Shown in pieces: positions 1-64,000 of a stretch of DNA of 64,000 nt. The DNA is taken from the NCBI RefSeq assembly GCF_004216575.1, contig NZ_SGWW01000001.1:620001-684000 (forward strand), read 5' to 3'. Source of the DNA: Microcella putealis (GTDB lineage Bacteria; Actinomycetota; Actinomycetes; Actinomycetales; Microbacteriaceae). A program made the position numbers and the translations under genes. The notes below the pieces were generated by a model, which had not been told where the DNA came from, ran no database searches, and worked only from the letters and a program-made list of their open reading frames with translations. The stretch's first letter is position 1. Each line of letters starts with the position of its first letter.

Positions 1-2549
1 TTGACCTCGCCGACGAGGTCAACAAGACGGCGCGCGTTCACGAGCTGATCAACTCGTTCCGGGTGCGCGGGCACATGATGGCCGACGTCGACCCGCTCGC
101 CTACCAGCAGCGCAGCCACCCCGACCTCGACATCTCGAGCCACGGCCTCACCTTCTGGGACCTCGACCGCGAGTTCGTCACCGGCGGCTTCGGGGGCAAG
201 CGCACGATGCTGCTGCGCGAGATTCTCGGTGTGTTGCGCGACACGTATTGCCGCACGGTGGGCATCGAGTACATGCACATCCAAGACCCCGAGCAGCGAC
301 GCTGGTTCCAGACGCGGCTCGAGAAGCCGTACCAGAAGCCGACGCACGATGAGCAGATGCGCATCCTGGGCAAGCTCAACCAGGCCGAGGCGTTCGAAAC
401 CTTCCTGCAGACGAAGTATGTCGGCCAGAAGCGCTTCAGCCTTGAGGGTGGCGAGTCGCTGATTCCGCTGCTCGACGAGGTCGTGCAGCAGGCCGCCGAC
501 AACGAGCTCGACGAGGTCGCCATCGGCATGGCGCACCGCGGTCGCCTCAACGTGCTCGCCAACATCGCGGGCAAGACGTACGGCCAGATCTTCCGCGAGT
601 TCGAGGGCACGCAAGACCCCCGCAACGTGCAGGGCTCGGGTGACGTCAAGTACCACCTCGGCACGCAAGGCACCTTCACCTCGGCGACGGGTAAAGAGAT
701 CGAGGTCTACCTCGCCGCGAACCCCTCGCACCTCGAGGCCGTCAACGGCGTGCTCGAGGGCATCGTGCGCGCCAAGCAAGACCGCAAGGGCGACGGCAAG
801 TTCGGCACGCTGCCCGTGCTCGTGCACGGCGACGCGGCCATGGCCGGCCAGGGTGTCGTGTTCGAGACCCTGCAGTTGTCGCAGCTGCGCGGCTACCGCA
901 CGGGTGGCACGGTGCACGTGGTCGTCAACAACCAGGTGGGCTTCACCACGCCCCCCGGCGAGGCGCGCTCGTCGATCTACTCGACCGACGTCGCCAAGAC
1001 GATCCAGGCCCCGATCTTCCACGTCAACGGGGATGACCCCGAGGCCGTGGTTCGTGTCGCCGAGATCGCCTACGCCTACCGCGCCGAGTTCAAGCGTGAC
1101 GTGATCATCGACCTCGTCTGCTACCGCCGCCGCGGCCACAACGAGGGCGACGACCCCTCGATGACGCAGCCGCTCATGTACAACCTCATTGAGGCCAAGC
1201 GCAGCGTGCGCACGCTCTACACCGAGGCGCTCGTCGGCCGCGGTGACATCACCGAAGAAGAGTTCGAGAACGCGCACAAAGACTTCCAAGACCGCCTGGA
1301 GGTCGCGTTCGCTGAGACGCACGCCGCGCAGACCGGCTCCATCCCGGTCGTCGGCGGCGAGACGCCGTCTGACGAAGGCCTGGTTGGTGAGCCGGAAACG
1401 ACCGGCGTTGACATTTCGGTCATTCAGCACATCGGAGACGCCCACGACAACCCGCCCGCCGGCTTCACGGTGCACACGAAGCTGCAGGCGATGCTGAAGA
1501 AGCGCGTCGAGATGAGCCGCAACGGCGGCATCGACTGGGGCTTCGGCGAACTGCTCGCCCTCGGCTCGCTGCTCATGGAGGGCACGCCGGTGCGCATGGC
1601 GGGTCAAGACTCGCGGCGCGGCACCTTCGTGCAGCGCCACGCGGTGCTGCACGACCGCTCGAACGGCCAAGAGTGGCTGCCGCTCGCGAACCTCAGCGAG
1701 AACCAGGCGAAGTTCTGGATCTACGACTCGCTGCTCAGCGAGTACGCCGCCATGGGCTTCGAGTACGGCTACTCGGTCGAGCGCCCCGACGCGCTCGTGC
1801 TCTGGGAGGCGCAGTTCGGCGACTTCGCCAACGGCGCGCAGACGATCATCGACGAGTTCATCTCGTCGGCCGAGCAGAAGTGGAACCAGCGCTCGAGCGT
1901 CGTGCTGCTCTTGCCGCACGGCTACGAGGGCCAGGGCCCTGACCACTCGTCGGCCCGCATCGAGCGCTTCCTGCAGCTCGCGGCAGAAGACAACATGACG
2001 GTCGCGCGCCCTTCGACGCCGGCGTCCTACTTCCACCTGCTGCGCCGGCAGGCCTACGCGCGCCCGCGTCGCCCGCTGATCGTCTTCACCCCGAAGGCGA
2101 TGCTGCGTCTGCGGGGCGCCACCAGCGAGGTCGCCGACTTCACGCAGGGCCGCTTCGAGCCCGTCATCGACGACGCGACGGTCACTGACCCGCAGTCGGT
2201 GCGCCGCGTGCTGTTCCACTCGGGCAAGATCCACTACGACCTGAAGGCGGAGGTCGCGAAGCGCGAGACGCAGGGCGTCGCCCTCGTGCGCGTCGAGCAG
2301 TTCCACCCGCTGCCCGCCGAGCAGATCGCCGCCGTCATCGAGCGCTACCCGAACGCCGAACTGGTGTGGGTGCAAGACGAGCCCGAGAACCAGGGCGCCT
2401 GGCCGTTCTTCACGATCGAGCTCGCCAAGCGCGGCATGAAGAGGGTGCGCGTCGTCTCGCGCCCCGCCTCGGCCTCGCCGGCGACCGGCTCGTCGAAGCG
2501 CAGCGCCGAAGAGCACGCCGCGATCATGGACGCGGCGCTCAGCGACTAG
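1..2549 (+). CDS. kgd: 2-oxoglutarate dehydrogenase E1 / Kgd-type multifunctional enzyme, 5' end missing
   Basis: This is the C-terminal part (about 849 residues, frame starting at base 3) of the thiamine-diphosphate E1 component that decarboxylates 2-oxoglutarate in the TCA cycle. The reading frame is open through the left window edge, so the real start lies outside. The segment AHRGRLNVLANI, the ThDP-binding stretch from GDAAMAGQG to NNQVGFTT, and the RRRGHNEGDDPS block are classic SucA/OdhA sequences, and the C-terminal VWVQDEPENQGAW block closes the domain. In actinobacteria this E1 is normally fused to an N-terminal E2-like acyltransferase domain (Kgd/OdhA), which would lie upstream of the window, so the fusion cannot be confirmed here. 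The gene ends in TAG and is followed by a strong terminator. Confidence 0.95.
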   Translation, partial: DLADEVNKTARVHELINSFRVRGHMMADVDPLAYQQRSHPDLDISSHGLTFWDLDREFVTGGFGGKRTMLLREILGVLRDTYCRTVGIEYMHIQDPEQRRWFQTRLEKPYQKPTHDEQMRILGKLNQAEAFETFLQTKYVGQKRFSLEGGESLIPLLDEVVQQAADNELDEVAIGMAHRGRLNVLANIAGKTYGQIFREFEGTQDPRNVQGSGDVKYHLGTQGTFTSATGKEIEVYLAANPSHLEAVNGVLEGIVRAKQDRKGDGKFGTLPVLVHGDAAMAGQGVVFETLQLSQLRGYRTGGTVHVVVNNQVGFTTPPGEARSSIYSTDVAKTIQAPIFHVNGDDPEAVVRVAEIAYAYRAEFKRDVIIDLVCYRRRGHNEGDDPSMTQPLMYNLIEAKRSVRTLYTEALVGRGDITEEEFENAHKDFQDRLEVAFAETHAAQTGSIPVVGGETPSDEGLVGEPETTGVDISVIQHIGDAHDNPPAGFTVHTKLQAMLKKRVEMSRNGGIDWGFGELLALGSLLMEGTPVRMAGQDSRRGTFVQRHAVLHDRSNGQEWLPLANLSENQAKFWIYDSLLSEYAAMGFEYGYSVERPDALVLWEAQFGDFANGAQTIIDEFISSAEQKWNQRSSVVLLLPHGYEGQGPDHSSARIERFLQLAAEDNMTVARPSTPASYFHLLRRQAYARPRRPLIVFTPKAMLRLRGATSEVADFTQGRFEPVIDDATVTDPQSVRRVLFHSGKIHYDLKAEVAKRETQGVALVRVEQFHPLPAEQIAAVIERYPNAELVWVQDEPENQGAWPFFTIELAKRGMKRVRVVSRPASASPATGSSKRSAEEHAAIMDAALSD

Positions 2550-2563
2550 TCGCGAACGCGAAC

Positions 2564-2597
2564 GGTCCCCGGATGCTCGAGCGAGTATCCGGGGACC
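2564..2597. terminator. Strong hairpin terminator between kgd and rsrA (probably bidirectional)
   Basis: Two 16-base arms (GGTCCCCGGAT.CTCG and its complement) pair with a single G/T-type mismatch around a tiny loop, 14 bases after the kgd stop. The + strand continues with ATTTGCGTT and the - strand with GTTCGCG. It lies between two converging genes and can serve both kgd and the sigR-rsrA transcript. Confidence 0.8.
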
Positions 2598-2653
2598 ATT
2601 TGCGTTAACGCGTGATCGACCCGCGTCGCAGCGTTCCCCCGCGTGGGCGCGCG

Positions 2654-2896
2654 CTACGGGCGGTTGTCGAGGTTCGAGATTGCGCCGAGAACGAGGCTGC
2701 GCAGCTCGTCGGGTGCCTTCTCTTGGCAGGCCTCTTTGACCTTGTTGGTCAGGGTGAGGCCGACGAGGTGCTCAGCCGAGCAGTCGTCGCAGTTGGCCAT
2801 GTGGTCGCGGATGTCCTGGCACTGCTGGGGGCTCAGCTCGTTGTGCAGGAACTCCTCGAGCTCGGCCTTGGCTTTGTCGCAGCCGCAGTCGGTCAT
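2654..2896 (-). CDS. rsrA: Mycothiol-system anti-sigma factor RsrA (zinc anti-sigma, ZAS family)
   Basis: 80-residue zinc-binding anti-sigma factor expected to hold SigR inactive in the reduced cytoplasm and to release it when its thiols are oxidised. The ZAS signature H-x3-C-x2-C is visible as His32, Cys36 and Cys39, with further cysteines at 4, 6, 26 and about 59, in keeping with the RsrA/RshA redox switch. Its ATG overlaps the sigR TGA by four bases (ATGA, 2893-2896), so the two are translationally coupled and made in fixed ratio. Length and motif spacing are normal for RsrA. The family assignment is secure; redox sensing is inferred from the family. Confidence 0.93.
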
Positions 2897-3501
2897 GTCG
2901 TGCTCCTGGTGGGTGTCGGGCTTGTCGAGTCGGGGAGGGCGTACCCGCGTTCGCGGGCGTAGTCGGCGAGTTTCTCGCGCAACTGGCGGCGCCCGCGGTG
3001 CAGGCGGCTCATCACGGTGCCGACGGGGGTCTTCATGATGTCGGCGATCTCTTGGTAGGCGAAGCCCTCAACGTCGGCGAGGTAGACGGCGAGGCGGAAG
3101 TCTTCCGGGATTTCCTGCAGCGCGTCTTTCACGGCGCTCGCGGGCATCCGATCGATGGCTTCTGCTTCGGCCGAACGCCCCACGGTCGAGGTCGCTGACT
3201 CGGCGCCGCCGAGCTGCCAGTCTTCGAGCTCTTCGAGCGCCCCCTGGTACGGGTTGCGCTGGTTCTTGCGGTACTGGTTGATGAAGGTGTTCGTGAGGAT
3301 GCGGTACAGCCACGCCTTCAGGTTCGTGCCCTGTTCGAACTGGGCGAACGCCGCGAACGCCTTCACGAACGTCTCTTGCACCAGATCGGCGGCATCGGCG
3401 GGGTTCTTCGTCATGCGCATGGCAGCGCCGTACAGCTGGTCCATGAACGGCAGAGCCTGTTCTTGGAACAACGCGCGCTTGGCCGCAGCCTCGTCAGTCA
3501 T
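2893..3501 (-). CDS. sigR: ECF sigma factor SigR/SigH (thiol-oxidative stress)
   Basis: 202-residue ECF sigma factor. Region 2 is seen as [14 protein letters not shown] and [18 protein letters not shown], and region 4 as the [21 protein letters not shown] helix-turn-helix. It pairs with RsrA immediately downstream. The start given is ATG 3501, preceded by a -10-like TACACT at 3515-3510 only eight bases away and by no Shine-Dalgarno, which suggests a leaderless short form. A second in-frame ATG at 3603, with a good GGGAGG ribosome site, would add 34 residues. The upstream promoter matches the SigR consensus exactly (separate entry). This mirrors the SigR / SigR-prime arrangement described in Streptomyces. 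A still longer open frame upstream is antisense to aroA and was not used. Confidence 0.93.
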
Positions 3502-3509
3502 CGTGCGCC

Positions 3510-3515
3510 AGTGTA
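3510..3515 (-). promoter_or_regulatory. Proximal (constitutive-type) sigR promoter -10 element
   Basis: TACACT on the minus strand ends eight bases before ATG 3501, so transcription would begin at or next to the start codon and give a leaderless mRNA for short SigR. The -35 region is poor. It would correspond to the constitutive p1 promoter of Streptomyces sigR. Confidence 0.5.
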
Positions 3516-3602
3516 CTGACGACGCAGGGGGTACCGACCGTGCGTGGGGTACCGACGCAGCACGAACCTCTACGGGCGCGTCGGTCGTGAGCGTTGCGGT
3601 CA

Positions 3603-3614
3603 TGCACCCTCCCG
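3603..3614 (-). promoter_or_regulatory. Ribosome-binding site and alternative upstream start of sigR (long form)
   Basis: GGGAGGG on the minus strand lies three bases before an in-frame ATG (3603-3601). Translation from here adds 34 residues to SigR. The downstream ATG at 3501 has no such site, so a transcript from the upstream SigR-dependent promoter should favour the long protein. Confidence 0.5.
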
Positions 3615-3656
3615 GCGTCCGATGGATCTGGTCCCGCCGACCGCGTGTGGGCCGAC

Positions 3657-3662
3657 TACCCT
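3657..3662 (+). promoter_or_regulatory. aroA -10 element (leaderless)
   Basis: TACCCT followed by eight bases and the aroA ATG at 3671; no Shine-Dalgarno is present. It lies against the SigR-type promoter of the opposite strand. Confidence 0.45.
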
Positions 3663-3665
3663 GAT

Positions 3666-3691
3666 AACCGATGCTCGTCTCGAATAATTCC
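3666..3691 (-). promoter_or_regulatory. SigR-dependent autoregulatory promoter of sigR (GGAAT-N18-GTT)
   Basis: Reading the minus strand, GGAAT (3691-3687) is followed by exactly 18 bases and then GTT (3668-3666). This is the textbook SigR/SigH recognition sequence. It lies 63 bases upstream of the extended-form ATG at 3603 and would drive the positive feedback loop. It overlaps the -10 element and the first codons of divergent aroA, so SigR binding could interfere with aroA transcription. Confidence 0.75.
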
Positions 3692-5059
3692 GGCCCCCGT
3701 TTCTCGCCGTACGGCGACGAAGACCGCACCGAGGCCGCCACCGGCGGGCCCGGTGACACGCGCTGGGTCGCGCCCACCGCATCCGCCCCCCTCGCCGCCC
3801 GCGTCATGCTGCCGGGCTCGAAGTCGCTGACGAACCGCGAGCTGGTGCTGTCGGCGCTGGCCGATGCGCCGTCGCTGCTACGACGGCCGCTGCACTCGCG
3901 CGACAGCCGCCTCATGATCGAGGCGCTGCGCTCGCTCGGCGTCGGCATCGAGGAGGTCGATGGCGATGGGATGTTCGGCCCCGATCTGCTCGTCACTCCG
4001 GCCGACGAGTTGGCCGGGTCGACCTCGATCGACTGCGGGCTCGCCGGCACCGTGATGCGCTTTCTGCCGCCGCTCGCGGCGCTCGCGCTCGGCCCCGTCG
4101 CCTTCGACGGCGACGAGTCGGCGCGCCGACGCCCGATGCGCACGACGATCGAGTCGCTGCGCGCGCTTGGCGTTGACGTGAACGACGACGGTCGGGGTGC
4201 GCTGCCGTTCAGCCTCTGGGGTACCGGCTCGGTGCGCGGCGGCGAGCTCGAGATCGACGCGAGCGCCTCAAGTCAGTTCGTCAGCGGGCTGCTGCTCGCA
4301 GCGGCCCGCTTCGAGGAGGGCCTGGTGCTGCGCCACACGGGTGAGCACCTGCCGTCGATGCCGCACATCGAGATGACGGTGCAGACGCTCGCCGACCGCG
4401 GCGTCACCGTCGACAGCCCCGAGCGCGGGGTGTGGGTCGTCGCGCCCGGACCGATCGCGGGCCGCGATGTCGAAATTGAACCCGATCTGTCGAACGCCGC
4501 GCCCTTCCTCGCAGCGGCGCTCGTGGCCGGCGGCACCGTAACGATCGACGGCTGGCCCGCGCGCACCACCCAGGTCGGCGCCGACCTCGCCCACCTCCTC
4601 CCCCACTTCGGCGGCACCGTGCGGCACGAGGCTGACGGGGCACTCACGGTCGACGGCGGCGAGGGGCTGCGCGGTGGCCGCGCGATTCCCGGCGTCGAGC
4701 TCGACCTGTCGACCGGCGGCGAACTCGCCCCCGCTCTCGTCGCGCTCGCTGCACTGGCCGACGGGCCGAGCCGCATCACCGGCATCGGGCATCTGCGGGG
4801 CCACGAGACCGACCGGCTTGCCGCGCTCAGCGCTGAGATTTCGGGCCTCGGCGGCGCCATCACTGAACTCGACGACGGTCTCGCTCTCGAGCCCGCGACG
4901 CTCAGCGGCGGGCCGTGGCGCGCCTACGAAGACCACCGCATGGCGACCGCGGGGGCCATCATCGGCCTCGCCGTCGAGGGCGTCGAGGTCGACGACATCA
5001 CGACGACGGCGAAGACCATGCCCGAGTTCCCCGAGCTGTGGCGGGGCATGCTCGCATGA
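3671..5059 (+). CDS. aroA: 3-phosphoshikimate 1-carboxyvinyltransferase (EPSP synthase)
   Basis: 462-residue enzyme of the shikimate pathway that joins phosphoenolpyruvate to shikimate-3-phosphate. Diagnostic blocks are [17 protein letters not shown] near residue 46 (N-terminal signature with the catalytic lysine), [16 protein letters not shown] near 125, the DESARRRPM block, [11 protein letters not shown] near 200, and the C-terminal GHETDRL and [10 protein letters not shown] motifs. Start ATG 3671 fits a leaderless promoter and gives a short extra N-terminus typical of relatives. Its stop overlaps the rsgA start by four bases (ATGA at 5056-5059), so aroA and rsgA are coupled. Divergent from sigR with overlapping promoters. 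Confidence 0.96.
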
Positions 5060-6111
5060 GTTGGCTGCCTCCCGTCGACGACGATGACGACGAGCCCTGG
5101 GGGCAGTACGACGACTCGGCCGTGCGTGAGCGCCCGAACCCGAAGGCCAATCGCCCCCGCACGAAGCAGCGCCCGGCGCACGAGGACGCCGTCGTGGGCC
5201 GCATCATTCAGGTCGACCGCGGACGCTATTTAACACTCGTCGACGAGGGCGGCGACGACGAGCGCGAGGTGCTTGCAACCCGTGCCCGCGAGCTTCGGCG
5301 CGTGTCGATCGTCACGGGCGACCGGGTCGACGTGGTGGGCGATGTCTCGGGCGACGAGGGCAGCCTCGGCCGCATCGTTCGGGTGCACGAGCGCCGCACG
5401 CTGCTGCGGCGCAGCGCCGACGACACCGACGCCGTCGAGCGCATCATCGTCGCGAACGCCGACCAGCTCATGGTGGTCGTCGCCGCGGCCGACCCCGAAC
5501 CGCGCCCGAGGCTCATCGACCGGTACCTCGTGGCCGCCTTCGACGCCGGCGTGACCCCGCTGGTGGTCGTGACGAAGACCGACTTGCGCGACCCGGCCGA
5601 GCTCATCGCGCCGCTTCAGGCACTGGGCGTCGAGATTGTGACGAGCGCCGCATCCGACCCGCCGCTCGAGCGCCTGCGCGACCTGCTGCACGGCCGCACG
5701 ACCGTGGCCGTCGGCCACTCGGGGGTCGGCAAGTCGACGCTGGTGAACCTGCTGGTGCCCGGCGCGGGCCGCGCCACGGGCGTCGTCAACGCGGTGACCG
5801 GTCGCGGCCGCCACACGTCGAGCTCGACGGTGTCGCTGCGACTGCCGGGCGGCGACGGCTGGATCATCGACACCCCGGGCGTGCGCTCGTTCGGGCTCGG
5901 TCACGTCAACCCCGACAACATCCTGACCGGGTTCCCGGACCTTGCCGCGATCGCCGAAGACTGCCCGCGGGGCTGCACGCACCTGCCCGACAGCCCCGAC
6001 TGCGCGCTCGTCGACGCGGTCGAGGATGCGCGGCTCGGCGATGCGGGCGCCGCCCGCCTCGATTCGCTGCAGCGGCTACTCACCACCCTGATGCGGCCCA
6101 AAGAGTACTGA
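5056..6111 (+). CDS. rsgA: Ribosome small-subunit-dependent GTPase RsgA
   Basis: 351-residue circularly permuted GTPase that acts late in 30S ribosome maturation. An N-terminal OB-fold (about residues 35-110) is followed by permuted G motifs in the order G4 (VVTKTD), G1 (GHSGVGKSTL) and G3 (DTPG). The C-terminal zinc knuckle reads C-x3-C-x-H-x6-C (CPRGCTHLPDSPDC). The start chosen is ATG 5056 overlapping the aroA stop. The frame is open further upstream but that extension is only the aroA shadow. The acidic DDDDDE run near the N-terminus is a little unusual. Middle gene of the aroA-rsgA-hisN group common in actinobacteria. Confidence 0.95.
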   Translation: MSWLPPVDDDDDEPWGQYDDSAVRERPNPKANRPRTKQRPAHEDAVVGRIIQVDRGRYLTLVDEGGDDEREVLATRARELRRVSIVTGDRVDVVGDVSGDEGSLGRIVRVHERRTLLRRSADDTDAVERIIVANADQLMVVVAAADPEPRPRLIDRYLVAAFDAGVTPLVVVTKTDLRDPAELIAPLQALGVEIVTSAASDPPLERLRDLLHGRTTVAVGHSGVGKSTLVNLLVPGAGRATGVVNAVTGRGRHTSSSTVSLRLPGGDGWIIDTPGVRSFGLGHVNPDNILTGFPDLAAIAEDCPRGCTHLPDSPDCALVDAVEDARLGDAGAARLDSLQRLLTTLMRPKEY

Positions 6112-6157
6112 GCCTCCGACGGTTCGTTCGTCAGCGTCGGCCAGTAGATTGGCGACC

Positions 6158-7030
6158 GTGACTGACTCGCCGAGCGCCCGCCCCGCACCCGACGCGGTCT
6201 CTGCCGCCGAATTCGCCGCCGATCTCGAGCTGGCTCTGCGCCTCGCCGACGCCGCCGACGCCGTGTCGATCGATCGCTACCGCGCGCTCGATCTCGCCGT
6301 GTCGACAAAGCCCGACCGCACCCCGGTTACTGACGCCGACCAGGCCGTCGAGCGGGCGATCCGTGAGCTGCTCGGCGCCGAACGACCCGACGATCACATT
6401 CTGGGCGAGGAATACAGCGAGGGCGCCGATCGCACCCGCCGCGAGGGGCGGCAGTGGATCATCGATCCGATCGACGGCACCGCCAACTTTCTGCGCGGGG
6501 TGCCGATCTGGGGCACTCTGATCGCTCTCGCGGTCGACGGCGTTCCCGTCGTCGGCGTCGTAAGCTCGCCCGCGCTCGAGCGACGGTGGTGGGCCGCGCG
6601 CGGTGAGGGCGCCTGGACAACCCGCACCCTGGGCCTCGCGGGCGGCACGGCTGCGCGCCTGCGGGTGAGCGGCGTCACCGAGCTCGCCGACGCCGTCGTG
6701 TCGTACAACAGCCTGCCCGGCTGGGCCGATGCCGGCCGGCTCGACGAGATGATCGCGCTTGCGCGGGGCGCCTGGCGTGCCCGCGCGGTCGGCGACATGT
6801 GGTCGTACATGCTCGTCGCCGAGGGCGCCATCGACGTCGCTGGCGAATTCGACCTGCAGCCGTACGACATGGCGGCGCTGCAGCCGATCATCGAGGAGGC
6901 CGGTGGGCGCTTCACCTCCGTCGACGGCGACGAGGGGCCGTGGCACGGCAGCGCGCTCGCCACGAATGGCCTGCTGCACGACGCCGTACTCGACCTCGTG
7001 GCGCAGCGCTCGTTAGGCTCAGCATCGTGA
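6158..7030 (+). CDS. hisN: Histidinol-phosphatase, inositol-monophosphatase family
   Basis: 290-residue Mg-dependent phosphatase expected to dephosphorylate histidinol-phosphate in histidine synthesis. It carries the IMPase metal-binding motifs: GEEYSEG (Glu ligand), WIIDPIDGTANF (D-P-I-D-G-T), and the C-terminal DLQPYDMAALQPIIEEAGG with its aspartate ligand. The start is set at GTG 6158 because TAGATT at 6145-6150 lies seven bases upstream, the leaderless pattern seen repeatedly here; an earlier TTG at 6149 falls inside that element. Proximity to aroA-rsgA matches the known actinobacterial location of hisN. Another sugar-phosphate or inositol phosphatase cannot be fully excluded. Confidence 0.88.
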   Translation: MTDSPSARPAPDAVSAAEFAADLELALRLADAADAVSIDRYRALDLAVSTKPDRTPVTDADQAVERAIRELLGAERPDDHILGEEYSEGADRTRREGRQWIIDPIDGTANFLRGVPIWGTLIALAVDGVPVVGVVSSPALERRWWAARGEGAWTTRTLGLAGGTAARLRVSGVTELADAVVSYNSLPGWADAGRLDEMIALARGAWRARAVGDMWSYMLVAEGAIDVAGEFDLQPYDMAALQPIIEEAGGRFTSVDGDEGPWHGSALATNGLLHDAVLDLVAQRSLGSAS

Positions 7031-7557
7031 CGACCCGACGCCGCCTCCGCCCCCTCACCCGCCTCACGGTCGCGCTGGGCGCGGCCAGCGCTATCGCCGC
7101 CCTCGCCGGCTGCTCACTGCTCGGCGGCGGCGAGCTCGGCTCCGGCCCCTCGGCCGAGCGCGACGAGAGCGGTCAGGTCGTCGAGGGCACCGATGGCGCC
7201 GACGTCTTCACCCTGCAGGTCGGCGACTGCCTGAACGACGCCGACGCCGCCGACACCGTCTCAGAGGTGCCGGTCGTGCCGTGCGCCGACCCGCACGACA
7301 GCGAGATCTACGCTTCGGTGATTCTGGGCGGCGACACCTTCCCCGGCACCGACGCGGTGCTCGCTGAGGGCGACGAGCAGTGCGGCACCGAGTTCGACGC
7401 CTTCATCGGCATTCCCTACGTCGAGTCGATCTACGACTTCAGCTACTACTTCCCCACCGAGTCGAGCTGGGAGCGTGGCGACCGCGAGATCCTCTGCGTC
7501 ATCTTCGACCCGGCCGGCCAGAAGCTGACCGGCTCGCTGGATGGCATCGCGCGCTAG
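7027..7557 (+). CDS. Septum-formation family lipoprotein
   Basis: 176-residue predicted exported lipoprotein. An arginine-rich N-terminus and hydrophobic stretch end in the lipobox LAGC, so the mature protein would start at that cysteine. The remainder resembles the actinobacterial Septum_form domain: VGDCLND, then VPCADPHDSEIYASV with paired cysteines, and a closing CVIFDPAGQKLTGSL. Start GTG 7027 overlaps the hisN stop by four bases (GTGA) and is also preceded seven bases upstream by TAGGCT (7014-7019), so it may be both coupled and independently transcribed. A role near the division site is a family-level association, not shown here. Confidence 0.75.
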   Translation: MTTRRRLRPLTRLTVALGAASAIAALAGCSLLGGGELGSGPSAERDESGQVVEGTDGADVFTLQVGDCLNDADAADTVSEVPVVPCADPHDSEIYASVILGGDTFPGTDAVLAEGDEQCGTEFDAFIGIPYVESIYDFSYYFPTESSWERGDREILCVIFDPAGQKLTGSLDGIAR

Positions 7558-7581
7558 CCGCACGCCGCGCATCCGGAATCG

Positions 7582-8598
7582 TCAGGGCACCGTGACGACG
7601 ACCTTGCCGGCGATGTCTTTCGCGGCGATGGCGTCGATGGCGCTCGTCGCCTCGGCAAACGGGCGGATGCTCGTCACCGTCGACCGGAAGCTTCCGTTCG
7701 CGAGCGCCTCCAGCACCGACGACACCGTGTCGCCGATCTCCTTCTGCACGACCGCGACGAGGCGCTGCGAGACGAACAGTTTGACGAGGGGAAGCCGCAT
7801 CTGCCGGTCGAAGCCCTCAAGAATCGGCCCGCCCACCCCGTCGGCGCCCACGATCACGAGCGTGCCGCGCGGCGTGAGCGCCCGACGCAGCACGTGCAGC
7901 GGCCGGCCGTCGGCCATGTCGATCACGACGTCGAAGGTGCCCCAGGCCGCAGGCGTGCTCTCGACCCGGTAGTCGATAAACCGGGCAACGCCGAGACCCT
8001 CGACGAACGCGCGCTTGCGGGCGCTCGCGACGGCCGTGACCTCGGCCCCGGCACGCTTTGCGAACTGCACGACCGCCGCACCCACGCCGCCGCCGGCGCC
8101 GATCACCAGCACACGCTGGCCGGGCTGAACGCGGGCGGCATCCTGCACCGTCTGCAGGGCTGTCGCGTACGAGACGGGCGCGGCGGCAGCATCCGTCATC
8201 GAAACGCCGTCGGGGATGATGGCGAGCTTCGTCGCGGACGCGACGGCGTACTCGGCGAACGCCCCGGAGGCGGTGCCGGCGACGCGGTCGCCGAGGGAGA
8301 TGCCCGTGACGCCCGCGCCGAGGGCGACGACGCGGCCGGCGAGCGCGAGGCCGGGAACCGGCTGGCGCGGGGTGCGCAGCCCGATAACGGGGCGCACCAT
8401 GCGGGGGCTGCCCGTCATGAGGTGAATGGTGCCCGAGTCGGGGCTCACGGCCTCGACGCGCACGAGCACCTGGCCGCGGCCGGGGGTCGGCACGGGGCGG
8501 GTGCGCTCGTGCAGCACCGCTTTGGCCTGGCCGTAGCCGTGCTGCTCGAGGGCGCGCATCGTGGTGGGGAGGGTGGAGGGGCTGCTGGTGGTGGTCAT
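7582..8598 (-). CDS. Zinc-independent MDR family NADP-dependent oxidoreductase (quinone-oxidoreductase-like)
   Basis: 338-residue medium-chain dehydrogenase/reductase. The GroES-like N-terminal domain (residues 10-130) is followed by a Rossmann NAD(P)H-binding domain with VIGAGGGVGAAVVQFAKRAGA around residue 165. The zinc-ligand cysteines and histidine of true alcohol dehydrogenases are absent, which points to the quinone/enone reductase branch. The substrate cannot be read from sequence. A weak purine-rich ribosome site precedes ATG 8598. It follows the XRE regulator gene on the same strand with a 45-base gap and might be co-transcribed. Confidence 0.85.
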   Translation of the reverse strand: MTTTSSPSTLPTTMRALEQHGYGQAKAVLHERTRPVPTPGRGQVLVRVEAVSPDSGTIHLMTGSPRMVRPVIGLRTPRQPVPGLALAGRVVALGAGVTGISLGDRVAGTASGAFAEYAVASATKLAIIPDGVSMTDAAAAPVSYATALQTVQDAARVQPGQRVLVIGAGGGVGAAVVQFAKRAGAEVTAVASARKRAFVEGLGVARFIDYRVESTPAAWGTFDVVIDMADGRPLHVLRRALTPRGTLVIVGADGVGGPILEGFDRQMRLPLVKLFVSQRLVAVVQKEIGDTVSSVLEALANGSFRSTVTSIRPFAEATSAIDAIAAKDIAGKVVVTVP

Positions 8599-8643
8599 GA
8601 GGGTTCTCGATTCTGGGGTGGTGGTTGTGGGCGTGTGTGCTCG

Positions 8644-8865
8644 CTACGCGCCGTCGGGGTAGCGGAAGACCTCGTCGAGGCTGACGCCGAAGACGCGGGC
8701 GATCTGGAAGGCGACCTCGAGCGACGGCGAGTACTTGCCCTGCTCGATCGCGTTGATCGTCTGGCGAGTAACGCCGAGGGCGTCGGCGAGCTGACCCTGC
8801 GTCATGCCGCCGTGCGCCTCGCGGAGGGCGCGGATGCGGTTTTCGACGCGCGTCGGCTTCACCAC
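8644..8865 (-). CDS. Small XRE-family (Cro/CI-type) transcriptional regulator
   Basis: 73-residue protein that is almost entirely one helix-turn-helix domain: [39 protein letters not shown], residues about 20-58. This compact YozG-like form typically sits beside a small membrane protein gene, as here: its start overlaps the end of the upstream membrane gene by seven bases (8859-8865), so the two are coupled. The palindromes at 9336-9355 and 9384-9403 upstream of the pair are the obvious operator candidates. Likely an autoregulatory repressor; the signal is unknown. Confidence 0.88.
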
Positions 8866-9287
8866 GAGGGCACCCCGAAGCGGTGCATCACGATGCGTGC
8901 CAGCGACGAGAGGAGGCCCGAGGTGACGAACGCGAGGTAGATAACGTTGCCGATCCAGAAGTGGTCGACCTCGACGATCGCGAGGATCAGCGCCGCCATC
9001 CCCCCGATCGTGACAAAGGAGGCGCCGACCGCGTCGGCGAGGCGGGCGATCTGCTTGTCGCGCATGTCAGTGAGCCGACCCGAGCGCCCGCCGGCGATGG
9101 CGATCGCAATCGAGCCGATGATGGTCACGACGAGCCCCCCGCCGACGGTCCAGGCGACGAGGTCGCCGTAGGCGGTGTCGACGAGCGGGCCGTCGCCCGC
9201 TCGGTCAAACAGCAGCCAGAGGTATGCGGCATAGGTGCCGATGGCGGTGATGAATTGCCAGACGGCGACTCGGGCATCGAGGCTCAT
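8859..9287 (-). CDS. Four-helix membrane protein co-transcribed with XRE regulator
   Basis: About 142 residues with four hydrophobic segments (roughly residues 9-26, 42-66, 86-105 and 110-130) separated by a short basic loop ([18 protein letters not shown]). No enzyme motif is visible. It resembles the DUF2178-type membrane partners of small XRE regulators. An in-frame ATG at 9296 abuts the GAAAGG ribosome site with no spacing, so the second ATG at 9287, nine bases after it, is preferred. The likely function is sensing or transmitting an envelope signal to the XRE protein, which is inference from the gene pairing. Confidence 0.75.
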
Positions 9288-9335
9288 GGCGCGCATCCTT
9301 TCGGGGGGAGGTGAGGGTGGGGTGGCGATTCTCGT

Positions 9336-9355
9336 GTGTCAAGAATTCTTGACAC
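9336..9355. promoter_or_regulatory. Perfect 20-bp palindromic operator O1 (XRE/membrane operon)
   Basis: GTGTCAAGAA followed by TTCTTGACAC is a perfect 20-base palindrome in the spacer between the XRE/membrane pair and the S9 peptidase. It overlaps the predicted transcription start of the minus-strand operon. Best explained as a binding site for the adjacent XRE regulator. Confidence 0.6.
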
Positions 9356-9360
9356 TCCGA

Positions 9361-9390
9361 ACGGTAGGGGGCACCCGCGCATCGTGTCAA
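9361..9390 (-). promoter_or_regulatory. Promoter of the membrane protein/XRE operon
   Basis: On the minus strand TTGACA (9390-9385) is followed by 18 bases and TACCGT (9366-9361). The -35 lies inside O2, and the expected start near 9354 lies in O1, so one regulator bound to both would block the promoter. Confidence 0.55.
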
Positions 9391-9403
9391 GAATTTTTTA
9401 CAC
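9384..9403. promoter_or_regulatory. Second, imperfect operator copy O2
   Basis: GTGTCAAGAATT then TTTTACAC matches the O1 palindrome at 18 of 20 positions. Its centre is 48 bases from that of O1. It contains the -35 hexamer of the minus-strand promoter. Confidence 0.55.
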
Positions 9404-9453
9404 CGTGGGATGCTCACACGGCTCACAGCGACAGCCCCGATAGCGTCGAGGCC

Positions 9454-11616
9454 GTGACCCACGAGAACTCGACAACGCCGTTCACTGACCTCGAATCGTT
9501 CATCGCCCTGCCGCGCATCGACGCGGTCGCGCTCTCGCCGGACGGCGAGCGGGCCATTCTGACGGTCGCGACGCTCGCGGCCGACCGCACGAGCTACGAG
9601 CGCGCGCTCTGGGAGGTGCCGACGCGTGCCGACGGCGGTGCGCCGCGCCGCCTGACCCGCTCGGCGAAGGGCGAAACCGGCGTCGCGTTCACGCCCGCCG
9701 GCGACGTGCTGTTCGTTTCGGCGCGGCCCGACGCGGAGGCGGGAAGCGACGCCGAGGAGGCCGGCCAGCTGTGGCTGCTGCCCGCCCGCGGCGGTGAGGC
9801 CCGGCCCGTCACTCGCCTGGCCGGGGGCGTCTCGGGCGTCGCGGCGACCGCGCTCGAGAGCGAGCACATCGTTCTCGCCGCCGACTTACTGCCCGGCGCC
9901 GACACCCTCGAAGACGAGGCGGCGGCCCGCGCCGAGCGCAAGAAGCGCAAGGTCGCGGCGATCCTGCACGAGAGCTACCCCGTGCGCTTCTGGGACCACG
10001 ATCTGGGGCCCGCCGAGCCGCACCTGATCGCGCTCGAGCTCAGCGAACTCGCCGACCAGCTGCCCGAGCGGCCCGCGCCGGGCGCGGCCGCGGCAGGCCA
10101 AGCCTCAGCCGACGCGGGCGGCACCGACGGTGAGGCGAGCGGCGACGGCGACGCGGGGGCAGCATCCGCCCCGTATGCGCCCGAGCTGCCCCGGCCGCGC
10201 GACCTGACCCCGCACCCCGGCCGCTCGGCGAACACGGCCGGCCAGGCGCTGACGCCCGACGGCGCGACGCTCATCGTTGCCCGCCAGATCGCGACCCGGG
10301 GCCTTGGCCGCCACGAGTTCGTCGCGATCGACGTCGCCACGGGCGACACGCGCGTGCTGTTCTCGGAGGAGAACGTCGGGTTCCAGGGCCCGGTTCTCAG
10401 CCGCGACGGCCGCACCCTCGCCTACACGCGCGCCCCGCACAGCACGCCCGCCGGCCCCGCCGACCGCGAGCTATGGGTCAGCGACGTCGACGGCGGCAAT
10501 GCGCGACGCATCGCCGAAGGCTGGGATCGCTGGGCAAGCGAGTACGCCTTCGCCCCCGACGGGGCGAGCCTGTACGCGATCGCCGACGACAACGGGCGTG
10601 CGCCGATCGTGCGCATTCCGCTCGACGGCGGCGAGGTCACGCGCGTCACGAACGACGACTACGCCTACAGCGGCCTGCAGGTCGATGCGCGCGGCGGCCA
10701 ACTCGTCGCCCTGCGCTCGAGCTGGCTCGAGCCGCCGCACCCCGTGTCGGTTGATGTCGCCTCGGGCGCGGTGGCTGCGCTGCCCTCCCCCGCGGTGCTG
10801 CCCGCCACCGTGGGCGAGCTCGTCGAGGTCGAGACGACGGCCGACGACGGCGCGCGCGTGCGCGGCTGGCTGCTGACACCCGAGGGCGCTTCGGCCGACA
10901 GCCCGGCGCCGCTGCTGCTGTGGATTCACGGCGGCCCGCTTAACAGCTGGAACGCATGGAGCTGGCGCTGGGCCCCGCAGCTCGCCGTCGCCCGCGGCTA
11001 CGCGGTGCTGCTGCCCGACCCGGCGCTGTCGACGGGCTACGGCCTCGACTTCATCGCCCGCGGCTGGAACGCGTGGGGGAAGGCTCCGTTCACCGACCTC
11101 ATGTCGATCACGGATGCGGTCGTCGCGCGCGACGACATCGACGAGACGCGCACCGCCGCCCTCGGCGGCTCGTTCGGCGGGTACATGGCCAACTGGGTGG
11201 CCGGCCACACCGACCGCTTCGACGCGATCGTCACGCACGCGAGCCTCTGGGCGCTCGACCAGTTCGGGGGTACGACCGACAACTCGGCGTACTGGCTGAG
11301 CATCTTCGACGAGCAGGGCCTCGCCGAGAACTCACCGCACCACTCGCTTCAGAACATCAGCACGCCGATGCTCGTCATTCACGGCGACCGCGACTACCGC
11401 GTGCCGATCGGCGAGAGCCTGCGCTTGTGGTCAGAGCTTGCGGCCACGTTCTCGGACGACGAGGGGAAGCTGCCGCACAAGTTCCTCTACTACCCCGACG
11501 AGAACCACTGGATTCTGAAGCCCCAGCACGCGATCGTCTGGTACGAGACGGTGTTCGCGTTCCTCGCCGAGAACGTGCTCGGCGAGGGGTGGCAGCGGCC
11601 GAAGAACCTCGGTTAG
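9454..11616 (+). CDS. S9 family prolyl-oligopeptidase-type peptidase
   Basis: 720-residue serine peptidase. The first 430 residues form a beta-propeller with repeated PD40/WD-like strands (SPDGERAI, TPAGDVLF, SRDGRTLAY, APDGASLYA). The C-terminal alpha/beta hydrolase domain has the oxyanion HGGP motif, nucleophile GGSFGGY, the aspartate in HGDRDYRVP, and the histidine in DENHW. No signal peptide is seen, so it is probably cytoplasmic. A low-complexity Ala/Gly/Asp stretch around residues 208-245 is inserted in the propeller. Start GTG 9454 is preceded by TAGCGT seven bases upstream (leaderless). An open frame extends further upstream, but it runs through the palindromic operators and was rejected. 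Confidence 0.9.
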   Translation: MTHENSTTPFTDLESFIALPRIDAVALSPDGERAILTVATLAADRTSYERALWEVPTRADGGAPRRLTRSAKGETGVAFTPAGDVLFVSARPDAEAGSDAEEAGQLWLLPARGGEARPVTRLAGGVSGVAATALESEHIVLAADLLPGADTLEDEAAARAERKKRKVAAILHESYPVRFWDHDLGPAEPHLIALELSELADQLPERPAPGAAAAGQASADAGGTDGEASGDGDAGAASAPYAPELPRPRDLTPHPGRSANTAGQALTPDGATLIVARQIATRGLGRHEFVAIDVATGDTRVLFSEENVGFQGPVLSRDGRTLAYTRAPHSTPAGPADRELWVSDVDGGNARRIAEGWDRWASEYAFAPDGASLYAIADDNGRAPIVRIPLDGGEVTRVTNDDYAYSGLQVDARGGQLVALRSSWLEPPHPVSVDVASGAVAALPSPAVLPATVGELVEVETTADDGARVRGWLLTPEGASADSPAPLLLWIHGGPLNSWNAWSWRWAPQLAVARGYAVLLPDPALSTGYGLDFIARGWNAWGKAPFTDLMSITDAVVARDDIDETRTAALGGSFGGYMANWVAGHTDRFDAIVTHASLWALDQFGGTTDNSAYWLSIFDEQGLAENSPHHSLQNISTPMLVIHGDRDYRVPIGESLRLWSELAATFSDDEGKLPHKFLYYPDENHWILKPQHAIVWYETVFAFLAENVLGEGWQRPKNLG

Positions 11617-11646
11617 TGCGCGAGTCGTCGGCCGGCGCTGAGGAGA

Positions 11647-12021
11647 TCAGCGCTGGTCGACGATCTCCTTACCCAGGGGCAGCAGCGCGACGGGCACCAT
11701 CTTCAGGTTCGCCCACGCGAACGGGATGCCGATGATGGTGATCGCGAGAGCCAGCGCCGAGACGATGTGCCCGAGCGCCAGCCACCACCCGGCGAGCACG
11801 ACCCAGAGCACGTTTCCGATCGCGGCGCCGACGCCCGCGGTGGGCCGGTCGACGATCGTCTTGCCGAACGGCCACAGCGAGTACAGCCCGATGCGGGCCG
11901 ACGCGATGCCGAACGGGATCGTGACGATCAGGATGAACATGATGACTGCCGCGAGCATGTAGCCGAGGAACAGCCAGAAGCCCGACAGCACGAGCCAGAT
12001 CACGTTCAGGATGAGTCGCAT
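11647..12021 (-). CDS. YccF domain-containing inner membrane protein
   Basis: 124-residue membrane protein made of two similar halves, each with hydrophobic helices and the family's IPFG / WPFGK signature: IPFGIASARIGLYSLWPFGK in the first half, and IPFAWANLKMVPVALLPLGK in the second. This internal duplication is the hallmark of YccF. Function unknown. It converges on the S9 peptidase with 30 bases between stops. CAGACT six bases before the ATG is a weak leaderless-type -10. Confidence 0.85.
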   Translation of the reverse strand: MRLILNVIWLVLSGFWLFLGYMLAAVIMFILIVTIPFGIASARIGLYSLWPFGKTIVDRPTAGVGAAIGNVLWVVLAGWWLALGHIVSALALAITIIGIPFAWANLKMVPVALLPLGKEIVDQR

Positions 12022-12072
12022 CAGGCCAGTCTGTCAGGCAGCCCCGGCATGCTGCGTCGCTGATGGGGGACG

Positions 12073-12567
12073 TCAGCGGGGCTGCACGTTGTAGAGCACC
12101 CCTTCCTCGCCCGGCGCCGTCGACAGGTTCACGAAGACGCGAAACTCGTCGGAGGCGTAGGTGCGGTTCACGGTGCCGTCGTCGTTCTCGGCCTCGCCGT
12201 CGAGTGTGAAGCCCGCCGCCTCAAGCTGTGCGCGGGCCTGCTCGCTGGCCTCGGTGAGATCGGCGTCGGGCACGACGCGGGCGCCCCAGAACACCGTTCC
12301 GCTGTCGACGGCAAACGCGTCAACGATGACACCATCAACCACGGGAACGACGGCCGGCCAGGTGTCGGGCAGCGGCACAGCGGTGAGCGAGGGCTCATCC
12401 TCCGGTTCAGCCGCGCCGTCGTCGTCACCCTCCGTCTCGACGGGTGCCGGTGCCGAGCTTTCGGGTGGCGCGTCGCCACCCGTCGCCGCTTCGGGAGAAC
12501 TGGGCGCGCACGCCGTCAACGTGACGGCGAGGGCTGCGGCGGCGATGAACGCCAAACGTGACGGCAT
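12073..12567 (-). CDS. Hypothetical lipoprotein
   Basis: 164-residue predicted lipoprotein with a hydrophobic leader and lipobox LTAC at residues 17-20. A low-complexity Pro/Glu/Asp-rich linker (residues 22-60) is followed by a compact domain (TWPAVVPVVDGVIVDAF onward) that I do not recognise. The start is ATG 12567, preceded by GAAAGG with seven bases of spacing. The open frame continues upstream but loses lipoprotein character. It lies 53 bases after another lipoprotein gene on the same strand; the two may be co-transcribed. Envelope location is inferred from the lipobox. Confidence 0.7.
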   Translation of the reverse strand: MPSRLAFIAAAALAVTLTACAPSSPEAATGGDAPPESSAPAPVETEGDDDGAAEPEDEPSLTAVPLPDTWPAVVPVVDGVIVDAFAVDSGTVFWGARVVPDADLTEASEQARAQLEAAGFTLDGEAENDDGTVNRTYASDEFRVFVNLSTAPGEEGVLYNVQPR

Positions 12568-12620
12568 GATGGGGCCTTTCTCAGAGCGGGCGAGGTGAAC
12601 GAGGAGTGCGACGCGCGCCC

Positions 12621-13289
12621 CTAGCGGCGGAAGACCACGGGGATCGCGGCCGGGTCGTTGAGGGGCGTGAGGGTCAGGGTCGTCGCATCGCAGGCGACGT
12701 CGAGGTCGTCCGACCACGGCGTGCTCGACGGATCGCCGAGCGCGCCCTCGAGCGGGACGCCGTCAATCTCCACCTCGTTCTGAGCGGAGAGCGGCCCCGC
12801 CTCCCCCGGGTCCAGAATCAGAATGTCGCTGACGGTGTACCAGGTGCCCGACTCGTCGCCGTCGAAGCCGAGAACCCACTGCAGATCGCCGCCGTTACCC
12901 GAGCCCGTCGTCACCGTCCGCAGTGCGCTTCCGACGACGCGGTAGGCCTGATCGGCGTCCAACGTTAGGCTGAGCGATCCCGTCGTTTCCACGACCGGGT
13001 CGGTCAGATCAGAGCTGACCACGCCGAGAATTCCCGCCTCCCATGAGTCGATGTCGAGCATCCACGAGCCCACGAAACAGGTGTCGGGTTCGGCGTCGAG
13101 AGGTGCCGCGTCGTCACCGGGATCGAATGGGGGCACACTCGGTGCGGGGGTGGCGGGCGTCGCGGACGCCGCAGGAGCTACCGACTCGGTCTCTCCTCCG
13201 ACAGCGCTGCACGCGCTGAGTGCGACGACTGACGCGATGGCGCCCCCGATAAGGGCGGGTGAACTCGGGCTTCTTCTCCGGAATGACAT
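12621..13289 (-). CDS. Hypothetical lipoprotein
   Basis: 222-residue predicted lipoprotein with a basic N-terminus, hydrophobic leader and lipobox LSAC at about residue 27. An Ala/Pro/Thr-rich spacer follows, then a domain of about 150 residues (CFVGSWMLDIDSW onward, with beta-rich segments such as GSLSLTLDADQAYRVV). The CFVGSW opening resembles lipocalin-like or META-type stability domains seen in actinobacterial lipoproteins, but I cannot name it firmly. The start ATG 13289 has TACGGT eight bases upstream, a leaderless signature. First gene of a probable two-lipoprotein unit with 12073-12567. Confidence 0.68.
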   Translation of the reverse strand: MSFRRRSPSSPALIGGAIASVVALSACSAVGGETESVAPAASATPATPAPSVPPFDPGDDAAPLDAEPDTCFVGSWMLDIDSWEAGILGVVSSDLTDPVVETTGSLSLTLDADQAYRVVGSALRTVTTGSGNGGDLQWVLGFDGDESGTWYTVSDILILDPGEAGPLSAQNEVEIDGVPLEGALGDPSSTPWSDDLDVACDATTLTLTPLNDPAAIPVVFRR

Positions 13290-13365
13290 CGCTGTTGACC
13301 GTACGGCGAGGCTTCTGTTGCCGCCATAGGCAAGAACTACTCAGCGCTGCGGCAGAAGCGCCCAG

Positions 13366-14037
13366 CTAGTCGGCGTGCGCCCCGACGTCGACCACGCGGT
13401 CGGCCCGCTCGACGACCGCCGGGTCGTGCGTGGCGACGATCGCGGCGACGTTGTCGTCGCGCACGCGCGCCACGATGACGTCCATGATCGCGGCGCCGGT
13501 GGCGCTGTCGAGCTGGCTGGTCGGCTCGTCGGCGATCAGGATGCGCGGGTGCGTCACGAGGGCCCGCGCGATCGCGACGCGCTGCTGCTGGCCGCCGGAC
13601 AATTCGTCGGGCCGCTGGCGCGTGTGGGCGCTGAGACCGACGGCGTCGAGCGCGGCGGCGACCCGCGCATCCCGTTCGGACGGTGCCGTGCGCGCGATGC
13701 GCAGCGGCACCTCGACGTTCTCGGCGGCGGTGAGCAGCGGGATCAGTCCAAAGGTCTGCGCGACGAAGCCGAGCGTGTCACGCCGCAGTTCGGCGGCCTC
13801 GGCCTCGCTGAGGCTCGCCAGCTCGCGGCCGTCGACCGTGACGGCGCCGGCGTCGGGCGCGTCGAGCCCCGCGAGGATCGACAGCAGCGTCGTTTTTCCG
13901 GTGCCGGACGCGCCGCGCACGACGACGAGTTCGCCGGCCCGCGCATCCAGGTCGATGCCGGCAAGGACGGTGTGGGCGGTGTCGCCGCGGCCGTAGGCGC
14001 GGGCGATGCCGCGGGCGGTGAGCAGGGCGTCGGTCAT
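13366..14037 (-). CDS. ABC transporter ATP-binding protein (MacB/LolD-like)
   Basis: 223-residue ATPase with Walker A GASGTGKTT, Q-loop FVAQTFG, signature LSGGQQQR, Walker B ILIADEP and switch histidine THD. It belongs to the family partnered with FtsX-like permeases. Its ATG overlaps the stop of the preceding ATPase gene by four bases, making it the last gene of the four-gene export operon 20209-13366. Two different ATPases and two permeases suggest a heteromeric complex, but the cargo cannot be inferred. Confidence 0.92.
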   Translation of the reverse strand: MTDALLTARGIARAYGRGDTAHTVLAGIDLDARAGELVVVRGASGTGKTTLLSILAGLDAPDAGAVTVDGRELASLSEAEAAELRRDTLGFVAQTFGLIPLLTAAENVEVPLRIARTAPSERDARVAAALDAVGLSAHTRQRPDELSGGQQQRVAIARALVTHPRILIADEPTSQLDSATGAAIMDVIVARVRDDNVAAIVATHDPAVVERADRVVDVGAHAD

Positions 14038-15023
14038 GACTGCTCCTCCCCCGCTCTCGCGGTGTCGGGATCGGCGCTCGACGGCGACGGGCGCGGCGCG
14101 GTATCGCCGGGGAAGATCGCGATGCGGTCGCTCTCGAGCGCGAGCCGCACGCGGTCGCGCAGCTCGAGCGCCTCGAGGTAGTCGCTCGGCAGCTGGAGGC
14201 GACCGACGCGATCGAGCACGGCGAACTCTTCGGCGACGTGCTCGTCGACGCCGTCGGCTCCGCGCACGACGCTGCGCACGGTCTCGGTCGAGGTGCGCCC
14301 ATCGCGGATGCGCACGGTGCGGTTCACGTGATCGGCGACGGTGTGGTCGTGGGTCACGATGAGCATGGTCACGCCAAGCTCGGCGTTGACGCGGCGCATG
14401 GCGGCGAGCACGTCGGCCGAAGCTGCCTCGTCGAGCTCGCCCGTCGGCTCGTCGGCGAGCAGCACGCGCGGCGTGTTGGCGAGCGCGACCGCGATGGCGG
14501 CGCGCTGCTGCTGGCCGCCCGACAGCTCGTGCGGCAGGCGGTCGGCGACGTCGGCGATGTGCAGCAGCTCGAGCAGTTCGGTGACGCGGGCCGCGCGGTT
14601 CGTTCGACCCTCGCGGCGAGCGGTGCCGGCGAGTGCGATGACGGCGGCGACGTTCTCGGCCGTGGTCAGGTACGGCAGCAGGTTCTGGCTGGTCTGCTGC
14701 CAGACGAAACCGACCGTGTGCCGCTGGTAGTCGATGCGCTGCCGGCGGGTGAGCGCGAGCAGGTCGACGCCGGCGACGCGCACGGAGCCGGCCGTCGGGG
14801 TGTCGAGCCCCGAGAGGATGGTCAAGAGCGTCGACTTGCCCGACCCGCTCGCCCCGATGATCGCCACGAGCTCGCCCGAGTCGATGCGCAGGTCGAGGCC
14901 CTGCAGGGCCTGCACCTCGACGCCGGGCGCGGTGAAGACGCGCACGAGGCCGTGGCACTCGATGCCCGCGTCGCGCGCCTCGGCGGCGTGTGCTGGCGTT
15001 GTGGCCCCGGTCATCATCGTCAT
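14034..15023 (-). CDS. ABC transporter ATP-binding protein with C-terminal AbrB-like extension
   Basis: 329-residue ATPase. Residues 22-240 are a standard MacB-type ABC domain: Walker [10 protein letters not shown], signature LSGGQQQR, Walker B VLLADEP, and THD. The last 90 residues are extra. One part, LDRVGRLQLPSDYLEALELRDRVRL in two adjoining pieces, closely resembles the swapped-hairpin AbrB/SpoVT fold, with its D-x-x-G-R-hydrophobic-x-L-P start and R-V-x-hydrophobic end; a Pro/Ser/Asp-rich tail follows. Such a domain could mediate dimerisation or regulation. Starts 15 bases after the permease gene stop; GAGGAA precedes the ATG. Confidence 0.88.
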   Translation of the reverse strand: MTMMTGATTPAHAAEARDAGIECHGLVRVFTAPGVEVQALQGLDLRIDSGELVAIIGASGSGKSTLLTILSGLDTPTAGSVRVAGVDLLALTRRQRIDYQRHTVGFVWQQTSQNLLPYLTTAENVAAVIALAGTARREGRTNRAARVTELLELLHIADVADRLPHELSGGQQQRAAIAVALANTPRVLLADEPTGELDEAASADVLAAMRRVNAELGVTMLIVTHDHTVADHVNRTVRIRDGRTSTETVRSVVRGADGVDEHVAEEFAVLDRVGRLQLPSDYLEALELRDRVRLALESDRIAIFPGDTAPRPSPSSADPDTARAGEEQS

Positions 15024-15038
15024 GCTCTCATTCCTCTC

Positions 15039-17612
15039 TTACACCCCACCCGTCAGCAGGCCGAGGGGCACCAGCCGCGCGACGAGCAGGGCGACGGCAA
15101 TACCCAGTGGCGCGCCCAGCACAGCGGCGACCACCGTCGGTGCCACGAACTCCCACGCGGCGAGCGCCCGGGCGCGACGGCGCTCGACACCCAGCATCTG
15201 CAGAGTGGCCACGGTCTGCGTGCGCGCGGCGCGCGTCTGCACGACGCTGAGAGCCACGGCGGTCACCGTCAGCACGGCCGCGGCCACGATCACGGCGGTG
15301 AGGGCCGCCGCGAAGCCCGTCACGGCGGGGCGCTCGGCGGTGGCGGCGGCCACGTCGGCGGCGAGCGCGATCGTGGCGTTCGAACCCGCGGCCTCGATGA
15401 GGCGGGCCGAATCGGGGAGGCCGAGGGCAGCATCCGCATCGACGAGCAGCGCGGCGGCGACCAGCTCGCGGTCCTCACCCGCCGCGTCGACGGCGGCAAG
15501 GAAAGCGTCGCGATCGACGAGCACCCAGCGCCCTGCGCCCAGCGGGTTCGCCGCGGCCGCGACCTCGCCGACAATCTCGACGGGGATGCCCGCGACCGCG
15601 ATCGGCGTGGGTGCCGAGTTGAGCACCTCGGGCGTGGTCAGCGCGGCTGGCCCGTCAGCGGCGGCGAGCTGGGCGGCCGCCGCGGGCGGCACGAGGTCGG
15701 GGCGCATGGCGGCCAGAGTGTCGAGATCGGCGAGCACGAGCTGGGCGCGGCTCGTCGTCGTGGTGCTGTCAGACGAGATGCCGGCGAGCCCCGCGTCGCT
15801 CAGTTCGACGACGGCGGCCACGCCGGGCAAGGCGGCGATGGCCTCGGCGCTTCCGGGTTGCGCATCGTCGATGCGCGCGTCGGCGCCGACCGTCGCCCGG
15901 GCGCCCGTGTCGATGCCGCCGGTCACCGTCGCCGACAGGGTGAGCGCGCTGACGGCGACGGATGCTCCCATCACGACCGCGAGGACAGTCGCGAGCCCGG
16001 CAAGCGGGCTGCGCGCGGTGCGGGTGGCGCCGAGGTAGGCGATGAGGCCGCGGCGGGGGCGCAGCAGGCGGGCGACGCCGGCAAGCAGCGCCGGGTAGAG
16101 GCGCAGTGCGAGCGCGCCGGCCGCGAGCGTGACGAGCAGCGGAGTGGCGAGCGCGAGCAGGTCGCTCGCCGGAGCACCCGTGGTGTCGGCAGACGGGCGG
16201 GCCAGCAGCAGCGCGAGCGCGAGGCCTGCGAGCACGACGAGAAGCGCCTCGCCGATGAGCCGCAGTCGGGCGGGCGGCAGAATGCGGCGCATCGCGGAGG
16301 GCGCTGTGCCGCGCACGCCGAGCGGCCAGGCGGCAAGCAGCGCGGCGGGCAGCAGCGCGATGGCGACGGGGACGGCAACCCAGCCGGGCGCCACGGTCGC
16401 GGGCACGAGTGCGGCGGCAACACCGGCCCCGATGGCACCCGCGGGCACCCCGATGAGCACGCCCTCGAGGGCGAGCAGCCCGCGGGCAATGCGGGGGCCC
16501 GCGCCTCGCGCAATGGCCAGCGCGGTGGCGGTGCGGCGACGAGCGACGATGAGCGCGCTACTGGCGACCATGACGACCGCGAGCAGGGCGACGATCGTGC
16601 TGACGGCGACGGCGAGCACGGTCGAGAGCACCTCGGCCGAGCGCACGCTGCGGTCGACGGCGTCGGCGAGCTCGGAGGTGAAGGTCACCGTCGTCGCAAC
16701 GGTCGCCTGCTGCAGCACCTGCGGCTGCACGGTGAACGCCCGCAGGGCCGCGCCGATCTCGCGGGCATCGCTCGCGGTGAGCTCGCCGACCTCGACGGGG
16801 AACCAGATGGTGGAGGTGATCGACTCGAAAATCGCCTGTTCGGGGTTCACGTAGGCGGTCGCCCAGACCTCGGTCGGCTGATCACCGTTCGTGAGAACCG
16901 CAGCCTCTCGCGACACGGGGAGGTGCGACCAGTAACGGTCGTCCGGGTCTTGCGGCGCGAAGGTACCGACCAGAACGGCAGGTAGACCGAATTGCTGGTC
17001 CCGCACCTCGCCGAGTTCCCATTGCATGTCTTCCGCCGCCTCGACCGACAGCATGATCTCGGTATCCTCCGTTGGCAGGGCGCCAGCGTTGGTGGTTGAC
17101 TCCGGCATTCGACCGTCCACCAGCTCTATACGCTGAGCAATACGCGGGTCGCGAGCGTAGGCGATGGAGAACTGCGTGGTGTCGCCACCACCATCACGGC
17201 GGGCGACAGCGATGCGCTCGTCGGACGCAATGCTCGTGCGTTCGACGTAGTCGGCTGGCTCCGTGATGGCCTGCGCCGCTGTCGGCAAGGTCTGCCGCAG
17301 CGCTTCGAGCTGCTCCTCTGCGTTGCCGTAGAACTCCGCATTCTCGGAAGGCAGAGTGCTGCCTTCCGAGACCTCACCGGGCCCCACGGGCAGCGGCGTT
17401 CCCGTCGCGAAAGCGCGCAGGTCGCGCTGCACGTCGCTGAGCGGCGCGAGCTCGGCCCGCACATCGGCCGACAGCACCTGTTCGAGCGCCCGCGGGGCGA
17501 CACTCGTCGCCGCGGCCGCGACGAGCACGATGAGCGCCAGGCCCAGGGCGCCCGCCAGCCCCGCCCGCAGGTGGCGCGCGATGAGGGCGAAAGTCGAGAG
17601 GTGGCTACTCAC
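15039..17612 (-). CDS. FtsX-like ABC transporter permease
   Basis: 857-residue membrane protein with an N-terminal hydrophobic helix (about residues 18-38), a large extracytoplasmic domain to about residue 330, and FtsX-type membrane blocks. One block lies around residues 335-430 (VLAVAVSTIVALLAVVMVASSAL) and another at the C-terminus (AALTAVIVAAAVLTVTAVAL onward, four helices in all). The pattern is that of large DUF214/MacB-like permeases. GTG 17612 overlaps the upstream permease stop by four bases. The extracytoplasmic part may receive substrate from the membrane for export. Confidence 0.88.
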   Translation of the reverse strand: MSSHLSTFALIARHLRAGLAGALGLALIVLVAAAATSVAPRALEQVLSADVRAELAPLSDVQRDLRAFATGTPLPVGPGEVSEGSTLPSENAEFYGNAEEQLEALRQTLPTAAQAITEPADYVERTSIASDERIAVARRDGGGDTTQFSIAYARDPRIAQRIELVDGRMPESTTNAGALPTEDTEIMLSVEAAEDMQWELGEVRDQQFGLPAVLVGTFAPQDPDDRYWSHLPVSREAAVLTNGDQPTEVWATAYVNPEQAIFESITSTIWFPVEVGELTASDAREIGAALRAFTVQPQVLQQATVATTVTFTSELADAVDRSVRSAEVLSTVLAVAVSTIVALLAVVMVASSALIVARRRTATALAIARGAGPRIARGLLALEGVLIGVPAGAIGAGVAAALVPATVAPGWVAVPVAIALLPAALLAAWPLGVRGTAPSAMRRILPPARLRLIGEALLVVLAGLALALLLARPSADTTGAPASDLLALATPLLVTLAAGALALRLYPALLAGVARLLRPRRGLIAYLGATRTARSPLAGLATVLAVVMGASVAVSALTLSATVTGGIDTGARATVGADARIDDAQPGSAEAIAALPGVAAVVELSDAGLAGISSDSTTTTSRAQLVLADLDTLAAMRPDLVPPAAAAQLAAADGPAALTTPEVLNSAPTPIAVAGIPVEIVGEVAAAANPLGAGRWVLVDRDAFLAAVDAAGEDRELVAAALLVDADAALGLPDSARLIEAAGSNATIALAADVAAATAERPAVTGFAAALTAVIVAAAVLTVTAVALSVVQTRAARTQTVATLQMLGVERRRARALAAWEFVAPTVVAAVLGAPLGIAVALLVARLVPLGLLTGGV

Positions 17613-20209
17613 GCGGCCTCACCCCCGCGCGGGCGCGCGCGATCGGTGCGCTGTGCGAGGCGGCGGGCCATCACGACGAGCCCCAGGATCGTGACCAGCA
17701 CCGCGACGCCGAGCAGCGCCGCCAGCGGAACACCCGCGACCGTCAGGGTGAGCGGGTACGGCTGCGTGGGCGCGGTGATCGCCGCGCGCACGAACGCCGG
17801 CATGACCGCCCCCGCCGCGAGTGCACCACCCGCGGCGCCGACGAGCGCGGCGATGCCGGCGGCAAGCCCCAGCTCGCCCGCCCGGGCACGGCCGAGCACC
17901 CGGCCTGGCACCCCGAGCGCGCGGAGGCCCGCGAGCTCGCCCCGTCGCGCGCGGTCAATCGTGACCGCGGTCGCGGCGAGCGCGACGAGCGCGAGCAGCA
18001 GGCCGGCGGCGGCACCGATCCAGAGCGTGAGGCGCGCGGGAGCGACGAGGCGCGCATCCCCGTCAGAGCGTTCGATGAGCGCGCCGGGCACCGCCGCCTC
18101 GCGGAGGGCGGCCGCCGCGGCCTGGATGTCGTCGGAGTCGACCCACACCTCGGCCGTGAACGGCACGCGCCGGTCGTCGACGGCGAGCGCGCCCACGAGC
18201 GCGTCGCGCTCGGCGGCAACGGCGAGCGCCGTGCGGGCCCCGGCAACGGCATCGACGGCGGCGACGGCGACGGTCAGCCGCCCTCCGGTGATGCTCAGCT
18301 GTGCCGTGTCGCCGACCGCGAGCCCGTAGCGGCTCGCAAAGGCGGGTGACACGGTCACCGGCAGACCGTCGGCGGATGCGGTGCCCGCGTCGCCCGCGGA
18401 CGCCCCGGACCCCGCGTTCGGCACCGCGACGAGCGACACCTCGTCAGACTGCACCCGCACCTCGGCGGTGAGCACCACGCGCGCATCGCGCACGCCCTCG
18501 GCGCTCCGCACGGCAGCGACGTCGACACTGTCGACGAGCGCGGCAGCAGGCGGTACCGACCCGGGCGCGCTCGGCAGCACGAGGCGCAGCTCGCCTCCGG
18601 TGCGCAGCGGCGCCGCGCGCTCGTCGGCCCGTTGCCACGTGCCGTCAAAGGTGGCCGCGACAATGACCCCCCCGGTCGCGAGGGAGACCAGCAGCACGGG
18701 CACGGCGAGCACCCCGGTGCCGCGGGCGAGTTGCCGGGCGGCGAGGGCCGCACGCAGGCCGGGGCGGGCGGCGGCACGGCGGGCGATGAGCCGCGCGAGC
18801 GGGCCAAGCAGCGCCACGGTGATCACGGCGACCAGCAGCAGTGCGCTGACGGGTGCGAGCGCGGCGAGCAGGTCGATCGCGGGCGCCCCGGCGGCGGTCT
18901 CGGTGAGCGGCGTGCCGAGGGTCGCGATGCGCCAGCCGGTCAGCGCCGCGAGCGCGAGGGCGATGACCGCCAGCACGGGCAGCGCCGCGAAGCGGTCGCT
19001 CGCGCGACGGGCGGACGACTCACCCAGCGGGCGGTTGACGTCGGCCGCGGTGAGCGCGAGCTGGGTGAGAACGGCGCCGAGCGCGACGGCGAGCGGCGCC
19101 GTGAACGGGTCGAGAGCATCCGAACCGGTGAGGGCGGCAACGAGGGCGAGGCCGCCCGCGGTGACGGCGGCGGCGAGCCCCGCGACGACGAGCATTTCGA
19201 GGCCGGCGAGGCCGACCAGGCGGGCGGCGGATGCTCCGCGCACGCGCACGAGGCGCGTCTCGCCCGCGCGTGACACCACGAGCAGGCGCGCGAGCAGGGC
19301 GATCGTGACGCCGCCCGTCACAGCGATGAGCGACAGCGGGATGGGGGCGACCGCTTCGGCGGCGGCGAGCGGGCCCGCCACCGAGCGCAGCGTTGTGGCG
19401 AGATCGCCGGCGAAGATGAGGCCGCCGCGGCCGGCCTCGGGGTCGCTGCGCAGGGCGCGGGCGAGGCCGTCGAGGCCGTTCGCGAGCGTCGTCAGGCCCG
19501 CGACGGTCACGGGGCCGGGCGCCGGAGTGAGCGTGAACCGCGTGACGGGGTCGGTGCTGAGGGCCGCCAGCACGGCGCCGTCGACGAGCAGCGGGCCGAC
19601 CGGGGCGCCGTCGGCGTCGACGCCCGAGCCGATCGTCGGCTCGCCGAACCAGAGCGGGTTGCCCGCGTCGATCGGCAGCCACGTGGCGACCACCTCGAGG
19701 GTGAGGGGTGCGTCGTTGGCCGTCGCGTCGGGGTCGATCGTGATCGTGTCGCCGAGGGCGAGACCGAGGGCGTCAGCGGCGGTAGCGTGCAGGGCGGTCT
19801 CGCCCTCCGCAGCCGGGGCCGTGCCCGTGAGGGTGACGTGAGGCAGGGCGCTCGCGGTGTCGAGCAGGGTGAGGCGGGAATCCGCCCCCGACGCCTCGAC
19901 CGGGACCGCGGTCGCCTGCAGGCTGCGGGTGGTGACGACCGCGTCCGCGCCCAACTCGCGATCGATCACACGCGTGAATGCGGCGATGCGGGCATCCGCC
20001 TCATCGCCGAGACGCGCCTCGGCGCGCACTGCGCCCGCGGTGCCCGTCGCCTCGCGCAGCACCTCGCCGGCCGCGCGCCCCAGGCCGTCGCCGAGCACCG
20101 CCGTCACCGCGGCCAGCAACGCCGACACGACGATCACCATGGCCGCGATGGCCGCGAGCACCGCGCGGCGCGAGAGCAACCGCTTGGCGGCGAAGGTGCG
20201 AACTGACAC
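17609..20209 (-). CDS. FtsX-like ABC transporter permease, first gene of export operon
   Basis: 866-residue permease with the same plan as its neighbour: an N-terminal helix (AVLAAIAAMVIVVSALLAA), an extracytoplasmic domain with DITIDPDATAND-like and SVRTFAAKRLL segments, and two FtsX membrane regions including a C-terminal block ending MARRLAQRTDR. GTG 20209 was chosen over longer frames because TAGCGT (20249-20244) and an AGGAG ribosome site (20225-20221) lie just upstream. It heads the operon of two permeases and two ATPases. The similar architecture suggests the permeases are paralogues. Confidence 0.82.
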   Translation of the reverse strand: MSVRTFAAKRLLSRRAVLAAIAAMVIVVSALLAAVTAVLGDGLGRAAGEVLREATGTAGAVRAEARLGDEADARIAAFTRVIDRELGADAVVTTRSLQATAVPVEASGADSRLTLLDTASALPHVTLTGTAPAAEGETALHATAADALGLALGDTITIDPDATANDAPLTLEVVATWLPIDAGNPLWFGEPTIGSGVDADGAPVGPLLVDGAVLAALSTDPVTRFTLTPAPGPVTVAGLTTLANGLDGLARALRSDPEAGRGGLIFAGDLATTLRSVAGPLAAAEAVAPIPLSLIAVTGGVTIALLARLLVVSRAGETRLVRVRGASAARLVGLAGLEMLVVAGLAAAVTAGGLALVAALTGSDALDPFTAPLAVALGAVLTQLALTAADVNRPLGESSARRASDRFAALPVLAVIALALAALTGWRIATLGTPLTETAAGAPAIDLLAALAPVSALLLVAVITVALLGPLARLIARRAAARPGLRAALAARQLARGTGVLAVPVLLVSLATGGVIVAATFDGTWQRADERAAPLRTGGELRLVLPSAPGSVPPAAALVDSVDVAAVRSAEGVRDARVVLTAEVRVQSDEVSLVAVPNAGSGASAGDAGTASADGLPVTVSPAFASRYGLAVGDTAQLSITGGRLTVAVAAVDAVAGARTALAVAAERDALVGALAVDDRRVPFTAEVWVDSDDIQAAAAALREAAVPGALIERSDGDARLVAPARLTLWIGAAAGLLLALVALAATAVTIDRARRGELAGLRALGVPGRVLGRARAGELGLAAGIAALVGAAGGALAAGAVMPAFVRAAITAPTQPYPLTLTVAGVPLAALLGVAVLVTILGLVVMARRLAQRTDRARPRGGEAA

Positions 20210-20347
20210 GCGCCGGACATCTCCTATGGTGAGGGAATATCCGACGCTAACAGCCGAACGCCCGCCCGGGCGCCAGAACTTTGACCGCTCGCGGCACGTT
20301 CGCATTTGTCCGGGCAGATGCCGATGAAGACAGCGCCCACCACGCTG

Positions 20348-21133
20348 TTACCGACGCGCGCGTAGGTCATCCGTAATTTCCGCCGCCGCCCGCTGAAGCC
20401 GGGCCAGAAAGCGCGTCTGAAGCTCGTCGATTTCGACGCGGCTGGCGTGCGCCGAGGCGTTGATAGCCGCAACGACCACGCCTCGGGTGTCCCGAATCGG
20501 GACGGCGATTGAACGCACACCGATTTCTAGCTCCTGGTCAACAATCGACCAGCCGCGCTCGCGTACGAGGTTGATCTCGTCACGCAGGGCCGCGCGCCTC
20601 GTGATTGTGGATGACGTGCGTCTGTCAAGCGTCGCGGTCGCGAGAAGTCGGTCGAGTTCGTCGTCGCTCAGGGCCGCGAGCATGACTCGGCCCATCGACG
20701 TGAGCACGGCGGGAAGGCGTGTTCCGACTGCGAGGTTAATCGACATGATGCGGGCGGTTGGCGCGCGTGCGATGTAGACGATGCTGTCGCCGTCGAGCAC
20801 ACTGGCGCTGCACGATTCGTGCAACTCCTCGCCCGCGAGGCGCAGGTGCTCGCTCGCGATCTCGGCGAGCGACAGGGACGAGAGGTAGGCGTAGCCGAGC
20901 TGCAGAACGGCGGGGCGCAAACTGAACTGACCGCCATCATTCGCGACATAGCCCAGATGCTGCAGCGTAATGAGGAACCGTCGAGCGGCAGCGCGGGTGA
21001 GACCAGTGCGGCGCGCAACCTCGGACAGGGTCATGACCGGCTTGTCAGCTGAGAACGAACGAATAACGTGAAGGCCGCGTTCAAGCGACTGGACGAAATC
21101 TGCGGGACGGTCGGGCGCATCGGAATCGGTCAC
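20348..21133 (-). CDS. IclR-family transcriptional regulator (PcaR/PobR-like)
   Basis: 261 residues. The N-terminal winged helix-turn-helix is seen as MTLSEVARRTGLTRAAARRF (residues 34-53). The C-terminal effector domain has IclR signatures such as GTRLPAVLTSMGRVMLA near 136 and RGWSIVDQELEIGVRSIAVP near 195. The opening FVQSLERGLHVIRSF and GLTRAAARR are characteristic of regulators of the beta-ketoadipate (protocatechuate/catechol) pathway. No aromatic degradation gene lies nearby, so its target is elsewhere or it controls the adjacent ABC operon 139 bases downstream. Starts at GTG. Confidence 0.85.
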   Translation of the reverse strand: MTDSDAPDRPADFVQSLERGLHVIRSFSADKPVMTLSEVARRTGLTRAAARRFLITLQHLGYVANDGGQFSLRPAVLQLGYAYLSSLSLAEIASEHLRLAGEELHESCSASVLDGDSIVYIARAPTARIMSINLAVGTRLPAVLTSMGRVMLAALSDDELDRLLATATLDRRTSSTITRRAALRDEINLVRERGWSIVDQELEIGVRSIAVPIRDTRGVVVAAINASAHASRVEIDELQTRFLARLQRAAAEITDDLRARR

Positions 21134-21304
21134 GGAGAGCCTCGCTTCGGAAGAGGATGCAAACGGCCGCTGGAACGAGACCGACCCACGCAGAAAATGT
21201 ACGGTACGCGAACCGCCGCCCGAGCTCGAGTCGCTGAGCCGTTCGGAGAGAGGGCGAGGTTGTCGTGTCCAACCCCTCCAACAGTGCGTGACAGCGTCTC
21301 TTTG

Positions 21305-21675
21305 TGGTGGAGATGGGGGGAATCGAACCCCCGTCCACTGCTGTGAGCCTGAGCCTTCTACGGGCGTAGTCTGCTGAGACGTTCTGCTCGGCCCCGACCT
21401 TTGTTGCAGACCCCTAGGTCGACGGGCCCAGCCTCAGTTCGAGTCCCGTGTGGCCCTGAGACACAACCACACAGCTAGCCCCCTTAATGACGCCAGCGAC
21501 CGGGGCGGAGGCACACCCGGGCTGACGGACTTTCTACTCTGCCTTAGGCGGCGAGAGCGAAGTCGGTGCGCTTAGCATTGGCACCTGTTGTTTGCAGAGA
21601 TCGTTTACGAGATAACCCTGCATCCTCGACCCGCTTCTCACAGTTTCGCAGGCAGTGTCGAAACCGATCATCCCC
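21305..21675 (-). ncRNA. ssrA: Transfer-messenger RNA (tmRNA)
   Basis: 371-base one-piece tmRNA that rescues stalled ribosomes with SmpB. The mature 5' end GGGGATG (from 21675) pairs with CATCTCC near the 3' end, and the CCA tail is encoded (21307-21305). The T-arm GGGTTCGATTCCCCC is conserved, and the start GGGGATGATCGGTTTCGAC is typical. The tag frame (21582-21544) encodes ANAKRTDFALAA then TAA. The gene lies 1.7 kb downstream of smpB on the same strand, with the MFS pump between them. AT-rich sequence at 21696-21719 lies upstream and may belong to the promoter, but no clear hexamers were found. Confidence 0.97.
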
Positions 21676-21849
21676 GTGGGACTCGCAGCGTGCATCCGCC
21701 CTCAAAAAAATGAAAAATGGATGCTCGTGCGAGCGAGTCGCTGTCACGCACTGTGGAGTTTCGTGAGCCGTTGGCTGCCGTTCGGGCCGGCCACCGGCGG
21801 TCTCGTACGCTCGCGGGCACCCGCGGCGTAGCCCTTCAGTATAGCGGCG

Positions 21850-23340
21850 CTAGACCCGATCGGGAACCCGGCCGGCGACACGAGCGCGCAGATCGATGAG
21901 CGCCATGGTGAGCGCGATGGCGACGAAGAACACCACGACGAAGGCGGCGTTGCGGTAGGCGTCTTGATAGACGACAAGCTGCGAGAACGAGCCCTCTTCG
22001 GCGTAGATCGTCGCGTAGAACGCCGAGGTGGCGGCGGCGAGGCCGACCGCGGTACCGACGCGCTGGCCGACCTGGCCGATCGAGCCGGCGACGCCGCCCG
22101 AGGTGACCGGCACCTCGGCGAGGGCGAGGGTCTGGTTGGGGGCGATGACGGCCCCTCCCCCGGCTCCGGCGATCAGCATCGCCAGCGCCATCGCCCACGG
22201 CACGGCGATGGCGGGCAAGAAGAGCGCGGCGGCGACCGCGCCCGAGAAGCCGATGAGCACGCCGACGAGGCCGACCACCACGATGCGGCGGCCAAACTTC
22301 TCGACGACCTTGCCCGAGTAGAACGAGGTCACGGCGCTCGCGAGCGCGAAGGGAATCGTCACCATGCCCGCGTAGACGGCGGCGAGCTCGAGGCCCATCT
22401 GCAGGAAGAGCGTGAGGGTGAGGAAGGTTGCTGGCATGGCGGCGAAGTACGCCATCGCGAGCAGCGTGGCGTTGCGGTAGCTGCGGATGCGGAACAGCGC
22501 GAAGTCGATGATCGCCGTGCGGCCGCTCGCGAGATAGCGCCGCTCCCAGGCGACGAAGCCCGCAGCGACGGCGGCGAAGAGTGCGAGGAACCACCACCGC
22601 GCCGGGTTGTCGTCAGGGCTACCGGTGGTCAGGACGAACGGCAGCATGAGGGCGAGCACGGTCGCGCCGAGCAAGAGCGTGCCGACGATGTCGAGGTCGC
22701 GCGGCCCGTCGGAGGCGGGCTGGGTGCGCGGAAGCAGCTTGTACGCGAACGGCCACAGCAGCATGACGAGCGGCACATTCATCCAGAAGATGAGGCGCCA
22801 GCCGAGGTCGTCGCCCGCGAGGCTCACGAACAGGCCACCCAAGGTCGGCCCGAAGGCGGTCGAGAGGCCGATAACGGCGCCGAAGATGCCGAAGGCGCGG
22901 CCGCGCTCGGGCCCTTGGAAGAGCTGTTGCGTAAGCCCGAGCACCTGCGGCATCAGGAGCCCCGCCGAGACTCCCTGCAAGATGCGCGAGCCGATCAGAA
23001 TCTCGACGCTCGGCGCGATCGCGCAGAACAGGCTCGCGGCGAGAAAGACGATGAGCCCGCCCAAGAACATGCGGCGGCGCGAGTTGAGGTCGCCCCATCG
23101 GCCGGCCGGCACGAGCACGACGCCGAACGCCAGCACGTAGCCGGCGACGATCAGCTGCACCTCAGTGGGGCCCGCGCCGAACGCGTCTTCAATCGCCGGG
23201 ATGCCCACATTGACCTTCGACAGGTCGAGGATCGTCAGCGAGGCAACGGCAACGGCGATCGAGAACGCCTGCCAGCGGGTGCGGTCAGAGTACGTCATGT
23301 CACCGCTTGCGCTTGTCGCGCCCCCCGACCGTTCAGCCAC
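21850..23340 (-). CDS. MFS drug-efflux transporter, DHA2 (14-helix) family
   Basis: 496-residue major-facilitator protein with about 14 hydrophobic helices. MFS motif A is visible as GRWGDLNSRRRMF near residue 80, and motif C-like GIFGAVIGLSTAFGPTLGGL near 155 is typical of proton-driven drug antiporters of the EmrB/QacA type. The substrate is unknown. Start GTG 23340 is preceded eight bases upstream by TAGGCT (23354-23349), so it appears leaderless and separately transcribed from smpB although only 50 bases away. The GC-rich tail ARVAGRVPDRV ends the protein. Confidence 0.9.
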   Translation of the reverse strand: MAERSGGATSASGDMTYSDRTRWQAFSIAVAVASLTILDLSKVNVGIPAIEDAFGAGPTEVQLIVAGYVLAFGVVLVPAGRWGDLNSRRRMFLGGLIVFLAASLFCAIAPSVEILIGSRILQGVSAGLLMPQVLGLTQQLFQGPERGRAFGIFGAVIGLSTAFGPTLGGLFVSLAGDDLGWRLIFWMNVPLVMLLWPFAYKLLPRTQPASDGPRDLDIVGTLLLGATVLALMLPFVLTTGSPDDNPARWWFLALFAAVAAGFVAWERRYLASGRTAIIDFALFRIRSYRNATLLAMAYFAAMPATFLTLTLFLQMGLELAAVYAGMVTIPFALASAVTSFYSGKVVEKFGRRIVVVGLVGVLIGFSGAVAAALFLPAIAVPWAMALAMLIAGAGGGAVIAPNQTLALAEVPVTSGGVAGSIGQVGQRVGTAVGLAAATSAFYATIYAEEGSFSQLVVYQDAYRNAAFVVVFFVAIALTMALIDLRARVAGRVPDRV

Positions 23341-23390
23341 AAACGACGAGCCTACGCCCGGCGGACTGTACGCCCGGTGTGCGCGAACCC

Positions 23391-23867
23391 CTACTCGCCC
23401 AGGCGATTGCGGCTACGCATGGCGCGCTCGGCCTCACGCTTGTCTTGCTTCTCGCGCAGCGTCTGACGCTTGTCGTACTCGCGCTTACCCTTCGCGACGG
23501 CGAGCTCGACCTTCGCGCGCCCGTCGCTGAAGTAGATGCTCAGAGGGATCAGCGTGTAGCCACCCTCTTTCGTCTTCTGGCTGATCTTGATGATCTGCTG
23601 CTTGTGCAAGAGCAGCTTGCGCTTGCGGCGCGGGGCGTGATTCGTCCAGGTGCCCTGCGAGTACTCGGGAATGTGCACGGCGTCGAGCCACGCCTCGCCC
23701 CCGTCGATGAAGCCGTAGCCGTCGACGAGGCTCGCGCGGCCCTGCCGCAGCGACTTCACCTCGGTGCCACTCAAGACGAGGCCGGCCTCAAAGGTGTCCT
23801 CAATCGTGTAGTCGTGGCGAGCCTTGCGGTTGGTCGCCACGACCTTCTGACCCTGCTCTTTCGGCAT
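23391..23867 (-). CDS. smpB: SsrA-binding protein SmpB
   Basis: 158-residue RNA-binding partner of tmRNA required for trans-translation. Conserved segments include [21 protein letters not shown], the [13 protein letters not shown] helix, the [17 protein letters not shown] loop and the basic C-terminal tail ([20 protein letters not shown]) that enters the mRNA channel. A very strong ribosome site (AAAGGAGG) precedes ATG 23867. Fourth gene of prfB-ftsE-ftsX-smpB, 147 bases after ftsX. Confidence 0.97.
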
Positions 23868-24014
23868 GGCGCCCCTCCTTTCGGCTCAGCGTGACCGGTG
23901 GCGTAGTGACCGGTGGCGTTCACGGGCGCGCGGGGCAGCGCGCAGCCCTCCAGCATAACGCGACCCCGAGCATCCATTTCAGGCGGATGCTCGGTGCGCG
24001 CCGGGCGCGCCCGA

Positions 24015-24929
24015 TCAGACCCGCAGGTACCGGCTGATCGCGACGTTCGAGGCGACGGCGGCGAGCAGGCCGCCGGCGAGCAGCAGCACGGGCACGACGA
24101 GCAGGGCGTCGTCGACCGTCACGAAGCTCGTGCCGGGCAGCGTCTGCGTGAGGTAGCCCTGCACGAAGAAGTGCACGATCGCGACGACCGCACCGCCGGC
24201 GAGCACCGAGCCGATGATCGCCGCCACGACACCCTCGAGCACGAACGGCGTCTGAATGAAGCGGTTCGACGCCCCGACGAGGCGCATGATGCCGAGCTCG
24301 CGGCGGCGCGAGAATGCGCTCAGGCGGATGGTGGTGGCGATCAGCAGGGCGGCCGCGACGAGCATGAGCGCGGCGATGCCGACGGCGGTGAGGCTCGCCG
24401 AGTTCAGAATCGCGAAGATCTGGTCGAGGTACGAGCGCTGGTCGACGACCGATTCGACGCCGGCGAGACCGGCGAGCGCGTCGGTGAGAATCTGGCTCTG
24501 CTCAGGGTCGATCAGGTTCACCCAGAACGCCTCGGGCAGAAGGTCGGGGGTGACGAGGGCGGCGATCGCGTTGCCCTCGAACTGGTCTTGGAAGTTCGCG
24601 TACGCCTGCTCTTGGTCTTCGAAGTAGTAGGCGTCGATGAAGGGCGCGAGGGTTTCCGACTCGAGCTGCGCCTCGACGACGGCGATCTGGTCGTCGGTGG
24701 CGGCCTGCTGGTCGCACGAGCCGGCGGTCGTGTACTCGGTGCAGAGGTAGACGGCGACCTGCGCGCGGTCGTACCAGTAGGTCTTCATCTGCGTGATCTG
24801 CGACTGCAAGAGAATCGCGGTGCCGACGAAGGTGAGCGAGATGAAGGTGACGAGCACGACCGAGACGACCATCGAGAGGTTGCGGCGCAGGCCCTGCCCG
24901 ACCTCGCTGAGCACGAGTCCGAGTCTCAT
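24015..24929 (-). CDS. ftsX: Cell division protein FtsX (ABC transporter-like permease)
   Basis: 304-residue inner membrane protein with one N-terminal helix (about residues 20-42), an extracytoplasmic domain (43-170, with Cys pair CTEY...SCDQ) and three C-terminal helices. FtsX signatures include [23 protein letters not shown] and [18 protein letters not shown]. With FtsE it forms the mechanotransmission complex that activates peptidoglycan hydrolases outside the membrane. Its ATG overlaps the ftsE stop by four bases. Confidence 0.96.
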
Positions 24930-25660
24930 CGCGTGGCCTCCGCGGAGCCGAACGACTGCTGCTGCACGAGGGGCACCGCCTGGGTGTAGCTGCCGCCGCG
25001 CTCGTCGCGAATGATGCGGCCGTTCACGAGCTCGACGACGCGGCGCTGCAGCCGGTCGACGATGCCGACGTCGTGGGTGGCCATGATGACGGTCGTGCCG
25101 TTGGCGTTGATGCGCTGCAAGAGCGTCATGATGCCGTCGGATGTCGTGGGGTCGAGGTTTCCGGTTGGTTCGTCGGCCAGCAAGATCGACGGCTTGTTGA
25201 CGACGGCGCGCGCGATCGCGACACGCTGCTGCTCACCGCCCGAGAGCTCGTGGGGGTATCGGCCGCCCTTGCCGTCGAGACCGACGGTGGCGAGGGCATC
25301 CGGAACCGCCTCGTGAATGAAGCCCTTCGACTTGCCGATCACCTGCAGGCTGAAGGCGACGTTGTCGAAGACGGTCTTGTTCGGCAAGAGCCGGAAATCT
25401 TGAAACACGACGCCCAGGTTGCGCCGGAAGTACGGCACCTTGCGGCTCGAGATGCGCCCCAGGTCTTGCCCGAGCACGTGAATCGCGCCCGAACTGGGTC
25501 GCTCTTCTTTCAGCACCAGGCGCAAAAAGCTCGACTTGCCCGAGCCTGAGGCGCCCACGAGGAAGACGAATTCGCCCGCGAGAATTTCGAGGTCGACGGC
25601 GTTGAGCGCCGGCCTCGCATTGCCCCGGTAGACCTTGGTGACCTCATCGAATCGAATCAC
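24926..25660 (-). CDS. ftsE: Cell division ATP-binding protein FtsE
   Basis: 244-residue ABC ATPase with Walker [11 protein letters not shown]-loop [19 protein letters not shown] (characteristic of FtsE), signature LSGGEQQR, Walker [14 protein letters not shown] and switch ATHD. A C-terminal extension ([23 protein letters not shown]) beyond the core is common in actinobacterial FtsE. Start GTG 25660 has TACGCT seven bases upstream (25673-25668), so a leaderless internal promoter may supplement read-through from prfB, 115 bases away. Confidence 0.96.
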
Positions 25661-25775
25661 GCCGGTCAGCGTACGCGCGGGTTCAGGATGCGCGGGGCAG
25701 CCACGCGCGTCGGCGCGCGACTCCCAGCCGCCGCTTGTGGACGCAGGCCGGGCTGCCTGTCTTCCGCGGTCGGTG

Positions 25776-26885
25776 CTAGTCGGTCGGCTTCTGCTTGCGC
25801 CACTTGATGCCCGCGGCGATGAAGCCGTCGAGCTCGCCGTCGAACACCTTCGAGGGGTTGCCCTCTTCGTACTCGGTGCGCAGGTCTTTCACCATTTGGT
25901 ACGGCGCGAGCACGTACGAGCGCATCTGGTCGCCCCAGCTAGCGGTGATGGTGCCGGCCAGCTCTTTCTTGGTGGCGGCCTCCTGCTCTTTCTGCAGCAG
26001 CAGCAGGCGTGACTGCAGCACGCGCATGGCGGCGGCGCGGTTCTGAATCTGGCTCTTCTCGTTCTGCATCGACACGACGGTGCCGGTCGGCAGGTGGGTG
26101 ATGCGCACGGCCGAGTCGGTCGTGTTGACGCTCTGGCCGCCGGGGCCCGACGAGCGGAACACGTCGACGCGAATGTCGTTTTCGGGAATCTCGATCTCGG
26201 CCGTCTCTTCCATGAGCGGAATCACCTCGACCGCCGCGAAGCTCGTCTGGCGCTTGCCCGCCGCACCGAACGGGCTCATGCGCACGAGGCGGTGCGTGCC
26301 GGCCTCGACGCTGAGCGTGCCGAAGGCGTAGGGCGCGTCGATCTGGAAGGTCGTCGACTTGATGCCCGCCTCTTCGGCGTATGAGGTGTCCATGACGGTG
26401 GCCTGGTAGCCGTGCTGCTCGGCCCAGCGCAGGTACATGCGCTGCAGCATCTCGGCGAAGTCGGCGGCATCGACGCCGCCCGCGCCCGAGCGAATGGTGA
26501 TGACGGCGGGCCGGTCGTCGTACTCGCCGTCGAGCAGCGTCTGCACCTCGAGCTCGGCGAGGGTCTTCTCGATGGCCGTCAGTTCGTCGGCCGCCTCGAC
26601 CGCCACGTCAGCGTCGTCGGCCTCGCGCGCCATCTCGATGAGCACGTCGAGGTCGTCGAGGCGCTGCTCGAGCTCGATGAGGCGCTTCAGCTCGGCCTGC
26701 TTGTGGCTTAGGGCGCTCGTCACCTTCTGGGCGGCGTCGACGTCGTCCCACAGGTCGGGCGCGGCGGCCTTCTCGCCGAGCTCGGCAACCTCTATCTCAA
26801 GGCGGTCGACGTCGACCACAGAGCGGATGTCGCGGAAGGTGGAGCGGGCGGCGCCGATGCGCTCAGAAAAATCGAGGTCGATCAT
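25776..26885 (-). CDS. prfB: Peptide chain release factor 2 (RF2)
   Basis: 369-residue release factor for UGA and UAA. The codon-reading SPF tripeptide ([14 protein letters not shown], about residue 200) and the catalytic GGQ motif ([17 protein letters not shown], about residue 245) are intact. The reading frame is continuous from ATG 26885; the programmed +1 frameshift near codon 25 found in E. coli and many bacteria is absent, as is usual in actinobacteria. TAGGCT nine bases upstream of the ATG suggests a nearly leaderless mRNA. First gene of the prfB-ftsE-ftsX-smpB block. Confidence 0.97.
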
Positions 26886-26944
26886 GTCGCGCCCAGCCTA
26901 CCCGCGGGTTCGGGGCGTCGGCCGGGCGTAGCATCGCGAGCGCC

Positions 26945-28165
26945 ATGCTGCGAGAGGAAACGCGCCCCTTCCGGTGGCGGTCGATTGCCGTCCCCGCGTT
27001 CGGCCCCACCCTGCTGTTCACGATCGGCGAGGGCGCGATCTTGCCGCTGATCCCGGCGCTCGCCCTCGGCGTCGGCGCCGATCTCGCCGGCGCGAGCGTC
27101 GTTGCTGCCATGCTCTTGGTCGGCGTGCTGATCGGGGATGTTCCGGCCGGCTTCACCGTCGGACGAATCGGTGAGCGCACGGCGATGCTCGGCGCCTCGG
27201 CTCTCGCCGCCGCCGGCATCGGCCTCGCGCTCATCGCCACCACTCCCCTGCTGCTGGGCCTCGGCATGACCGTGCTCGGCATCGCCGCCGCCGTCTTCGG
27301 CCTCGCCCGCCACGCGCTGCTGACGAGCGTCGTGCCGGTCGCCTACCGCGCCCGCGCCCTGTCGACGCTCGGTGGCATCTTCCGCCTCGGCCTCTTTATC
27401 GGGCCGTTCGCGGCGGCGGCGCTCGTTGCCGCGACGGGAGCCGTGACGAGCATCCTCTGGTTCGCGTTGCTGATGTGCGGGCTGGTGGCGCTCAGCATCG
27501 TGGCATTGCCCGACCCCGAGCGCATCCTGCACCACCGCTCGACGCCCGTGGGTGGCGCGCTGACGCCGGCCGGCGTGTTCCGCACGATCGCCGAGCGGCG
27601 CGACGTGCTCGCTCGGCTGGGGGCGGCGGCGCTCGTCGTGTCGGCGCTGCGCGCGGTGCGGCAGGTGATTCTGCCGCTGTGGGCGGTGAGCATCGGGCTG
27701 GGCGAGGCCGAGACGGCGCTCATCATCTGAATCGCGGGCGGCGTCGACGTCGCGCTGTTCTACCTGGGCGGCTGGCTGATGGACCGCTTCGGCCGCCTCT
27801 ACACCGCCGTGCCGTCGATGATCGGCCTAGGGCTCGGGCTGGTTGGCCTCGCCCTGTCAGACCTCGCGGCCGACCCCGTGCCATGGTTCGTCGCCGTCGC
27901 GATGTGGCTGTCGCTCGCGAACGGCATCGGCGCGGGCATTCTCATGACGATGGGCAGCGACCTGGCGGGCCACGAGAACCCGGCGCCGTTCCTCGGCGCG
28001 TGGCGCCTCGTCATGGACTCGGGCTCGGCCGGCGCCCCGCTCGCCCTCGCGGGGCTCACGGCGCTCGGCGGCATCGCGGTCGCGGCGGGCGTCTTCGGCG
28101 TGGTCGGCTTGATCGGCGCCGGGATGCTTGCGCACTACATTCCGCGTCAGCTTCCGCGGGTATAG
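26945..28165 (+). pseudogene. MFS transporter interrupted by an in-frame TGA
   Basis: A single frame of 407 codons encodes a 12-helix MFS protein but has TGA at 27728-27730, after codon 261. Both halves are clearly coding in the same frame with normal codon use. The first half has a motif-A-like GDVPAGFTVGRIGERTAML. The second resumes at once with IAGGVDVALFYLGGWLMDRFGRLYTAVPSM, a second motif A. A single base change of a GGA or CGA codon (or a sequencing error) explains it. The C-terminus overlaps the convergent amidotransferase gene by 19 bases. Restart at ATG 27779 would give only a half-protein. No frameshift or deletion is seen, so the break is recent or tolerated. Confidence 0.75.
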
Positions 28166-28908
28166 CGCAGCACCTCGGCGGCAAACGCGGTACCGACCGC
28201 GTGGGCCTGATCACGGTAGTGCCGCCACTGCTCGTGGCTACGCTCCTCTTGCTCGGTCGGGTTGACCCCGGCGCGCGCGAAGTGCTGGCGGCTGCCGGCG
28301 ATCCAGGCGAGCTGGGTGGCGAGCCCCACCTCGAGGTGGAACTGCAGGCCCCACGCCGCCGAACCGAGCCGGTATGCCTCGATGATGCCGTCGGTTTCGC
28401 CGAGCAGTACGGCACCATCCGGCAGTTCGTGACTGTCATCGTGGTAGTGGAAGGCGGCGATGCGGCCGTCGTCGCTCGTGTGGGCGAGCGGCGCGATGAC
28501 GGGGTCGCTGGCGGCGTCATCGGTGAGCCGAACCCTCGTCCAGCCGTACTCCGACTTCGGCGAGGTGCGGAAAGCCGCGCCCCCGGCGGCGGCGAGCAGC
28601 TGCGAGCCGAAGCACAGGCCGAGCACGGGCATCTCGAGGTCGAGGGCGCGGGCGAGCAGGCGCTTTTCGTGCGCCATCCACGGGTGCTTTTCTTCGTCGC
28701 GCACGCTCGCGTAGGCGCCGAGCGACACGATGCCTCCGAACTGACTGAGCTCGTCGACCGTGGGGGCGCCGTCGGGGTCACGCTGCACGTCCCACATCAC
28801 GATGCGCAGACCCGCTTCGGCGAGCGGGGCGGCGAGTTCATTGAGGTTGTCGTCGACGTCGTGCAACACAACGAGCACGGCGGGGCGATTGGCGGACGTG
28901 TGCGTCAT
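28147..28908 (-). CDS. Class I glutamine amidotransferase-like protein
   Basis: 253-residue protein of the GMP-synthase-like amidotransferase group. The nucleophile elbow LGLCFGSQLLA (Cys about 99) and the histidine segment GLQFHLEV (about 185) are in the expected places. The flanking GGIVSLGAYASVRDEEKHPWM resembles stand-alone GATases often annotated YbdK/GuaA-like. No synthetase partner is present, so a specific reaction cannot be assigned; release of ammonia or hydrolysis of a gamma-glutamyl compound is possible. ATG 28908 has TAGCCT six bases upstream (28920-28915), a leaderless signature. Convergent with the broken MFS gene. Confidence 0.85.
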   Translation of the reverse strand: MTHTSANRPAVLVVLHDVDDNLNELAAPLAEAGLRIVMWDVQRDPDGAPTVDELSQFGGIVSLGAYASVRDEEKHPWMAHEKRLLARALDLEMPVLGLCFGSQLLAAAGGAAFRTSPKSEYGWTRVRLTDDAASDPVIAPLAHTSDDGRIAAFHYHDDSHELPDGAVLLGETDGIIEAYRLGSAAWGLQFHLEVGLATQLAWIAGSRQHFARAGVNPTEQEERSHEQWRHYRDQAHAVGTAFAAEVLRYTRGS

Positions 28909-28937
28909 GCCACGAGGCTAGCTGCGCGGACCCCGTT

Positions 28938-29777
28938 CTAGGAGGAGCTGCTGGCCGACTGCCCCGTCGCGGGGGTGGCCACCTCAAGCGGCATTTGGGC
29001 CGCCATCTGGGCGGCGGGATGCATGTCGTCGCTGACGGGGGCGGCCGGCGCCGGTACCGTCTCGCTCGGCGCGGAGGGCATGTCGGTGAAGGCGGTCGAG
29101 GGCAGGTCTTTCTCGTCGTTCTCGATGGCGTCGACGATGCGGCGGGCGACGGCCTCGGGCTGGTAGCCGGTCGGGAACTTCGGGGTCTCTCCCGCGATGG
29201 GGTGGCGCGAGAGGTTCGTCTCGGTGTGGCCGGGGCGCGCGTCGAGCACGCGAATCTTCTGGCGGCGCAGCTCGCGCGCGGCGACCTGGGTGAAGGCGTT
29301 GAGCGCGGTCTTGACGGCCGAGTAGGCGCCGAGCCCGTTGGTGGGGCTTTCGGCGACGAGGCCCGAGAGGGTGACGATGAAGGGCGAGCGGCCGTCGGCG
29401 GCGCTCTGGGCGAGCGGGTCGGCGGCCGAGCGGATGACGCGCATGGGCCCGGCGGCGTTGATCTGCCAGAGCTGTTCGAGGGTGTCGTTTTGCAGTTCGG
29501 CGATGGGGCCGAAGGCGACGACGCCGGCGGCGTTGATGACGCCGTCGAGGCGTCCGTTGGCGGTGACGGCGGTGGCGACGAGGGTGCGCGCGAAGTTCGG
29601 GTCGGTGAGGTCGCCGGGCACGAAGGTGGCGGGAATGCCGAGCGCTTCGAGGTTGGTCATGTTTCGGGCGCTGAGGGTGAGCTTGGCGCCGCGCTCGTGC
29701 AGCAGCCGGGCGATGTGGCGGCCGAGGCCACCGGTGGCTCCGACGACGATGATCGATGCCCCGTCAAGGTTGGTCAT
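28938..29777 (-). CDS. Short-chain dehydrogenase/reductase (SDR)
   Basis: 279 residues with the SDR cofactor motif VGATGGLGRHIA (T-G-x3-G-x-G variant, residues 12-23), NAAGVV near 87, catalytic serine in TLSGLV near 140 and YSAVK near 157. The acidic residue that would follow beta-2 is replaced by SARN, favouring NADP. The catalytic core ends about residue 225. The remaining 55 residues are Pro/Ala/Ser-rich and low in complexity, ending in four serines, an unusual tail. ATG 29777 is leaderless (TACGCT six bases upstream). The substrate is unknown. Confidence 0.87.
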   Translation of the reverse strand: MTNLDGASIIVVGATGGLGRHIARLLHERGAKLTLSARNMTNLEALGIPATFVPGDLTDPNFARTLVATAVTANGRLDGVINAAGVVAFGPIAELQNDTLEQLWQINAAGPMRVIRSAADPLAQSAADGRSPFIVTLSGLVAESPTNGLGAYSAVKTALNAFTQVAARELRRQKIRVLDARPGHTETNLSRHPIAGETPKFPTGYQPEAVARRIVDAIENDEKDLPSTAFTDMPSAPSETVPAPAAPVSDDMHPAAQMAAQMPLEVATPATGQSASSSS

Positions 29778-29886
29778 GCGGCGAGCGTATCGACGACACT
29801 CTGGGAACGTGCAGAGGGCGCTCAGACTACTCAGGTTCTGTGCAGTTTTCGGCGTTTGCGCCGCGTTGGAGGATGCTGTGGTCGCC

Positions 29887-30375
29887 TCACCCGATCACGC
29901 TGCGGGCCGTCGCGGTCACGTCAATCACGAGACCCTCGGGCACGAACAGGGTCACGACCGGCGGCCGCCAGAGCGCCTCGAGCGTGACTTCTGCTGAGAC
30001 GCCGTCGACGGTGCGCGCGGCGATGAGCCGCAGCTCGGTGAACTCGTCCGTCGGTGCCTCGCCGAGGTACGCGACGACGTCGCGTTGAACGCTCGCGTCG
30101 TCGAGCCGTGGCCGCAACTCACCGTCGGGGCCGCGCACGTCGTCGAGCTCGAACGACTCGGCGCCCACGAGCGCCGCACCGTCGGCCAGCGTGAAGAGCC
30201 TCTTGCGCTCGAGGTACAGCGAGGTCGCCGCGCTCACGAGCAGCACCACGACGAGCCCGAGCGCGACATAACCCGCGATCAGCGGAAGGATCGATCCGGA
30301 ATCGTCGTCGCGCATCCGCCTCGCCTGCGATCGGATGCGCGACGCGCGTCGATCGCACACGCTCGTGCCCGTCAT
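29887..30375 (-). CDS. TadG-like pilus-assembly protein
   Basis: 162 residues. The DDDSGSILPLIAGYVALGLVVVLLV segment (about residues 24-48, seen in parts) is the Tad-type N-terminal prepilin-like region: a charged stretch, Gly-Ser and one long hydrophobic helix, followed by YLERKRLFTLADGAAL as in TadG/Tad_N proteins. The rest is a small extracytoplasmic domain. ATG 30375 overlaps the preceding gene's stop by four bases. Last gene of the Tad cluster transcribed from 34568. Probably a minor pseudopilin. Confidence 0.78.
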   Translation of the reverse strand: MTGTSVCDRRASRIRSQARRMRDDDSGSILPLIAGYVALGLVVVLLVSAATSLYLERKRLFTLADGAALVGAESFELDDVRGPDGELRPRLDDASVQRDVVAYLGEAPTDEFTELRLIAARTVDGVSAEVTLEALWRPPVVTLFVPEGLVIDVTATARSVIG

Positions 30376-30857
30376 CGCGCGCCCCAGAACCGCGACACCT
30401 GCTGCGTCGCCGAGGCGTCGATCGGCACGGCCAACGGCGTACGCAGCTCGAGCGCGTCGGGTACGAGCGGGAGGGGCACACGCGTGTTCACCTCGACGGT
30501 CACCCAGCCGCGCCGGGTGAGGCACGCGGTCGGGTTCGGGCGGCACGAGATCGACAGCTCTACCTCTTCGGCAGTGACGCCGTGATCGGCGAGGGCCAGC
30601 TCAAGGGCCCGGCCTGCGGCCTCTGATCCGGCGGCAACGGTGGGGGCCTGCACGAAGACGCGGGCGGCGTGGCGGGCCGCGCCCTCGGTCGCGAGCGCCG
30701 CCGCCTGGATCGTCGCCAGCGTGACGATGAGATAGACGAGCGGGATCAGCAGCAGCATGCCCGCGGTGATGAACTCGAGCGAAGCCGAGCCCGAGTCGTC
30801 GGCGAACCGTGTCGCAACACGGCGGCGCAGCTCAGCGCAGCGGTTCGAGCGCGGCAC
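30372..30857 (-). CDS. TadE-family pseudopilin
   Basis: 161 residues with DDSGSASLEFITAGMLLLIPLVYLI near the N-terminus (about residues 20-44): Gly before a hydrophobic helix, with Glu at the +5-type position, the class III prepilin signature recognised by TadV-type peptidases. A pair of cysteines (SCRPNPTACL) in the C-terminal domain may form a disulfide outside the membrane. Starts at GTG 30857, overlapping the upstream TadE gene by 26 bases. Minor pilin component of the Tad machinery. Confidence 0.8.
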   Translation of the reverse strand: MPRSNRCAELRRRVATRFADDSGSASLEFITAGMLLLIPLVYLIVTLATIQAAALATEGAARHAARVFVQAPTVAAGSEAAGRALELALADHGVTAEEVELSISCRPNPTACLTRRGWVTVEVNTRVPLPLVPDALELRTPLAVPIDASATQQVSRFWGAR

Positions 30858-31221
30858 GGCCGCTCACCTCCATGGCGCGATCGGGGCCGAAAAGCCCGGC
30901 GACCGGTAGCGGCGCCCGCACGGTCACGATGACGACCGGATGCTCGGCAAACGTTCCGAAGGACGCCTCGACGTCGCCCGCGTACTGCTCCCCCACCGCT
31001 GTAGCGATGAGCTCGCGGGTGCGGTCGACTCCCTCGGGCAGGGAGCTGTCGGCGAGCGCCGCGTGGCGCGCACCCTCGGCGGCGGCGTCGATCAGCGTTG
31101 TGCGCACGTGCAGGGCGAGGGCAAGCTGCAGAACGGCAAGGATGACGGCGGTCAGCAGCGTGCCGACAAGCACGAACTCGACCGGGGCCGAGCCGCGGTC
31201 GTCGTCGAGTCGGCGAAGCAT
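30832..31221 (-). CDS. TadE-family pseudopilin
   Basis: 129 residues. The DDDRGSAPVEFVLVGTLLTAVILAVLQ region (residues 6-32) has the TadE prepilin signature Gly-Ser-Ala-Pro-Val-Glu-Phe and a single transmembrane helix; TLIDAAAEGARHAAL follows as in many TadE proteins. The remainder is a short periplasmic-side domain. It lies 36 bases downstream of the small pilin-like gene and overlaps the next TadE gene. Confidence 0.82.
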   Translation of the reverse strand: MLRRLDDDRGSAPVEFVLVGTLLTAVILAVLQLALALHVRTTLIDAAAEGARHAALADSSLPEGVDRTRELIATAVGEQYAGDVEASFGTFAEHPVVIVTVRAPLPVAGLFGPDRAMEVSGRAALEPLR

Positions 31222-31257
31222 CGGGGAACGGGTGGTGTGCCGTCGGGAGCGGCGGGA

Positions 31258-31449
31258 CTAGAAGCCGCTGACACGGTCGATTGCCTGCTGGAACACGCCC
31301 TCGAGTGCGGGGCCGGCGAGCGCCCAGATGACGATGACGAGCCCTGCCGTCATGAGGGTGATGAGCACCCAGCCCGGCACATCCCCTCGGTCGTCGGTGA
31401 GGTCGCGAGCCATCGAGTTGCGGGAGAAGCGAGCGCGGAGGCGGGACAT
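31258..31449 (-). CDS. Small pilin-like protein (Flp candidate)
   Basis: 63 residues with a basic N-terminus, then DDRGDVPGWVLITLMTAGLVIVIWALAG (from about residue 19), i.e. a Gly-Asp junction followed by one long hydrophobic helix, and a short C-terminal tail. Size and position between tadC and tadE fit the Flp major pilin. However, the conserved glutamate five residues after the cleavage glycine is missing, so processing by the usual prepilin peptidase is uncertain. ATG 31449 has an AAGGAA ribosome site five bases upstream; longer frames lack this. Confidence 0.65.
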   Translation of the reverse strand: MSRLRARFSRNSMARDLTDDRGDVPGWVLITLMTAGLVIVIWALAGPALEGVFQQAIDRVSGF

Positions 31450-31528
31450 GACGATTCCTTCCGGAGCGGGATGAACGCGGGCAATAGTGCGCGGAGTCGC
31501 GGGGAGCGGTCGGCGGGTATCCACAGGG

Positions 31529-32467
31529 CTAGAAGCCGACCTGCAGCACCAGCAGACCCGGGTAGACGGCGAAGAGCACGGTGACGGGCAGAATCAGGAA
31601 GACGAGTGGCACGAGCATCGCGACCTCGCGAGTTCCGGCGAGTTCGAGCAGCGAACGTTTGGCATCGTCGCGGGCGTCAGCGGCCTGGGCGCGCAGCACG
31701 TCGGTCAGCGGGGTGCCGCGTTCGAGCGCCGCGAGAATCTGGTCGATCAGTCTCGCGACCGCGGGGATCGCAAGCTCGTCGCGCAGCTCGGCGAGACCCT
31801 CGGCGAGCGGCTGGCCGGCCGCGTGACGCGTCATGACGCGGTCAAGTTCGCCCGCGAGTTCTCCGCTGCCGGTGCGGGCGACACGGCGCATCGCCTCCCC
31901 CACCGACTCACCCGCCGAAACACTGAGGGCCAGGAACTCAACGACGGTCGGGAACTCTTGCGCGATGCGCTGGGAGCGGCGCTTCGCCGCCCGCGCGAGC
32001 AGCGCATCCACGACCACGATGCCACCGATCGCGCCGACCGCCAGCCCGACGATGCCGACGGGGATCATCGTGATGGAGCCGCGACCGGCGATGACACCCA
32101 TCGTGGCGCCGAGTGCGGCCCCAACGACGGCGCCTGTCAATTGGCGCGTGCGGTGACCCGCGACGGTAGCGCTGAAACCGGCCTGGCGCAGGCGCGTGCG
32201 GATCGTCGCGTCGCCGCCGAGCACTGACTCGAGAAGTCGGGTGCCACGGTCGGCGATCGGGGCGAGGAGCGCACCGAGCACGGGCAGGGGGTCACTGCGG
32301 TGCGGTGTCGACAGTTCAGCGGCAGCCGGGCTGACGTCGACGAGGTAGGGGGCAAGACGCTGCTCGAGCTTGGCGCGACCAACACGCGGCATGGCGCTCA
32401 CGACGAGCCAGAGGCCGAGGCCGAGAGTGCCTCCCGCGACGAGAGCTGCGGCGAGCGCCGGGTTCAT
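31529..32467 (-). CDS. tadC: Tad pilus membrane platform protein TadC
   Basis: 312-residue type II secretion F domain protein. Helices occur near residues 5-25, 110-150 and 285-308. The cytoplasmic T2SF segment includes FPTVVEFLALSVSAGESVGEAMRRVA and LERGTPLTDVLRAQAADAR. It forms the inner-membrane platform with TadB on which pilin subunits are polymerised. ATG 32467 overlaps the tadB stop by four bases. Confidence 0.88.
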   Translation of the reverse strand: MNPALAAALVAGGTLGLGLWLVVSAMPRVGRAKLEQRLAPYLVDVSPAAAELSTPHRSDPLPVLGALLAPIADRGTRLLESVLGGDATIRTRLRQAGFSATVAGHRTRQLTGAVVGAALGATMGVIAGRGSITMIPVGIVGLAVGAIGGIVVVDALLARAAKRRSQRIAQEFPTVVEFLALSVSAGESVGEAMRRVARTGSGELAGELDRVMTRHAAGQPLAEGLAELRDELAIPAVARLIDQILAALERGTPLTDVLRAQAADARDDAKRSLLELAGTREVAMLVPLVFLILPVTVLFAVYPGLLVLQVGF

Positions 32468-33330
32468 CGGAACCACCGACCCTCGTCGGGCAGCCGGCCG
32501 ATCGCGACCATGAGGCGGTACGCGATGAGCGTGGCGACGAGCCCCGCCGCGACCAGCGCCGCACCCGTCGGGGTGTTGTAGGCGGCCTGGGCTTCGGGGC
32601 GCGAGCCGAGCATGAGCAGCACGATCCAGGGGGCAGCGACACCGAGGCGCGCTGCCGTACGCACCCACGACTGGCGCGCTTCGACCTCGCCCCGCACCGC
32701 GACTTCAGCCCGCAGGTAGTGCGACAGCGAGCGCAGCACCGTCGGCAGCTCGGTGCCGCCAACCTCGCGCGCCATACGGAGCGTCTCGACGATACGGTCA
32801 GCGACCGGGTCGGCAAGCGTCACCTTGAGCGTGTCGAGGCTTTCGTCGAAGCGGGCGGTGCGGAGCCAGTCGCGTCGAAACGTGACGAACGCCGGGCGCA
32901 CCGCCTCGGGGGCGCTGTCGGCGAGGGCACTCACAGCCTCGGGCAAGCCGCGCCCCGCACGGATGCTCGACAACAGCAGGTCAACCACGTCGGGCCACAG
33001 CGCTCGGAGCGCACGTCGACGACTGGCGGCCCGAGCACGCAACAAGAGCAGGGGCGTCACCGCGCAGACAACAGCGGCTGCGGGGGCAAGGGCGAGCACG
33101 GGCACGAGCAGAAGGACGAGGCCCGCCCCGATGACGCCGAGCACGACCATCGTGGCAATGAGCACTGCTGGGCGGACTGTAGACAGGCCCGCGCGAGCGA
33201 GCAGGTCGGCGAGGCGTCCGGGGGTGGCGACACGTGCATCCGAGGTTTCTGAGGGGCGGCGGGGCCAGAGCCACGGGGAGGCGACGAGCAGAACGCCCGC
33301 GGCGAGCAACAGGGCGACGACGACAGTCAT
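32464..33330 (-). CDS. tadB: Tad pilus membrane platform protein TadB
   Basis: 288-residue type II secretion F domain protein. N-terminal helices (MTVVVALLLAAGVLLVASPWLW and the region 55-95) are followed by the T2SF cytoplasmic domain (LWPDVVDLLLSSIRAGRGLPEAV, LRMAREVGGTELPTVLRSLS) and two C-terminal helices. ATG 33330 overlaps the tadA stop by four bases; open frame beyond it is antisense noise. Works with TadC. Confidence 0.88.
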   Translation of the reverse strand: MTVVVALLLAAGVLLVASPWLWPRRPSETSDARVATPGRLADLLARAGLSTVRPAVLIATMVVLGVIGAGLVLLLVPVLALAPAAAVVCAVTPLLLLRARAASRRRALRALWPDVVDLLLSSIRAGRGLPEAVSALADSAPEAVRPAFVTFRRDWLRTARFDESLDTLKVTLADPVADRIVETLRMAREVGGTELPTVLRSLSHYLRAEVAVRGEVEARQSWVRTAARLGVAAPWIVLLMLGSRPEAQAAYNTPTGAALVAAGLVATLIAYRLMVAIGRLPDEGRWFR

Positions 33331-34568
33331 GCGGCGCGCCCCAGGACGAGGCGCGGGTCGAGGCCCGCCTCGAGGAACTTCGCGGGGCGCGGAGGCGGAT
33401 TGCCGGTCGCCACCAGGTCGCCGAGGGCATCGCGGGCGAAGATCGGCGCGATCTGAATGCCGTCGGCCCCGACGTGGCCGGTCGGCGCGACGATCTCGCG
33501 CACCCGCCGCCCGCGGTCGGGTGCCAACTCGAGGTGCACGACGAGGTCGATCGCGGTCGCAACGGTCGGCACCACGAACGATGAGTCGATGTTGCGACCG
33601 GCGAGCAGCGGCAGCGTCGAGAGCTTGATGAGCGCATCCTTCGCGCTGTTGGCGTGGAGGGAGCACATGCCGGGCATGCCGCTGTTGAGGGCGATCAGCA
33701 GGTCGAGCGACTCAGCCTCGCGCACCTCACCCACGACAAGGCGGTCGGGGCGCATGCGGAGGGCCTCCTTGATGAGGCGGCGCAGCGTGATCTCGCCCGT
33801 GCCCTCGAGGTTCGCACTGCGACACTGCATGGCGACCACGTCGGGGGCGTCGAGGTCGAGTTCGAAAGTCTCTTCCACTGTGACGATGCGCTCGCTGCCG
33901 CGCGCGCTCGCGAGCAGAGCGCCCAGCATGGTCGTTTTGCCGGTGTGGGTGGCTCCGCTGACGAGTATGTTGCTGCCCGCGAGCACGCTCATGCGTAGGA
34001 ACTCGGCGGCCTGGGGGGTGATTGACCCCAGCTCGACGAGGCGGGTCAGCGAGCGGATGCGCTGCGAGAACTTACGCACGTTGACCGCCCAGTGCCGGCG
34101 GGTCACGTCGGGAATCGCAACGTGGAGCCGGGAGCCGTCAGGGAGGCTCGCGTCAACGAAAGGGCTGCTGATGTCGACGCGGCGACCGGTCGCCTGCAGC
34201 ATGCGCTCGACGATCACGCGCACCTCGTCGTCGGTGAGCGTGAGCGGCACCCGCTCCGTCACGCCGGCCCGCGCGATGAAGATGCGATCGGGGGCATTCA
34301 GCCAGATCTCTTCGACCTCGGCATCGTCGAAGTACGGCTGCAGGGCGCCGTAGCCGGTGAGGCCCGCGAGCACCTCACCGTGGGTGCGCGCCTCATCATG
34401 GATGCGCGGGAGGGCTCCCGAAAGCGACCGCTCGGCGTAGACGCGCAGCTCTTCGCGCACCAGGCGCTCGGCAGCCTCCGGGTCGCGGTGCAGGTCGACG
34501 CGCTCGCTGCGCACGCGGGCGCGAACCCGGTCGGTGATGGTGGCGACGGGGCTGGACATGCGCGACAT
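33327..34568 (-). CDS. tadA: Tad pilus assembly ATPase TadA (CpaF family)
   Basis: 413-residue secretion ATPase powering Tad (type IVc) pilus assembly. Visible motifs are YFDDAEVEEIWLNAPDRIFI in the N-terminal domain, Walker A GATHTGKTT (a His replaces the usual Gly/Ser but GxxxxGKT is kept), the Asp box VTVEETFELDL, Walker B RPDRLVVGEVR and the His box GMPGMCSLHANSA. ATG 34568 or 34559 are both possible; neither has a clear ribosome site or leaderless -10. It heads an operon tadA-B-C-pilin-E-E-G. No tadZ, cpaB or prepilin peptidase gene is adjacent. Confidence 0.93.
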   Translation of the reverse strand: MSRMSSPVATITDRVRARVRSERVDLHRDPEAAERLVREELRVYAERSLSGALPRIHDEARTHGEVLAGLTGYGALQPYFDDAEVEEIWLNAPDRIFIARAGVTERVPLTLTDDEVRVIVERMLQATGRRVDISSPFVDASLPDGSRLHVAIPDVTRRHWAVNVRKFSQRIRSLTRLVELGSITPQAAEFLRMSVLAGSNILVSGATHTGKTTMLGALLASARGSERIVTVEETFELDLDAPDVVAMQCRSANLEGTGEITLRRLIKEALRMRPDRLVVGEVREAESLDLLIALNSGMPGMCSLHANSAKDALIKLSTLPLLAGRNIDSSFVVPTVATAIDLVVHLELAPDRGRRVREIVAPTGHVGADGIQIAPIFARDALGDLVATGNPPPRPAKFLEAGLDPRLVLGRAA

Positions 34569-34938
34569 TGTGCGTGGGGGCGGGGCGCGCATCCGAGGTT
34601 TTGTCCACAGCCGGGTCGACGGCGCCCACGGACGCAGTCATGCCGGGGACGGACCGCACCTGTGCGATTGCGACGACCGCGTGCGGTTGCGCGCCCGTGG
34701 TTGTCGCAATCGCCCGGTTTGAGGCCGTGATCACACTCCGTCCGGACTCGACGCACGCAGGGTGGTGCAGCACTCCTCCACTGTTGCCCGTGCGCCGCAC
34801 CCCTCGACGTGCGTTCGCTCGGGGTGCGGCGGGCGTGCGCCCCGTAAACGGTTGCGTCGGTGCAACACTGCGCGTTCGAACGCTCGGCGTTGCACAATTC
34901 TCGCGGGGTTGCGGGTGGCGGGGCACTGATTGTGAGGC
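34569..34938. other. Spacer with three hairpins, no gene
   Basis: 370 bases between the tadA start and the aldo/keto reductase stop. No convincing coding frame is seen. It holds an imperfect inverted repeat at 34664-34713 (arms GCGATTGCGAC), a perfect 10-base-arm hairpin at 34794-34830 (GCCGCACCCC), and one copy of the family-A palindrome at 34861-34894. The tadA promoter should lie here but no clear hexamers were found. Confidence 0.6.
34861..34894. repeat. Family-A palindromic repeat, copy 1
   Basis: TGCAAC, then a central GCGTTCGAACGC, then GTTGCA, symmetrical about 34877.5. It shares core and ends with copies at 36402-36443 and 36576-36613. It lies 45 bases past the aldo/keto reductase stop. 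Confidence 0.6.
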
Positions 34939-35883
34939 TCAGCCCCAGGTGAGTGCGGAACGGGCGGCCCAGTAGTCGGCCGGGTCCACGGCGAGGGGGT
35001 GGGTGGCCTCAAGTTGATCGGGCGTCAGCGCCACAGCCGCGAGGTTCGCCTCGAGCTGCTGCTCGGTCACCGCGCCGCTGAGGGCAACGTCGATGTATGG
35101 CTGCGCCAGGACCCAGCCGAGCGCTGCGGCCTCCGGGGTGAGACTGGTCGCCTGAGCCAGAGCGGTGCCCCACGGCGTCGAAGGCTCACCGGTCGGGGTC
35201 GACGCGAGGCGGCCGTTGGCGAACACCTCCTTGGCGACGACGATCCAGCCTTCGTCGTGGGCGCGCTGGAGCGCCAGCGCGACGGAGGGCTCGAGCACGT
35301 TGACGGTGGCTTGGACCGCCGAAAAGGGGGTGTCTTCGAGAGTGCGGGCAGCATCCAGCACGTCGCCCTGCCGTGGGCCGCTGGTGCTGATGCCGACGCG
35401 CACGCCGTTGGCGGCTAGAGCGCGCAGGCGGTCGAGCAGGGCGGCGTCGCCGAGTGCCGGGCTGTCGGGGGTCACCGAGTGGATCAGGTAGATGTCGGGG
35501 GCACCGCCGAGGGCAGCGAGCGTCTCGGGCCACTGGGTCTCGAAGTGGCCGAGCGAGTGGTCTTTGACCTCGTGCACGTCGACGTCGCGCTGCCAGTCGG
35601 CGACGTAGCGGTAGCCCCACTTCGATCCGATGGTGAGTTCGCCGCGGTGCGGGGGGTGCTGGGCGAGCCACTCCCCCAAGAACTGCTCGGCGAGGCCGTA
35701 CGAGCGGGCGGCGTCGACGTACCGGACACCTCTTGCCCAGGCTGCGTCGAGCATCGCGTGGGCGCGGGCGCGCATCTCGTCGACGCTGCGGCTCGAGAAG
35801 GGCCCGAGGTCGCGGTCACGGTCAAGCGCGATGTAGGCGGGGCGGCCGAGAGCCGCGAGGCCGAGGCCAAGACGTGGGGTCAC
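34939..35883 (-). CDS. Aldo/keto reductase
   Basis: 314 residues with a TIM-barrel AKR pattern: GLGLAALGRPAYI near the start, YVDAARSYG with the catalytic Asp and Tyr (about 55-62), GSKWGYRY with the catalytic Lys (about 86), and YLIHSV with the His (about 131). Towards the C-terminus, IDVALSGAVTEQQLEANL corresponds to the cofactor phosphate region. It resembles members linked to sugar or aldehyde reduction, but the substrate is not readable. GTG 35883 has TAGGCT seven bases upstream (35896-35891), a leaderless signature. Confidence 0.88.
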   Translation of the reverse strand: MTPRLGLGLAALGRPAYIALDRDRDLGPFSSRSVDEMRARAHAMLDAAWARGVRYVDAARSYGLAEQFLGEWLAQHPPHRGELTIGSKWGYRYVADWQRDVDVHEVKDHSLGHFETQWPETLAALGGAPDIYLIHSVTPDSPALGDAALLDRLRALAANGVRVGISTSGPRQGDVLDAARTLEDTPFSAVQATVNVLEPSVALALQRAHDEGWIVVAKEVFANGRLASTPTGEPSTPWGTALAQATSLTPEAAALGWVLAQPYIDVALSGAVTEQQLEANLAAVALTPDQLEATHPLAVDPADYWAARSALTWG

Positions 35884-35921
35884 GTCGGCCAGCCTACGGA
35901 ACCACGTCTCGCGGATCGGCG

Positions 35922-36293
35922 TCAGCTGGCTGCGGGATTCGACGCTGCATCACGTGAGACATCCGCGGTTGCGCGAACGGCAGCGCGGTGGGCCACGACC
36001 GCAGCGACCGTCACGGCGACGAGGCCCGCGATTGCACCGACACCCACGGCGACAGACAGCGCCTCAGGGTCGAGGGCCACCCAGACAGCGGTAGCCACGA
36101 AGGCCACAGCGGCCACGTGCATCCACCAGCGCGCTGCGCGGTGACCAGCCTGCCAGGCGGCCATCGAGGCCGAGACCGACGGGATGCGGATACCGACTGC
36201 GGCGTTCGGGCCGACGATCCCGCGCGCGGCAAGCTCCGCGCTCGTCGAGATCAGTAGTCCGGCGATCGCCAGGGTGATCACAGAAATCAACAT
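35922..36293 (-). CDS. SdpI/YfhL-family membrane protein
   Basis: 123 residues. An N-terminal helix (LISVITLAIAGLLIS) is followed by the SdpI-family box NAAVGIRIPSVSASMAAWQAGHRAARW and two further helices (AAVAFVATAVWVAL and VGAIAGLVAVTVAAVVAH). The N-x-x-V-G-I-R-x-P motif is diagnostic. In Bacillus, SdpI gives immunity to the SDP toxin, but most actinobacterial members have no known role. It lies 38 bases upstream of the aldo/keto reductase on the same strand. Confidence 0.8.
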   Translation of the reverse strand: MLISVITLAIAGLLISTSAELAARGIVGPNAAVGIRIPSVSASMAAWQAGHRAARWWMHVAAVAFVATAVWVALDPEALSVAVGVGAIAGLVAVTVAAVVAHRAAVRATADVSRDAASNPAAS

Positions 36294-36401
36294 GCACTCA
36301 AGATTGGCGCGCCGACAGGAGGGCTGCGGTCACGCACCCACAGCTCTGAGCGCCGGGTGCCGCGGGGTGCCGCGGGACTGGGCCCACACGACACCGCGGC
36401 T

Positions 36402-36443
36402 TTGGTGCAATACCGCTTGTTCGAGCGCACGGTATTGCACCAA
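36402..36443. repeat. Family-A palindromic repeat, copy 2
   Basis: Two perfect 14-base arms (TTGGTGCAATACCG and its complement CGGTATTGCACCAA) flank a 14-base centre containing GTTCGAGC. The sequence upstream (ACACCGCGGCT) matches that of copy 3. Confidence 0.75.
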
Positions 36444-36575
36444 CCGCGCGGGGTTGGGGTTGGGCAGTGGGAATGAGGACGAGCCGCGCAATGGTCCGCG
36501 CAGGCGGCTGCGACGGGCGCGTGAAAACCCGAACGCGCTGCCGGCTGCCGGAGCCCAGACCAATACCGCGGCTGC

Positions 36576-36613
36576 GGTGCAATACCGCGCGTTCGAACGC
36601 GGGGTATTGCACC
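36576..36613. repeat. Family-A palindromic repeat, copy 3
   Basis: 38-base near-perfect palindrome: arms GGTGCAATACC / GGTATTGCACC around the perfect core CGCGTTCGAACGCG, with a single mismatched pair (36587/36602). Upstream ATACCGCGGCT matches copy 2. Confidence 0.75.
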
Positions 36614-36800
36614 AAACGCGCAGGGGCGGGGGTGGAGTTGCGGGTTGGGATGGGTGGGGCGCTTGCGGTCGGGGTTCGGGGTGGCGGGCGATCCACCGAG
36701 CGGAGCGGGGCCGGGGCCTCGGCCAGAACCTCGGCCGAAGCCCAGCGATAGCCAGAGCAAGCGCTCGTGTCAGGGTGCACAGGGTGCAGCCAAAAGAAAT

Positions 36801-36836
36801 CCGTCGCCGGGCGGCCACCACAGCGCCCGGCGACGG
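36801..36836 (-). terminator. Rho-independent terminator of gabD
   Basis: Perfect 12-base arms CCGTCGCCGGGC / GCCCGGCGACGG with a 12-base loop. On the minus strand it is followed by ATTTCTTTTGG, a T-rich tail, 19 bases after the gabD stop. Confidence 0.88.
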
Positions 36837-36854
36837 AAACTTGAAACGGCGCGG

Positions 36855-38315
36855 CTACGCGCGCGGCACGAAGGTGTACTTCGTGGTCAGGTACTCCTCG
36901 ATGCCCTCGAACGAGCCCTCGCGGCCGATGCCCGACTGCTTGACGCCGCCGAAGGGGGCGGCCGCGTTCGAGATGACGCCGGCGTTGAGGCCCATCATGC
37001 CCGTCTGCAGCTTCTCGATCATGCGCATGCCGCGAGCCAGATCCTGGGTGTAGACGTAGCTGACCAGCCCGTACTCGGTGTCGTTGGCGAGGCGAACGGC
37101 CTCCTCCTCCGAGTCGAACGGAACGATCGCGAGCACCGGGCCGAAGATCTCTTCTTTCAAGAGGCGCGCATCCGGCGTCACATCAGTGAGGACGGTCGCC
37201 GGGTAGTACGAGCCGGGGCCCTCGGGGATGGAGCCGCCGACCGTGATCGTGGCGCCCTTGCCGGCGGCGTCGGCCACCAACTCGTGCGATCCCTCGACCG
37301 CATTGTCGTCGACGAGCGGGCCAATCTGCACGCCCTCCTCGGTGCCGCGGCCCATCTTCATCGCCTGCACGCGCTCGGTGATGCGGCGCGCGAACTCGTC
37401 GGCGACGCTCGAGTGCACGAGGAAGCGGTTGGCCGCCGTGCAGGCCTGGCCGATGTTGCGGAACTTCGCGAGCAGCGCGCCGTCGACCGCCTTGTCGAGG
37501 TCAGCATCCTCAAAGACGACGAAGGGGGCGTTGCCGCCGAGCTCCATCGAGGTGCGCAGGATGCCGTCGGCGGCCTGCTTCATCAGCTGGCGGCCCACCG
37601 GCGTCGAGCCGGTGAAGCTCAGCTTGCGCAGACGCGAGTCGCCGATGATCTCGGCCGACAGCGCGCGGCTTTCCGACGTCGTGACGACGTTGACGACACC
37701 CTTCGGCAGCCCCGCGTCGATCAGCGTCTGCGCGAAGTAGAGGGTGGTCAGCGGCGTGAGCGCGGCAGGCTTCACGACGCTGACGCAGCCGGCAGCGATC
37801 GCCGGGGCGATCTTGCGGGTCGCCATCGCGAGCGGGAAGTTCCACGGCGTGATGAGGAACGTCGGGCCCACCGGGGCCTTCGACGTGACGATGGTGCCGG
37901 TGCCCTCGGGGTTCGTGCCGAAGCGGCCGTGAATGCGCACGGCCTCCTCGCTGAACCAGCGCAGGAACTCGTTGCCGTACGTCACCTCTCCGCGCGCCTC
38001 GGCAAGCGGCTTGCCCATCTCGAGCGTCATCAGCAGAGCGAACTCGTCGGCGCGCTCGCGCACCAGCTCGAAGGCACGACGCAGAATCTCGCCGCGCTCG
38101 CGCGGAGCGGTGGCGGCCCACTCCTCCTGAACCGCGACGGCAGCATCCAGGGCGCGAACGCCGTCGGCGACCGACGCGTCGGCGATGTCGACCAGCTTGT
38201 TGCCGTTCGACGGGTCCTTGACGGCGAGGGTGCGGCCGTTGTCGGCCGCCACCCACTCGCCGCCGATGAGGAGGCCGGTGGGTACCTTCGCGAGGAGGTC
38301 GGATTCGGTGATCAT
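36855..38315 (-). CDS. gabD: NAD(P)-dependent succinate-semialdehyde dehydrogenase
   Basis: 486-residue aldehyde dehydrogenase that oxidises succinate semialdehyde to succinate, the second step of GABA catabolism. Motifs: ITPWNFPLAMATRKIAPA (cofactor entry), SFTGSTPVGRQL, the general-base glutamate in MELGGNAPFVVF (about 255), catalytic cysteine in NIGQACTAANRF (about 289) and EIFGPVLAIVPF. Length is normal. It lies 114 bases after gabT on the same strand with an AGGAAAG ribosome site before ATG 38315, and ends at a strong terminator. Function inferred from family plus gabT neighbour. Confidence 0.93.
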   Translation of the reverse strand: MITESDLLAKVPTGLLIGGEWVAADNGRTLAVKDPSNGNKLVDIADASVADGVRALDAAVAVQEEWAATAPRERGEILRRAFELVRERADEFALLMTLEMGKPLAEARGEVTYGNEFLRWFSEEAVRIHGRFGTNPEGTGTIVTSKAPVGPTFLITPWNFPLAMATRKIAPAIAAGCVSVVKPAALTPLTTLYFAQTLIDAGLPKGVVNVVTTSESRALSAEIIGDSRLRKLSFTGSTPVGRQLMKQAADGILRTSMELGGNAPFVVFEDADLDKAVDGALLAKFRNIGQACTAANRFLVHSSVADEFARRITERVQAMKMGRGTEEGVQIGPLVDDNAVEGSHELVADAAGKGATITVGGSIPEGPGSYYPATVLTDVTPDARLLKEEIFGPVLAIVPFDSEEEAVRLANDTEYGLVSYVYTQDLARGMRMIEKLQTGMMGLNAGVISNAAAPFGGVKQSGIGREGSFEGIEEYLTTKYTFVPRA

Positions 38316-38429
38316 GGTCGCTTTCCTGGTGCGTGTCGGATGCGGTGGTGGCGGTCCGCTGATCGGGCAGGTGGGGGTCGGTGCCGGTCGGGCGAGGCGG
38401 TGTGCCGCTGGCCGGCCGGTGGTCTGGCG

Positions 38430-39782
38430 CTAGTTCGCGGCGAGCGCGTCGGCGATGACCGAGAGGCCCTCGCGCAGCAGCTCGTCGGTGATCGACAGCG
38501 GCGGCAGCAGGCGGAACACGTTGCCGTCGGTGCCGCAGGTGAGCACGATGACGCCGGCCGCGTGGCAGGCCTTCGCGACGCGCTGGGTGAGGGCGGCGTC
38601 GGGCTTGCCGTCGGCGTCGATCAGCTCGATCGCCATCATCGCGCCGCGGCCGCGCACGTCGCCGACGCGGGGGTCGCGCGACTTCATGGCGGTCAGTTCG
38701 CTCTGCAGGATGGCGCCGATCTCGTGTGCGCGCTCGAGGAGGTTGCCCTCGTCGTAGGCCTTCATCGCTCCGAGCGCGGCGGCCGTCGCGATGGGGTTGC
38801 CGCCGTAGGTGCCACCGAGGCCGCCGACGTGCGGGGCGTCCATGATCTCCTGGCGGCCGACCACCGCGGCGAGCGGCAGACCACCGGCGATGCCCTTAGC
38901 GAGGGTCATCATGTCGGGCACGATGCCCTCGTCCTCTGACGCAAACATCTGGCCGGTGCGGGCGAAGCCGGTCTGCACCTCGTCGGCGATGAAAACGACG
39001 CCGTTCTCGTTCGCCCACTTCTGCAGGGCGGGGAGGAAGCCCTTGGCGGGAACGATGAAGCCACCCTCACCCTGGATGGGCTCGATGATGATCGCGGCGA
39101 GGCGGTCGGCGCCGATCTGCTTCTCCATCGTGTGGATCGCGCGGGCCGCCGCCTCGTCACCCGACAGGCCGTCGCGGAAGGGGTACGACATCGGCGCGCG
39201 GTACACGTCGGGCGCGAAGGGGCCGAAGCCGCTCTTGTAGGGCATGGCCTTCGCGGTGAGCGCCATCGTGAGGTTCGTGCGGCCGTGGTAGCCGTGGTCG
39301 AACGCGACGACGGCCGACTTGCCGGTGTAGTAGCGGGCGATCTTGATCGCGTTCTCGACGGCCTCGGCGCCCGAGTTGAACAGGGCGGTGCGCTTGGCGT
39401 GGTCACCGGGGGTGATCGCGTTCAGCTTCTCGGCGAGCTCGACATAGCCGTCATACGGGGTGACCATGAAGCAGGTGTGGGTGAAGCGCTGCACCTGCTC
39501 GATGACGGCCTGGGCGACGTGCGGGTCGGCGTTGCCGACGTTCGTCACGGCGATGCCGCTGCCGAGGTCGATGAGGCTGTTGCCGTCGACGTCGACGATG
39601 ACGCCGCCACCCGCTGCGACCGCGTAGACGGGCATCATGGTGCCCACCGAGGCAGACACGGCGGCGTTCTTGCGCTCGATGAGCTCCTGCGACTTCGGGC
39701 CGGGAATCGCCGTGACGAGGCGGCGCTCCTGCGGAAGCGACGGGCCGCCGGTAACGGTGGGGCCTGCAGTGGTCATGCTCAT
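38430..39782 (-). CDS. gabT: 4-aminobutyrate--2-oxoglutarate transaminase
   Basis: 450-residue class III PLP aminotransferase converting GABA to succinate semialdehyde. It shows LIDLGSGIAVTNVGNADPHV near the N-terminus, NSGAEAVENAIKIARYYTGK (phosphate contact), FDHGYHGRTNLTMALTAK, IIEPIQGEGGFIVPAKGFL, IADEVQTGFARTG, and the PLP lysine in MTLAKGIAGGLPLAAVVG; this block order is typical of GabT. ATG 39782 has GAGAGGA seven bases upstream; a second ATG two codons later is possible. Divergent from the PucR-type regulator with a 145-base shared control region. Confidence 0.94.
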   Translation of the reverse strand: MSMTTAGPTVTGGPSLPQERRLVTAIPGPKSQELIERKNAAVSASVGTMMPVYAVAAGGGVIVDVDGNSLIDLGSGIAVTNVGNADPHVAQAVIEQVQRFTHTCFMVTPYDGYVELAEKLNAITPGDHAKRTALFNSGAEAVENAIKIARYYTGKSAVVAFDHGYHGRTNLTMALTAKAMPYKSGFGPFAPDVYRAPMSYPFRDGLSGDEAAARAIHTMEKQIGADRLAAIIIEPIQGEGGFIVPAKGFLPALQKWANENGVVFIADEVQTGFARTGQMFASEDEGIVPDMMTLAKGIAGGLPLAAVVGRQEIMDAPHVGGLGGTYGGNPIATAAALGAMKAYDEGNLLERAHEIGAILQSELTAMKSRDPRVGDVRGRGAMMAIELIDADGKPDAALTQRVAKACHAAGVIVLTCGTDGNVFRLLPPLSITDELLREGLSVIADALAAN

Positions 39783-39812
39783 GACGGTGTCCTCTCGTGA
39801 CGCGTGAGCCCC

Positions 39813-39887
39813 ACGGTAGTGAGGCGCGCATCCGGGTCTGCTATCCACGATGTACACTTCGGATGCGCGGGGCCACCACCGTGGATA
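39813..39887. promoter_or_regulatory. gabT / pucR-type regulator divergent control region
   Basis: Contains a plus-strand -10-like TACACT (39853-39858) for the regulator and a minus-strand TACCGT (39818-39813) for gabT. Two inverted repeats span it: CGCGCATCCG / CGGATGCGCG (39825-39834 and 39860-39869) and TATCCACG / CGTGGATA (39842-39849 and 39880-39887). Either could be the regulator's operator; the second lies upstream of the gabT -10 as expected for an activator. Confidence 0.45.
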
Positions 39888-39927
39888 ACCCCGGTTGCGC
39901 GCGCCCCGATTGACGCGGAGGTCACCC

Positions 39928-41484
39928 ATGCCGATCACGCTCGCCTCGGTGCTCGAGCGCCGCGAACTGGGGCTCACAATCGTCTGGGCCGACGACGAGG
40001 CCGCCGCCCGCGTCTGGAGCTGGGCGCACTCGAGCGACCTCGCCGACCCCTCCCCCTTCCTCTCGCGGGGCGACGCCCTGCTGACGACGGGCACGCAGTG
40101 GCGAGACGACTCCGACATCGCGCCGTGGGTCGCGCGGCTCGCGGCCGTCGGGGTGCCGGCGATCGGCTTCGGCACTGAGGTGTTTCGCGACGGCACGCCC
40201 GACGCGCTCGTCGCCGCGTGCGAGGCGCACGGCATCGCCCTGTTCGAGGTTCCGTACCGCACGCCGTTCATCGCCGTCGTGCGCGCCGTCGCCGACCTCG
40301 ACGCGAGCGAACGCTTCTCGCGCGTGCGTTTCACCCTCGACGCGCAGCGCGCCATCGCCCTCGCGGCCCTCAGGCCCGACGGCCTCGCCGCCGCGCTCAC
40401 CGAACTCGAGCGCCGCGTCGGCGGCCCCGTTGCGCTGATTGGCAGCGACGGGCGCGTCGCCGTCGGCCGCCGCCCCGACCGCGTCGCCCTCGACACCGCC
40501 CGTCGGATGCTCGCCGACGGCCGCCGCGCCGCCGTCGTCATCGAGGGGGTCACCCTGCAAACCATCGGCCGGCCCGACGCCTTGCGCGGCGTCTTGGCCG
40601 TCGGCGGCGGAGCCCACGACGACGCCACGCGCGCCGTCGTCACGAGCGTTGTCGCGATGGTGGGTCTCGCCTTGGAGCAGGAGCGGCGCCTCGCCCGCAC
40701 CCTCGACGACCTGCGGGCCGAGTTGCTGTCGGCGCTCGTGCGCGGCGAGCGCGACCTCGTCGCGACAACGCTGCGGGCACTCGGCGGTGGGATCCCCGAC
40801 GAGCCGCTCGCGGTGGCCGTCATCGACCCGGCGTCAGGGCGCCGCGAGGCGCTGCTCGACCTCTTGGGGGCGCGGGCGCGCGGCGAGGCGGCGGCGTCCG
40901 GCGAGACGCAGGGTGCGCATCCGGGTCGCCGCAGCGCGGGAGGCGCGGGCGTCTTTCACGCCCGCGACGGGGCGCGCGTCGTCGTGCTCGCCGACGCCGA
41001 CCGCATCGACTCGCTGCTGCCCGAACTCGTCGAGCAGGCGCGCGGCACCGCGGGCGTCGTGCGCCGCGTGCGGTGGGAGCGGCTCGAGCAGGCCATCGAC
41101 GACGCCGCCCGGGCCGCCGACCGCATGGCGGAGCGCGTCGACGCGGATGCGCAGGCCGGTGACCGCATTCTGGACGCCGCCGCTCTCCGCGACGACGGCA
41201 TGCTCACGCGGCTGGCGGGGGCGGATGCGCGCCGCACCGCCGAGGCGATGCTCGCCCCGCTCGACCAACACGACGACGCGAGCGGTGACGCACTCGTGGC
41301 CACCCTCGCCGCGTGGCTGGGCGCCGACGCCGTCGCCGAGCAGGCGGCCGCCGCCCTCGGGGTGCACCGGCACACGGTGCGGGCGCGGGTGCGCCGGGCC
41401 GAACAACTGCTGGGGCGCGACTTGGGGGCGTTCCCGGCCAGGGCCGAGCTATGGGCGGCGCTGGTGGCTGCTGGGCGGGCCTAA
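39928..41484 (+). CDS. PucR-family transcriptional regulator, probable GABA-operon activator
   Basis: 518 residues. The N-terminal PucR-type sensor domain (ITLASVLERRELGLTIVWADDE, then LLTTGTQWRDD and GVPAIGFGTEVFRDGTPDALVAAC) covers about residues 2-130. A GGDEF-like/central region follows, and the C-terminal HTH_30 helix-turn-helix reads AAALGVHRHTVRARVRRAEQLLG near residue 490. ATG 39928 follows GGAGG with six bases spacing. Its divergent position to gabT-gabD matches the PucR-type GabR activator reported for Corynebacterium, so control of GABA catabolism is the most likely role. A Gly/Ala-rich insertion lies near residues 315-335. Confidence 0.85.
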   Translation: MPITLASVLERRELGLTIVWADDEAAARVWSWAHSSDLADPSPFLSRGDALLTTGTQWRDDSDIAPWVARLAAVGVPAIGFGTEVFRDGTPDALVAACEAHGIALFEVPYRTPFIAVVRAVADLDASERFSRVRFTLDAQRAIALAALRPDGLAAALTELERRVGGPVALIGSDGRVAVGRRPDRVALDTARRMLADGRRAAVVIEGVTLQTIGRPDALRGVLAVGGGAHDDATRAVVTSVVAMVGLALEQERRLARTLDDLRAELLSALVRGERDLVATTLRALGGGIPDEPLAVAVIDPASGRREALLDLLGARARGEAAASGETQGAHPGRRSAGGAGVFHARDGARVVVLADADRIDSLLPELVEQARGTAGVVRRVRWERLEQAIDDAARAADRMAERVDADAQAGDRILDAAALRDDGMLTRLAGADARRTAEAMLAPLDQHDDASGDALVATLAAWLGADAVAEQAAAALGVHRHTVRARVRRAEQLLGRDLGAFPARAELWAALVAAGRA

Positions 41485-41538
41485 CCGCTCGTCGCCACGC
41501 GGTGCGAGTGGCCGCCGCTCAGTAGACTGGCGCCGCCA

Positions 41539-41620
41539 GCGGGAGTGGTGAAATTGGCAGACACGCAGGATTTAGGTTCCTGTGCCTTCGGGCGTGAGGG
41601 TTCAAGTCCCTCCTTCCGCA
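41539..41620 (+). tRNA. tRNA-Leu (anticodon UAG)
   Basis: 82-base class II tRNA. Acceptor GCGGGAG pairs with CTTCCGC (one G-U), and the discriminator A is at 41620. The anticodon stem CAGGA/TCCTG encloses loop TTTAGGT, giving UAG. The variable arm GCCTTCGGGC is long, as in tRNA-Leu, and the T-arm has GGTTCAAGTCC. CCA is not encoded. TAGACT at 41523-41528 may be its -10. Confidence 0.96.
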
Positions 41621-41652
41621 CAACGTTCGTCGACTCGTAGGGGGCACCCGCG

Positions 41653-41876
41653 ATGGAGTGGGTCGTCCTGATCATCGGGGCCTCGTTGCCACCACGATTG
41701 GGCTATGCCTGTTCGCCCTGCCGACCGAGTCCTCTAGAGACTTCACGCCCGCTGCGTCAACGGCCCGCGTCAGCCCGTCGCTCTTCGCGCCGGGCCCTAT
41801 TCGCTTCACAGGTGCCGTCTTCGTGCTCGCGGGTATCGCGTTCAGCGGCTTCGCAATCGCCCAGTTGACGAGCTGA
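41653..41876 (+). pseudogene. Small two-helix membrane protein, apparently frameshifted
   Basis: From ATG 41653 the frame reads MEWVVLIIGASL, the start of a transmembrane helix, then becomes non-hydrophobic. The frame one base over carries the natural continuation (ATTIGLCLFALP, then a loop, then FTGAVFVLAGIAFSGFAIAQL and a TGA at 41874-41876). Loss of one base around 41685-41692 would join these into a roughly 74-residue two-helix protein. Either a true lesion or a sequencing error. It follows tRNA-Leu by 32 bases. Function unknown. Confidence 0.5.
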
Positions 41877-41952
41877 CGCTCCCGCAACATCGACGGTAGT
41901 TGTGACGGAATAGAGATGAGCAATACGGCGGCTCTGAAATAGATTTTCATTC

Positions 41953-42354
41953 ATGTCGCGTTCACGGGGGTTTATTCGCGCCGCACGTCTCACTGCCAGC
42001 GCAGTGCTCGTTTGCGGACTGACGACAGGCTGCTCACCGGTGATGATGTGCCCGCCCATCGGCATCGTCTTCCCGCTCCAGATAACCGCACCGGACACCG
42101 TCGTGGATCTCTCAGTGTGTGCAGACGACTGCGAGGTGTACGAACCATCAACCGGCCAGCTCACCAACGGAACGTGGCGCGTGATGTTGATGTCCGGCGG
42201 CCCGAACATCTCGATCACGACGACCGACGACGACGGAACGGTGCGAACCTACGAACTCGACGGCGTCGAATGGACCCCACAGGACGACGGCCCATGCCCC
42301 GGCCCGGTAGAGACTGCGCAGATTGACATCCGGGACGCAGACCCCGTGTCGTAG
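41953..42354 (+). CDS. Small hypothetical lipoprotein, cysteine-rich
   Basis: 133 residues with a basic N-terminus, hydrophobic leader and lipobox LTTGC (Cys about 27). The mature part has further cysteines (MCPP, VCADDCEVYE, DGPCPG), suggesting disulfides on the outside of the cell. I recognise no domain. ATG 41953 has TAGATT seven bases upstream (41940-41945) and no ribosome site, so it is leaderless. Codon use is less GC-biased than neighbouring genes. Confidence 0.7.
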   Translation: MSRSRGFIRAARLTASAVLVCGLTTGCSPVMMCPPIGIVFPLQITAPDTVVDLSVCADDCEVYEPSTGQLTNGTWRVMLMSGGPNISITTTDDDGTVRTYELDGVEWTPQDDGPCPGPVETAQIDIRDADPVS

Positions 42355-42381
42355 AAGACTGGTCAACTTCGCACACACGAA

Positions 42382-42421
42382 ACGGCGCCCTCCCCCGCGT
42401 AATCGCAGAAGAGGGCGCCGT
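42382..42421. terminator. Bidirectional terminator between lipoprotein and Old Yellow Enzyme genes
   Basis: Perfect 11-base arms ACGGCGCCCTC / GAGGGCGCCGT separated by 18 bases, located between two converging stops. The minus side is followed by TTTCGTGTG. Confidence 0.75.
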
Positions 42422-42439
42422 GTCTGTGAGGCGAGGTGA

Positions 42440-43534
42440 CTACGCGGCCGCCTCGTCGTCGCTCTCGTCGAGCGTCGGGTAGTCGGTGTAGCCCTTCTCG
42501 TCGCCGCCGTAGAACGTGGCCGGGTCGGCCTCGTTGAAGGGGGCACCGGTCTTCAGGCGCTCGACCACGTCGGGGTTCGCGAGGGCGAACTGGCCGAGCG
42601 GGGCGATGTCGGCGAGGCCCGCGTTGATCTCGTCGGCGATTTGCTCGCGGGTGCGTCCGTAGCGCAGCACCAGCAGCGTGTTCGGCCACGCCTTGCGGAT
42701 CTCCTTCAGCAGCACGTCGTCGCCGCCGTGGTGCAGGTTGAGGTAGACAAGGTCAAGCTTCGCGAGCTCGCGCACGAGGTACAGGTACTGCTCGCGCACC
42801 TCTTCGACCGAGCCCTCGTCGAGGCCGCCGAGGGGCATTCCGGGAGAGATGCGGATGCCGGTGCGGTCGGCGCCGATCGCGTCGGCGACGGCCTTCGACA
42901 CCTCGATGACGAAGCGGGCGCGGTTCTCGACAGATCCGCCGTACTGGTCGTCGCGCACGTTGGCGTTCGGGGCGAGGAACTGGTGCCCGACGTAGCCGTT
43001 CGCGGCGTGGATCTCGACGCCGTCGGCGCCCGCCTCAACCGCAGCCTTCGCGGCCGTCACGAACTCGGCGATGACGTCAGCGATCTCGTCGGTCGCGATC
43101 GCGCGGGGCTCGGGGGCCGGCTGCATGCCCGTGGGCGTGAACATGTCGACGCCCGGGGCGATCGCCGAGGGGGCGACCGGCTGGCGGTGGTGCGGCGTGT
43201 TGTCGGGGTGCGACATGCGGCCGACGTGCATCAGCTGGATGAAGAGGTAGCCGCCACCCGCGTGGATCGCGTCGGCGGTCTCGCGCCAGCCGGCGATGTG
43301 CGCGTCGGTGTAGATGCCCGGGGTGTTCAGGTAGCCCTGGCCGTCATCCGACGGCTGCGTGCCCTCCGAGATGATCAGACCGAGGGATGCGCGCTGGCCG
43401 TAGTACTCGGCGGCGAGCGCACCCGGGGTGCCATCGGCGTTCGCGCGGCTGCGCGTCATCGGCGCCATCGCGAGACGGTGCGGCAGGTCCATGCGGCCGA
43501 CCGTGATCGGCTGCCAGAGGGAGTCCAAAGACAT
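42440..43534 (-). CDS. Old Yellow Enzyme family alkene reductase
   Basis: 364-residue FMN-dependent TIM-barrel oxidoreductase of the OYE/NemA group. N-terminal LPHRLAMAPMTRSRA (FMN binding), QLMHVGRMSH, the active-site region GVEIHAANGYVGHQFLAPNANVRDDQYGGS (seen in parts) and SVENRARFVIE are diagnostic. The common His-x-x-His/Asn pair that binds the substrate carbonyl is present as HAAN. Reduces activated C=C bonds with NAD(P)H; the physiological substrate is unknown. A GAGAAAG site precedes ATG 43534; its end faces a shared terminator. Confidence 0.9.
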   Translation of the reverse strand: MSLDSLWQPITVGRMDLPHRLAMAPMTRSRANADGTPGALAAEYYGQRASLGLIISEGTQPSDDGQGYLNTPGIYTDAHIAGWRETADAIHAGGGYLFIQLMHVGRMSHPDNTPHHRQPVAPSAIAPGVDMFTPTGMQPAPEPRAIATDEIADVIAEFVTAAKAAVEAGADGVEIHAANGYVGHQFLAPNANVRDDQYGGSVENRARFVIEVSKAVADAIGADRTGIRISPGMPLGGLDEGSVEEVREQYLYLVRELAKLDLVYLNLHHGGDDVLLKEIRKAWPNTLLVLRYGRTREQIADEINAGLADIAPLGQFALANPDVVERLKTGAPFNEADPATFYGGDEKGYTDYPTLDESDDEAAA

Positions 43535-43697
43535 AGCTGTATCGCTTTCTCTACATCGGGGAACAGCGGATAGTGGCGGGCGGCGACGACGTCGCCGCGA
43601 CCGCCCACGGCTATCGATGGCCGTTCAGCCACGATAAACACGCTTCATGGGAAAGCGCCGGGGAGCCCTGGCAATTCCCGCTGAGCGCCCGGGCGTG

Positions 43698-45275
43698 TCA
43701 GCCGGCGCTCAGCACGAGGGCGAGCACCCCGCCGAGCACGGTGCACACGAGCACCCACGGCAGCGTGCGCCGCAGAATCAGGCCCTCGCGACCGGCGAGC
43801 CCCACCGTCGCGACGGCGGCGATGATGTTGCCGGGCGCGATGAGGTTGCCGAGCGCCGCCCCGTAGCCCTGTGCGCCGAGCAGCGGCAGCGGCGGCGCCC
43901 CGATCGCCTGCGCGGTCGACACCTGCAGGTCGGTGAACAGCAGATTCGAGGCGGTGGCGCTTCCCGTGATGAATGCGCCGAACACCCCGACCGCCACCGT
44001 GAAGAGCGGCCACGCGGCGCCCGTCGCCGAGGCGGCCTCGGCGAGGGTCTGGGTCATGCCCGAGGCCGACATCGTGCGGGCGATCGTGATCATGCCGATC
44101 AGCGCGAGAAACACCGGCCCCAACTGCAGCGTGGCCGTCACCACCGCGATGCGAATGCGTCGCCACGACGCCCGCTGCAGCAGCGCCCCGACCACAAACG
44201 CGACCGTCAGCAGCATGGTCGGGTGATACAACGGCTGCACCGAGCCGGCGAAGCCCCCGGGAAGCTGCCATTCAAGCGTGACCGAGCGCAGCGCATCCTG
44301 AATCGGGGGCACCAGCCGCGTGACGAGCACGATCGCGACGAGCACCAGGTACGGGGCCGCCGCGCGCAGCACCGACAGCTCGGCGAGCACCGTCTCTTCC
44401 ATGTCAGGGTGAGGGTGATGCGCGCCGGCCGTCACCTCGGCGCGCTCGCGTCGCCACGCCAGCACGAGCGAGAAGACGATCGCGCCGATGAGGGCTCCGC
44501 CGAGCGCGGGAAGCTCGGGCCCCACGAACCACGCGATCAGGCTGTACGGCACGAAGAAGCTGACCCAGGCGAGCAGGCCCCAGCCGATCAGCCCGCGCCG
44601 GTTGCCATACGCGCCGCCGATGATGACGAGCATCACCATCAGCAGAATCCAGCCGAGCGCGAGGTGGTACGGCAGCACACCGCGCGCGAGCACCGCGCCC
44701 GACACCCCCTCAAGGCTCGTGGATGCGATGGTCGCCTGAGCAAGGATCGGCGTGCCCACCGCACCAAACGACACGCCAGCGGCATGCCCGACGAGCGCCG
44801 CGGCGACGGCCGCCACCGGGGTCATGCCGGCAGCGACCAGAAACGGTGCGGCGAGCGCGATGGGGGTGCCGAAGCCGGCGGCGCCCTCGAGGAAGAGGGC
44901 GAAGAACCAGGCGACCAGTAGGGCGCCGAGGCGCGGGTCGGGGTGCAAGACGGCGAGCGCGAGGCGCAGGCGGGCCGCGGCGCCCGTCGCGCGCTGCAGC
45001 ACGTGAATGCCGAGCGCCGGGCCGATGATGCCGACGATCGTGAGCGCGATGAATCCGGCCTCCGCGATGACGCCCGTGAGCGACCAGGCGAGGCCGGGCG
45101 CAGCATCCTCACCGCCATTAACACCAGCGCTGTCGCCGCCGAAGCCGAAGGCGACGACGGCGAGCACGAGCGTTGCGGCGGCGGTGACGAGGCCGGCGCG
45201 GGCGGCCGACCAGCCGGCAACCGTCATGAGCACGAGCACCGCGAGCACCGGCAACGCGGCGAGCAGAGCGAGCAT
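43698..45275 (-). CDS. lctP: L-lactate permease (LctP family)
   Basis: 525-residue transporter with about 13-14 membrane helices. The LctP signature [23 protein letters not shown] and the nearby [21 protein letters not shown] are unmistakable, and a second characteristic block is [20 protein letters not shown] near the C-terminus. It imports lactate and possibly glycolate with protons. GGAAGGA lies 11 bases before ATG 45275. No lactate dehydrogenase gene is adjacent. A 10-base hairpin spans the stop codon but lacks a T-tract. Confidence 0.92.
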
Positions 45276-45426
45276 GGGCGCGGGGTCCTTCCGGCGGTCG
45301 CCCCCACCCTAGCGAGCGGCCGAACGACGCCCGCGCGGTAACGGTGGGTGAACGATAAAGAACTCGGATAGGCACCAAAGGTGCGCGGCGATACGCTAGA
45401 CCCTCCCCCGCACCGCAGGAGCCGCC

Positions 45427-46233
45427 ATGCTGCCCATGGATATTGGGCTATTCGACGTCGAGTCGATCATTCGTGACGCTGGCCCCTGGGCGCTCATCGT
45501 CGTCTGCGGCATCGTCTTCATCGAGACCGGGCTCTTGATCGGGTTCCTGTTGCCCGGCGACACGCTGCTGATTCTGACCGGCGTACTGACGTTCACCGAG
45601 GTGATTCCGCAGCCCATCTGGCTCGTCTGCCTCGCGATCACGCTGGCCACCATGGGCGGCGACAACCTCGGGTATCTCATCGGGCGCAAGGTCGGGCCAC
45701 CGATCTTCAACCGCAAGCAGGCTGGCTTCTTCTCGAAGAAGAGCGTCGCCCGCACCGAGGCGTTCTTCCTGCGCTACGGCGGCTTCGCCATCACGATCGC
45801 CCGCTTCATCGCCGTCGTGCGCACCATCGCCCCCGTCGCCGCGGGCGTCGGCAAGATGCCCTACCGCCGCTTCTTCTTCTTCGACACGCTCGGGGCCGTC
45901 CTCTGGGGCACCGGCCTGCCGCTGCTCGGCTTCGGCATCGCGCAGATTCCGGGCGTCGCCGACTGGGTCATCAACTACATCGACATCGTGCTGCTCGTCA
46001 TCGTCGGCATCGTAATCATCGGCATCGCCTACCACTGGTGGCACGAGCGCCGTCAGCAGAAGCTCGAAGACAAGCTCGAGGCCGAGGGTCGCGCGAGCGA
46101 ACCGGTCGAGATCTGGGTCGACGAGCCTGAGCACGACGGCCGCCACGAGGCGACCGAGCCCGCCGAGGGTCGACCGACGTACGGCATCGGGCCGCACGAC
46201 GGAAAACACGAGAAAGAGAACCGCCTGCTGTGA
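45427..46233 (+). CDS. DedA/VTT-family membrane protein (candidate undecaprenyl-phosphate translocase)
   Basis: 268 residues. The DedA/VTT pattern is clear: ETGLLIGFLLPGDTLLILTGVL (re-entrant loop with the acidic residue), GDNLGYLIGRKVG, then TEAFFLRYGGFAITIARFIAVVRTIAPVAAG with conserved arginines, and a C-terminal helix. Members such as UptA recycle undecaprenyl-phosphate across the membrane. A charged 50-residue cytoplasmic tail follows. ATG 45427 has AGGAG five bases upstream; a later ATG (45436) is less well placed. It overlaps the DUF368 gene by four bases (GTGA), so both are produced together. Confidence 0.9.
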   Translation: MLPMDIGLFDVESIIRDAGPWALIVVCGIVFIETGLLIGFLLPGDTLLILTGVLTFTEVIPQPIWLVCLAITLATMGGDNLGYLIGRKVGPPIFNRKQAGFFSKKSVARTEAFFLRYGGFAITIARFIAVVRTIAPVAAGVGKMPYRRFFFFDTLGAVLWGTGLPLLGFGIAQIPGVADWVINYIDIVLLVIVGIVIIGIAYHWWHERRQQKLEDKLEAEGRASEPVEIWVDEPEHDGRHEATEPAEGRPTYGIGPHDGKHEKENRLL

Positions 46234-47219
46234 GCTCTGCCCCCCGCGCCGTGGCGCGCACCGCCCTCGACGCGGCCCGTGGATCACTGATCGGGTTCGC
46301 CGAAATCGTGCCCGGCATCTCGGGTGGCACGGTCGCCCTCATCGTCGGCGTCTACGACACCCTGATTGACGGGGCCGGCCACCTCGCCCGTGGCGTCGCC
46401 CGGACCGTCACCGACGGACTGCGCGGGCGCGGGCTCGCCGCCGCTCGCGCGCACTTCCGCAGCGTGCACTGGGCAGCCGTTCTTCCGATCGGGATCGGGA
46501 TGCTCGCCGCAATTCTCATCGGAGCCGCCCTGATTGCTCCCCTGTTGGAGGAGCATCCGACCGAGACCCGCGCGGTCTTCTTCGGCCTGATCATCGCCTC
46601 GCTCATCGTGCCGATCCGCATGATCGGCACCCGCTGGAAGGCCTACGAATACCTGATCGCGGCTGCCGGCGCCGCCGCGGCGTTCGTGCTCACCGACCTG
46701 CCACGCGCCGCCGATCAAGATCCCACCTTCTTCGTGATTCTGATCTCGGCAGCCGTCGCTGTCTGCGCGCTCGTGCTGCCCGGTGTCTCGGGCTCGTACC
46801 TGTTGCTCACCGTCGGCATGTACGCGCCGACGCTCGCCGCCGTCAACGATCGCGATTTTGCGTACCTGGGCACGTTCATCCTGGGCGCGATTCTCGGCCT
46901 CGGCGTGTTCGTGTCGGGCCTGCAGTGGCTGCTGGCGAAGAAGCGCCGCATCACACTCATCGTCATTACGGGCCTCATGGCCGGCTCGCTGCGGGCCCTG
47001 TGGCCGTGGCAGGAAGACGACGGCTCGGTGCTGCCGGCCGAGTCGAACTGGCCACTGATGATCGGCCTCGCAGTGATCGGCGCCGTCGTGATCCTTGCGC
47101 TGATCGCGCTCGAGCGGATGCTCGTCGCACGCCGCCTCATGTCGGACGACGTCGTCAGCGACCCGACACCCGACGCTGAGCCGGAGCACGACTCCCGTGC
47201 GCGGCGCGAGGCGCTCTAG
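46230..47219 (+). CDS. DUF368 membrane protein (PopT-type polyprenyl-phosphate transporter)
   Basis: 329 residues with eight or so helices. The two inverted-repeat family signatures are present: GFAEIVPGISGGTVALIVGVYD (about residues 22-43) and CALVLPGVSGSYLLLTVGMY (about 178-197). DUF368 proteins have been shown in other bacteria to translocate undecaprenyl-phosphate, the same job as DedA/UptA. GTG 46230 overlaps the DedA gene stop. The acidic/basic C-terminal tail is unstructured. The coupling of both families in one operon is discussed as a finding. Confidence 0.9.
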   Translation: MSSAPRAVARTALDAARGSLIGFAEIVPGISGGTVALIVGVYDTLIDGAGHLARGVARTVTDGLRGRGLAAARAHFRSVHWAAVLPIGIGMLAAILIGAALIAPLLEEHPTETRAVFFGLIIASLIVPIRMIGTRWKAYEYLIAAAGAAAAFVLTDLPRAADQDPTFFVILISAAVAVCALVLPGVSGSYLLLTVGMYAPTLAAVNDRDFAYLGTFILGAILGLGVFVSGLQWLLAKKRRITLIVITGLMAGSLRALWPWQEDDGSVLPAESNWPLMIGLAVIGAVVILALIALERMLVARRLMSDDVVSDPTPDAEPEHDSRARREAL

Positions 47220-47222
47220 CCG

Positions 47223-47903
47223 TTAGACCGCGAGCCAGATCGCGCGGGCGACCGACGCGTCGACGACGATCGTGCGGCCTGACGCGCGCTGGAGAGCGAC
47301 CGCGTCGGAATCGCTCGGTGACTCGGCAACCCGGACGCGTTCATCTAGCGTGATCTCCAGCGCGTCGATCTCGCGCAGCACCTCGGGGTCGCGGTCGCTG
47401 ATGCGCACGACCGCCCCGGCCGTTCCGGCCGCGGCGGCGTCGAGGCGCACCGCATCGGGGCGGATGATCGTGCCGTCTTTTCGGGGAATCAGGTCGCCGT
47501 GCGGGTCGCGCGTCGGGTGCCCGAGTTCTGCGTCGATGCGGTCGAGCAGGCGGTCGCTGAGGGCGTGCTCGAGGACCTCGGCCTCGTCGTGCACCTCATC
47601 CCAGCCGTAGTCGTGGCGTTCGACGAGCCACGTTTCGATGAGGCGATGCCGGCGCAGCATGGCGAGGGCGCGGGTGCGACCCGCATCCGTCAGCGTGATC
47701 GCGCCGTAGGGCCGGTGGTCGACAAGCCCTGCGGCGGCGAGCTTCTTCACCATCTCGGTGACGCTCGACGGGGCGAGCGCGAGGGCGACCGCGAGCTGGC
47801 TCGGCGTGATGGGCTCGGGCTGCCACTCGGTGTGCTGGCAGATCGTCTTCAGGTAATCGTCGGCGACGGTGGTGGCGACGCTGCTGGCGACCGTGTCAGA
47901 CAT
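47223..47903 (-). CDS. DtxR/IdeR-family metal-dependent transcriptional regulator
   Basis: 226 residues. An N-terminal winged helix (ITPSQLAVALALAPSSVTEMVKKLAAAGLV) is followed by the metal-binding/dimerisation domain with WDEVHDEAEVLEHALSDRLLDRID and HPTRDPHGDLIPRKDG, then an SH3-like FeoA domain. Ligand positions (HDEAE, E/H pattern) match manganese- or iron-responsive DtxR members. Cannot say whether Mn or Fe. It lies 20 bases after rdgB on the same strand and is probably the last gene of murI-rph-rdgB. Confidence 0.88.
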   Translation of the reverse strand: MSDTVASSVATTVADDYLKTICQHTEWQPEPITPSQLAVALALAPSSVTEMVKKLAAAGLVDHRPYGAITLTDAGRTRALAMLRRHRLIETWLVERHDYGWDEVHDEAEVLEHALSDRLLDRIDAELGHPTRDPHGDLIPRKDGTIIRPDAVRLDAAAAGTAGAVVRISDRDPEVLREIDALEITLDERVRVAESPSDSDAVALQRASGRTIVVDASVARAIWLAV

Positions 47904-47923
47904 GGGTTCTCTCGCGCCCTCGC

Positions 47924-48523
47924 TCAGGCGCCATAGCGCTCGCGCATGACGGCGGCGAGGGCCGCGAAGGCGCGGGCACGGTGGCTGATGGCGTTCTTCT
48001 CGTCGGCACTGATCTCGGCGCTCGTGACCTCGAGCCCCTCGGGGATGAACACGGGGTCGTAGCCGAAGCCTCCCCCGCCGGCCGCTTCGAGCGCGACACG
48101 GCCCGGCCAGATGCCGAGCTCGACGTGCTCGCGGGTGTCGTCAGAGCGGGCTGGGTCGACGAGGGCGGCCGCGCAGCTGAACTGCGCGGTGCGCTCGTCG
48201 ACGGGCACGTCGGCGAGATTCGTCAGCAGGTGCTCAACGTTCGCGACGTCGTCGCGTGCGCCTGAGTAATGCGCCGAGTCGATGCCCGGCGCCCCGCCGA
48301 GCGCGTCGACGCTAATGCCGCTGTCGTCGGCGATCGCGATGAGCCCCGTGTGCTCGGCGGCCGCGCGCGCCTTGATGAGCGCGTTCGCGGCGAAGCTGTC
48401 ACCGTCTTCGACCGGGCTCGGCCCGTCGTAGGCGACCAGTTCGAGGCCCGGCAGGGCGGCACCGAGGATGCGCTGCAACTCGGCGACCTTGTGGGCATTG
48501 TGGGTGGCGACGACGGCGCGCAT
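47924..48523 (-). CDS. rdgB: XTP/dITP diphosphatase (RdgB/HAM1)
   Basis: 199-residue nucleoside-triphosphate pyrophosphatase that removes ITP/XTP from the nucleotide pool. It has the ATHNAHKVAELQRIL start, ADDSGISVDALGGAPGIDSAHYSG (catalytic acid region), GGGFGYDPVFIPEG and the SADEKNAISHRARAF C-terminal motif. The ATG shares one base with the rph stop (TGATG), so translation is coupled. Confidence 0.96.
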   Translation of the reverse strand: MRAVVATHNAHKVAELQRILGAALPGLELVAYDGPSPVEDGDSFAANALIKARAAAEHTGLIAIADDSGISVDALGGAPGIDSAHYSGARDDVANVEHLLTNLADVPVDERTAQFSCAAALVDPARSDDTREHVELGIWPGRVALEAAGGGGFGYDPVFIPEGLEVTSAEISADEKNAISHRARAFAALAAVMRERYGA

Positions 48524-49275
48524 CAGCGGCCGAGAATCTCGCGCTGCAGGCGGGTCAGTTCGGTCGTGCCGCCGACCGCGAGGTCGAGCAGGGCGTTGAG
48601 CTCGTCGCGGTCGAAGGGCGCACCCTCGGCGGTACCCTGCACCTCGACGAAGCGGCCGTCGCCGGTGGTGACGACGTTCATGTCGGTCTCGGCCTTCACG
48701 TCTTCGACGTAGGCGAGGTCGAGCATCGGGGTGCCGTCGATGATGCCGACGCTGACCGCTGCGACGGTGCCGGTGAGGGCGGCGGCGCGGCGCGCGATGA
48801 AGCCCTTGTCGCGGCCCCACTCGACGGCGTCGGCGAGCGCGACGAAGGCTCCGGTGATGGCGGCCGTGCGGGTGCCGCCGTCGGCCTGCAGCACGTCGCA
48901 GTCGATCTTGATCGTGTTCTCGCCGAGCGCTTTCGTGTCCACGACGGCGCGGAGGCTCCGGCCGATGAGGCGCGAGATCTCGTGCGTGCGGCCGCCGACG
49001 CGGCCCTTCACGCTCTCGCGGTCCATGCGCTCGTTGGTCGAGCGGGGCAGCATGCCGTACTCGGCGGTGACCCACCCCGAGCCCTTGCCCATGAGCCAGC
49101 GGGGCACGCCGTTCGTGAAGCTCGCCGTGCACAGCACCTTGGTGCCGCCGAAGCTGATGAGCGCGCTGCCCTCGGCCTGGGCGCTCCAGCCGCGCTCGAT
49201 GGTGACGGGGCGCAGCTGGTCGGCGGTGCGCCCGTCGGCGCGCAGGCCAGAGGACTCGGCGATGGTGGCGTTCAT
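48523..49275 (-). CDS. rph: Ribonuclease PH
   Basis: 250-residue phosphorolytic exoribonuclease that trims tRNA 3' ends. It shows [61 protein letters not shown] and [22 protein letters not shown], all typical. Overlaps murI by four bases and rdgB by one. Middle of the murI-rph-rdgB operon. Confidence 0.97.
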
Positions 49276-50114
49276 GAGGTGGGGCCTTTCGGAAGGGGGA
49301 TCGTGCCGGTCGGGAAGGGGTCGACGCGCGTGACGGCGGGGCCGATGAAGCGTCGGGCGAGCTCGCGGAACCGTTCGGTGTCGGCGCCGGTTGCCTCGAA
49401 GACGTGAGCGGGAGCATCCGTTCGGGTCGCCTCGATGCCGTGCGCGACGAGGCGGCGGTAGACGTCGTAGGCGGTCTCTTCGGCGCTCGAGACGAGCGAG
49501 ACCTCGGGGCCGACGACGTACTGGATCGCTCCGGCGAGCAGGGGGTAGTGGGTGCAGCCGAGCACGAGCGTGTCGATGTCGGCGGCCTTCAGCGGCGCCA
49601 GGTACTGCTCGGCGAGCGCCAACACTTCGGGGCCGGTCGTGATGCCGGCTTCGACGAATTCGACGAAGCGCGGGGCGGCGGCCGTCGTCAACTGGATGCT
49701 CGGGTCGGCCACGAACGCGTCGCTGTACGCCCCGGATCGGATCGTTCCTTCGGTGCCGATCACGCCGATGCGCTTCGTGCGCGTGCGGCGCACGGCGGCG
49801 CGCACGGCGGGCTGGATGACTTCGACGACGGGGATGCCGTGGCCCTGTTCGAAACGCTCGCGGGCATCCCGAAACATGGCGGCACTTGCCGTATTGCAGG
49901 CGATCACGAGCAGTTTGACGCCCTGGTCGACGAGCTCGTCGAGCACGGCGAGGGCGTGCTCGCGCACCTGGGCGATCGGGCGCGGGCCGTAGGGACCGTT
50001 CGCCGTGTCGCCAAGGTAGACGATCTGCTCGCCCGGCAGCTGGTCGATGATCGCGCGGGCCACGGTGAGGCCGCCGACGCCGGAATCGAAGACTCCGATC
50101 GGCGCGTTACTCAC
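49272..50114 (-). CDS. murI: Glutamate racemase
   Basis: 280-residue racemase making D-glutamate for peptidoglycan. It has [19 protein letters not shown], the first catalytic cysteine in VIACNTASA (about 74) and the second in LGCTHYPLL (about 185), plus [14 protein letters not shown]. Start GTG 50114 is set by TAGACT seven bases upstream (50127-50122). An open frame continues upstream through repeats and was not used. First gene of murI-rph-rdgB(-dtxR). Confidence 0.96.
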
Positions 50115-50719
50115 CCGCGCAAGTCTAGGCGGGTGCGGTGGGCCGGGGTGAGCGGGGTGAGCGGGGTGAGGCGCGCGGGCGCGGGCGGGCGCTGCCGGGC
50201 GCGGGAGCGCATGGAGGCGAGGTGCGCGTCGTGGCGAGCGAGCATCCGAATTCATCGCCGCAAGATGCGATTCACGTCCGTCAGCGCGCAAGAAGAGTGA
50301 TGCGTTTGGCGTATGTGCCTCTCACGGCACACAGGAATGCGTGGTTGTGCGCTGGAGCAATCGCCGCCGATCATCGCGGCACGGATGTATCGAAACTCGC
50401 CGGTTCGTCAGTTGTGGGGGCATCTCAGAGTCGAAGGCCCCACGACTGACCGTTCAGCGTGGTTTCTGGCACCAGGTGGAGCGGCCGATCGATCCGTCGG
50501 ACCGGTTACGTGCGGGGAGGTGCGCAATGTGCTGCGAGGGGCACATTCGCCCGAAGCGTTGGTCGTCTGCGGCGGGTTTTGCGCGCTGGAGGGGGCGAAG
50601 AGGGCGAAAGGAGCGGAAAGAGTGGAGGGGATGGGAGGTGTGAATGGGTGGAAGGGAAGGCAGCCTGGACAGGCTGGACAGATCGGCCCGCCTAGACAGG
50701 CCGCTTCTGTCGCACACGC
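50115..50719. other. Repeat-containing spacer, no gene
   Basis: 605 bases between the murI start and photolyase stop. It contains three tandem 9-base GGGGTGAGC units (50145-50171), a family-B palindrome (50407-50450), a strongly purine-biased stretch (about 50588-50660) and a small CAGCCTG/CAGGCTG hairpin (50661-50676). I see no convincing coding frame, and the composition is slightly less GC-rich than the flanks around 50220-50480. Confidence 0.55.
50407..50450. repeat. Family-B palindromic repeat, copy 1
   Basis: Arms GTCAGTTGTGGGG and CCCCACGACTGAC (13 bases, one wobble) enclose an 18-base loop. Arms, loop length and several loop bases match the copy at 58784-58839. CGAAAC occurs upstream of both. 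Confidence 0.65.
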
Positions 50720-52198
50720 TCAGTACGCGTCGCGGGCGCGCTCCTGCGCCACCACCTGTTCGCGGTCGGCGAGTCGGCGCAGGCCCGCGAGGGGCTGCGC
50801 CATGCGGTGGTTTCCGCGGATGCGCGGCTCGACCCGGTCAAGGAACGCCCAGTACCCGGCGGTGAACGGGCACGCGTCGTCTCCGAGGCGCTTCTTCGGG
50901 TCGAAGCGGCACGAGCCGCAGTAGTCGCTCATCTTCTGGATATACGCGCCGCCACTCGCGTACGGCTTCGTCGCGACGACTCCCCCGTCGGCGAACTGGC
51001 TCATGCCGACCACGTTCGCCGGCATCACCCAGGCGGTCCCGTCGACGAAGGCATCGCGGAACCACGCGGTGAGCTCCGCCGGGTCGTAGCCGCGCTGCAG
51101 GGCGTGGTTTCCGAGCACCATGAGGCGCAGGATGTGGTGCGTCCAGCCGGTCTGCGCGATCTGCTCGAGGGCGTCCGAGAGGCAGGCCGCGGCGACCGTG
51201 GAGGGGTCCGGCCCCCACCAATTCTCGGGAACCGGCGTGCGAGCATCCAGAAAATTGTTGCTCGTCGTGTAGTCGGGGCCGAGGTGCCAGTAGAGGTGCC
51301 AGACCCAGTCGCGCCAGCCGATGAGCTGGCGCACGAGACCCTCGACGCTGTTCAGCGGCGCGCGGCCCGCCTCGTACTCGGCGACGACCCGCTCGACGAC
51401 CTCGAGCGGACGCAATAGCCCCAGGTTGATGGGCACGCTGAGGCGGGTGTGGGCCATGATCGCGTCGCCGCGCAGCATTGCGTCTTCATAGGGGCCGAAG
51501 TCATTCAGGCGCGTCTCGACAAAGTCGTCGAGCGCGGCGAGCGCCTCCTCCCGCGTCGCCGCGAACCTGCGTGGCGCATCCACGCCAATGAATGGCGCGC
51601 CGTCGGCGGCAAGGCGGTCGAGATCCTCGCGCACGGCCCGATCGATGTCGTCCTCGGTGGGGCGCCACGGGTCGGGCAAGCCGAGGCTGACCGCGCCCTT
51701 CGGCGGGCGCTCGCGGTTGGCGGCGTCGAAGCTGAACTGGCCGCCGACGGGCTGGCCGCCCTCCATGAGCAGGCCGGTGCGCTCGCGCACCTCGCGGTAG
51801 AAGCGGTCCATGACGAGCTGTGACGGCTTCTTGCCTGCCGCCCAGTCGTCGAACACGGCGCGCTCGGTGACGAATCCGCGGGGCTCGAGCATGGTGCCGC
51901 CGAGCTCCTCGACGAGCTTTCGCATGCCCCAGCTGATCGCCCCGACCGTCTCGAGACGGTCGCCGGTCAGCCCGGCACCCTCCAACGCCTCGCGGTGAGT
52001 CGGGCCGGTGATGACGCGTGCCCGGTCGCCGAGCTCGGCCGCGCGGTGCCGCAGCGCGCTCAGGTGCAGGTGCGCCTTCTGCCGGTGCACGGGCCGGCGC
52101 CGATACTGCTCGAGCACCTCGACGAGCGCGATCTCGCCGCCGTCGTCGAAGTGCGGGCCGAGCTGCTCGCTCGTCAGCCAGCGGGTCGGCGCGGTCAC
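50720..52198 (-). CDS. Fe-S bacterial cryptochrome/(6-4) photolyase family protein
   Basis: 492-residue photolyase of the FeS-BCP (PhrB-like) clade. An N-terminal Rossmann domain opens with RWLTSEQLGPHF and contains FRRRPVHRQKAHLHLSALRH-like sequence. The FAD domain includes the GWTHHILRLMVLGN helix. The four cluster cysteines are visible: one in AACLSDALEQIAQTG, then CGSC and a fourth in GDDACPFTAGYW. Light-driven repair of (6-4) photoproducts is the family role. Start GTG 52198 overlaps the stop of a 13-codon upstream ORF by four bases. Divergent from pncB through a shared promoter. Confidence 0.9.
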   Translation of the reverse strand: MTAPTRWLTSEQLGPHFDDGGEIALVEVLEQYRRRPVHRQKAHLHLSALRHRAAELGDRARVITGPTHREALEGAGLTGDRLETVGAISWGMRKLVEELGGTMLEPRGFVTERAVFDDWAAGKKPSQLVMDRFYREVRERTGLLMEGGQPVGGQFSFDAANRERPPKGAVSLGLPDPWRPTEDDIDRAVREDLDRLAADGAPFIGVDAPRRFAATREEALAALDDFVETRLNDFGPYEDAMLRGDAIMAHTRLSVPINLGLLRPLEVVERVVAEYEAGRAPLNSVEGLVRQLIGWRDWVWHLYWHLGPDYTTSNNFLDARTPVPENWWGPDPSTVAAACLSDALEQIAQTGWTHHILRLMVLGNHALQRGYDPAELTAWFRDAFVDGTAWVMPANVVGMSQFADGGVVATKPYASGGAYIQKMSDYCGSCRFDPKKRLGDDACPFTAGYWAFLDRVEPRIRGNHRMAQPLAGLRRLADREQVVAQERARDAY

Positions 52199-52236
52199 GC
52201 GGTCACCCCGCCGGGACAGGTCTGCCGGTCGATCAT
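52195..52236 (-). CDS. 13-residue leader peptide upstream of the photolyase
   Basis: ATG 52236 opens a 13-codon frame (MIDRQTCPGGVTA) that ends in TGA overlapping the photolyase GTG as GTGA. TACGCT six bases before the ATG marks it as the leaderless first ORF of the transcript. Too short for a domain. It could couple or attenuate translation of the photolyase; a wrong photolyase start is the main alternative. Confidence 0.45.
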   Translation of the reverse strand: MIDRQTCPGGVTA

Positions 52237-52242
52237 GGCGCG

Positions 52243-52252
52243 AGCGTAGTCT
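52243..52252. promoter_or_regulatory. Back-to-back promoter with overlapping -10 elements
   Basis: In the ten bases AGCGTAGTCT, TAGTCT (52247-52252) reads rightward six bases before the pncB GTG, and TACGCT (52248-52243) reads leftward six bases before the leader-peptide ATG. The two -10s share the central TA, so a single site would start transcription in both directions, mutually exclusively. Confidence 0.6.
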
Positions 52253-52258
52253 GGCCGC

Positions 52259-53596
52259 GTGACGACGGCCCTGAGAACCGACCGGTACGAGCTGACCATG
52301 ATCGAGGCGGCCCTCGCGTCGGGGCGCGCCAAGCGGCGCTGCCGCTTCGAGGTATTCGCCCGCCGTCTTCCCGCCGGCCGCCGCTTCGGCGTCGTCGCCG
52401 GCACCGGTCGATTGATGGATGCTGTCGCCGACTTCCGCTTCGACGGCGCGACCGTCGAATGGCTGGCCCGCGAGGGCGTCGTCAACCCCGCGACCCTCGA
52501 GAAGCTGCACGACACCACGTTTTCGGGCTCGATCGAGGGCTACGCCGAGGGCGAGCTGTTCTTCCCAAACTCCCCCGTGCTGAGCGTCACCGGCACCTTC
52601 GCCGAGGCCGTCGCCCTCGAGACCCTCGCGCTCAGCGTGCTCAACCACGACAGCGCAATCGCCGGGGCCGCCGCCCGCATGGTGGCCGCCGCCGACGGCC
52701 GGCCACTCAGCGAGATGGGCTCGCGCCGTACCCACGAGGAGGCCGCCATCGCCTCAGCCCGCGCCGCCCACATCGCCGGATTCGGCGCCACCTCGAACCT
52801 CGCCGCAGGCGAGCAGTGGGGCGTGCCGACGATGGGCACGGCGGCGCACTCGTTCACCCTGCTGCATGACAGCGAGGAGGAGGCGTTCCGTGCGCAGGTG
52901 GCCGCCCTCGGCCCCGGCACGACCCTGCTCGTCGACACGTACGACGTCGAGCGCGGAGTCGAGACCGCGGTGCGCGTCGCTGGCCCCGACCTCGGAGCTG
53001 TGCGCCTCGACTCGGGCGACCTGCCTCAGCTCGTGCGCCAGGTGCGCGCACAGCTCGACAGCCTTGGCGCCACGAACACTCGCATCACCGTCACCAACGA
53101 CCTCGACGAATACACGATCGCCGCCCTGCGTGGCACCCCCGTCGACGCGTTCGGCGTCGGCACCGCCCTCGTCACCGGCTCCGGCGCCCCCACCGCGAAC
53201 TTCGTCTACAAGCTCGTCGCGGTCGAGGAGGGCGACGGCTCGTGGCGCCCCGTCGCGAAGGCCTCGAGCGGCAAGGCGTCGCGCGGCGCCGCCAAGCGCG
53301 GCCGCCGCCTCATCGGCGCCGACGGCGTCGCCCGCGCCGAACTCGTCATCGTCGACGAGACGCACGACGGCATCCCCGACGGGCCCGCCGACCGCGACGA
53401 GCTGCGCGATGCCGGGGCGAGCATCCGCGATCTGACGGTCGCCTACGTCACGAACGGCGAGATGGATGCGCGCTACCGCGGCGCGGACGGCGTACGCCTC
53501 GCGCGCGCCCACCACGCCGCAGCCGTCGGCGAGCTGCCCGCCGACGCGCTGCGCCTCAGCGCCGGCGAGCCCGCGCTGCCGACCGTCTTCCAGTAG
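52259..53596 (+). CDS. pncB: Nicotinate phosphoribosyltransferase
   Basis: 445-residue enzyme joining nicotinate to PRPP in the NAD salvage pathway. It has TDRYELTMIEAAL at the start, FSGSIEGYAEGELFFPNSPVL, the SEMGSRRTHEEAAI block, GTAAHSFTLLHD with the conserved histidine, VDTYDVERGVETAV and LDSGDLPQLVRQVR. Length and block order match the actinobacterial PncB. GTG 52259 is leaderless. Converges on smc with 21 bases between stops. Confidence 0.95.
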   Translation: MTTALRTDRYELTMIEAALASGRAKRRCRFEVFARRLPAGRRFGVVAGTGRLMDAVADFRFDGATVEWLAREGVVNPATLEKLHDTTFSGSIEGYAEGELFFPNSPVLSVTGTFAEAVALETLALSVLNHDSAIAGAAARMVAAADGRPLSEMGSRRTHEEAAIASARAAHIAGFGATSNLAAGEQWGVPTMGTAAHSFTLLHDSEEEAFRAQVAALGPGTTLLVDTYDVERGVETAVRVAGPDLGAVRLDSGDLPQLVRQVRAQLDSLGATNTRITVTNDLDEYTIAALRGTPVDAFGVGTALVTGSGAPTANFVYKLVAVEEGDGSWRPVAKASSGKASRGAAKRGRRLIGADGVARAELVIVDETHDGIPDGPADRDELRDAGASIRDLTVAYVTNGEMDARYRGADGVRLARAHHAAAVGELPADALRLSAGEPALPTVFQ

Positions 53597-53617
53597 AGCA
53601 AGCGCCCACGGACGCGA

Positions 53618-56600
53618 TCAGCTCGCGGCGGGCTCGGCCTCGGGGTCGGCGACGCGCTGGCCGACGACCGCGCTGACGCCGTCCTGGCGCATGCTGACGC
53701 CGTAGAGGGCGTCGGCGATCTCCATCGTGCGCTTCTGGTGGGTGATGACGATGAGCTGCGAGCTTTCGCGCAGGTCGCGGAAGATCGTCAGCAGGCGGCC
53801 GAGGTTCGCGTCGTCGAGCGCGGCCTCGACCTCATCCATGATGTAGAACGGGCTCGGCCGGGCCTTGAAGATCGCGATCAGCAGCGCGACGGCCGCCAGC
53901 GACCGCTCGCCACCGGAGAGCAGACTCAGCCGCTCGATCTTCTTGCCGGCGGGCTTCACCGCGACCTCGATGCCCGTGGTGAGCATGCTCTCGGGGTCGG
54001 TCAGCATGAGGCTGCCCGAGCCCCCCGGGAACAGGATCGGGAACACCTGGTCGAACGCCCTCTGGGTGTCGGCGAACGCCTCGGCGAAGATGTGCTGCAT
54101 CGTCTTGTCGAGCTCGTCGATGATCGACAGCAGGTCGCGGCGCGTGTTCGCGAGGTCGGTGAGCTGCTCGGTCAGGAACTTGTGGCGCTGCTCGAGGGCG
54201 GCAAACTCTTCGAGCGCGAGCGGATTGACCCGGCCCAGCTGCCCGAGCTTACGCTCGGCGCGGGCGAGGCGCGCCTGCTGCTCTTCGCGCACGAACGGTT
54301 TGCCGGCGGTCGGCGTTCGCAATTCAGGATGCGAATCGTTGGCGTCGTGACCGCTTGCCGAATCGGCGCCGTCTTCCTGAATGGTGGACGCCGCCTGGCT
54401 CGCCACGAGTTCGGCCACGCGCCGCTCGGCGGCTGCGTTGTCGGCGTCGGCCGCGTTCTCGTCGTCGCCGTCATCGGCCGACTCGGGCTCGTTCTCGGCA
54501 AACGGGTCATCGGGGTCGATGCGGGCCGCGGCCTCCGCGGCAATCGCGTCCGCCACCGCCTGCGCGGTGCTCGTCAAGGCGTCGTCGTCGGGCACCGGCA
54601 CCTCGGGCCCGTACTCGGCGACGAGCACGTCTTCGACGAGACCGAGTTCGTCACCGGCGCGCTCGAGCAGCTGCGAGAGGTGCAGCTTCTTCTCGTAGAT
54701 CTGCAACTCGAGGCCGTGCACGCCCTCGGTGATGCCCGACAGGCGCTCGCGCAGCCCCGCCTCGGTGCGGCGCAGCTCGCTGAGCTCGTCGTTCTGCTGA
54801 GAACGCTCGGCCTCGCGGGCGTGCAGCGCAACGCGGGCTTCGGCAACCGAGCGGTCGGCGGCGGCGAGCACAGCGGGCAGGGCCGCGGCGACGCGACGCG
54901 CGGCATCAACCTGGCGCTGGCGCAGCACGGCGCGACGCGCGGCCTCTTCGGCGGCGGCGCGCTCGGCCTCGCGGCGTCGGCGCAGCTGCTCGGCACTGTC
55001 ACGTGCGGCACGCACCCGCTCGCGGGCGGTCTCGAGGGCGATGCGGTGCTCGACCTCGGCCGCCCGAACGGCGTCGAGTTCGGCGACGAGGCCGTCGCGG
55101 GCGCTCGCATCGAGCATCGGTCGGGGGCGCGACGAGAACTCGTCGAGGGCCTGCTGGGCGGCGGCCGCGGCGGCCTCGGCTTCGCGCACGCTCTCCTCGG
55201 CTCGGCCCACGCCGGCGGCGAGGCGCTCGGCCTCGGCCTCGGCGGCCTCCGCCTGCGTGCGCGCACGGGACAGCTGTTCACTGCGGGCCGCGCGTTGCGC
55301 ATCCTGATCGCGCACGGCGGCGAGGGCCGCAGTGGCGTCTTCCTTCGCCGAGAGGAGTTCGTGACGCGAGTCGTCGAGCACGCCGCGGGCGCGCTCGATC
55401 TCGGTCGAGACGTCGTCGAGGGCGCTGGATGCGGTGTCGCGCTCGGCCGCCAACTCGAGGCGGCTGCGGCCCGCTCCGGAGCCGCCGCGCAGCACGGCGC
55501 GCGACAGCACCTCGCCGTCGCGCGTGACAACGGTGACGCTGGTCACGGCTCCGAGCCGCTCGACGGTGGGCCAGGCGGCGCGAGCGGCCTCGAGGTCGTC
55601 AGCAATGAGTGTGTGGGCGAGCAGCGACAGCACGCCGTCGGGGGCCGTGACGACACCTGATGCGCGCACGAGGCCGCCGGTCGACTGCAGCCCACTCGTC
55701 GGATCGAACGGCGTGATGAGGTCGGCGAGCACCACCTCGACGCGGCCGCCCTGGTCGTCGCGCACGCGGCGCAGCGCTTCGAGCCCGGCGTCGAGGTCGT
55801 CGGCGAGCACGGCGTCGGCGAGGGTGCCGAGCGCGGCCGCGATGGCCGCCTCGTAACCGGGGGTGACCTGCAGGTGGTCGCTGACGAGTCCACGCACGCC
55901 ATCGGTGCCGGCGAGCCCCGCCGCGCCGTCACCCGTGTCGACCGCCTGCGAGAGGGCGCTGACGCGAGCGGCGAGGGCGTCGCGCTCGCGCTCGAGTGTG
56001 TGCAGCTGCTCGCGCTCGGCATCGATGCGGGCGGTCAGCTCGGCGACGCGGGCGTCGGCCGTGGCGAGCGCCTCGTCGAGTTCAGCGTCGGCGCCCTCGG
56101 CCTGCTCAAGCTCGGGCAGGGCTGCGAGGTCGGCGCGGGTCTGGGCGACGCGCGCCTCGGCCTGCTCGAGGGCGTTCTGCTGGCGCAGCAGCTCGCCGCG
56201 GGCGGCGGCGAGGGTCGAGCGGGCCACGTCGACGCGGCCCGACAGGCCCTGCAGTTCAAGGTCGTGCTGCGAGACGAGCGCCGACTGGGCAGCGATCTCC
56301 TCGTCGAGCGAGTCGAGGGCGGCACGGGCGGTCGCGGTGCGGGCGGCGGCCTCGCCGACGCGGCGCTCAGCCTCGCCGACACCCGCGGCCAGCTCCTCGG
56401 CTTCGGCGAGCGCCTCGTCGATCTGGCCCTGGGTCACGGTCGTTTGCGCGCCGGGCGCCTGGGCCTGCTGGCTGAGCAGCGTGAGCTTCTGCTGGGCGAG
56501 CGACGACAGCGAGCGCAGCCGCTCTTGCACCTGCTCGAGCCCGAAGGCGACGGCGCGCGCCTCGTCGACGGCGTCGCCCACCATCTGCGACTCGATGCGC

Positions 56601-57409
56601 TGCACGCGCAGGCGCGCCTGGTCGAGCTGCTCTTGCACCACGATGCGCTCGCTCGTGCGCTCGGCCTCGGTGCGCTGGTGCTCGTGCAGGGCGCGGCGCA
56701 GCGTAACGACCTCGTCGGCGAGAAGCCGGGCACGCGCATCCCGCACAATCGCAGCGATGGTCTGCGCCTCGCGCGCGATCTCGGCCTGGCGCCCGAGCGG
56801 GGTGAGCTGGCGGCGAATCTCGCCCGCCAGGTCGTTCAGGCGGGTCAGGTTCGTCTGCATCGCCTCGAGCTTGCGCACGGTCTTCTCTTTGCGGCGGCGG
56901 TGCTTCAAGATTCCGGCGGCCTCTTCGATGAAGCCGCGGCGTTCTTCGGGGCTCGCGTGCAGCACCTTGTCGAGCTGGCCCTGGCCGACGATGACGTGCA
57001 TCTCGCGGCCGAGCCCCGAGTCGCTCAAGAGTTCTTGCACGTCGAGCAGGCGGCAGGCGGCGCCGTTGATCGCGTACTCGCTGCCGCCGTTGCGGAACAG
57101 CGTGCGCGAGATCGTGACCTCCGAGTACTCGATGGGCAGCATCCCATCGGAGTTGTCGATCGTGAGGCGCACCTCGGCGCGGCCGAGCGGGCCGCGGGTG
57201 GCGGTGCCGGCGAAGATGACGTCCTCCATCTTGCCGCCGCGCAGGGTCTTCGCCCCCTGCTCGCCCATGACCCAGGCGAGGGCGTCGACGACGTTCGACT
57301 TGCCCGAGCCGTTCGGCCCGACGATGCAGGTGACGCCCGGCTCGAAGTGGAAGGTGGTCGGTTGCGCGAACGACTTGAACCCCTTGATGGTCAAGGACTT
57401 CAGGTGCAC
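53618..57409 (-). CDS. smc: Chromosome segregation/condensin ATPase Smc
   Basis: 1263-residue SMC protein that with ScpAB organises the chromosome. Walker A GPNGSGKSN (about 32-40) and the C-terminal signature LSGGERSLAAVALLIAIF with Walker B FYIMDEVEAALDDAN bracket two long coiled coils, and a hinge lies around residues 490-660. It is about 80 residues longer than usual because of an acidic low-complexity insert around residues 955-1040 (DPDDPFAENEPESADDGDD...), within the distal coil. Starts at GTG 57409. ScpA/ScpB are not in the window. Confidence 0.95.
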   Translation of the reverse strand: MHLKSLTIKGFKSFAQPTTFHFEPGVTCIVGPNGSGKSNVVDALAWVMGEQGAKTLRGGKMEDVIFAGTATRGPLGRAEVRLTIDNSDGMLPIEYSEVTISRTLFRNGGSEYAINGAACRLLDVQELLSDSGLGREMHVIVGQGQLDKVLHASPEERRGFIEEAAGILKHRRRKEKTVRKLEAMQTNLTRLNDLAGEIRRQLTPLGRQAEIAREAQTIAAIVRDARARLLADEVVTLRRALHEHQRTEAERTSERIVVQEQLDQARLRVQRIESQMVGDAVDEARAVAFGLEQVQERLRSLSSLAQQKLTLLSQQAQAPGAQTTVTQGQIDEALAEAEELAAGVGEAERRVGEAAARTATARAALDSLDEEIAAQSALVSQHDLELQGLSGRVDVARSTLAAARGELLRQQNALEQAEARVAQTRADLAALPELEQAEGADAELDEALATADARVAELTARIDAEREQLHTLERERDALAARVSALSQAVDTGDGAAGLAGTDGVRGLVSDHLQVTPGYEAAIAAALGTLADAVLADDLDAGLEALRRVRDDQGGRVEVVLADLITPFDPTSGLQSTGGLVRASGVVTAPDGVLSLLAHTLIADDLEAARAAWPTVERLGAVTSVTVVTRDGEVLSRAVLRGGSGAGRSRLELAAERDTASSALDDVSTEIERARGVLDDSRHELLSAKEDATAALAAVRDQDAQRAARSEQLSRARTQAEAAEAEAERLAAGVGRAEESVREAEAAAAAAQQALDEFSSRPRPMLDASARDGLVAELDAVRAAEVEHRIALETARERVRAARDSAEQLRRRREAERAAAEEAARRAVLRQRQVDAARRVAAALPAVLAAADRSVAEARVALHAREAERSQQNDELSELRRTEAGLRERLSGITEGVHGLELQIYEKKLHLSQLLERAGDELGLVEDVLVAEYGPEVPVPDDDALTSTAQAVADAIAAEAAARIDPDDPFAENEPESADDGDDENAADADNAAAERRVAELVASQAASTIQEDGADSASGHDANDSHPELRTPTAGKPFVREEQQARLARAERKLGQLGRVNPLALEEFAALEQRHKFLTEQLTDLANTRRDLLSIIDELDKTMQHIFAEAFADTQRAFDQVFPILFPGGSGSLMLTDPESMLTTGIEVAVKPAGKKIERLSLLSGGERSLAAVALLIAIFKARPSPFYIMDEVEAALDDANLGRLLTIFRDLRESSQLIVITHQKRTMEIADALYGVSMRQDGVSAVVGQRVADPEAEPAAS

Positions 57410-57522
57410 GGGCGACGCCTTACGGTTCGGAAACGACAGCGGGACAGGCCTACCGTACCGGCTGGCCGGTCAGTAGTCTGGCGGGCTGGCCGCGCAACGG
57501 CGACCCGCAGAACGGAGCCACC

Positions 57523-58608
57523 ATGCAGGGCCTATCGATCACCGAGGTCGAGATTCCGGACAGCGTCGACGCCGACAACGCCGCCGACTTCCTCGCGTGC
57601 GTCGAGGTGCGCAGCACCGTCTGGGCGCACGACTCGGGCAGCGCCGACGAGGTGCGCCCCGCCGACGAGATGCTGCCGGTCTGGCGCAAGCAGGAACACG
57701 AACCGAAACGGATGCTGCTCGCGCGCCTCGACGGACGCCCCGTCGCGCGCGCCATCACCGAATACCGCGCGGGTGACACGTCAGACACGGCCTGGCTGCA
57801 CGTCGAGGTGGTGCCGGAGGCGCGGGGGCGCGGCATCGGCGCCGAGCTCGCTGCCCGAGCGGAGGTGCTCGGCCGCGAGGTGGGGGCGACGAAGTTCATC
57901 GTCTACGCGCCGTGCTGGAAGGTCGGCGGGCCGCGGCTCGCGGCACCCACCGGCTTCGGCGACGTCGCCGCCGACACGGCTGAGACGCGGCTGTTGCAGC
58001 GCATGGGCTACCGGCTCGAGCAGGTCGAGCGCGGCAGCCGCCTGCCGCTCCCCGTCGCGCGCGAGGTCATCGACGCGATGCGGGCGGATGCGGAGCGCGC
58101 CTCGGAGGGCGAGTACCGCATCCATTCGTGGACGGGGATGACGCCCGTTCACTGGCGCGAGGACATGGCGCAGCTGATCACTCGCATGAGCACCGACGCT
58201 CCGTCGGCGGGGCTCGAAGAGGAGGAGGACGTCTGGACGGTCGAGCGGCTCATCGCCGACGAGACGATCACCGCCGAGGGCCCCTCGACCGAGTTCACGA
58301 CGGTCGTCGAGCACGTGCCCTCGGGCCGGCTGGCGGGGTTCACGACCCTGATCGCGCCCGATGACATGTCGCGCCCGATCGACCAGGACGACACGATCGT
58401 CGTGCGCGAGCACCGCGGGCACCGGCTGGGGATGCTGCTGAAGGTCGCCAACATCGCGTACGTGCAGGATGCGCGCCCTGGGCATCCGCGCATCGTCACC
58501 TACAACGCCGAAGAAAACCGCCACATGCTGAGCGTCAACGAGGCCCTGGGCTTCGAGCCGTTCGTGTACGAGGGGGCGTGGAGGAAGGACGTGGTGGGCG
58601 AGGTGTAA
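57523..58608 (+). CDS. Tandem-GNAT acetyltransferase
   Basis: 361 residues made of two GNAT folds. The first (about 60-160) carries an acetyl-CoA loop-like VEVVPEARGRGIGAELAARAE (R/Q-x-x-G-x-G/A). The second (about 230-355) has VVREHRGHRLGMLLKVANI. This MshD-like double-GNAT layout is common in actinobacteria, but key residues are insufficient to call mycothiol synthase. ATG 57523 is preceded by GGAG; TAGTCT at 57474-57479 is a likely -10 giving a 37-base leader. The substrate is unknown. Confidence 0.82.
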   Translation: MQGLSITEVEIPDSVDADNAADFLACVEVRSTVWAHDSGSADEVRPADEMLPVWRKQEHEPKRMLLARLDGRPVARAITEYRAGDTSDTAWLHVEVVPEARGRGIGAELAARAEVLGREVGATKFIVYAPCWKVGGPRLAAPTGFGDVAADTAETRLLQRMGYRLEQVERGSRLPLPVAREVIDAMRADAERASEGEYRIHSWTGMTPVHWREDMAQLITRMSTDAPSAGLEEEEDVWTVERLIADETITAEGPSTEFTTVVEHVPSGRLAGFTTLIAPDDMSRPIDQDDTIVVREHRGHRLGMLLKVANIAYVQDARPGHPRIVTYNAEENRHMLSVNEALGFEPFVYEGAWRKDVVGEV

Positions 58609-58668
58609 GGCGCGTCGTGCGGTGGCCGCCGCTCGTCGGCGCCGAGAGCGCTTGCACGCGGTGGCCTG

Positions 58669-58721
58669 CTTCCACAACAGCGGGAAGCAGAATCGCTGTC
58701 ACGATCCCGCGGTTGTGGAAG
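58669..58721. repeat. Inverted repeat with 17-base arms
   Basis: CTTCCACAACAGCGGGA and TCCCGCGGTTGTGGAAG pair with one mismatch around a 19-base loop, 60 bases after the GNAT gene. No T-tract follows on the plus strand, so it is not a canonical terminator. No second copy was seen in the window. Confidence 0.55.
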
Positions 58722-58783
58722 GTGGCGGGCGGGTGGACCCCTCGCGGCTGTTCACGGCGATCCACCGGAGGCACAAAGTGCGG

Positions 58784-58839
58784 CGAAACGTCAGTTGTGG
58801 GGGTGTCTCCGCGTGGAGTGCCCCACTACTGACGTTTCG
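58784..58839. repeat. Family-B palindromic repeat, copy 2
   Basis: Nineteen-base arms (CGAAACGTCAGTTGTGGGG / CCCCACTACTGACGTTTCG) with one mismatch enclose an 18-base loop that itself has CTCC/GGAG pairing. It is related to 50407-50450 in arms and loop. Confidence 0.7.
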
Positions 58840-58976
58840 AGGCGGGTTTGGGCGGTCTCGTCCGGAGCGGTGAGTCTCGCGCGTTGCACGAGCGTGACAT
58901 GAGGCACAGGCATAGCGGGGCGGGCGGGGCTGGTCGACCGCGGCGGCGCGACTCGGCCAGGACTATTCGGGCAGGA

Positions 58977-59018
58977 CGACTCAGGCAGCGCGACTCAGGC
59001 TGCGCGCCTCAGGCCGCG
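58977..59018. repeat. Three tandem 14-base units overlapping the mutM stop
   Basis: Units CGACTCAGGCAGCG, CGACTCAGGCTGCG and CGCCTCAGGCCGCG run head to tail. The third contains the mutM stop codon and last codons, suggesting the gene end was duplicated outward. Confidence 0.6.
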
Positions 59019-59938
59019 CGGCGACGGGGGCGCGGCTGGCAGCGGGGGCAGAAGTGCGAGCCGCGGTTCATGAACTGCTCGCGCACGATCAGACCACCGC
59101 ACCGCGAGCACCCCTTGCCCTGCTGCCCGTAGGCGCGCAGCGAGTGGCTGAAGTACCCGCTCGCCCCGTTCACGTTGACGTACTGCGCGTCGAATGAGGT
59201 GCCGCCCTCCTCGAGCGCCCGCGCCAAGACGATTCGCACCTCGGTCAGCAGCTCGCGCACCCGAGCGACGGGCAGCGTCGCCGTCGGCCGGTCGTAGTGC
59301 AGGCGCGCCGCCCACAGCGCCTCGTCGGCGTAAATGTTGCCGATGCCCGAGATCAGCGTCTGGTCGAGCAGCGCCCGCTTGATGCCGGTGCGCCTCCTTC
59401 GCAGCGCCGCGATGAACGCCGCGTCGTCGAACGCCGGGTCGAGCGGGTCACGCGCGATGTGCGCGACCTGGCCCGGCACCAACGCGAGCGCTGAACCGAA
59501 CCCGCCGGCCGCCCCGTCAGGCGTCGCCTGCAACGGGTCAAGTGCCATCGACCCGAAGATGCGCTGGTCGACGAAGTTAACGAGCAACTCGCCGTGCTCG
59601 GGGTGCACGATCTCGAAGCGGATCCGCGTCAGCGGCCCGTCATCCGCACCCCGGTCGCGCAGCAACACCTGACCGCTCATGCCGAGATGCACGACGAGGG
59701 CCTCGACGGGGTCGCCGAAGCCTCCCTCGCCGACGGCCACGGGCATCCACAAGAACTTGCCGCGCCGAACGGGCGCGACGAGGCGCGCCCCGGTGAGCCG
59801 GTCAATGAAGTCTTCGGCGGGCCCGTCGTGGCGCTTCAGCGAGCGCTCGTCGAGCACCTCGACGCGCTCGATCGTCGCGCCGGTGACGGCGGGCGCGAGG
59901 CCGTGACGCACGACCTCAACCTCGGGTAATTCGGGCAC
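59009..59938 (-). CDS. mutM: Formamidopyrimidine-DNA glycosylase (Fpg/MutM)
   Basis: 309-residue bifunctional glycosylase/AP lyase removing oxidised purines. The N-terminus PELPEVEVVRHGL begins with the catalytic proline after Met removal. The KFLWM lysine loop, the helix-two-turn-helix with GIGNIYADEALWAA, and the zinc finger CSRCGGLIVREQFMNRGSHFCPRC (seen in pieces) are complete. GTG 59938 lies 30 bases after rnc. Last gene of yceD-rpmF-rnc-mutM; its stop lies in a tandem repeat. Confidence 0.96.
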   Translation of the reverse strand: MPELPEVEVVRHGLAPAVTGATIERVEVLDERSLKRHDGPAEDFIDRLTGARLVAPVRRGKFLWMPVAVGEGGFGDPVEALVVHLGMSGQVLLRDRGADDGPLTRIRFEIVHPEHGELLVNFVDQRIFGSMALDPLQATPDGAAGGFGSALALVPGQVAHIARDPLDPAFDDAAFIAALRRRRTGIKRALLDQTLISGIGNIYADEALWAARLHYDRPTATLPVARVRELLTEVRIVLARALEEGGTSFDAQYVNVNGASGYFSHSLRAYGQQGKGCSRCGGLIVREQFMNRGSHFCPRCQPRPRRRAA

Positions 59939-59968
59939 GGATGCTCGCCTCGCGTCAGAAAAAGCGGC

Positions 59969-60682
59969 TTACGCCGACTGCGCCGACAGCACCGTCCACG
60001 CCTCCAGCGCGGCGGCCATCTCGGCCTGCTTCTTGCTGGTGCCGGTGCCCGTGGAGACGGCCTCACCGTCGACGATGACGGTGGCGGTGAACACCTTCGA
60101 GTGGTCGGGCCCGGCGTCGACGACCTCGTACGCGGGGGCGCCGCGACCGAGGCGGGCGACCATCTCTTGCAGCGAGGTCTTTGGGTCCATCGCCGCCCCG
60201 AAGCGGGCGGGGTCAGCGAGCAGCGGGTCAATCAAGCGCAGCACGAGCGCGGTCGCGTCGTCACCACCGCGGTCGAGGTAGACGGCGCCGATGATCGCCT
60301 CGACGGTGTCGGCGAGAATCGACGACTTGTCGCGGCCGCCGGTGAGCTCTTCACCCTTGCCGAGCTTGAGGTGGTCGCCGAGCCCGATCGAGCGCGCGAC
60401 CTCCGCGAGCGCCACCGCCGAGACGAGAGACGCGCGGCGCTTCGCCAGCTCGCCCTCGTCGAGGTCGGGGTAGCTCGTGTAGAGCATGACCGTCACGGCC
60501 TGGCCGAGAATCGCGTCGCCCAGAAACTCGAGACGCTCGTTGTTTGCCGCGCCGCCGTGCTCGTACGCCCACGAGCGGTGGGTTAGAGCGAGCTCGAGCA
60601 GCTCAGGAACGAGCGTGACTCCAAGCGCGCGAACGAGCGCCGAACGGTCGGGCGTGTGCCCGACCTCAGCGCTCGCCGCCAC
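59969..60682 (-). CDS. rnc: Ribonuclease III
   Basis: 237-residue double-strand-specific endoribonuclease. The signature NERLEFLGDAILG (about 48-60) and the second acidic cluster ADTVEAIIGAVYLD (about 120-133) form the catalytic site. The C-terminal dsRNA-binding domain is seen in DPKTSLQEMVARLG and GTGTSKKQAEMAAALEAW. GTG 60682 lies 20 bases downstream of rpmF. Processes rRNA and structured mRNAs. Confidence 0.96.
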   Translation of the reverse strand: MAASAEVGHTPDRSALVRALGVTLVPELLELALTHRSWAYEHGGAANNERLEFLGDAILGQAVTVMLYTSYPDLDEGELAKRRASLVSAVALAEVARSIGLGDHLKLGKGEELTGGRDKSSILADTVEAIIGAVYLDRGGDDATALVLRLIDPLLADPARFGAAMDPKTSLQEMVARLGRGAPAYEVVDAGPDHSKVFTATVIVDGEAVSTGTGTSKKQAEMAAALEAWTVLSAQSA

Positions 60683-60702
60683 GGATGGTTACCCGTCGCC
60701 GA

Positions 60703-60906
60703 TCAGACGTCAGCGACCTTGCGGCCCTTGTACTCGAGGAACAGCGGGGTGCCGGCCGAGTCTTCAACGACCTTCGCGCGGTGCGGGAGGCTGTAGACGA
60801 CCTTGCCGTTCTCAACGGTCTTGACGAGCGTGGGGACCTCGGCCTTCCACTGCGAGCGGCGGGCGTGGGTGTTGGCGCGCGACTTCTTCCGCTTCGGAAC
60901 AGCCAT
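60703..60906 (-). CDS. rpmF: 50S ribosomal protein L32
   Basis: 67-residue protein. The start [20 protein letters not shown] is the L32 signature. It lacks the four-cysteine zinc motif (a C-minus form); positions corresponding to the ribbon read [10 protein letters not shown] and [10 protein letters not shown]. It lies 74 bases after yceD, the common bacterial arrangement. Confidence 0.95.
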
Positions 60907-60980
60907 GGTGTCTCTCTTCTCTCTCAGCCGCGGCGCGCGGGCGCACGCGGTTCAGTCTCTGGTTGGTGTGGGTGCCGGTG

Positions 60981-61517
60981 TCAGTCGGTGTCGGGGCCTG
61001 TGTCGCCCGCCCGGAATCCTTCCAGGGCGGCCCACCGCGGGTCGGTGACCTCACGTTGCTTCTGTTCGGCGTGGCCGCTCAACTTCTCGCCGGTCTCGGG
61101 GTCGAGGCCGGGGCAGTCATCGCGACACACGGGTTGGAACGGAAGCGCAAGCACAACCGCGTCCCGAACTACGGGTTCACAATCCACGTGATCATCGTGA
61201 ACCGTGTAGTCGACAGCGTCCTCAGGAGAATACGCGAAAAGCTCCTGGAATTCGACTTCGAGGGGCCGGGAGACCGGTTCGAGGCAGCGCACGCACTCCC
61301 CCGACATGGTCGTCTCGAGCTCGCCGGTGACGAGGATGCCGTCGTGCAGGCCCTCGAGCCGCAGGTCGAGGGCGAGCTCGGTGCCCTCGGCGACGTAGGC
61401 CGCTCCGACGCCCAGCTGCTCGGGCACATCGAAATCGAGCGTGCGCTCACGCATCTCGCCGGGGCGGTGCATGAGGTCACGCACCAGAACGAGGTAGGGA
61501 GAGGTGGCTGCGGGCAT
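60981..61517 (-). CDS. yceD: YceD/DUF177 family protein (23S rRNA accumulation protein)
   Basis: 178 residues. It has the DUF177 core with two pairs of cysteines, GECVRCLEP (about 79-87) and CRDDCPGLDPETGEKL (about 137-152), probably binding zinc, and acidic regions around YSPEDAVDY. It is typically the gene just before rpmF, as here. The start is ATG 61517, with TACACT (61531-61526) eight bases upstream and no ribosome site. A longer frame to 61544 was rejected. It heads the yceD-rpmF-rnc-mutM operon. Confidence 0.9.
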   Translation of the reverse strand: MPAATSPYLVLVRDLMHRPGEMRERTLDFDVPEQLGVGAAYVAEGTELALDLRLEGLHDGILVTGELETTMSGECVRCLEPVSRPLEVEFQELFAYSPEDAVDYTVHDDHVDCEPVVRDAVVLALPFQPVCRDDCPGLDPETGEKLSGHAEQKQREVTDPRWAALEGFRAGDTGPDTD

Positions 61518-61583
61518 AACCGTTAAGTGTAAGCGCCGCGACATCCACCCCCGATCAAACGGTGGATGCCGCGGCCTGATCAG

Positions 61584-61609
61584 GTTAGGCGGCGTCGCCT
61601 CCGCGTAAC
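61584..61609 (-). terminator. Weak hairpin downstream of the class III aminotransferase
   Basis: GTTAGGCGG / CCGCGTAAC arms (one mismatch) with an 8-base loop, 28 bases after the aminotransferase stop. CCTGATCAG copies flank it on both sides (61575-61583 and 61632-61640). There is no T-tract. Confidence 0.3.
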
Positions 61610-61636
61610 CCCCGACGACACTGGGAGGGCGCCTGA

Positions 61637-63010
61637 TCAGCCCTGCGTAACCGCCGTGAACGCCTCATCGAGTGCGACGAGCGCTCGCTCGACCTCAGCA
61701 GGCGTCACGACGCACGGCGGCACCACGTGGATGCGGTTCTCGGCGGCGAACGGCAGCACGTGGCGGGCCATCAGCTCTTTCTTGAGAGCCCCGATGACGG
61801 ATGCTGCCACCGGCTCGCGCGTCGCCCGGTCGGTCACGAGGTCAAGCGCCCAGAACACGCCGAGGCCGCGCACGTCACCGATCATCGCGTGCTTCTCAGC
61901 GAGGGCACGGAGGCCCGGGCCGAGGTGCTGCTCGCCGATCATCTTGGCGTTCGCGACGATTCCCTCGTCCTCCATCGCGTCGATCGACGCGACGATCGAC
62001 GCCATGGCCAGCGGGTGCCCCGAGTAGGTGAGGCCGCCGGGGAAGACGCGCTCGTCGAACGCGGCAGCGATCTTCGGCGAGATCACGACGCCCCCGACGG
62101 GCACGTAGCCCGAGTTCACACCCTTCGCGAACGCGATGAGGTCAGGCACGACACCCTCGGGGTTGACGCCCTGACCCTGCCAGGCGAACCATTCGCCGGT
62201 GCGGCCGAAGCCGGCCATCACCTCGTCGGCGATCCACACGATGTTGTACTTGTCAGCAATTGCGCGCACCCCGGCGAGGTACCCGGCGGGCGGCGCGAAG
62301 ATACCGGCGGTGCCGGGCACCGACTCGAGCACGAGCGCCGCGATCGTGTCGGGGCCTTCGGCCTGAATGGTGCGCTCGAGGTGCTGCAGGGCGCGCTCGC
62401 ACTCTTCCGCCTCGGTCGTGGAGTGAAACTCGCTTCGGTACAGGAACGGCCCGAACACGCGCAGGTGACCCCACGCGTACTCGTTCGGCATGCGCCGCCA
62501 GTCGCCGGTCGCGGCGATCGAGGCGCCCGTGTTGCCGTGGTAGCTGCGGAAGGTCGAGATGACCTTGTGCTTGCGCGTCGTCAGGCGTGCCATGCGGATG
62601 GCGTTCTCGATGGCGTCAGCGCCGCCGTTCGTGAAGAACACCTTCGCAAAGCCCGGGCCCGCCTTCTCGACGATGCGCTTCGCAGCCTCACCGCGGGCGA
62701 GGTTCGCGTGCGCGGGAGCGACCGTGGCGAGCTCGGCCGCCTGCTTCTGAATGGCCGCGACGACCTTCGGGTGCGAGTGGCCGATGTTGGTGTTGACGAG
62801 TTGGCTCGAGATGTCGAGGTAGCGCACGCCGTCGTAGCCCCACACCTCGCTGCCGGAGCCGCCGGCGATCACGAACGGGTCGAGCGTGGCCTGCGCGCTC
62901 CACGAGTGGAACACGTACTGACGGTCGAGCTCGTAGGCCCGCGCGCCATCGGCGGGGTCGAGCTCGGAGTGGGCGGGGGCAGTGGTTGACCGGTTCATCG
63001 TGTCGGTCAT
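61637..63010 (-). CDS. Class III PLP-dependent aminotransferase (omega-amino acid type)
   Basis: 457 residues. It has YLDISSQLVNTNIGHSHPKV near the N-terminus, FFTNGGADAIENAIRMARL, STFRSYHGNTGASIAATGD, WIADEVMAGFGRTGEW and the PLP lysine in LIAFAKGVNSGYVPVGGVV. The pattern fits taurine/beta-alanine or diamine transaminases using pyruvate rather than GabT; the exact amino donor is unknown. ATG 63010 has AAGGAA nine bases upstream. No partner dehydrogenase lies next to it. Confidence 0.87.
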   Translation of the reverse strand: MTDTMNRSTTAPAHSELDPADGARAYELDRQYVFHSWSAQATLDPFVIAGGSGSEVWGYDGVRYLDISSQLVNTNIGHSHPKVVAAIQKQAAELATVAPAHANLARGEAAKRIVEKAGPGFAKVFFTNGGADAIENAIRMARLTTRKHKVISTFRSYHGNTGASIAATGDWRRMPNEYAWGHLRVFGPFLYRSEFHSTTEAEECERALQHLERTIQAEGPDTIAALVLESVPGTAGIFAPPAGYLAGVRAIADKYNIVWIADEVMAGFGRTGEWFAWQGQGVNPEGVVPDLIAFAKGVNSGYVPVGGVVISPKIAAAFDERVFPGGLTYSGHPLAMASIVASIDAMEDEGIVANAKMIGEQHLGPGLRALAEKHAMIGDVRGLGVFWALDLVTDRATREPVAASVIGALKKELMARHVLPFAAENRIHVVPPCVVTPAEVERALVALDEAFTAVTQG

Positions 63011-63100
63011 GGTTATCGGTTCCTTGAACGCGAGGGATGGGAAGTGCGCCGGTGGGCACCGACGCCGCTATCGCTCATTATGACGCGACTTTTCGCCCCG

Positions 63101-64000
63101 TCACGCCCCGATTCCAGCGTCGCGCACGAGGCCCGCGATGCGCTCCTTGAACGGGAAGAAGCCGCGCGTCGCGTGGGGCCAGGCACGGGCATCCCACCCG
63201 CGCAGCGTGGTCTCGATCGTGACCCCCTGTGCGGCGGCCTCCGCGCGCGCCGCCGCCAGCGCGTCGGCGGCGTAGCCGACCGGCGCGTAGGCGGTCACGA
63301 TGCGGTCGACGTCGTGCTCGTTCGCGAGGGCGACGAGGGCGGATGCGGTGACCTCCTCGATCACGGATTCCGCGCATCCGAATCGCTCGCTCGCGCGCTG
63401 ACCCGCGTCGGCGAGCGCGCCACGCTGGAACGCCTGCACACCCGACGCCGCACCCCCGGGACCGCGGGGCGCGCCCCGCTCCGGCCGCACCACCCCCACC
63501 ACCTCGACGCCACCGAGGGGCAGCGATTCGGGGTGCAGGTCATCCTCGCCGAGCAGCAGCAGTGCCCGCCCGGCGGTCACCGGCCGCGGCTCGGGGGCCG
63601 CGCTTGCGGGCGGCGGAGGCGGCCCGTCGAGGGCCTCGGCCGTGGTTGCGAGGCCGCGGGGCCGGTAGCGCCCGTCGGTGTAGCGCGCGATGTTCTCGGC
63701 GCTCGCCTGGTACGTCTTGCCGCGGGTCTGCAGGCCGGCGACCCACCGCCAGCTGAGCGTGTTCGAGGCGGGGTCGCCGTCGAGCAGGTGCCGCAGGAAG
63801 AAGTCGGCGCCGAGCTGCCAGGGCAGGCGCAGCGTAAAGATCCAGATGCTCGCGAACCACATGCGCACGTGGTTGTGCAGCCAGCCGTCGGCGACGAGCT
63901 CGCGCGCCCAGTCGTCGAATCCGTCGATGCCGGTGCGCCCCTCGATCGCGGCGAGGTACCGCTCGCGCACCCCGGCATCGACCGGCAGCGGATGCTCGCC
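63101..64000 (-). CDS. Photolyase-like protein with C-terminal alpha/beta domain, 5' end missing
   Basis: The last 299 residues of a flavoprotein, with the frame open through the right window edge. The visible start (GVRERYLAAIEGRTGIDGFD, DGWLHNHVRMWFASIW, LPWQLGADFFLRHLLDGDPASNTLSWRWVAGLQTRGK in pieces) is the photolyase FAD domain with the conserved HNxxRM and N-x-x-x-W-x-W-x-x-G features. After residue about 130 the chain does not end as usual. A further 160 residues follow, with ALLLLGEDDL, VVGVVRPERG and LVALANEHDVDRIVTAYAPVG, resembling the antenna Rossmann domain that normally comes first. Likely a permuted or unusual photolyase; repair activity is not established. Confidence 0.75.
   Translation of the reverse strand, partial: GEHPLPVDAGVRERYLAAIEGRTGIDGFDDWARELVADGWLHNHVRMWFASIWIFTLRLPWQLGADFFLRHLLDGDPASNTLSWRWVAGLQTRGKTYQASAENIARYTDGRYRPRGLATTAEALDGPPPPPASAAPEPRPVTAGRALLLLGEDDLHPESLPLGGVEVVGVVRPERGAPRGPGGAASGVQAFQRGALADAGQRASERFGCAESVIEEVTASALVALANEHDVDRIVTAYAPVGYAADALAAARAEAAAQGVTIETTLRGWDARAWPHATRGFFPFKERIAGLVRDAGIGA

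Follow-up and report, generated by a model that had tools for sequence, protein, structure and literature searches.

Two predicted promoters and two in-frame starts of sigR beside aroA in Microcella putealis

How is one sigma factor gene made to yield two protein forms, and what follows if one of its promoters lies across the start of a divergent metabolic gene? The sigR-rsrA locus of Microcella putealis raises both questions. We analysed it in a window of 64,000 nucleotides (the whole stretch of DNA under study) from the 2.54 Mb host genome. The sigR-rsrA pair lies on the minus strand and aroA is divergent from it on the plus strand, with the following features in the window.

2654..2896, minus strand: rsrA, predicted zinc anti-sigma factor, from the open reading frame list; ATGA four-base overlap with the sigR stop
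2893..3603, minus strand: sigR, long form of 236 aa from ATG 3603, from the open reading frame list and TIGR02947
3499..3501, minus strand: short start ATG, without a ribosome site; probably leaderless
3502..3603, minus strand: 34-residue N-terminal extension, in a stop-free sigR frame
3510..3515, minus strand: p1 -10 element TACACT, eight bases before the short start; conserved
3601..3603, minus strand: long start ATG, from the open reading frame list; an upstream in-frame start is conserved
3608..3613, minus strand: GGGAGG ribosome site of the long start, duplex energy -10.5
3657..3662, plus strand: aroA -10 element TACCCT, eight bases before aroA ATG 3671
3666..3668, minus strand: p2 -10 element GTT, between the aroA -10 element and the aroA ATG; conserved
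3671..5059, plus strand: aroA (EPSP synthase), from the open reading frame list; start codon inside p2
3687..3691, minus strand: p2 -35 element GGAAT, inside aroA codons 6-7; conserved

The predicted SigR matches TIGR02947, the model for SigR/SigH actinobacterial ECF sigma factors, with 299.9 bits (cut-off 251.55), and its closest named relative is that of Microcella alkaliphila (97% identity). No second close copy of SigR was found in the host genome, where five more matches showed 26-36% identity. AroA matches TIGR01356 with 353.4 bits (cut-off 287.25). The best match of RsrA, TIGR03988, reaches 51.6 bits and lies under its cut-off of 62.5, and the sequence contains the H-x3-C-x2-C motif as HMANCDDC. 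Between the ends of the 2-oxoglutarate dehydrogenase gene (plus strand) and rsrA (minus strand) we observed a 25-nt inverted repeat, 88% complementary, at 2555-2606, followed by few T on the plus side; this is possibly a terminator for both genes.

An earlier note on this DNA had described GGAAT-N18-GTT at 3691-3666 of the minus strand, an in-frame ATG 3603 with a GGGAGG site, and a further in-frame ATG 3501 lacking a ribosome site and preceded at eight bases by TACACT. Direct reading located each of these (GGGAGG at 3613-3608, TACACT at 3515-3510), and ribosome-site duplex energies were -10.5 for ATG 3603 and -1.1 for ATG 3501. At the level of sequence, the two-promoter, two-start design that the note had proposed is strongly supported by conservation, which we assessed in four sets of loci. 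The Microbacteriaceae loci (n=102) comprise the best 80 of at least 545 loci confirmed in a genome scan, a set biased to close kin; a less biased second sample of 21 loci, out of 24 same-family genomes that matched in an even draw of the order; and the window. The other-family sample holds 59 loci of 12 families, from 245 genomes with a match, and includes none of families f10, f11, f12 and f19; the other-order sample holds 20 loci from 131 matching genomes.

Promoter p2 and the upstream start

The bare motif of p2 occurs once in the window against a shuffle mean of 0.33 (0.03 once the flanks include W and S), so the window alone is weak evidence and did not exclude a chance match. We therefore scanned the relatives for GGAAT-N17..19-GTT at most 250 nt upstream of the short sigR start. 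The motif was found there in 79 of the best 80 of at least 545 relatives, the lone exception being a locus whose contig ends at that place (L071), and elsewhere in the 881,680 bases of the same 80 loci it occurred 4 times, both strands counted. Because it is kept upstream of sigR in this way, we regard the p2 motif as real and rejected the chance match. It was also present in 21/21 loci of the less biased Microbacteriaceae sample and in 48/59 other-family loci, or 57/59 when GGAAC was allowed. An A directly follows GGAAT in 85/88 loci where p2 overlaps aroA, in 11/11 where the two are separate and in 2/2 without aroA, a feature not forced by the definition of overlap given below.

In the host genome the N18 form of the motif occurs 33 times versus 5 for the reversed pattern. 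A further 19 matches have the N19 spacing; the 17 downstream genes that we scanned all lie behind N18 matches. The motif precedes trxB, sufB and cysK, and these three, together with two luciferase-like monooxygenases, a glyoxalase-family protein and an EmrB-type transporter, fit a SigR-type set. Seemingly unrelated genes also lie behind it, namely those for citrate synthase, a PfkB kinase, an AsnC-type regulator, an antiporter-type subunit and a periplasmic binding protein. Some of the 17 scanned genes gave no family match, and no Clp protease gene was seen among these 17.

Downstream of p2, a stop-free stretch of 34 codons separates ATG 3603 from ATG 3501. An in-frame ATG or GTG lies between p2 and the short start in 100/102 Microbacteriaceae loci, the remaining two showing one TTG alone and one contig end, and upstream in-frame ATG or GTG codons were found in 54/58 other-family loci. 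Among the best 80 of at least 545 relatives, 78 have an upstream start, and in 68 of these a strong ribosome site accompanies it. When 16 codons upstream of the short start were compared in three frames, stops occurred in 0/102 Microbacteriaceae loci in the sigR frame versus 41 and 26 in the other frames; in other families the counts were 1/58 versus 17 and 8. An unconstrained upstream frame was rejected on these stop counts. In the separate ribosome-site energy analysis, the zero stops of the sigR frame arise by construction and are not counted as evidence, and the stops of frame 1 include ones inside the -10 element and GTGATG.

The extension itself is more variable. Many Microbacteriaceae extensions open with M-x-A-T-L-(E/D)-R (MTATL in the window); outside this family the sequences differ much and their beginnings are less alike. 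The expectation that p2 and the long start would be kept in relatives was borne out for p2 and for an upstream in-frame start, but not for the start codon, which may be ATG, GTG or TTG. In M. alkaliphila (L006), TTG stands at the place of ATG 3603 and reads (TTG)SATL; the in-frame ATG found there is another codon, 66 nt before the short start. Between the window and M. alkaliphila, p2 and the aroA start are identical and p1 and the short start nearly so, whereas the DNA between these two regions is diverged and gapped; such a pattern is expected if both regions are under constraint. Inside the sigR extension, at 3528-3556 of the minus strand, GTCGGTACCCC was seen by eye twice, 18 nt apart. The stretch that bears it is missing from M. 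alkaliphila, and the repeat tool did not list the pair at 3528-3556.

Promoter p1 and the short start

Translation from ATG 3501 would give a SigR of 202 aa, the short form. The short start is an in-frame ATG or GTG preceded by TANNNT-N8 in 102/102 Microbacteriaceae loci (80/80 of the best 80 of at least 545, 21/21 of the less biased sample, and the window) and in 58/59 other-family loci; in the other two frames the arrangement was found in 0/181 loci. On the sigR strand of the best 80 of at least 545 loci, 82 of 5186 ATG codons are preceded by TANNNT-N8, and 80 of these 82 are the short sigR start. The arrangement was also found in 8/20 other-order loci (L204, L208-L212, L218 and L221), with one further locus having N7. 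To judge from these loci, the leaderless-type short start either predates the host's order or arose more than once outside that order.

Ribosome-site energies point the same way in close relatives. Their mean over the best 80 of at least 545 loci was -1.42 at the short start, -3.14 for background and -7.74 at the best upstream start, the last value being flattered by the choice of the best of several starts. In other families the short start, at -2.87 versus -3.05 for background, is near background and not weaker. Seven of the 21 short starts in the second Microbacteriaceae sample score -5 or better; these strong scores probably come from a -10 element of the form TAGGAT (7 loci), which resembles a ribosome site. 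A TTG-type -35 element for p1 at 15-19 nt was absent in 101/102 Microbacteriaceae loci. Control of p1 by WblC/WhiB7 was considered and rejected, as there is no AT-rich stretch upstream (A+T 32% on average, 30% in the window).

Because the -10 element lies eight bases before the start, no ribosome site is present and both features are seen across relatives, the short SigR form is probably leaderless. At a normal distance between a -10 element and its transcript start, the p1 message would begin 0-3 nt before ATG 3501.

Overlap of p2 with the start of aroA

The earlier note had also placed p2 over the -10 element and start codon of aroA. We scored this overlap where the aroA ATG lies 13 bases before ATTCC and in frame with aroA, in the 99 Microbacteriaceae loci that have both p2 and aroA beside sigR; three of the 102 were omitted, two without aroA in reach and one without p2. 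The overlap is real and was found in 88/99 loci (66/77 from the best 80 of at least 545, 21/21 of the less biased sample, and the window), all of which carry an aroA -10 element (TANNNT at 7, 8 or 9 nt; 88/88). In the other 11/99, aroA is separated from p2, and its coupling to p2 is therefore not indispensable. Codon 6 of aroA is TAT in 85/88 overlap loci, compared with TAC 110 and TAT 17 elsewhere in those aroA genes, and codon 7 is TCC in 88/88. We dropped these codons as proof of constraint at the nucleotide level, since GGAAT at a fixed 13 bases forces xAT TCC.

A quick, midpoint-rooted tree of 99 rows, 96 of them different, shows 4 changes of the overlap state, at least 3 of which are forced by well-supported branches. 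Since the row that diverges most, placed on a long branch, has the overlap, this state is most simply read as ancestral in Microbacteriaceae and lost about three times. The sigR-aroA locus of L070, whose record bears the title Planococcus sp. APC 4015, groups inside Microbacterium on this tree, and the assembly is probably mislabelled or mixed.

In other families aroA is divergent at a distance of 0.7-2.4 kb in 44/59 loci, and it was not found in the examined stretch in 15/59. We scanned seven open reading frames lying between sigR and aroA in this sample; 7/7 match DoxX, 6 of them above cut-off. In these loci (L124, L126, L131, L137, L139, L160 and L161) the DoxX-type gene is divergent and starts about 76-123 nt from the -10 side of p2. 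Given this intervening gene, the overlap probably arose when a DoxX-type gene was lost from the sigR-aroA interval.

The -10 elements of p2 and aroA are neighbours (3666-3668 and 3657-3662) and are not shared. Transcription is predicted to start at about 3658-3660 from p2 and at about 3669-3671 for aroA. With starts about 10-12 bp apart, the p2 -35 element in aroA codons 6-7 and the p2 -10 element between the aroA -10 element and ATG, SigR polymerase and housekeeping polymerase should be unable to occupy the site together.

Proposed circuit and known systems

We consider it likely that sigR is autoregulated, that its two protein forms are fixed by promoter choice and that the polymerases of p2 and aroA are mutually exclusive. 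Without stress, housekeeping transcription from p1 (-10 TACACT) would give an mRNA beginning at or within about 3 bases of ATG 3501, whose leaderless translation would yield short SigR, held by RsrA. Under thiol stress RsrA would release SigR, which would read p2 (GGAAT-N18-GTT). The longer p2 mRNA would carry GGGAGG and ATG 3603 and give long SigR', with 34 more residues; since the inner ATG 3501 lacks a ribosome site, the short form would hardly be made from this mRNA, if at all. The long form may be a short-lived amplifier, by analogy with Streptomyces SigR'. With p2 across the aroA start, SigR and housekeeping polymerases would not be on the site together.

Whether the overlap matters for aroA is a separate issue. 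We put it slightly above even that both promoters and both starts work and that the overlap has no regulatory effect, being packing after gene loss with aroA expressed enough. The separation of 11/99 loci in about three losses and the DoxX-type gene between sigR and aroA in other families favour this view, as does the behaviour of basal E. coli bidirectional promoters, which do not compete (PMC12825309). Against it, the overlap has been kept in 88/99 loci, and a strongly activated side of such a promoter can repress the other (PMC12825309). By that analogy, lower aroA expression under thiol stress is plausible. An unlikely extension is that in Microbacteriaceae sigR's own stress promoter and a leaderless promoter of aroA, an essential metabolic gene, make up a two-sigma bidirectional promoter at which thiol stress would flip polymerase orientation, raise SigR' and shut off EPSP synthase, the SigR form (leaderless short or ribosome-site-dependent long) being set purely by promoter choice. 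The thiolated AroA of PMC4360819 was set aside as irrelevant, as it comes from Bacillus and is given there as chorismate mutase.

An alternative in which the short form is the sole protein made in quantity seems improbable to us; translation of the p2 mRNA would then begin at ATG 3501 by reinitiation or internal entry, with the upstream frame a leader or incidental. The poor conservation of the extension outside Microbacteriaceae and the varying long-form start codon would suit this, but the stop-free frame of all 102 loci, the strong ribosome site at the upstream start (68/78, best 80 of at least 545 relatives) and the recurrent M-x-A-T-L pattern in Microbacteriaceae argue otherwise. We give almost no credence to p1 alone driving sigR with p2 a chance match, for which the 0.33 matches expected in the window speak, against the 79/80 relatives (best 80 of at least 545) with p2 and 4 matches elsewhere in 881,680 bases, and the motif before trxB, sufB and cysK.

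The preferred reading, autoregulation with two forms set by promoter choice, can be compared with known systems. The Streptomyces sigR-rsrA locus has the two promoters sigRp1 and sigRp2 and an unstable SigR' (PMC4921905, PMC5472188). The earlier note had equated the present design with it, and this holds for the two promoters and two starts: in both, an upstream SigR-dependent promoter precedes an N-terminally extended form (here as predicted from the DNA) and a downstream promoter the short form, and rsrA follows with an ATGA overlap. It does not hold for the short start, which in Streptomyces is GTC behind AGGAGGTG (PMC5472188) and here is an ATG of leaderless type that lacks a ribosome site and follows its -10 element at eight bases. 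The Streptomyces-type own ribosome site of the short form is thus missing here (energy -1.1 at ATG 3501). In Streptomyces-type loci the p2 transcript would include this ribosome site as well, unlike here. The extension has 34 residues here versus 55-58 in Streptomyces; the AT-rich WblC-type stretch upstream of p1 in Streptomyces is absent here, and the p2/aroA overlap is a further difference. Among our other-order loci, three of family f33 (L205-L207) are presumably Streptomyces-like; all three show AGGAGGTG, and L205 and L206 show AGGAGGTG and GGTCCGGTC in place of TANNNT-N8.

The combination of a leaderless p1 with an upstream p2 has precedent in Mycobacterium tuberculosis sigE, which is reported to have a leaderless downstream p1 and an upstream stress-type p2 (PMC4921905); this is a different ECF sigma factor gene, and the passage on it mentions no aroA overlap. 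Corynebacterium glutamicum sigH-rshA has several promoters before its SigH/SigR-type gene, including a SigH-type element beside SigA-type -10 elements; its transcripts were mapped to 22, 89 and 93 nt upstream of the start codon and hence are not leaderless (PMC3489674). At E. coli bidirectional promoters, starts 10, 18 or 23 bp apart are commonest, around a shared -10 element, and opposing polymerases at divergent starts about 10 bp apart cannot bind together (PMC12825309). Those promoters use one sigma factor and a shared -10 element, whereas two sigma factors and neighbouring, different -10 elements are predicted here.

The SigR/SigR' two-isoform circuit is already known, and the present locus is a variant of it. 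Neither a leaderless sigR, as predicted here for sampled families throughout an order, nor a two-sigma aroA-sigR overlap, as seen here in most Microbacteriaceae, was found in the open-licence PMC literature, which does not establish their absence from print. With two modes of translation, leaderless and by ribosome site, each promoter would have a protein form of its own. Microbacteriaceae would be a case where stress and housekeeping sigma factors should compete for one site, with the 11 separated loci as natural controls for whether a link between stress and aromatic amino-acid synthesis is costly or beneficial. Together, these comparisons suggest a wide occurrence of the SigR/SigR' feedback design in Actinomycetia, built differently outside Streptomyces.
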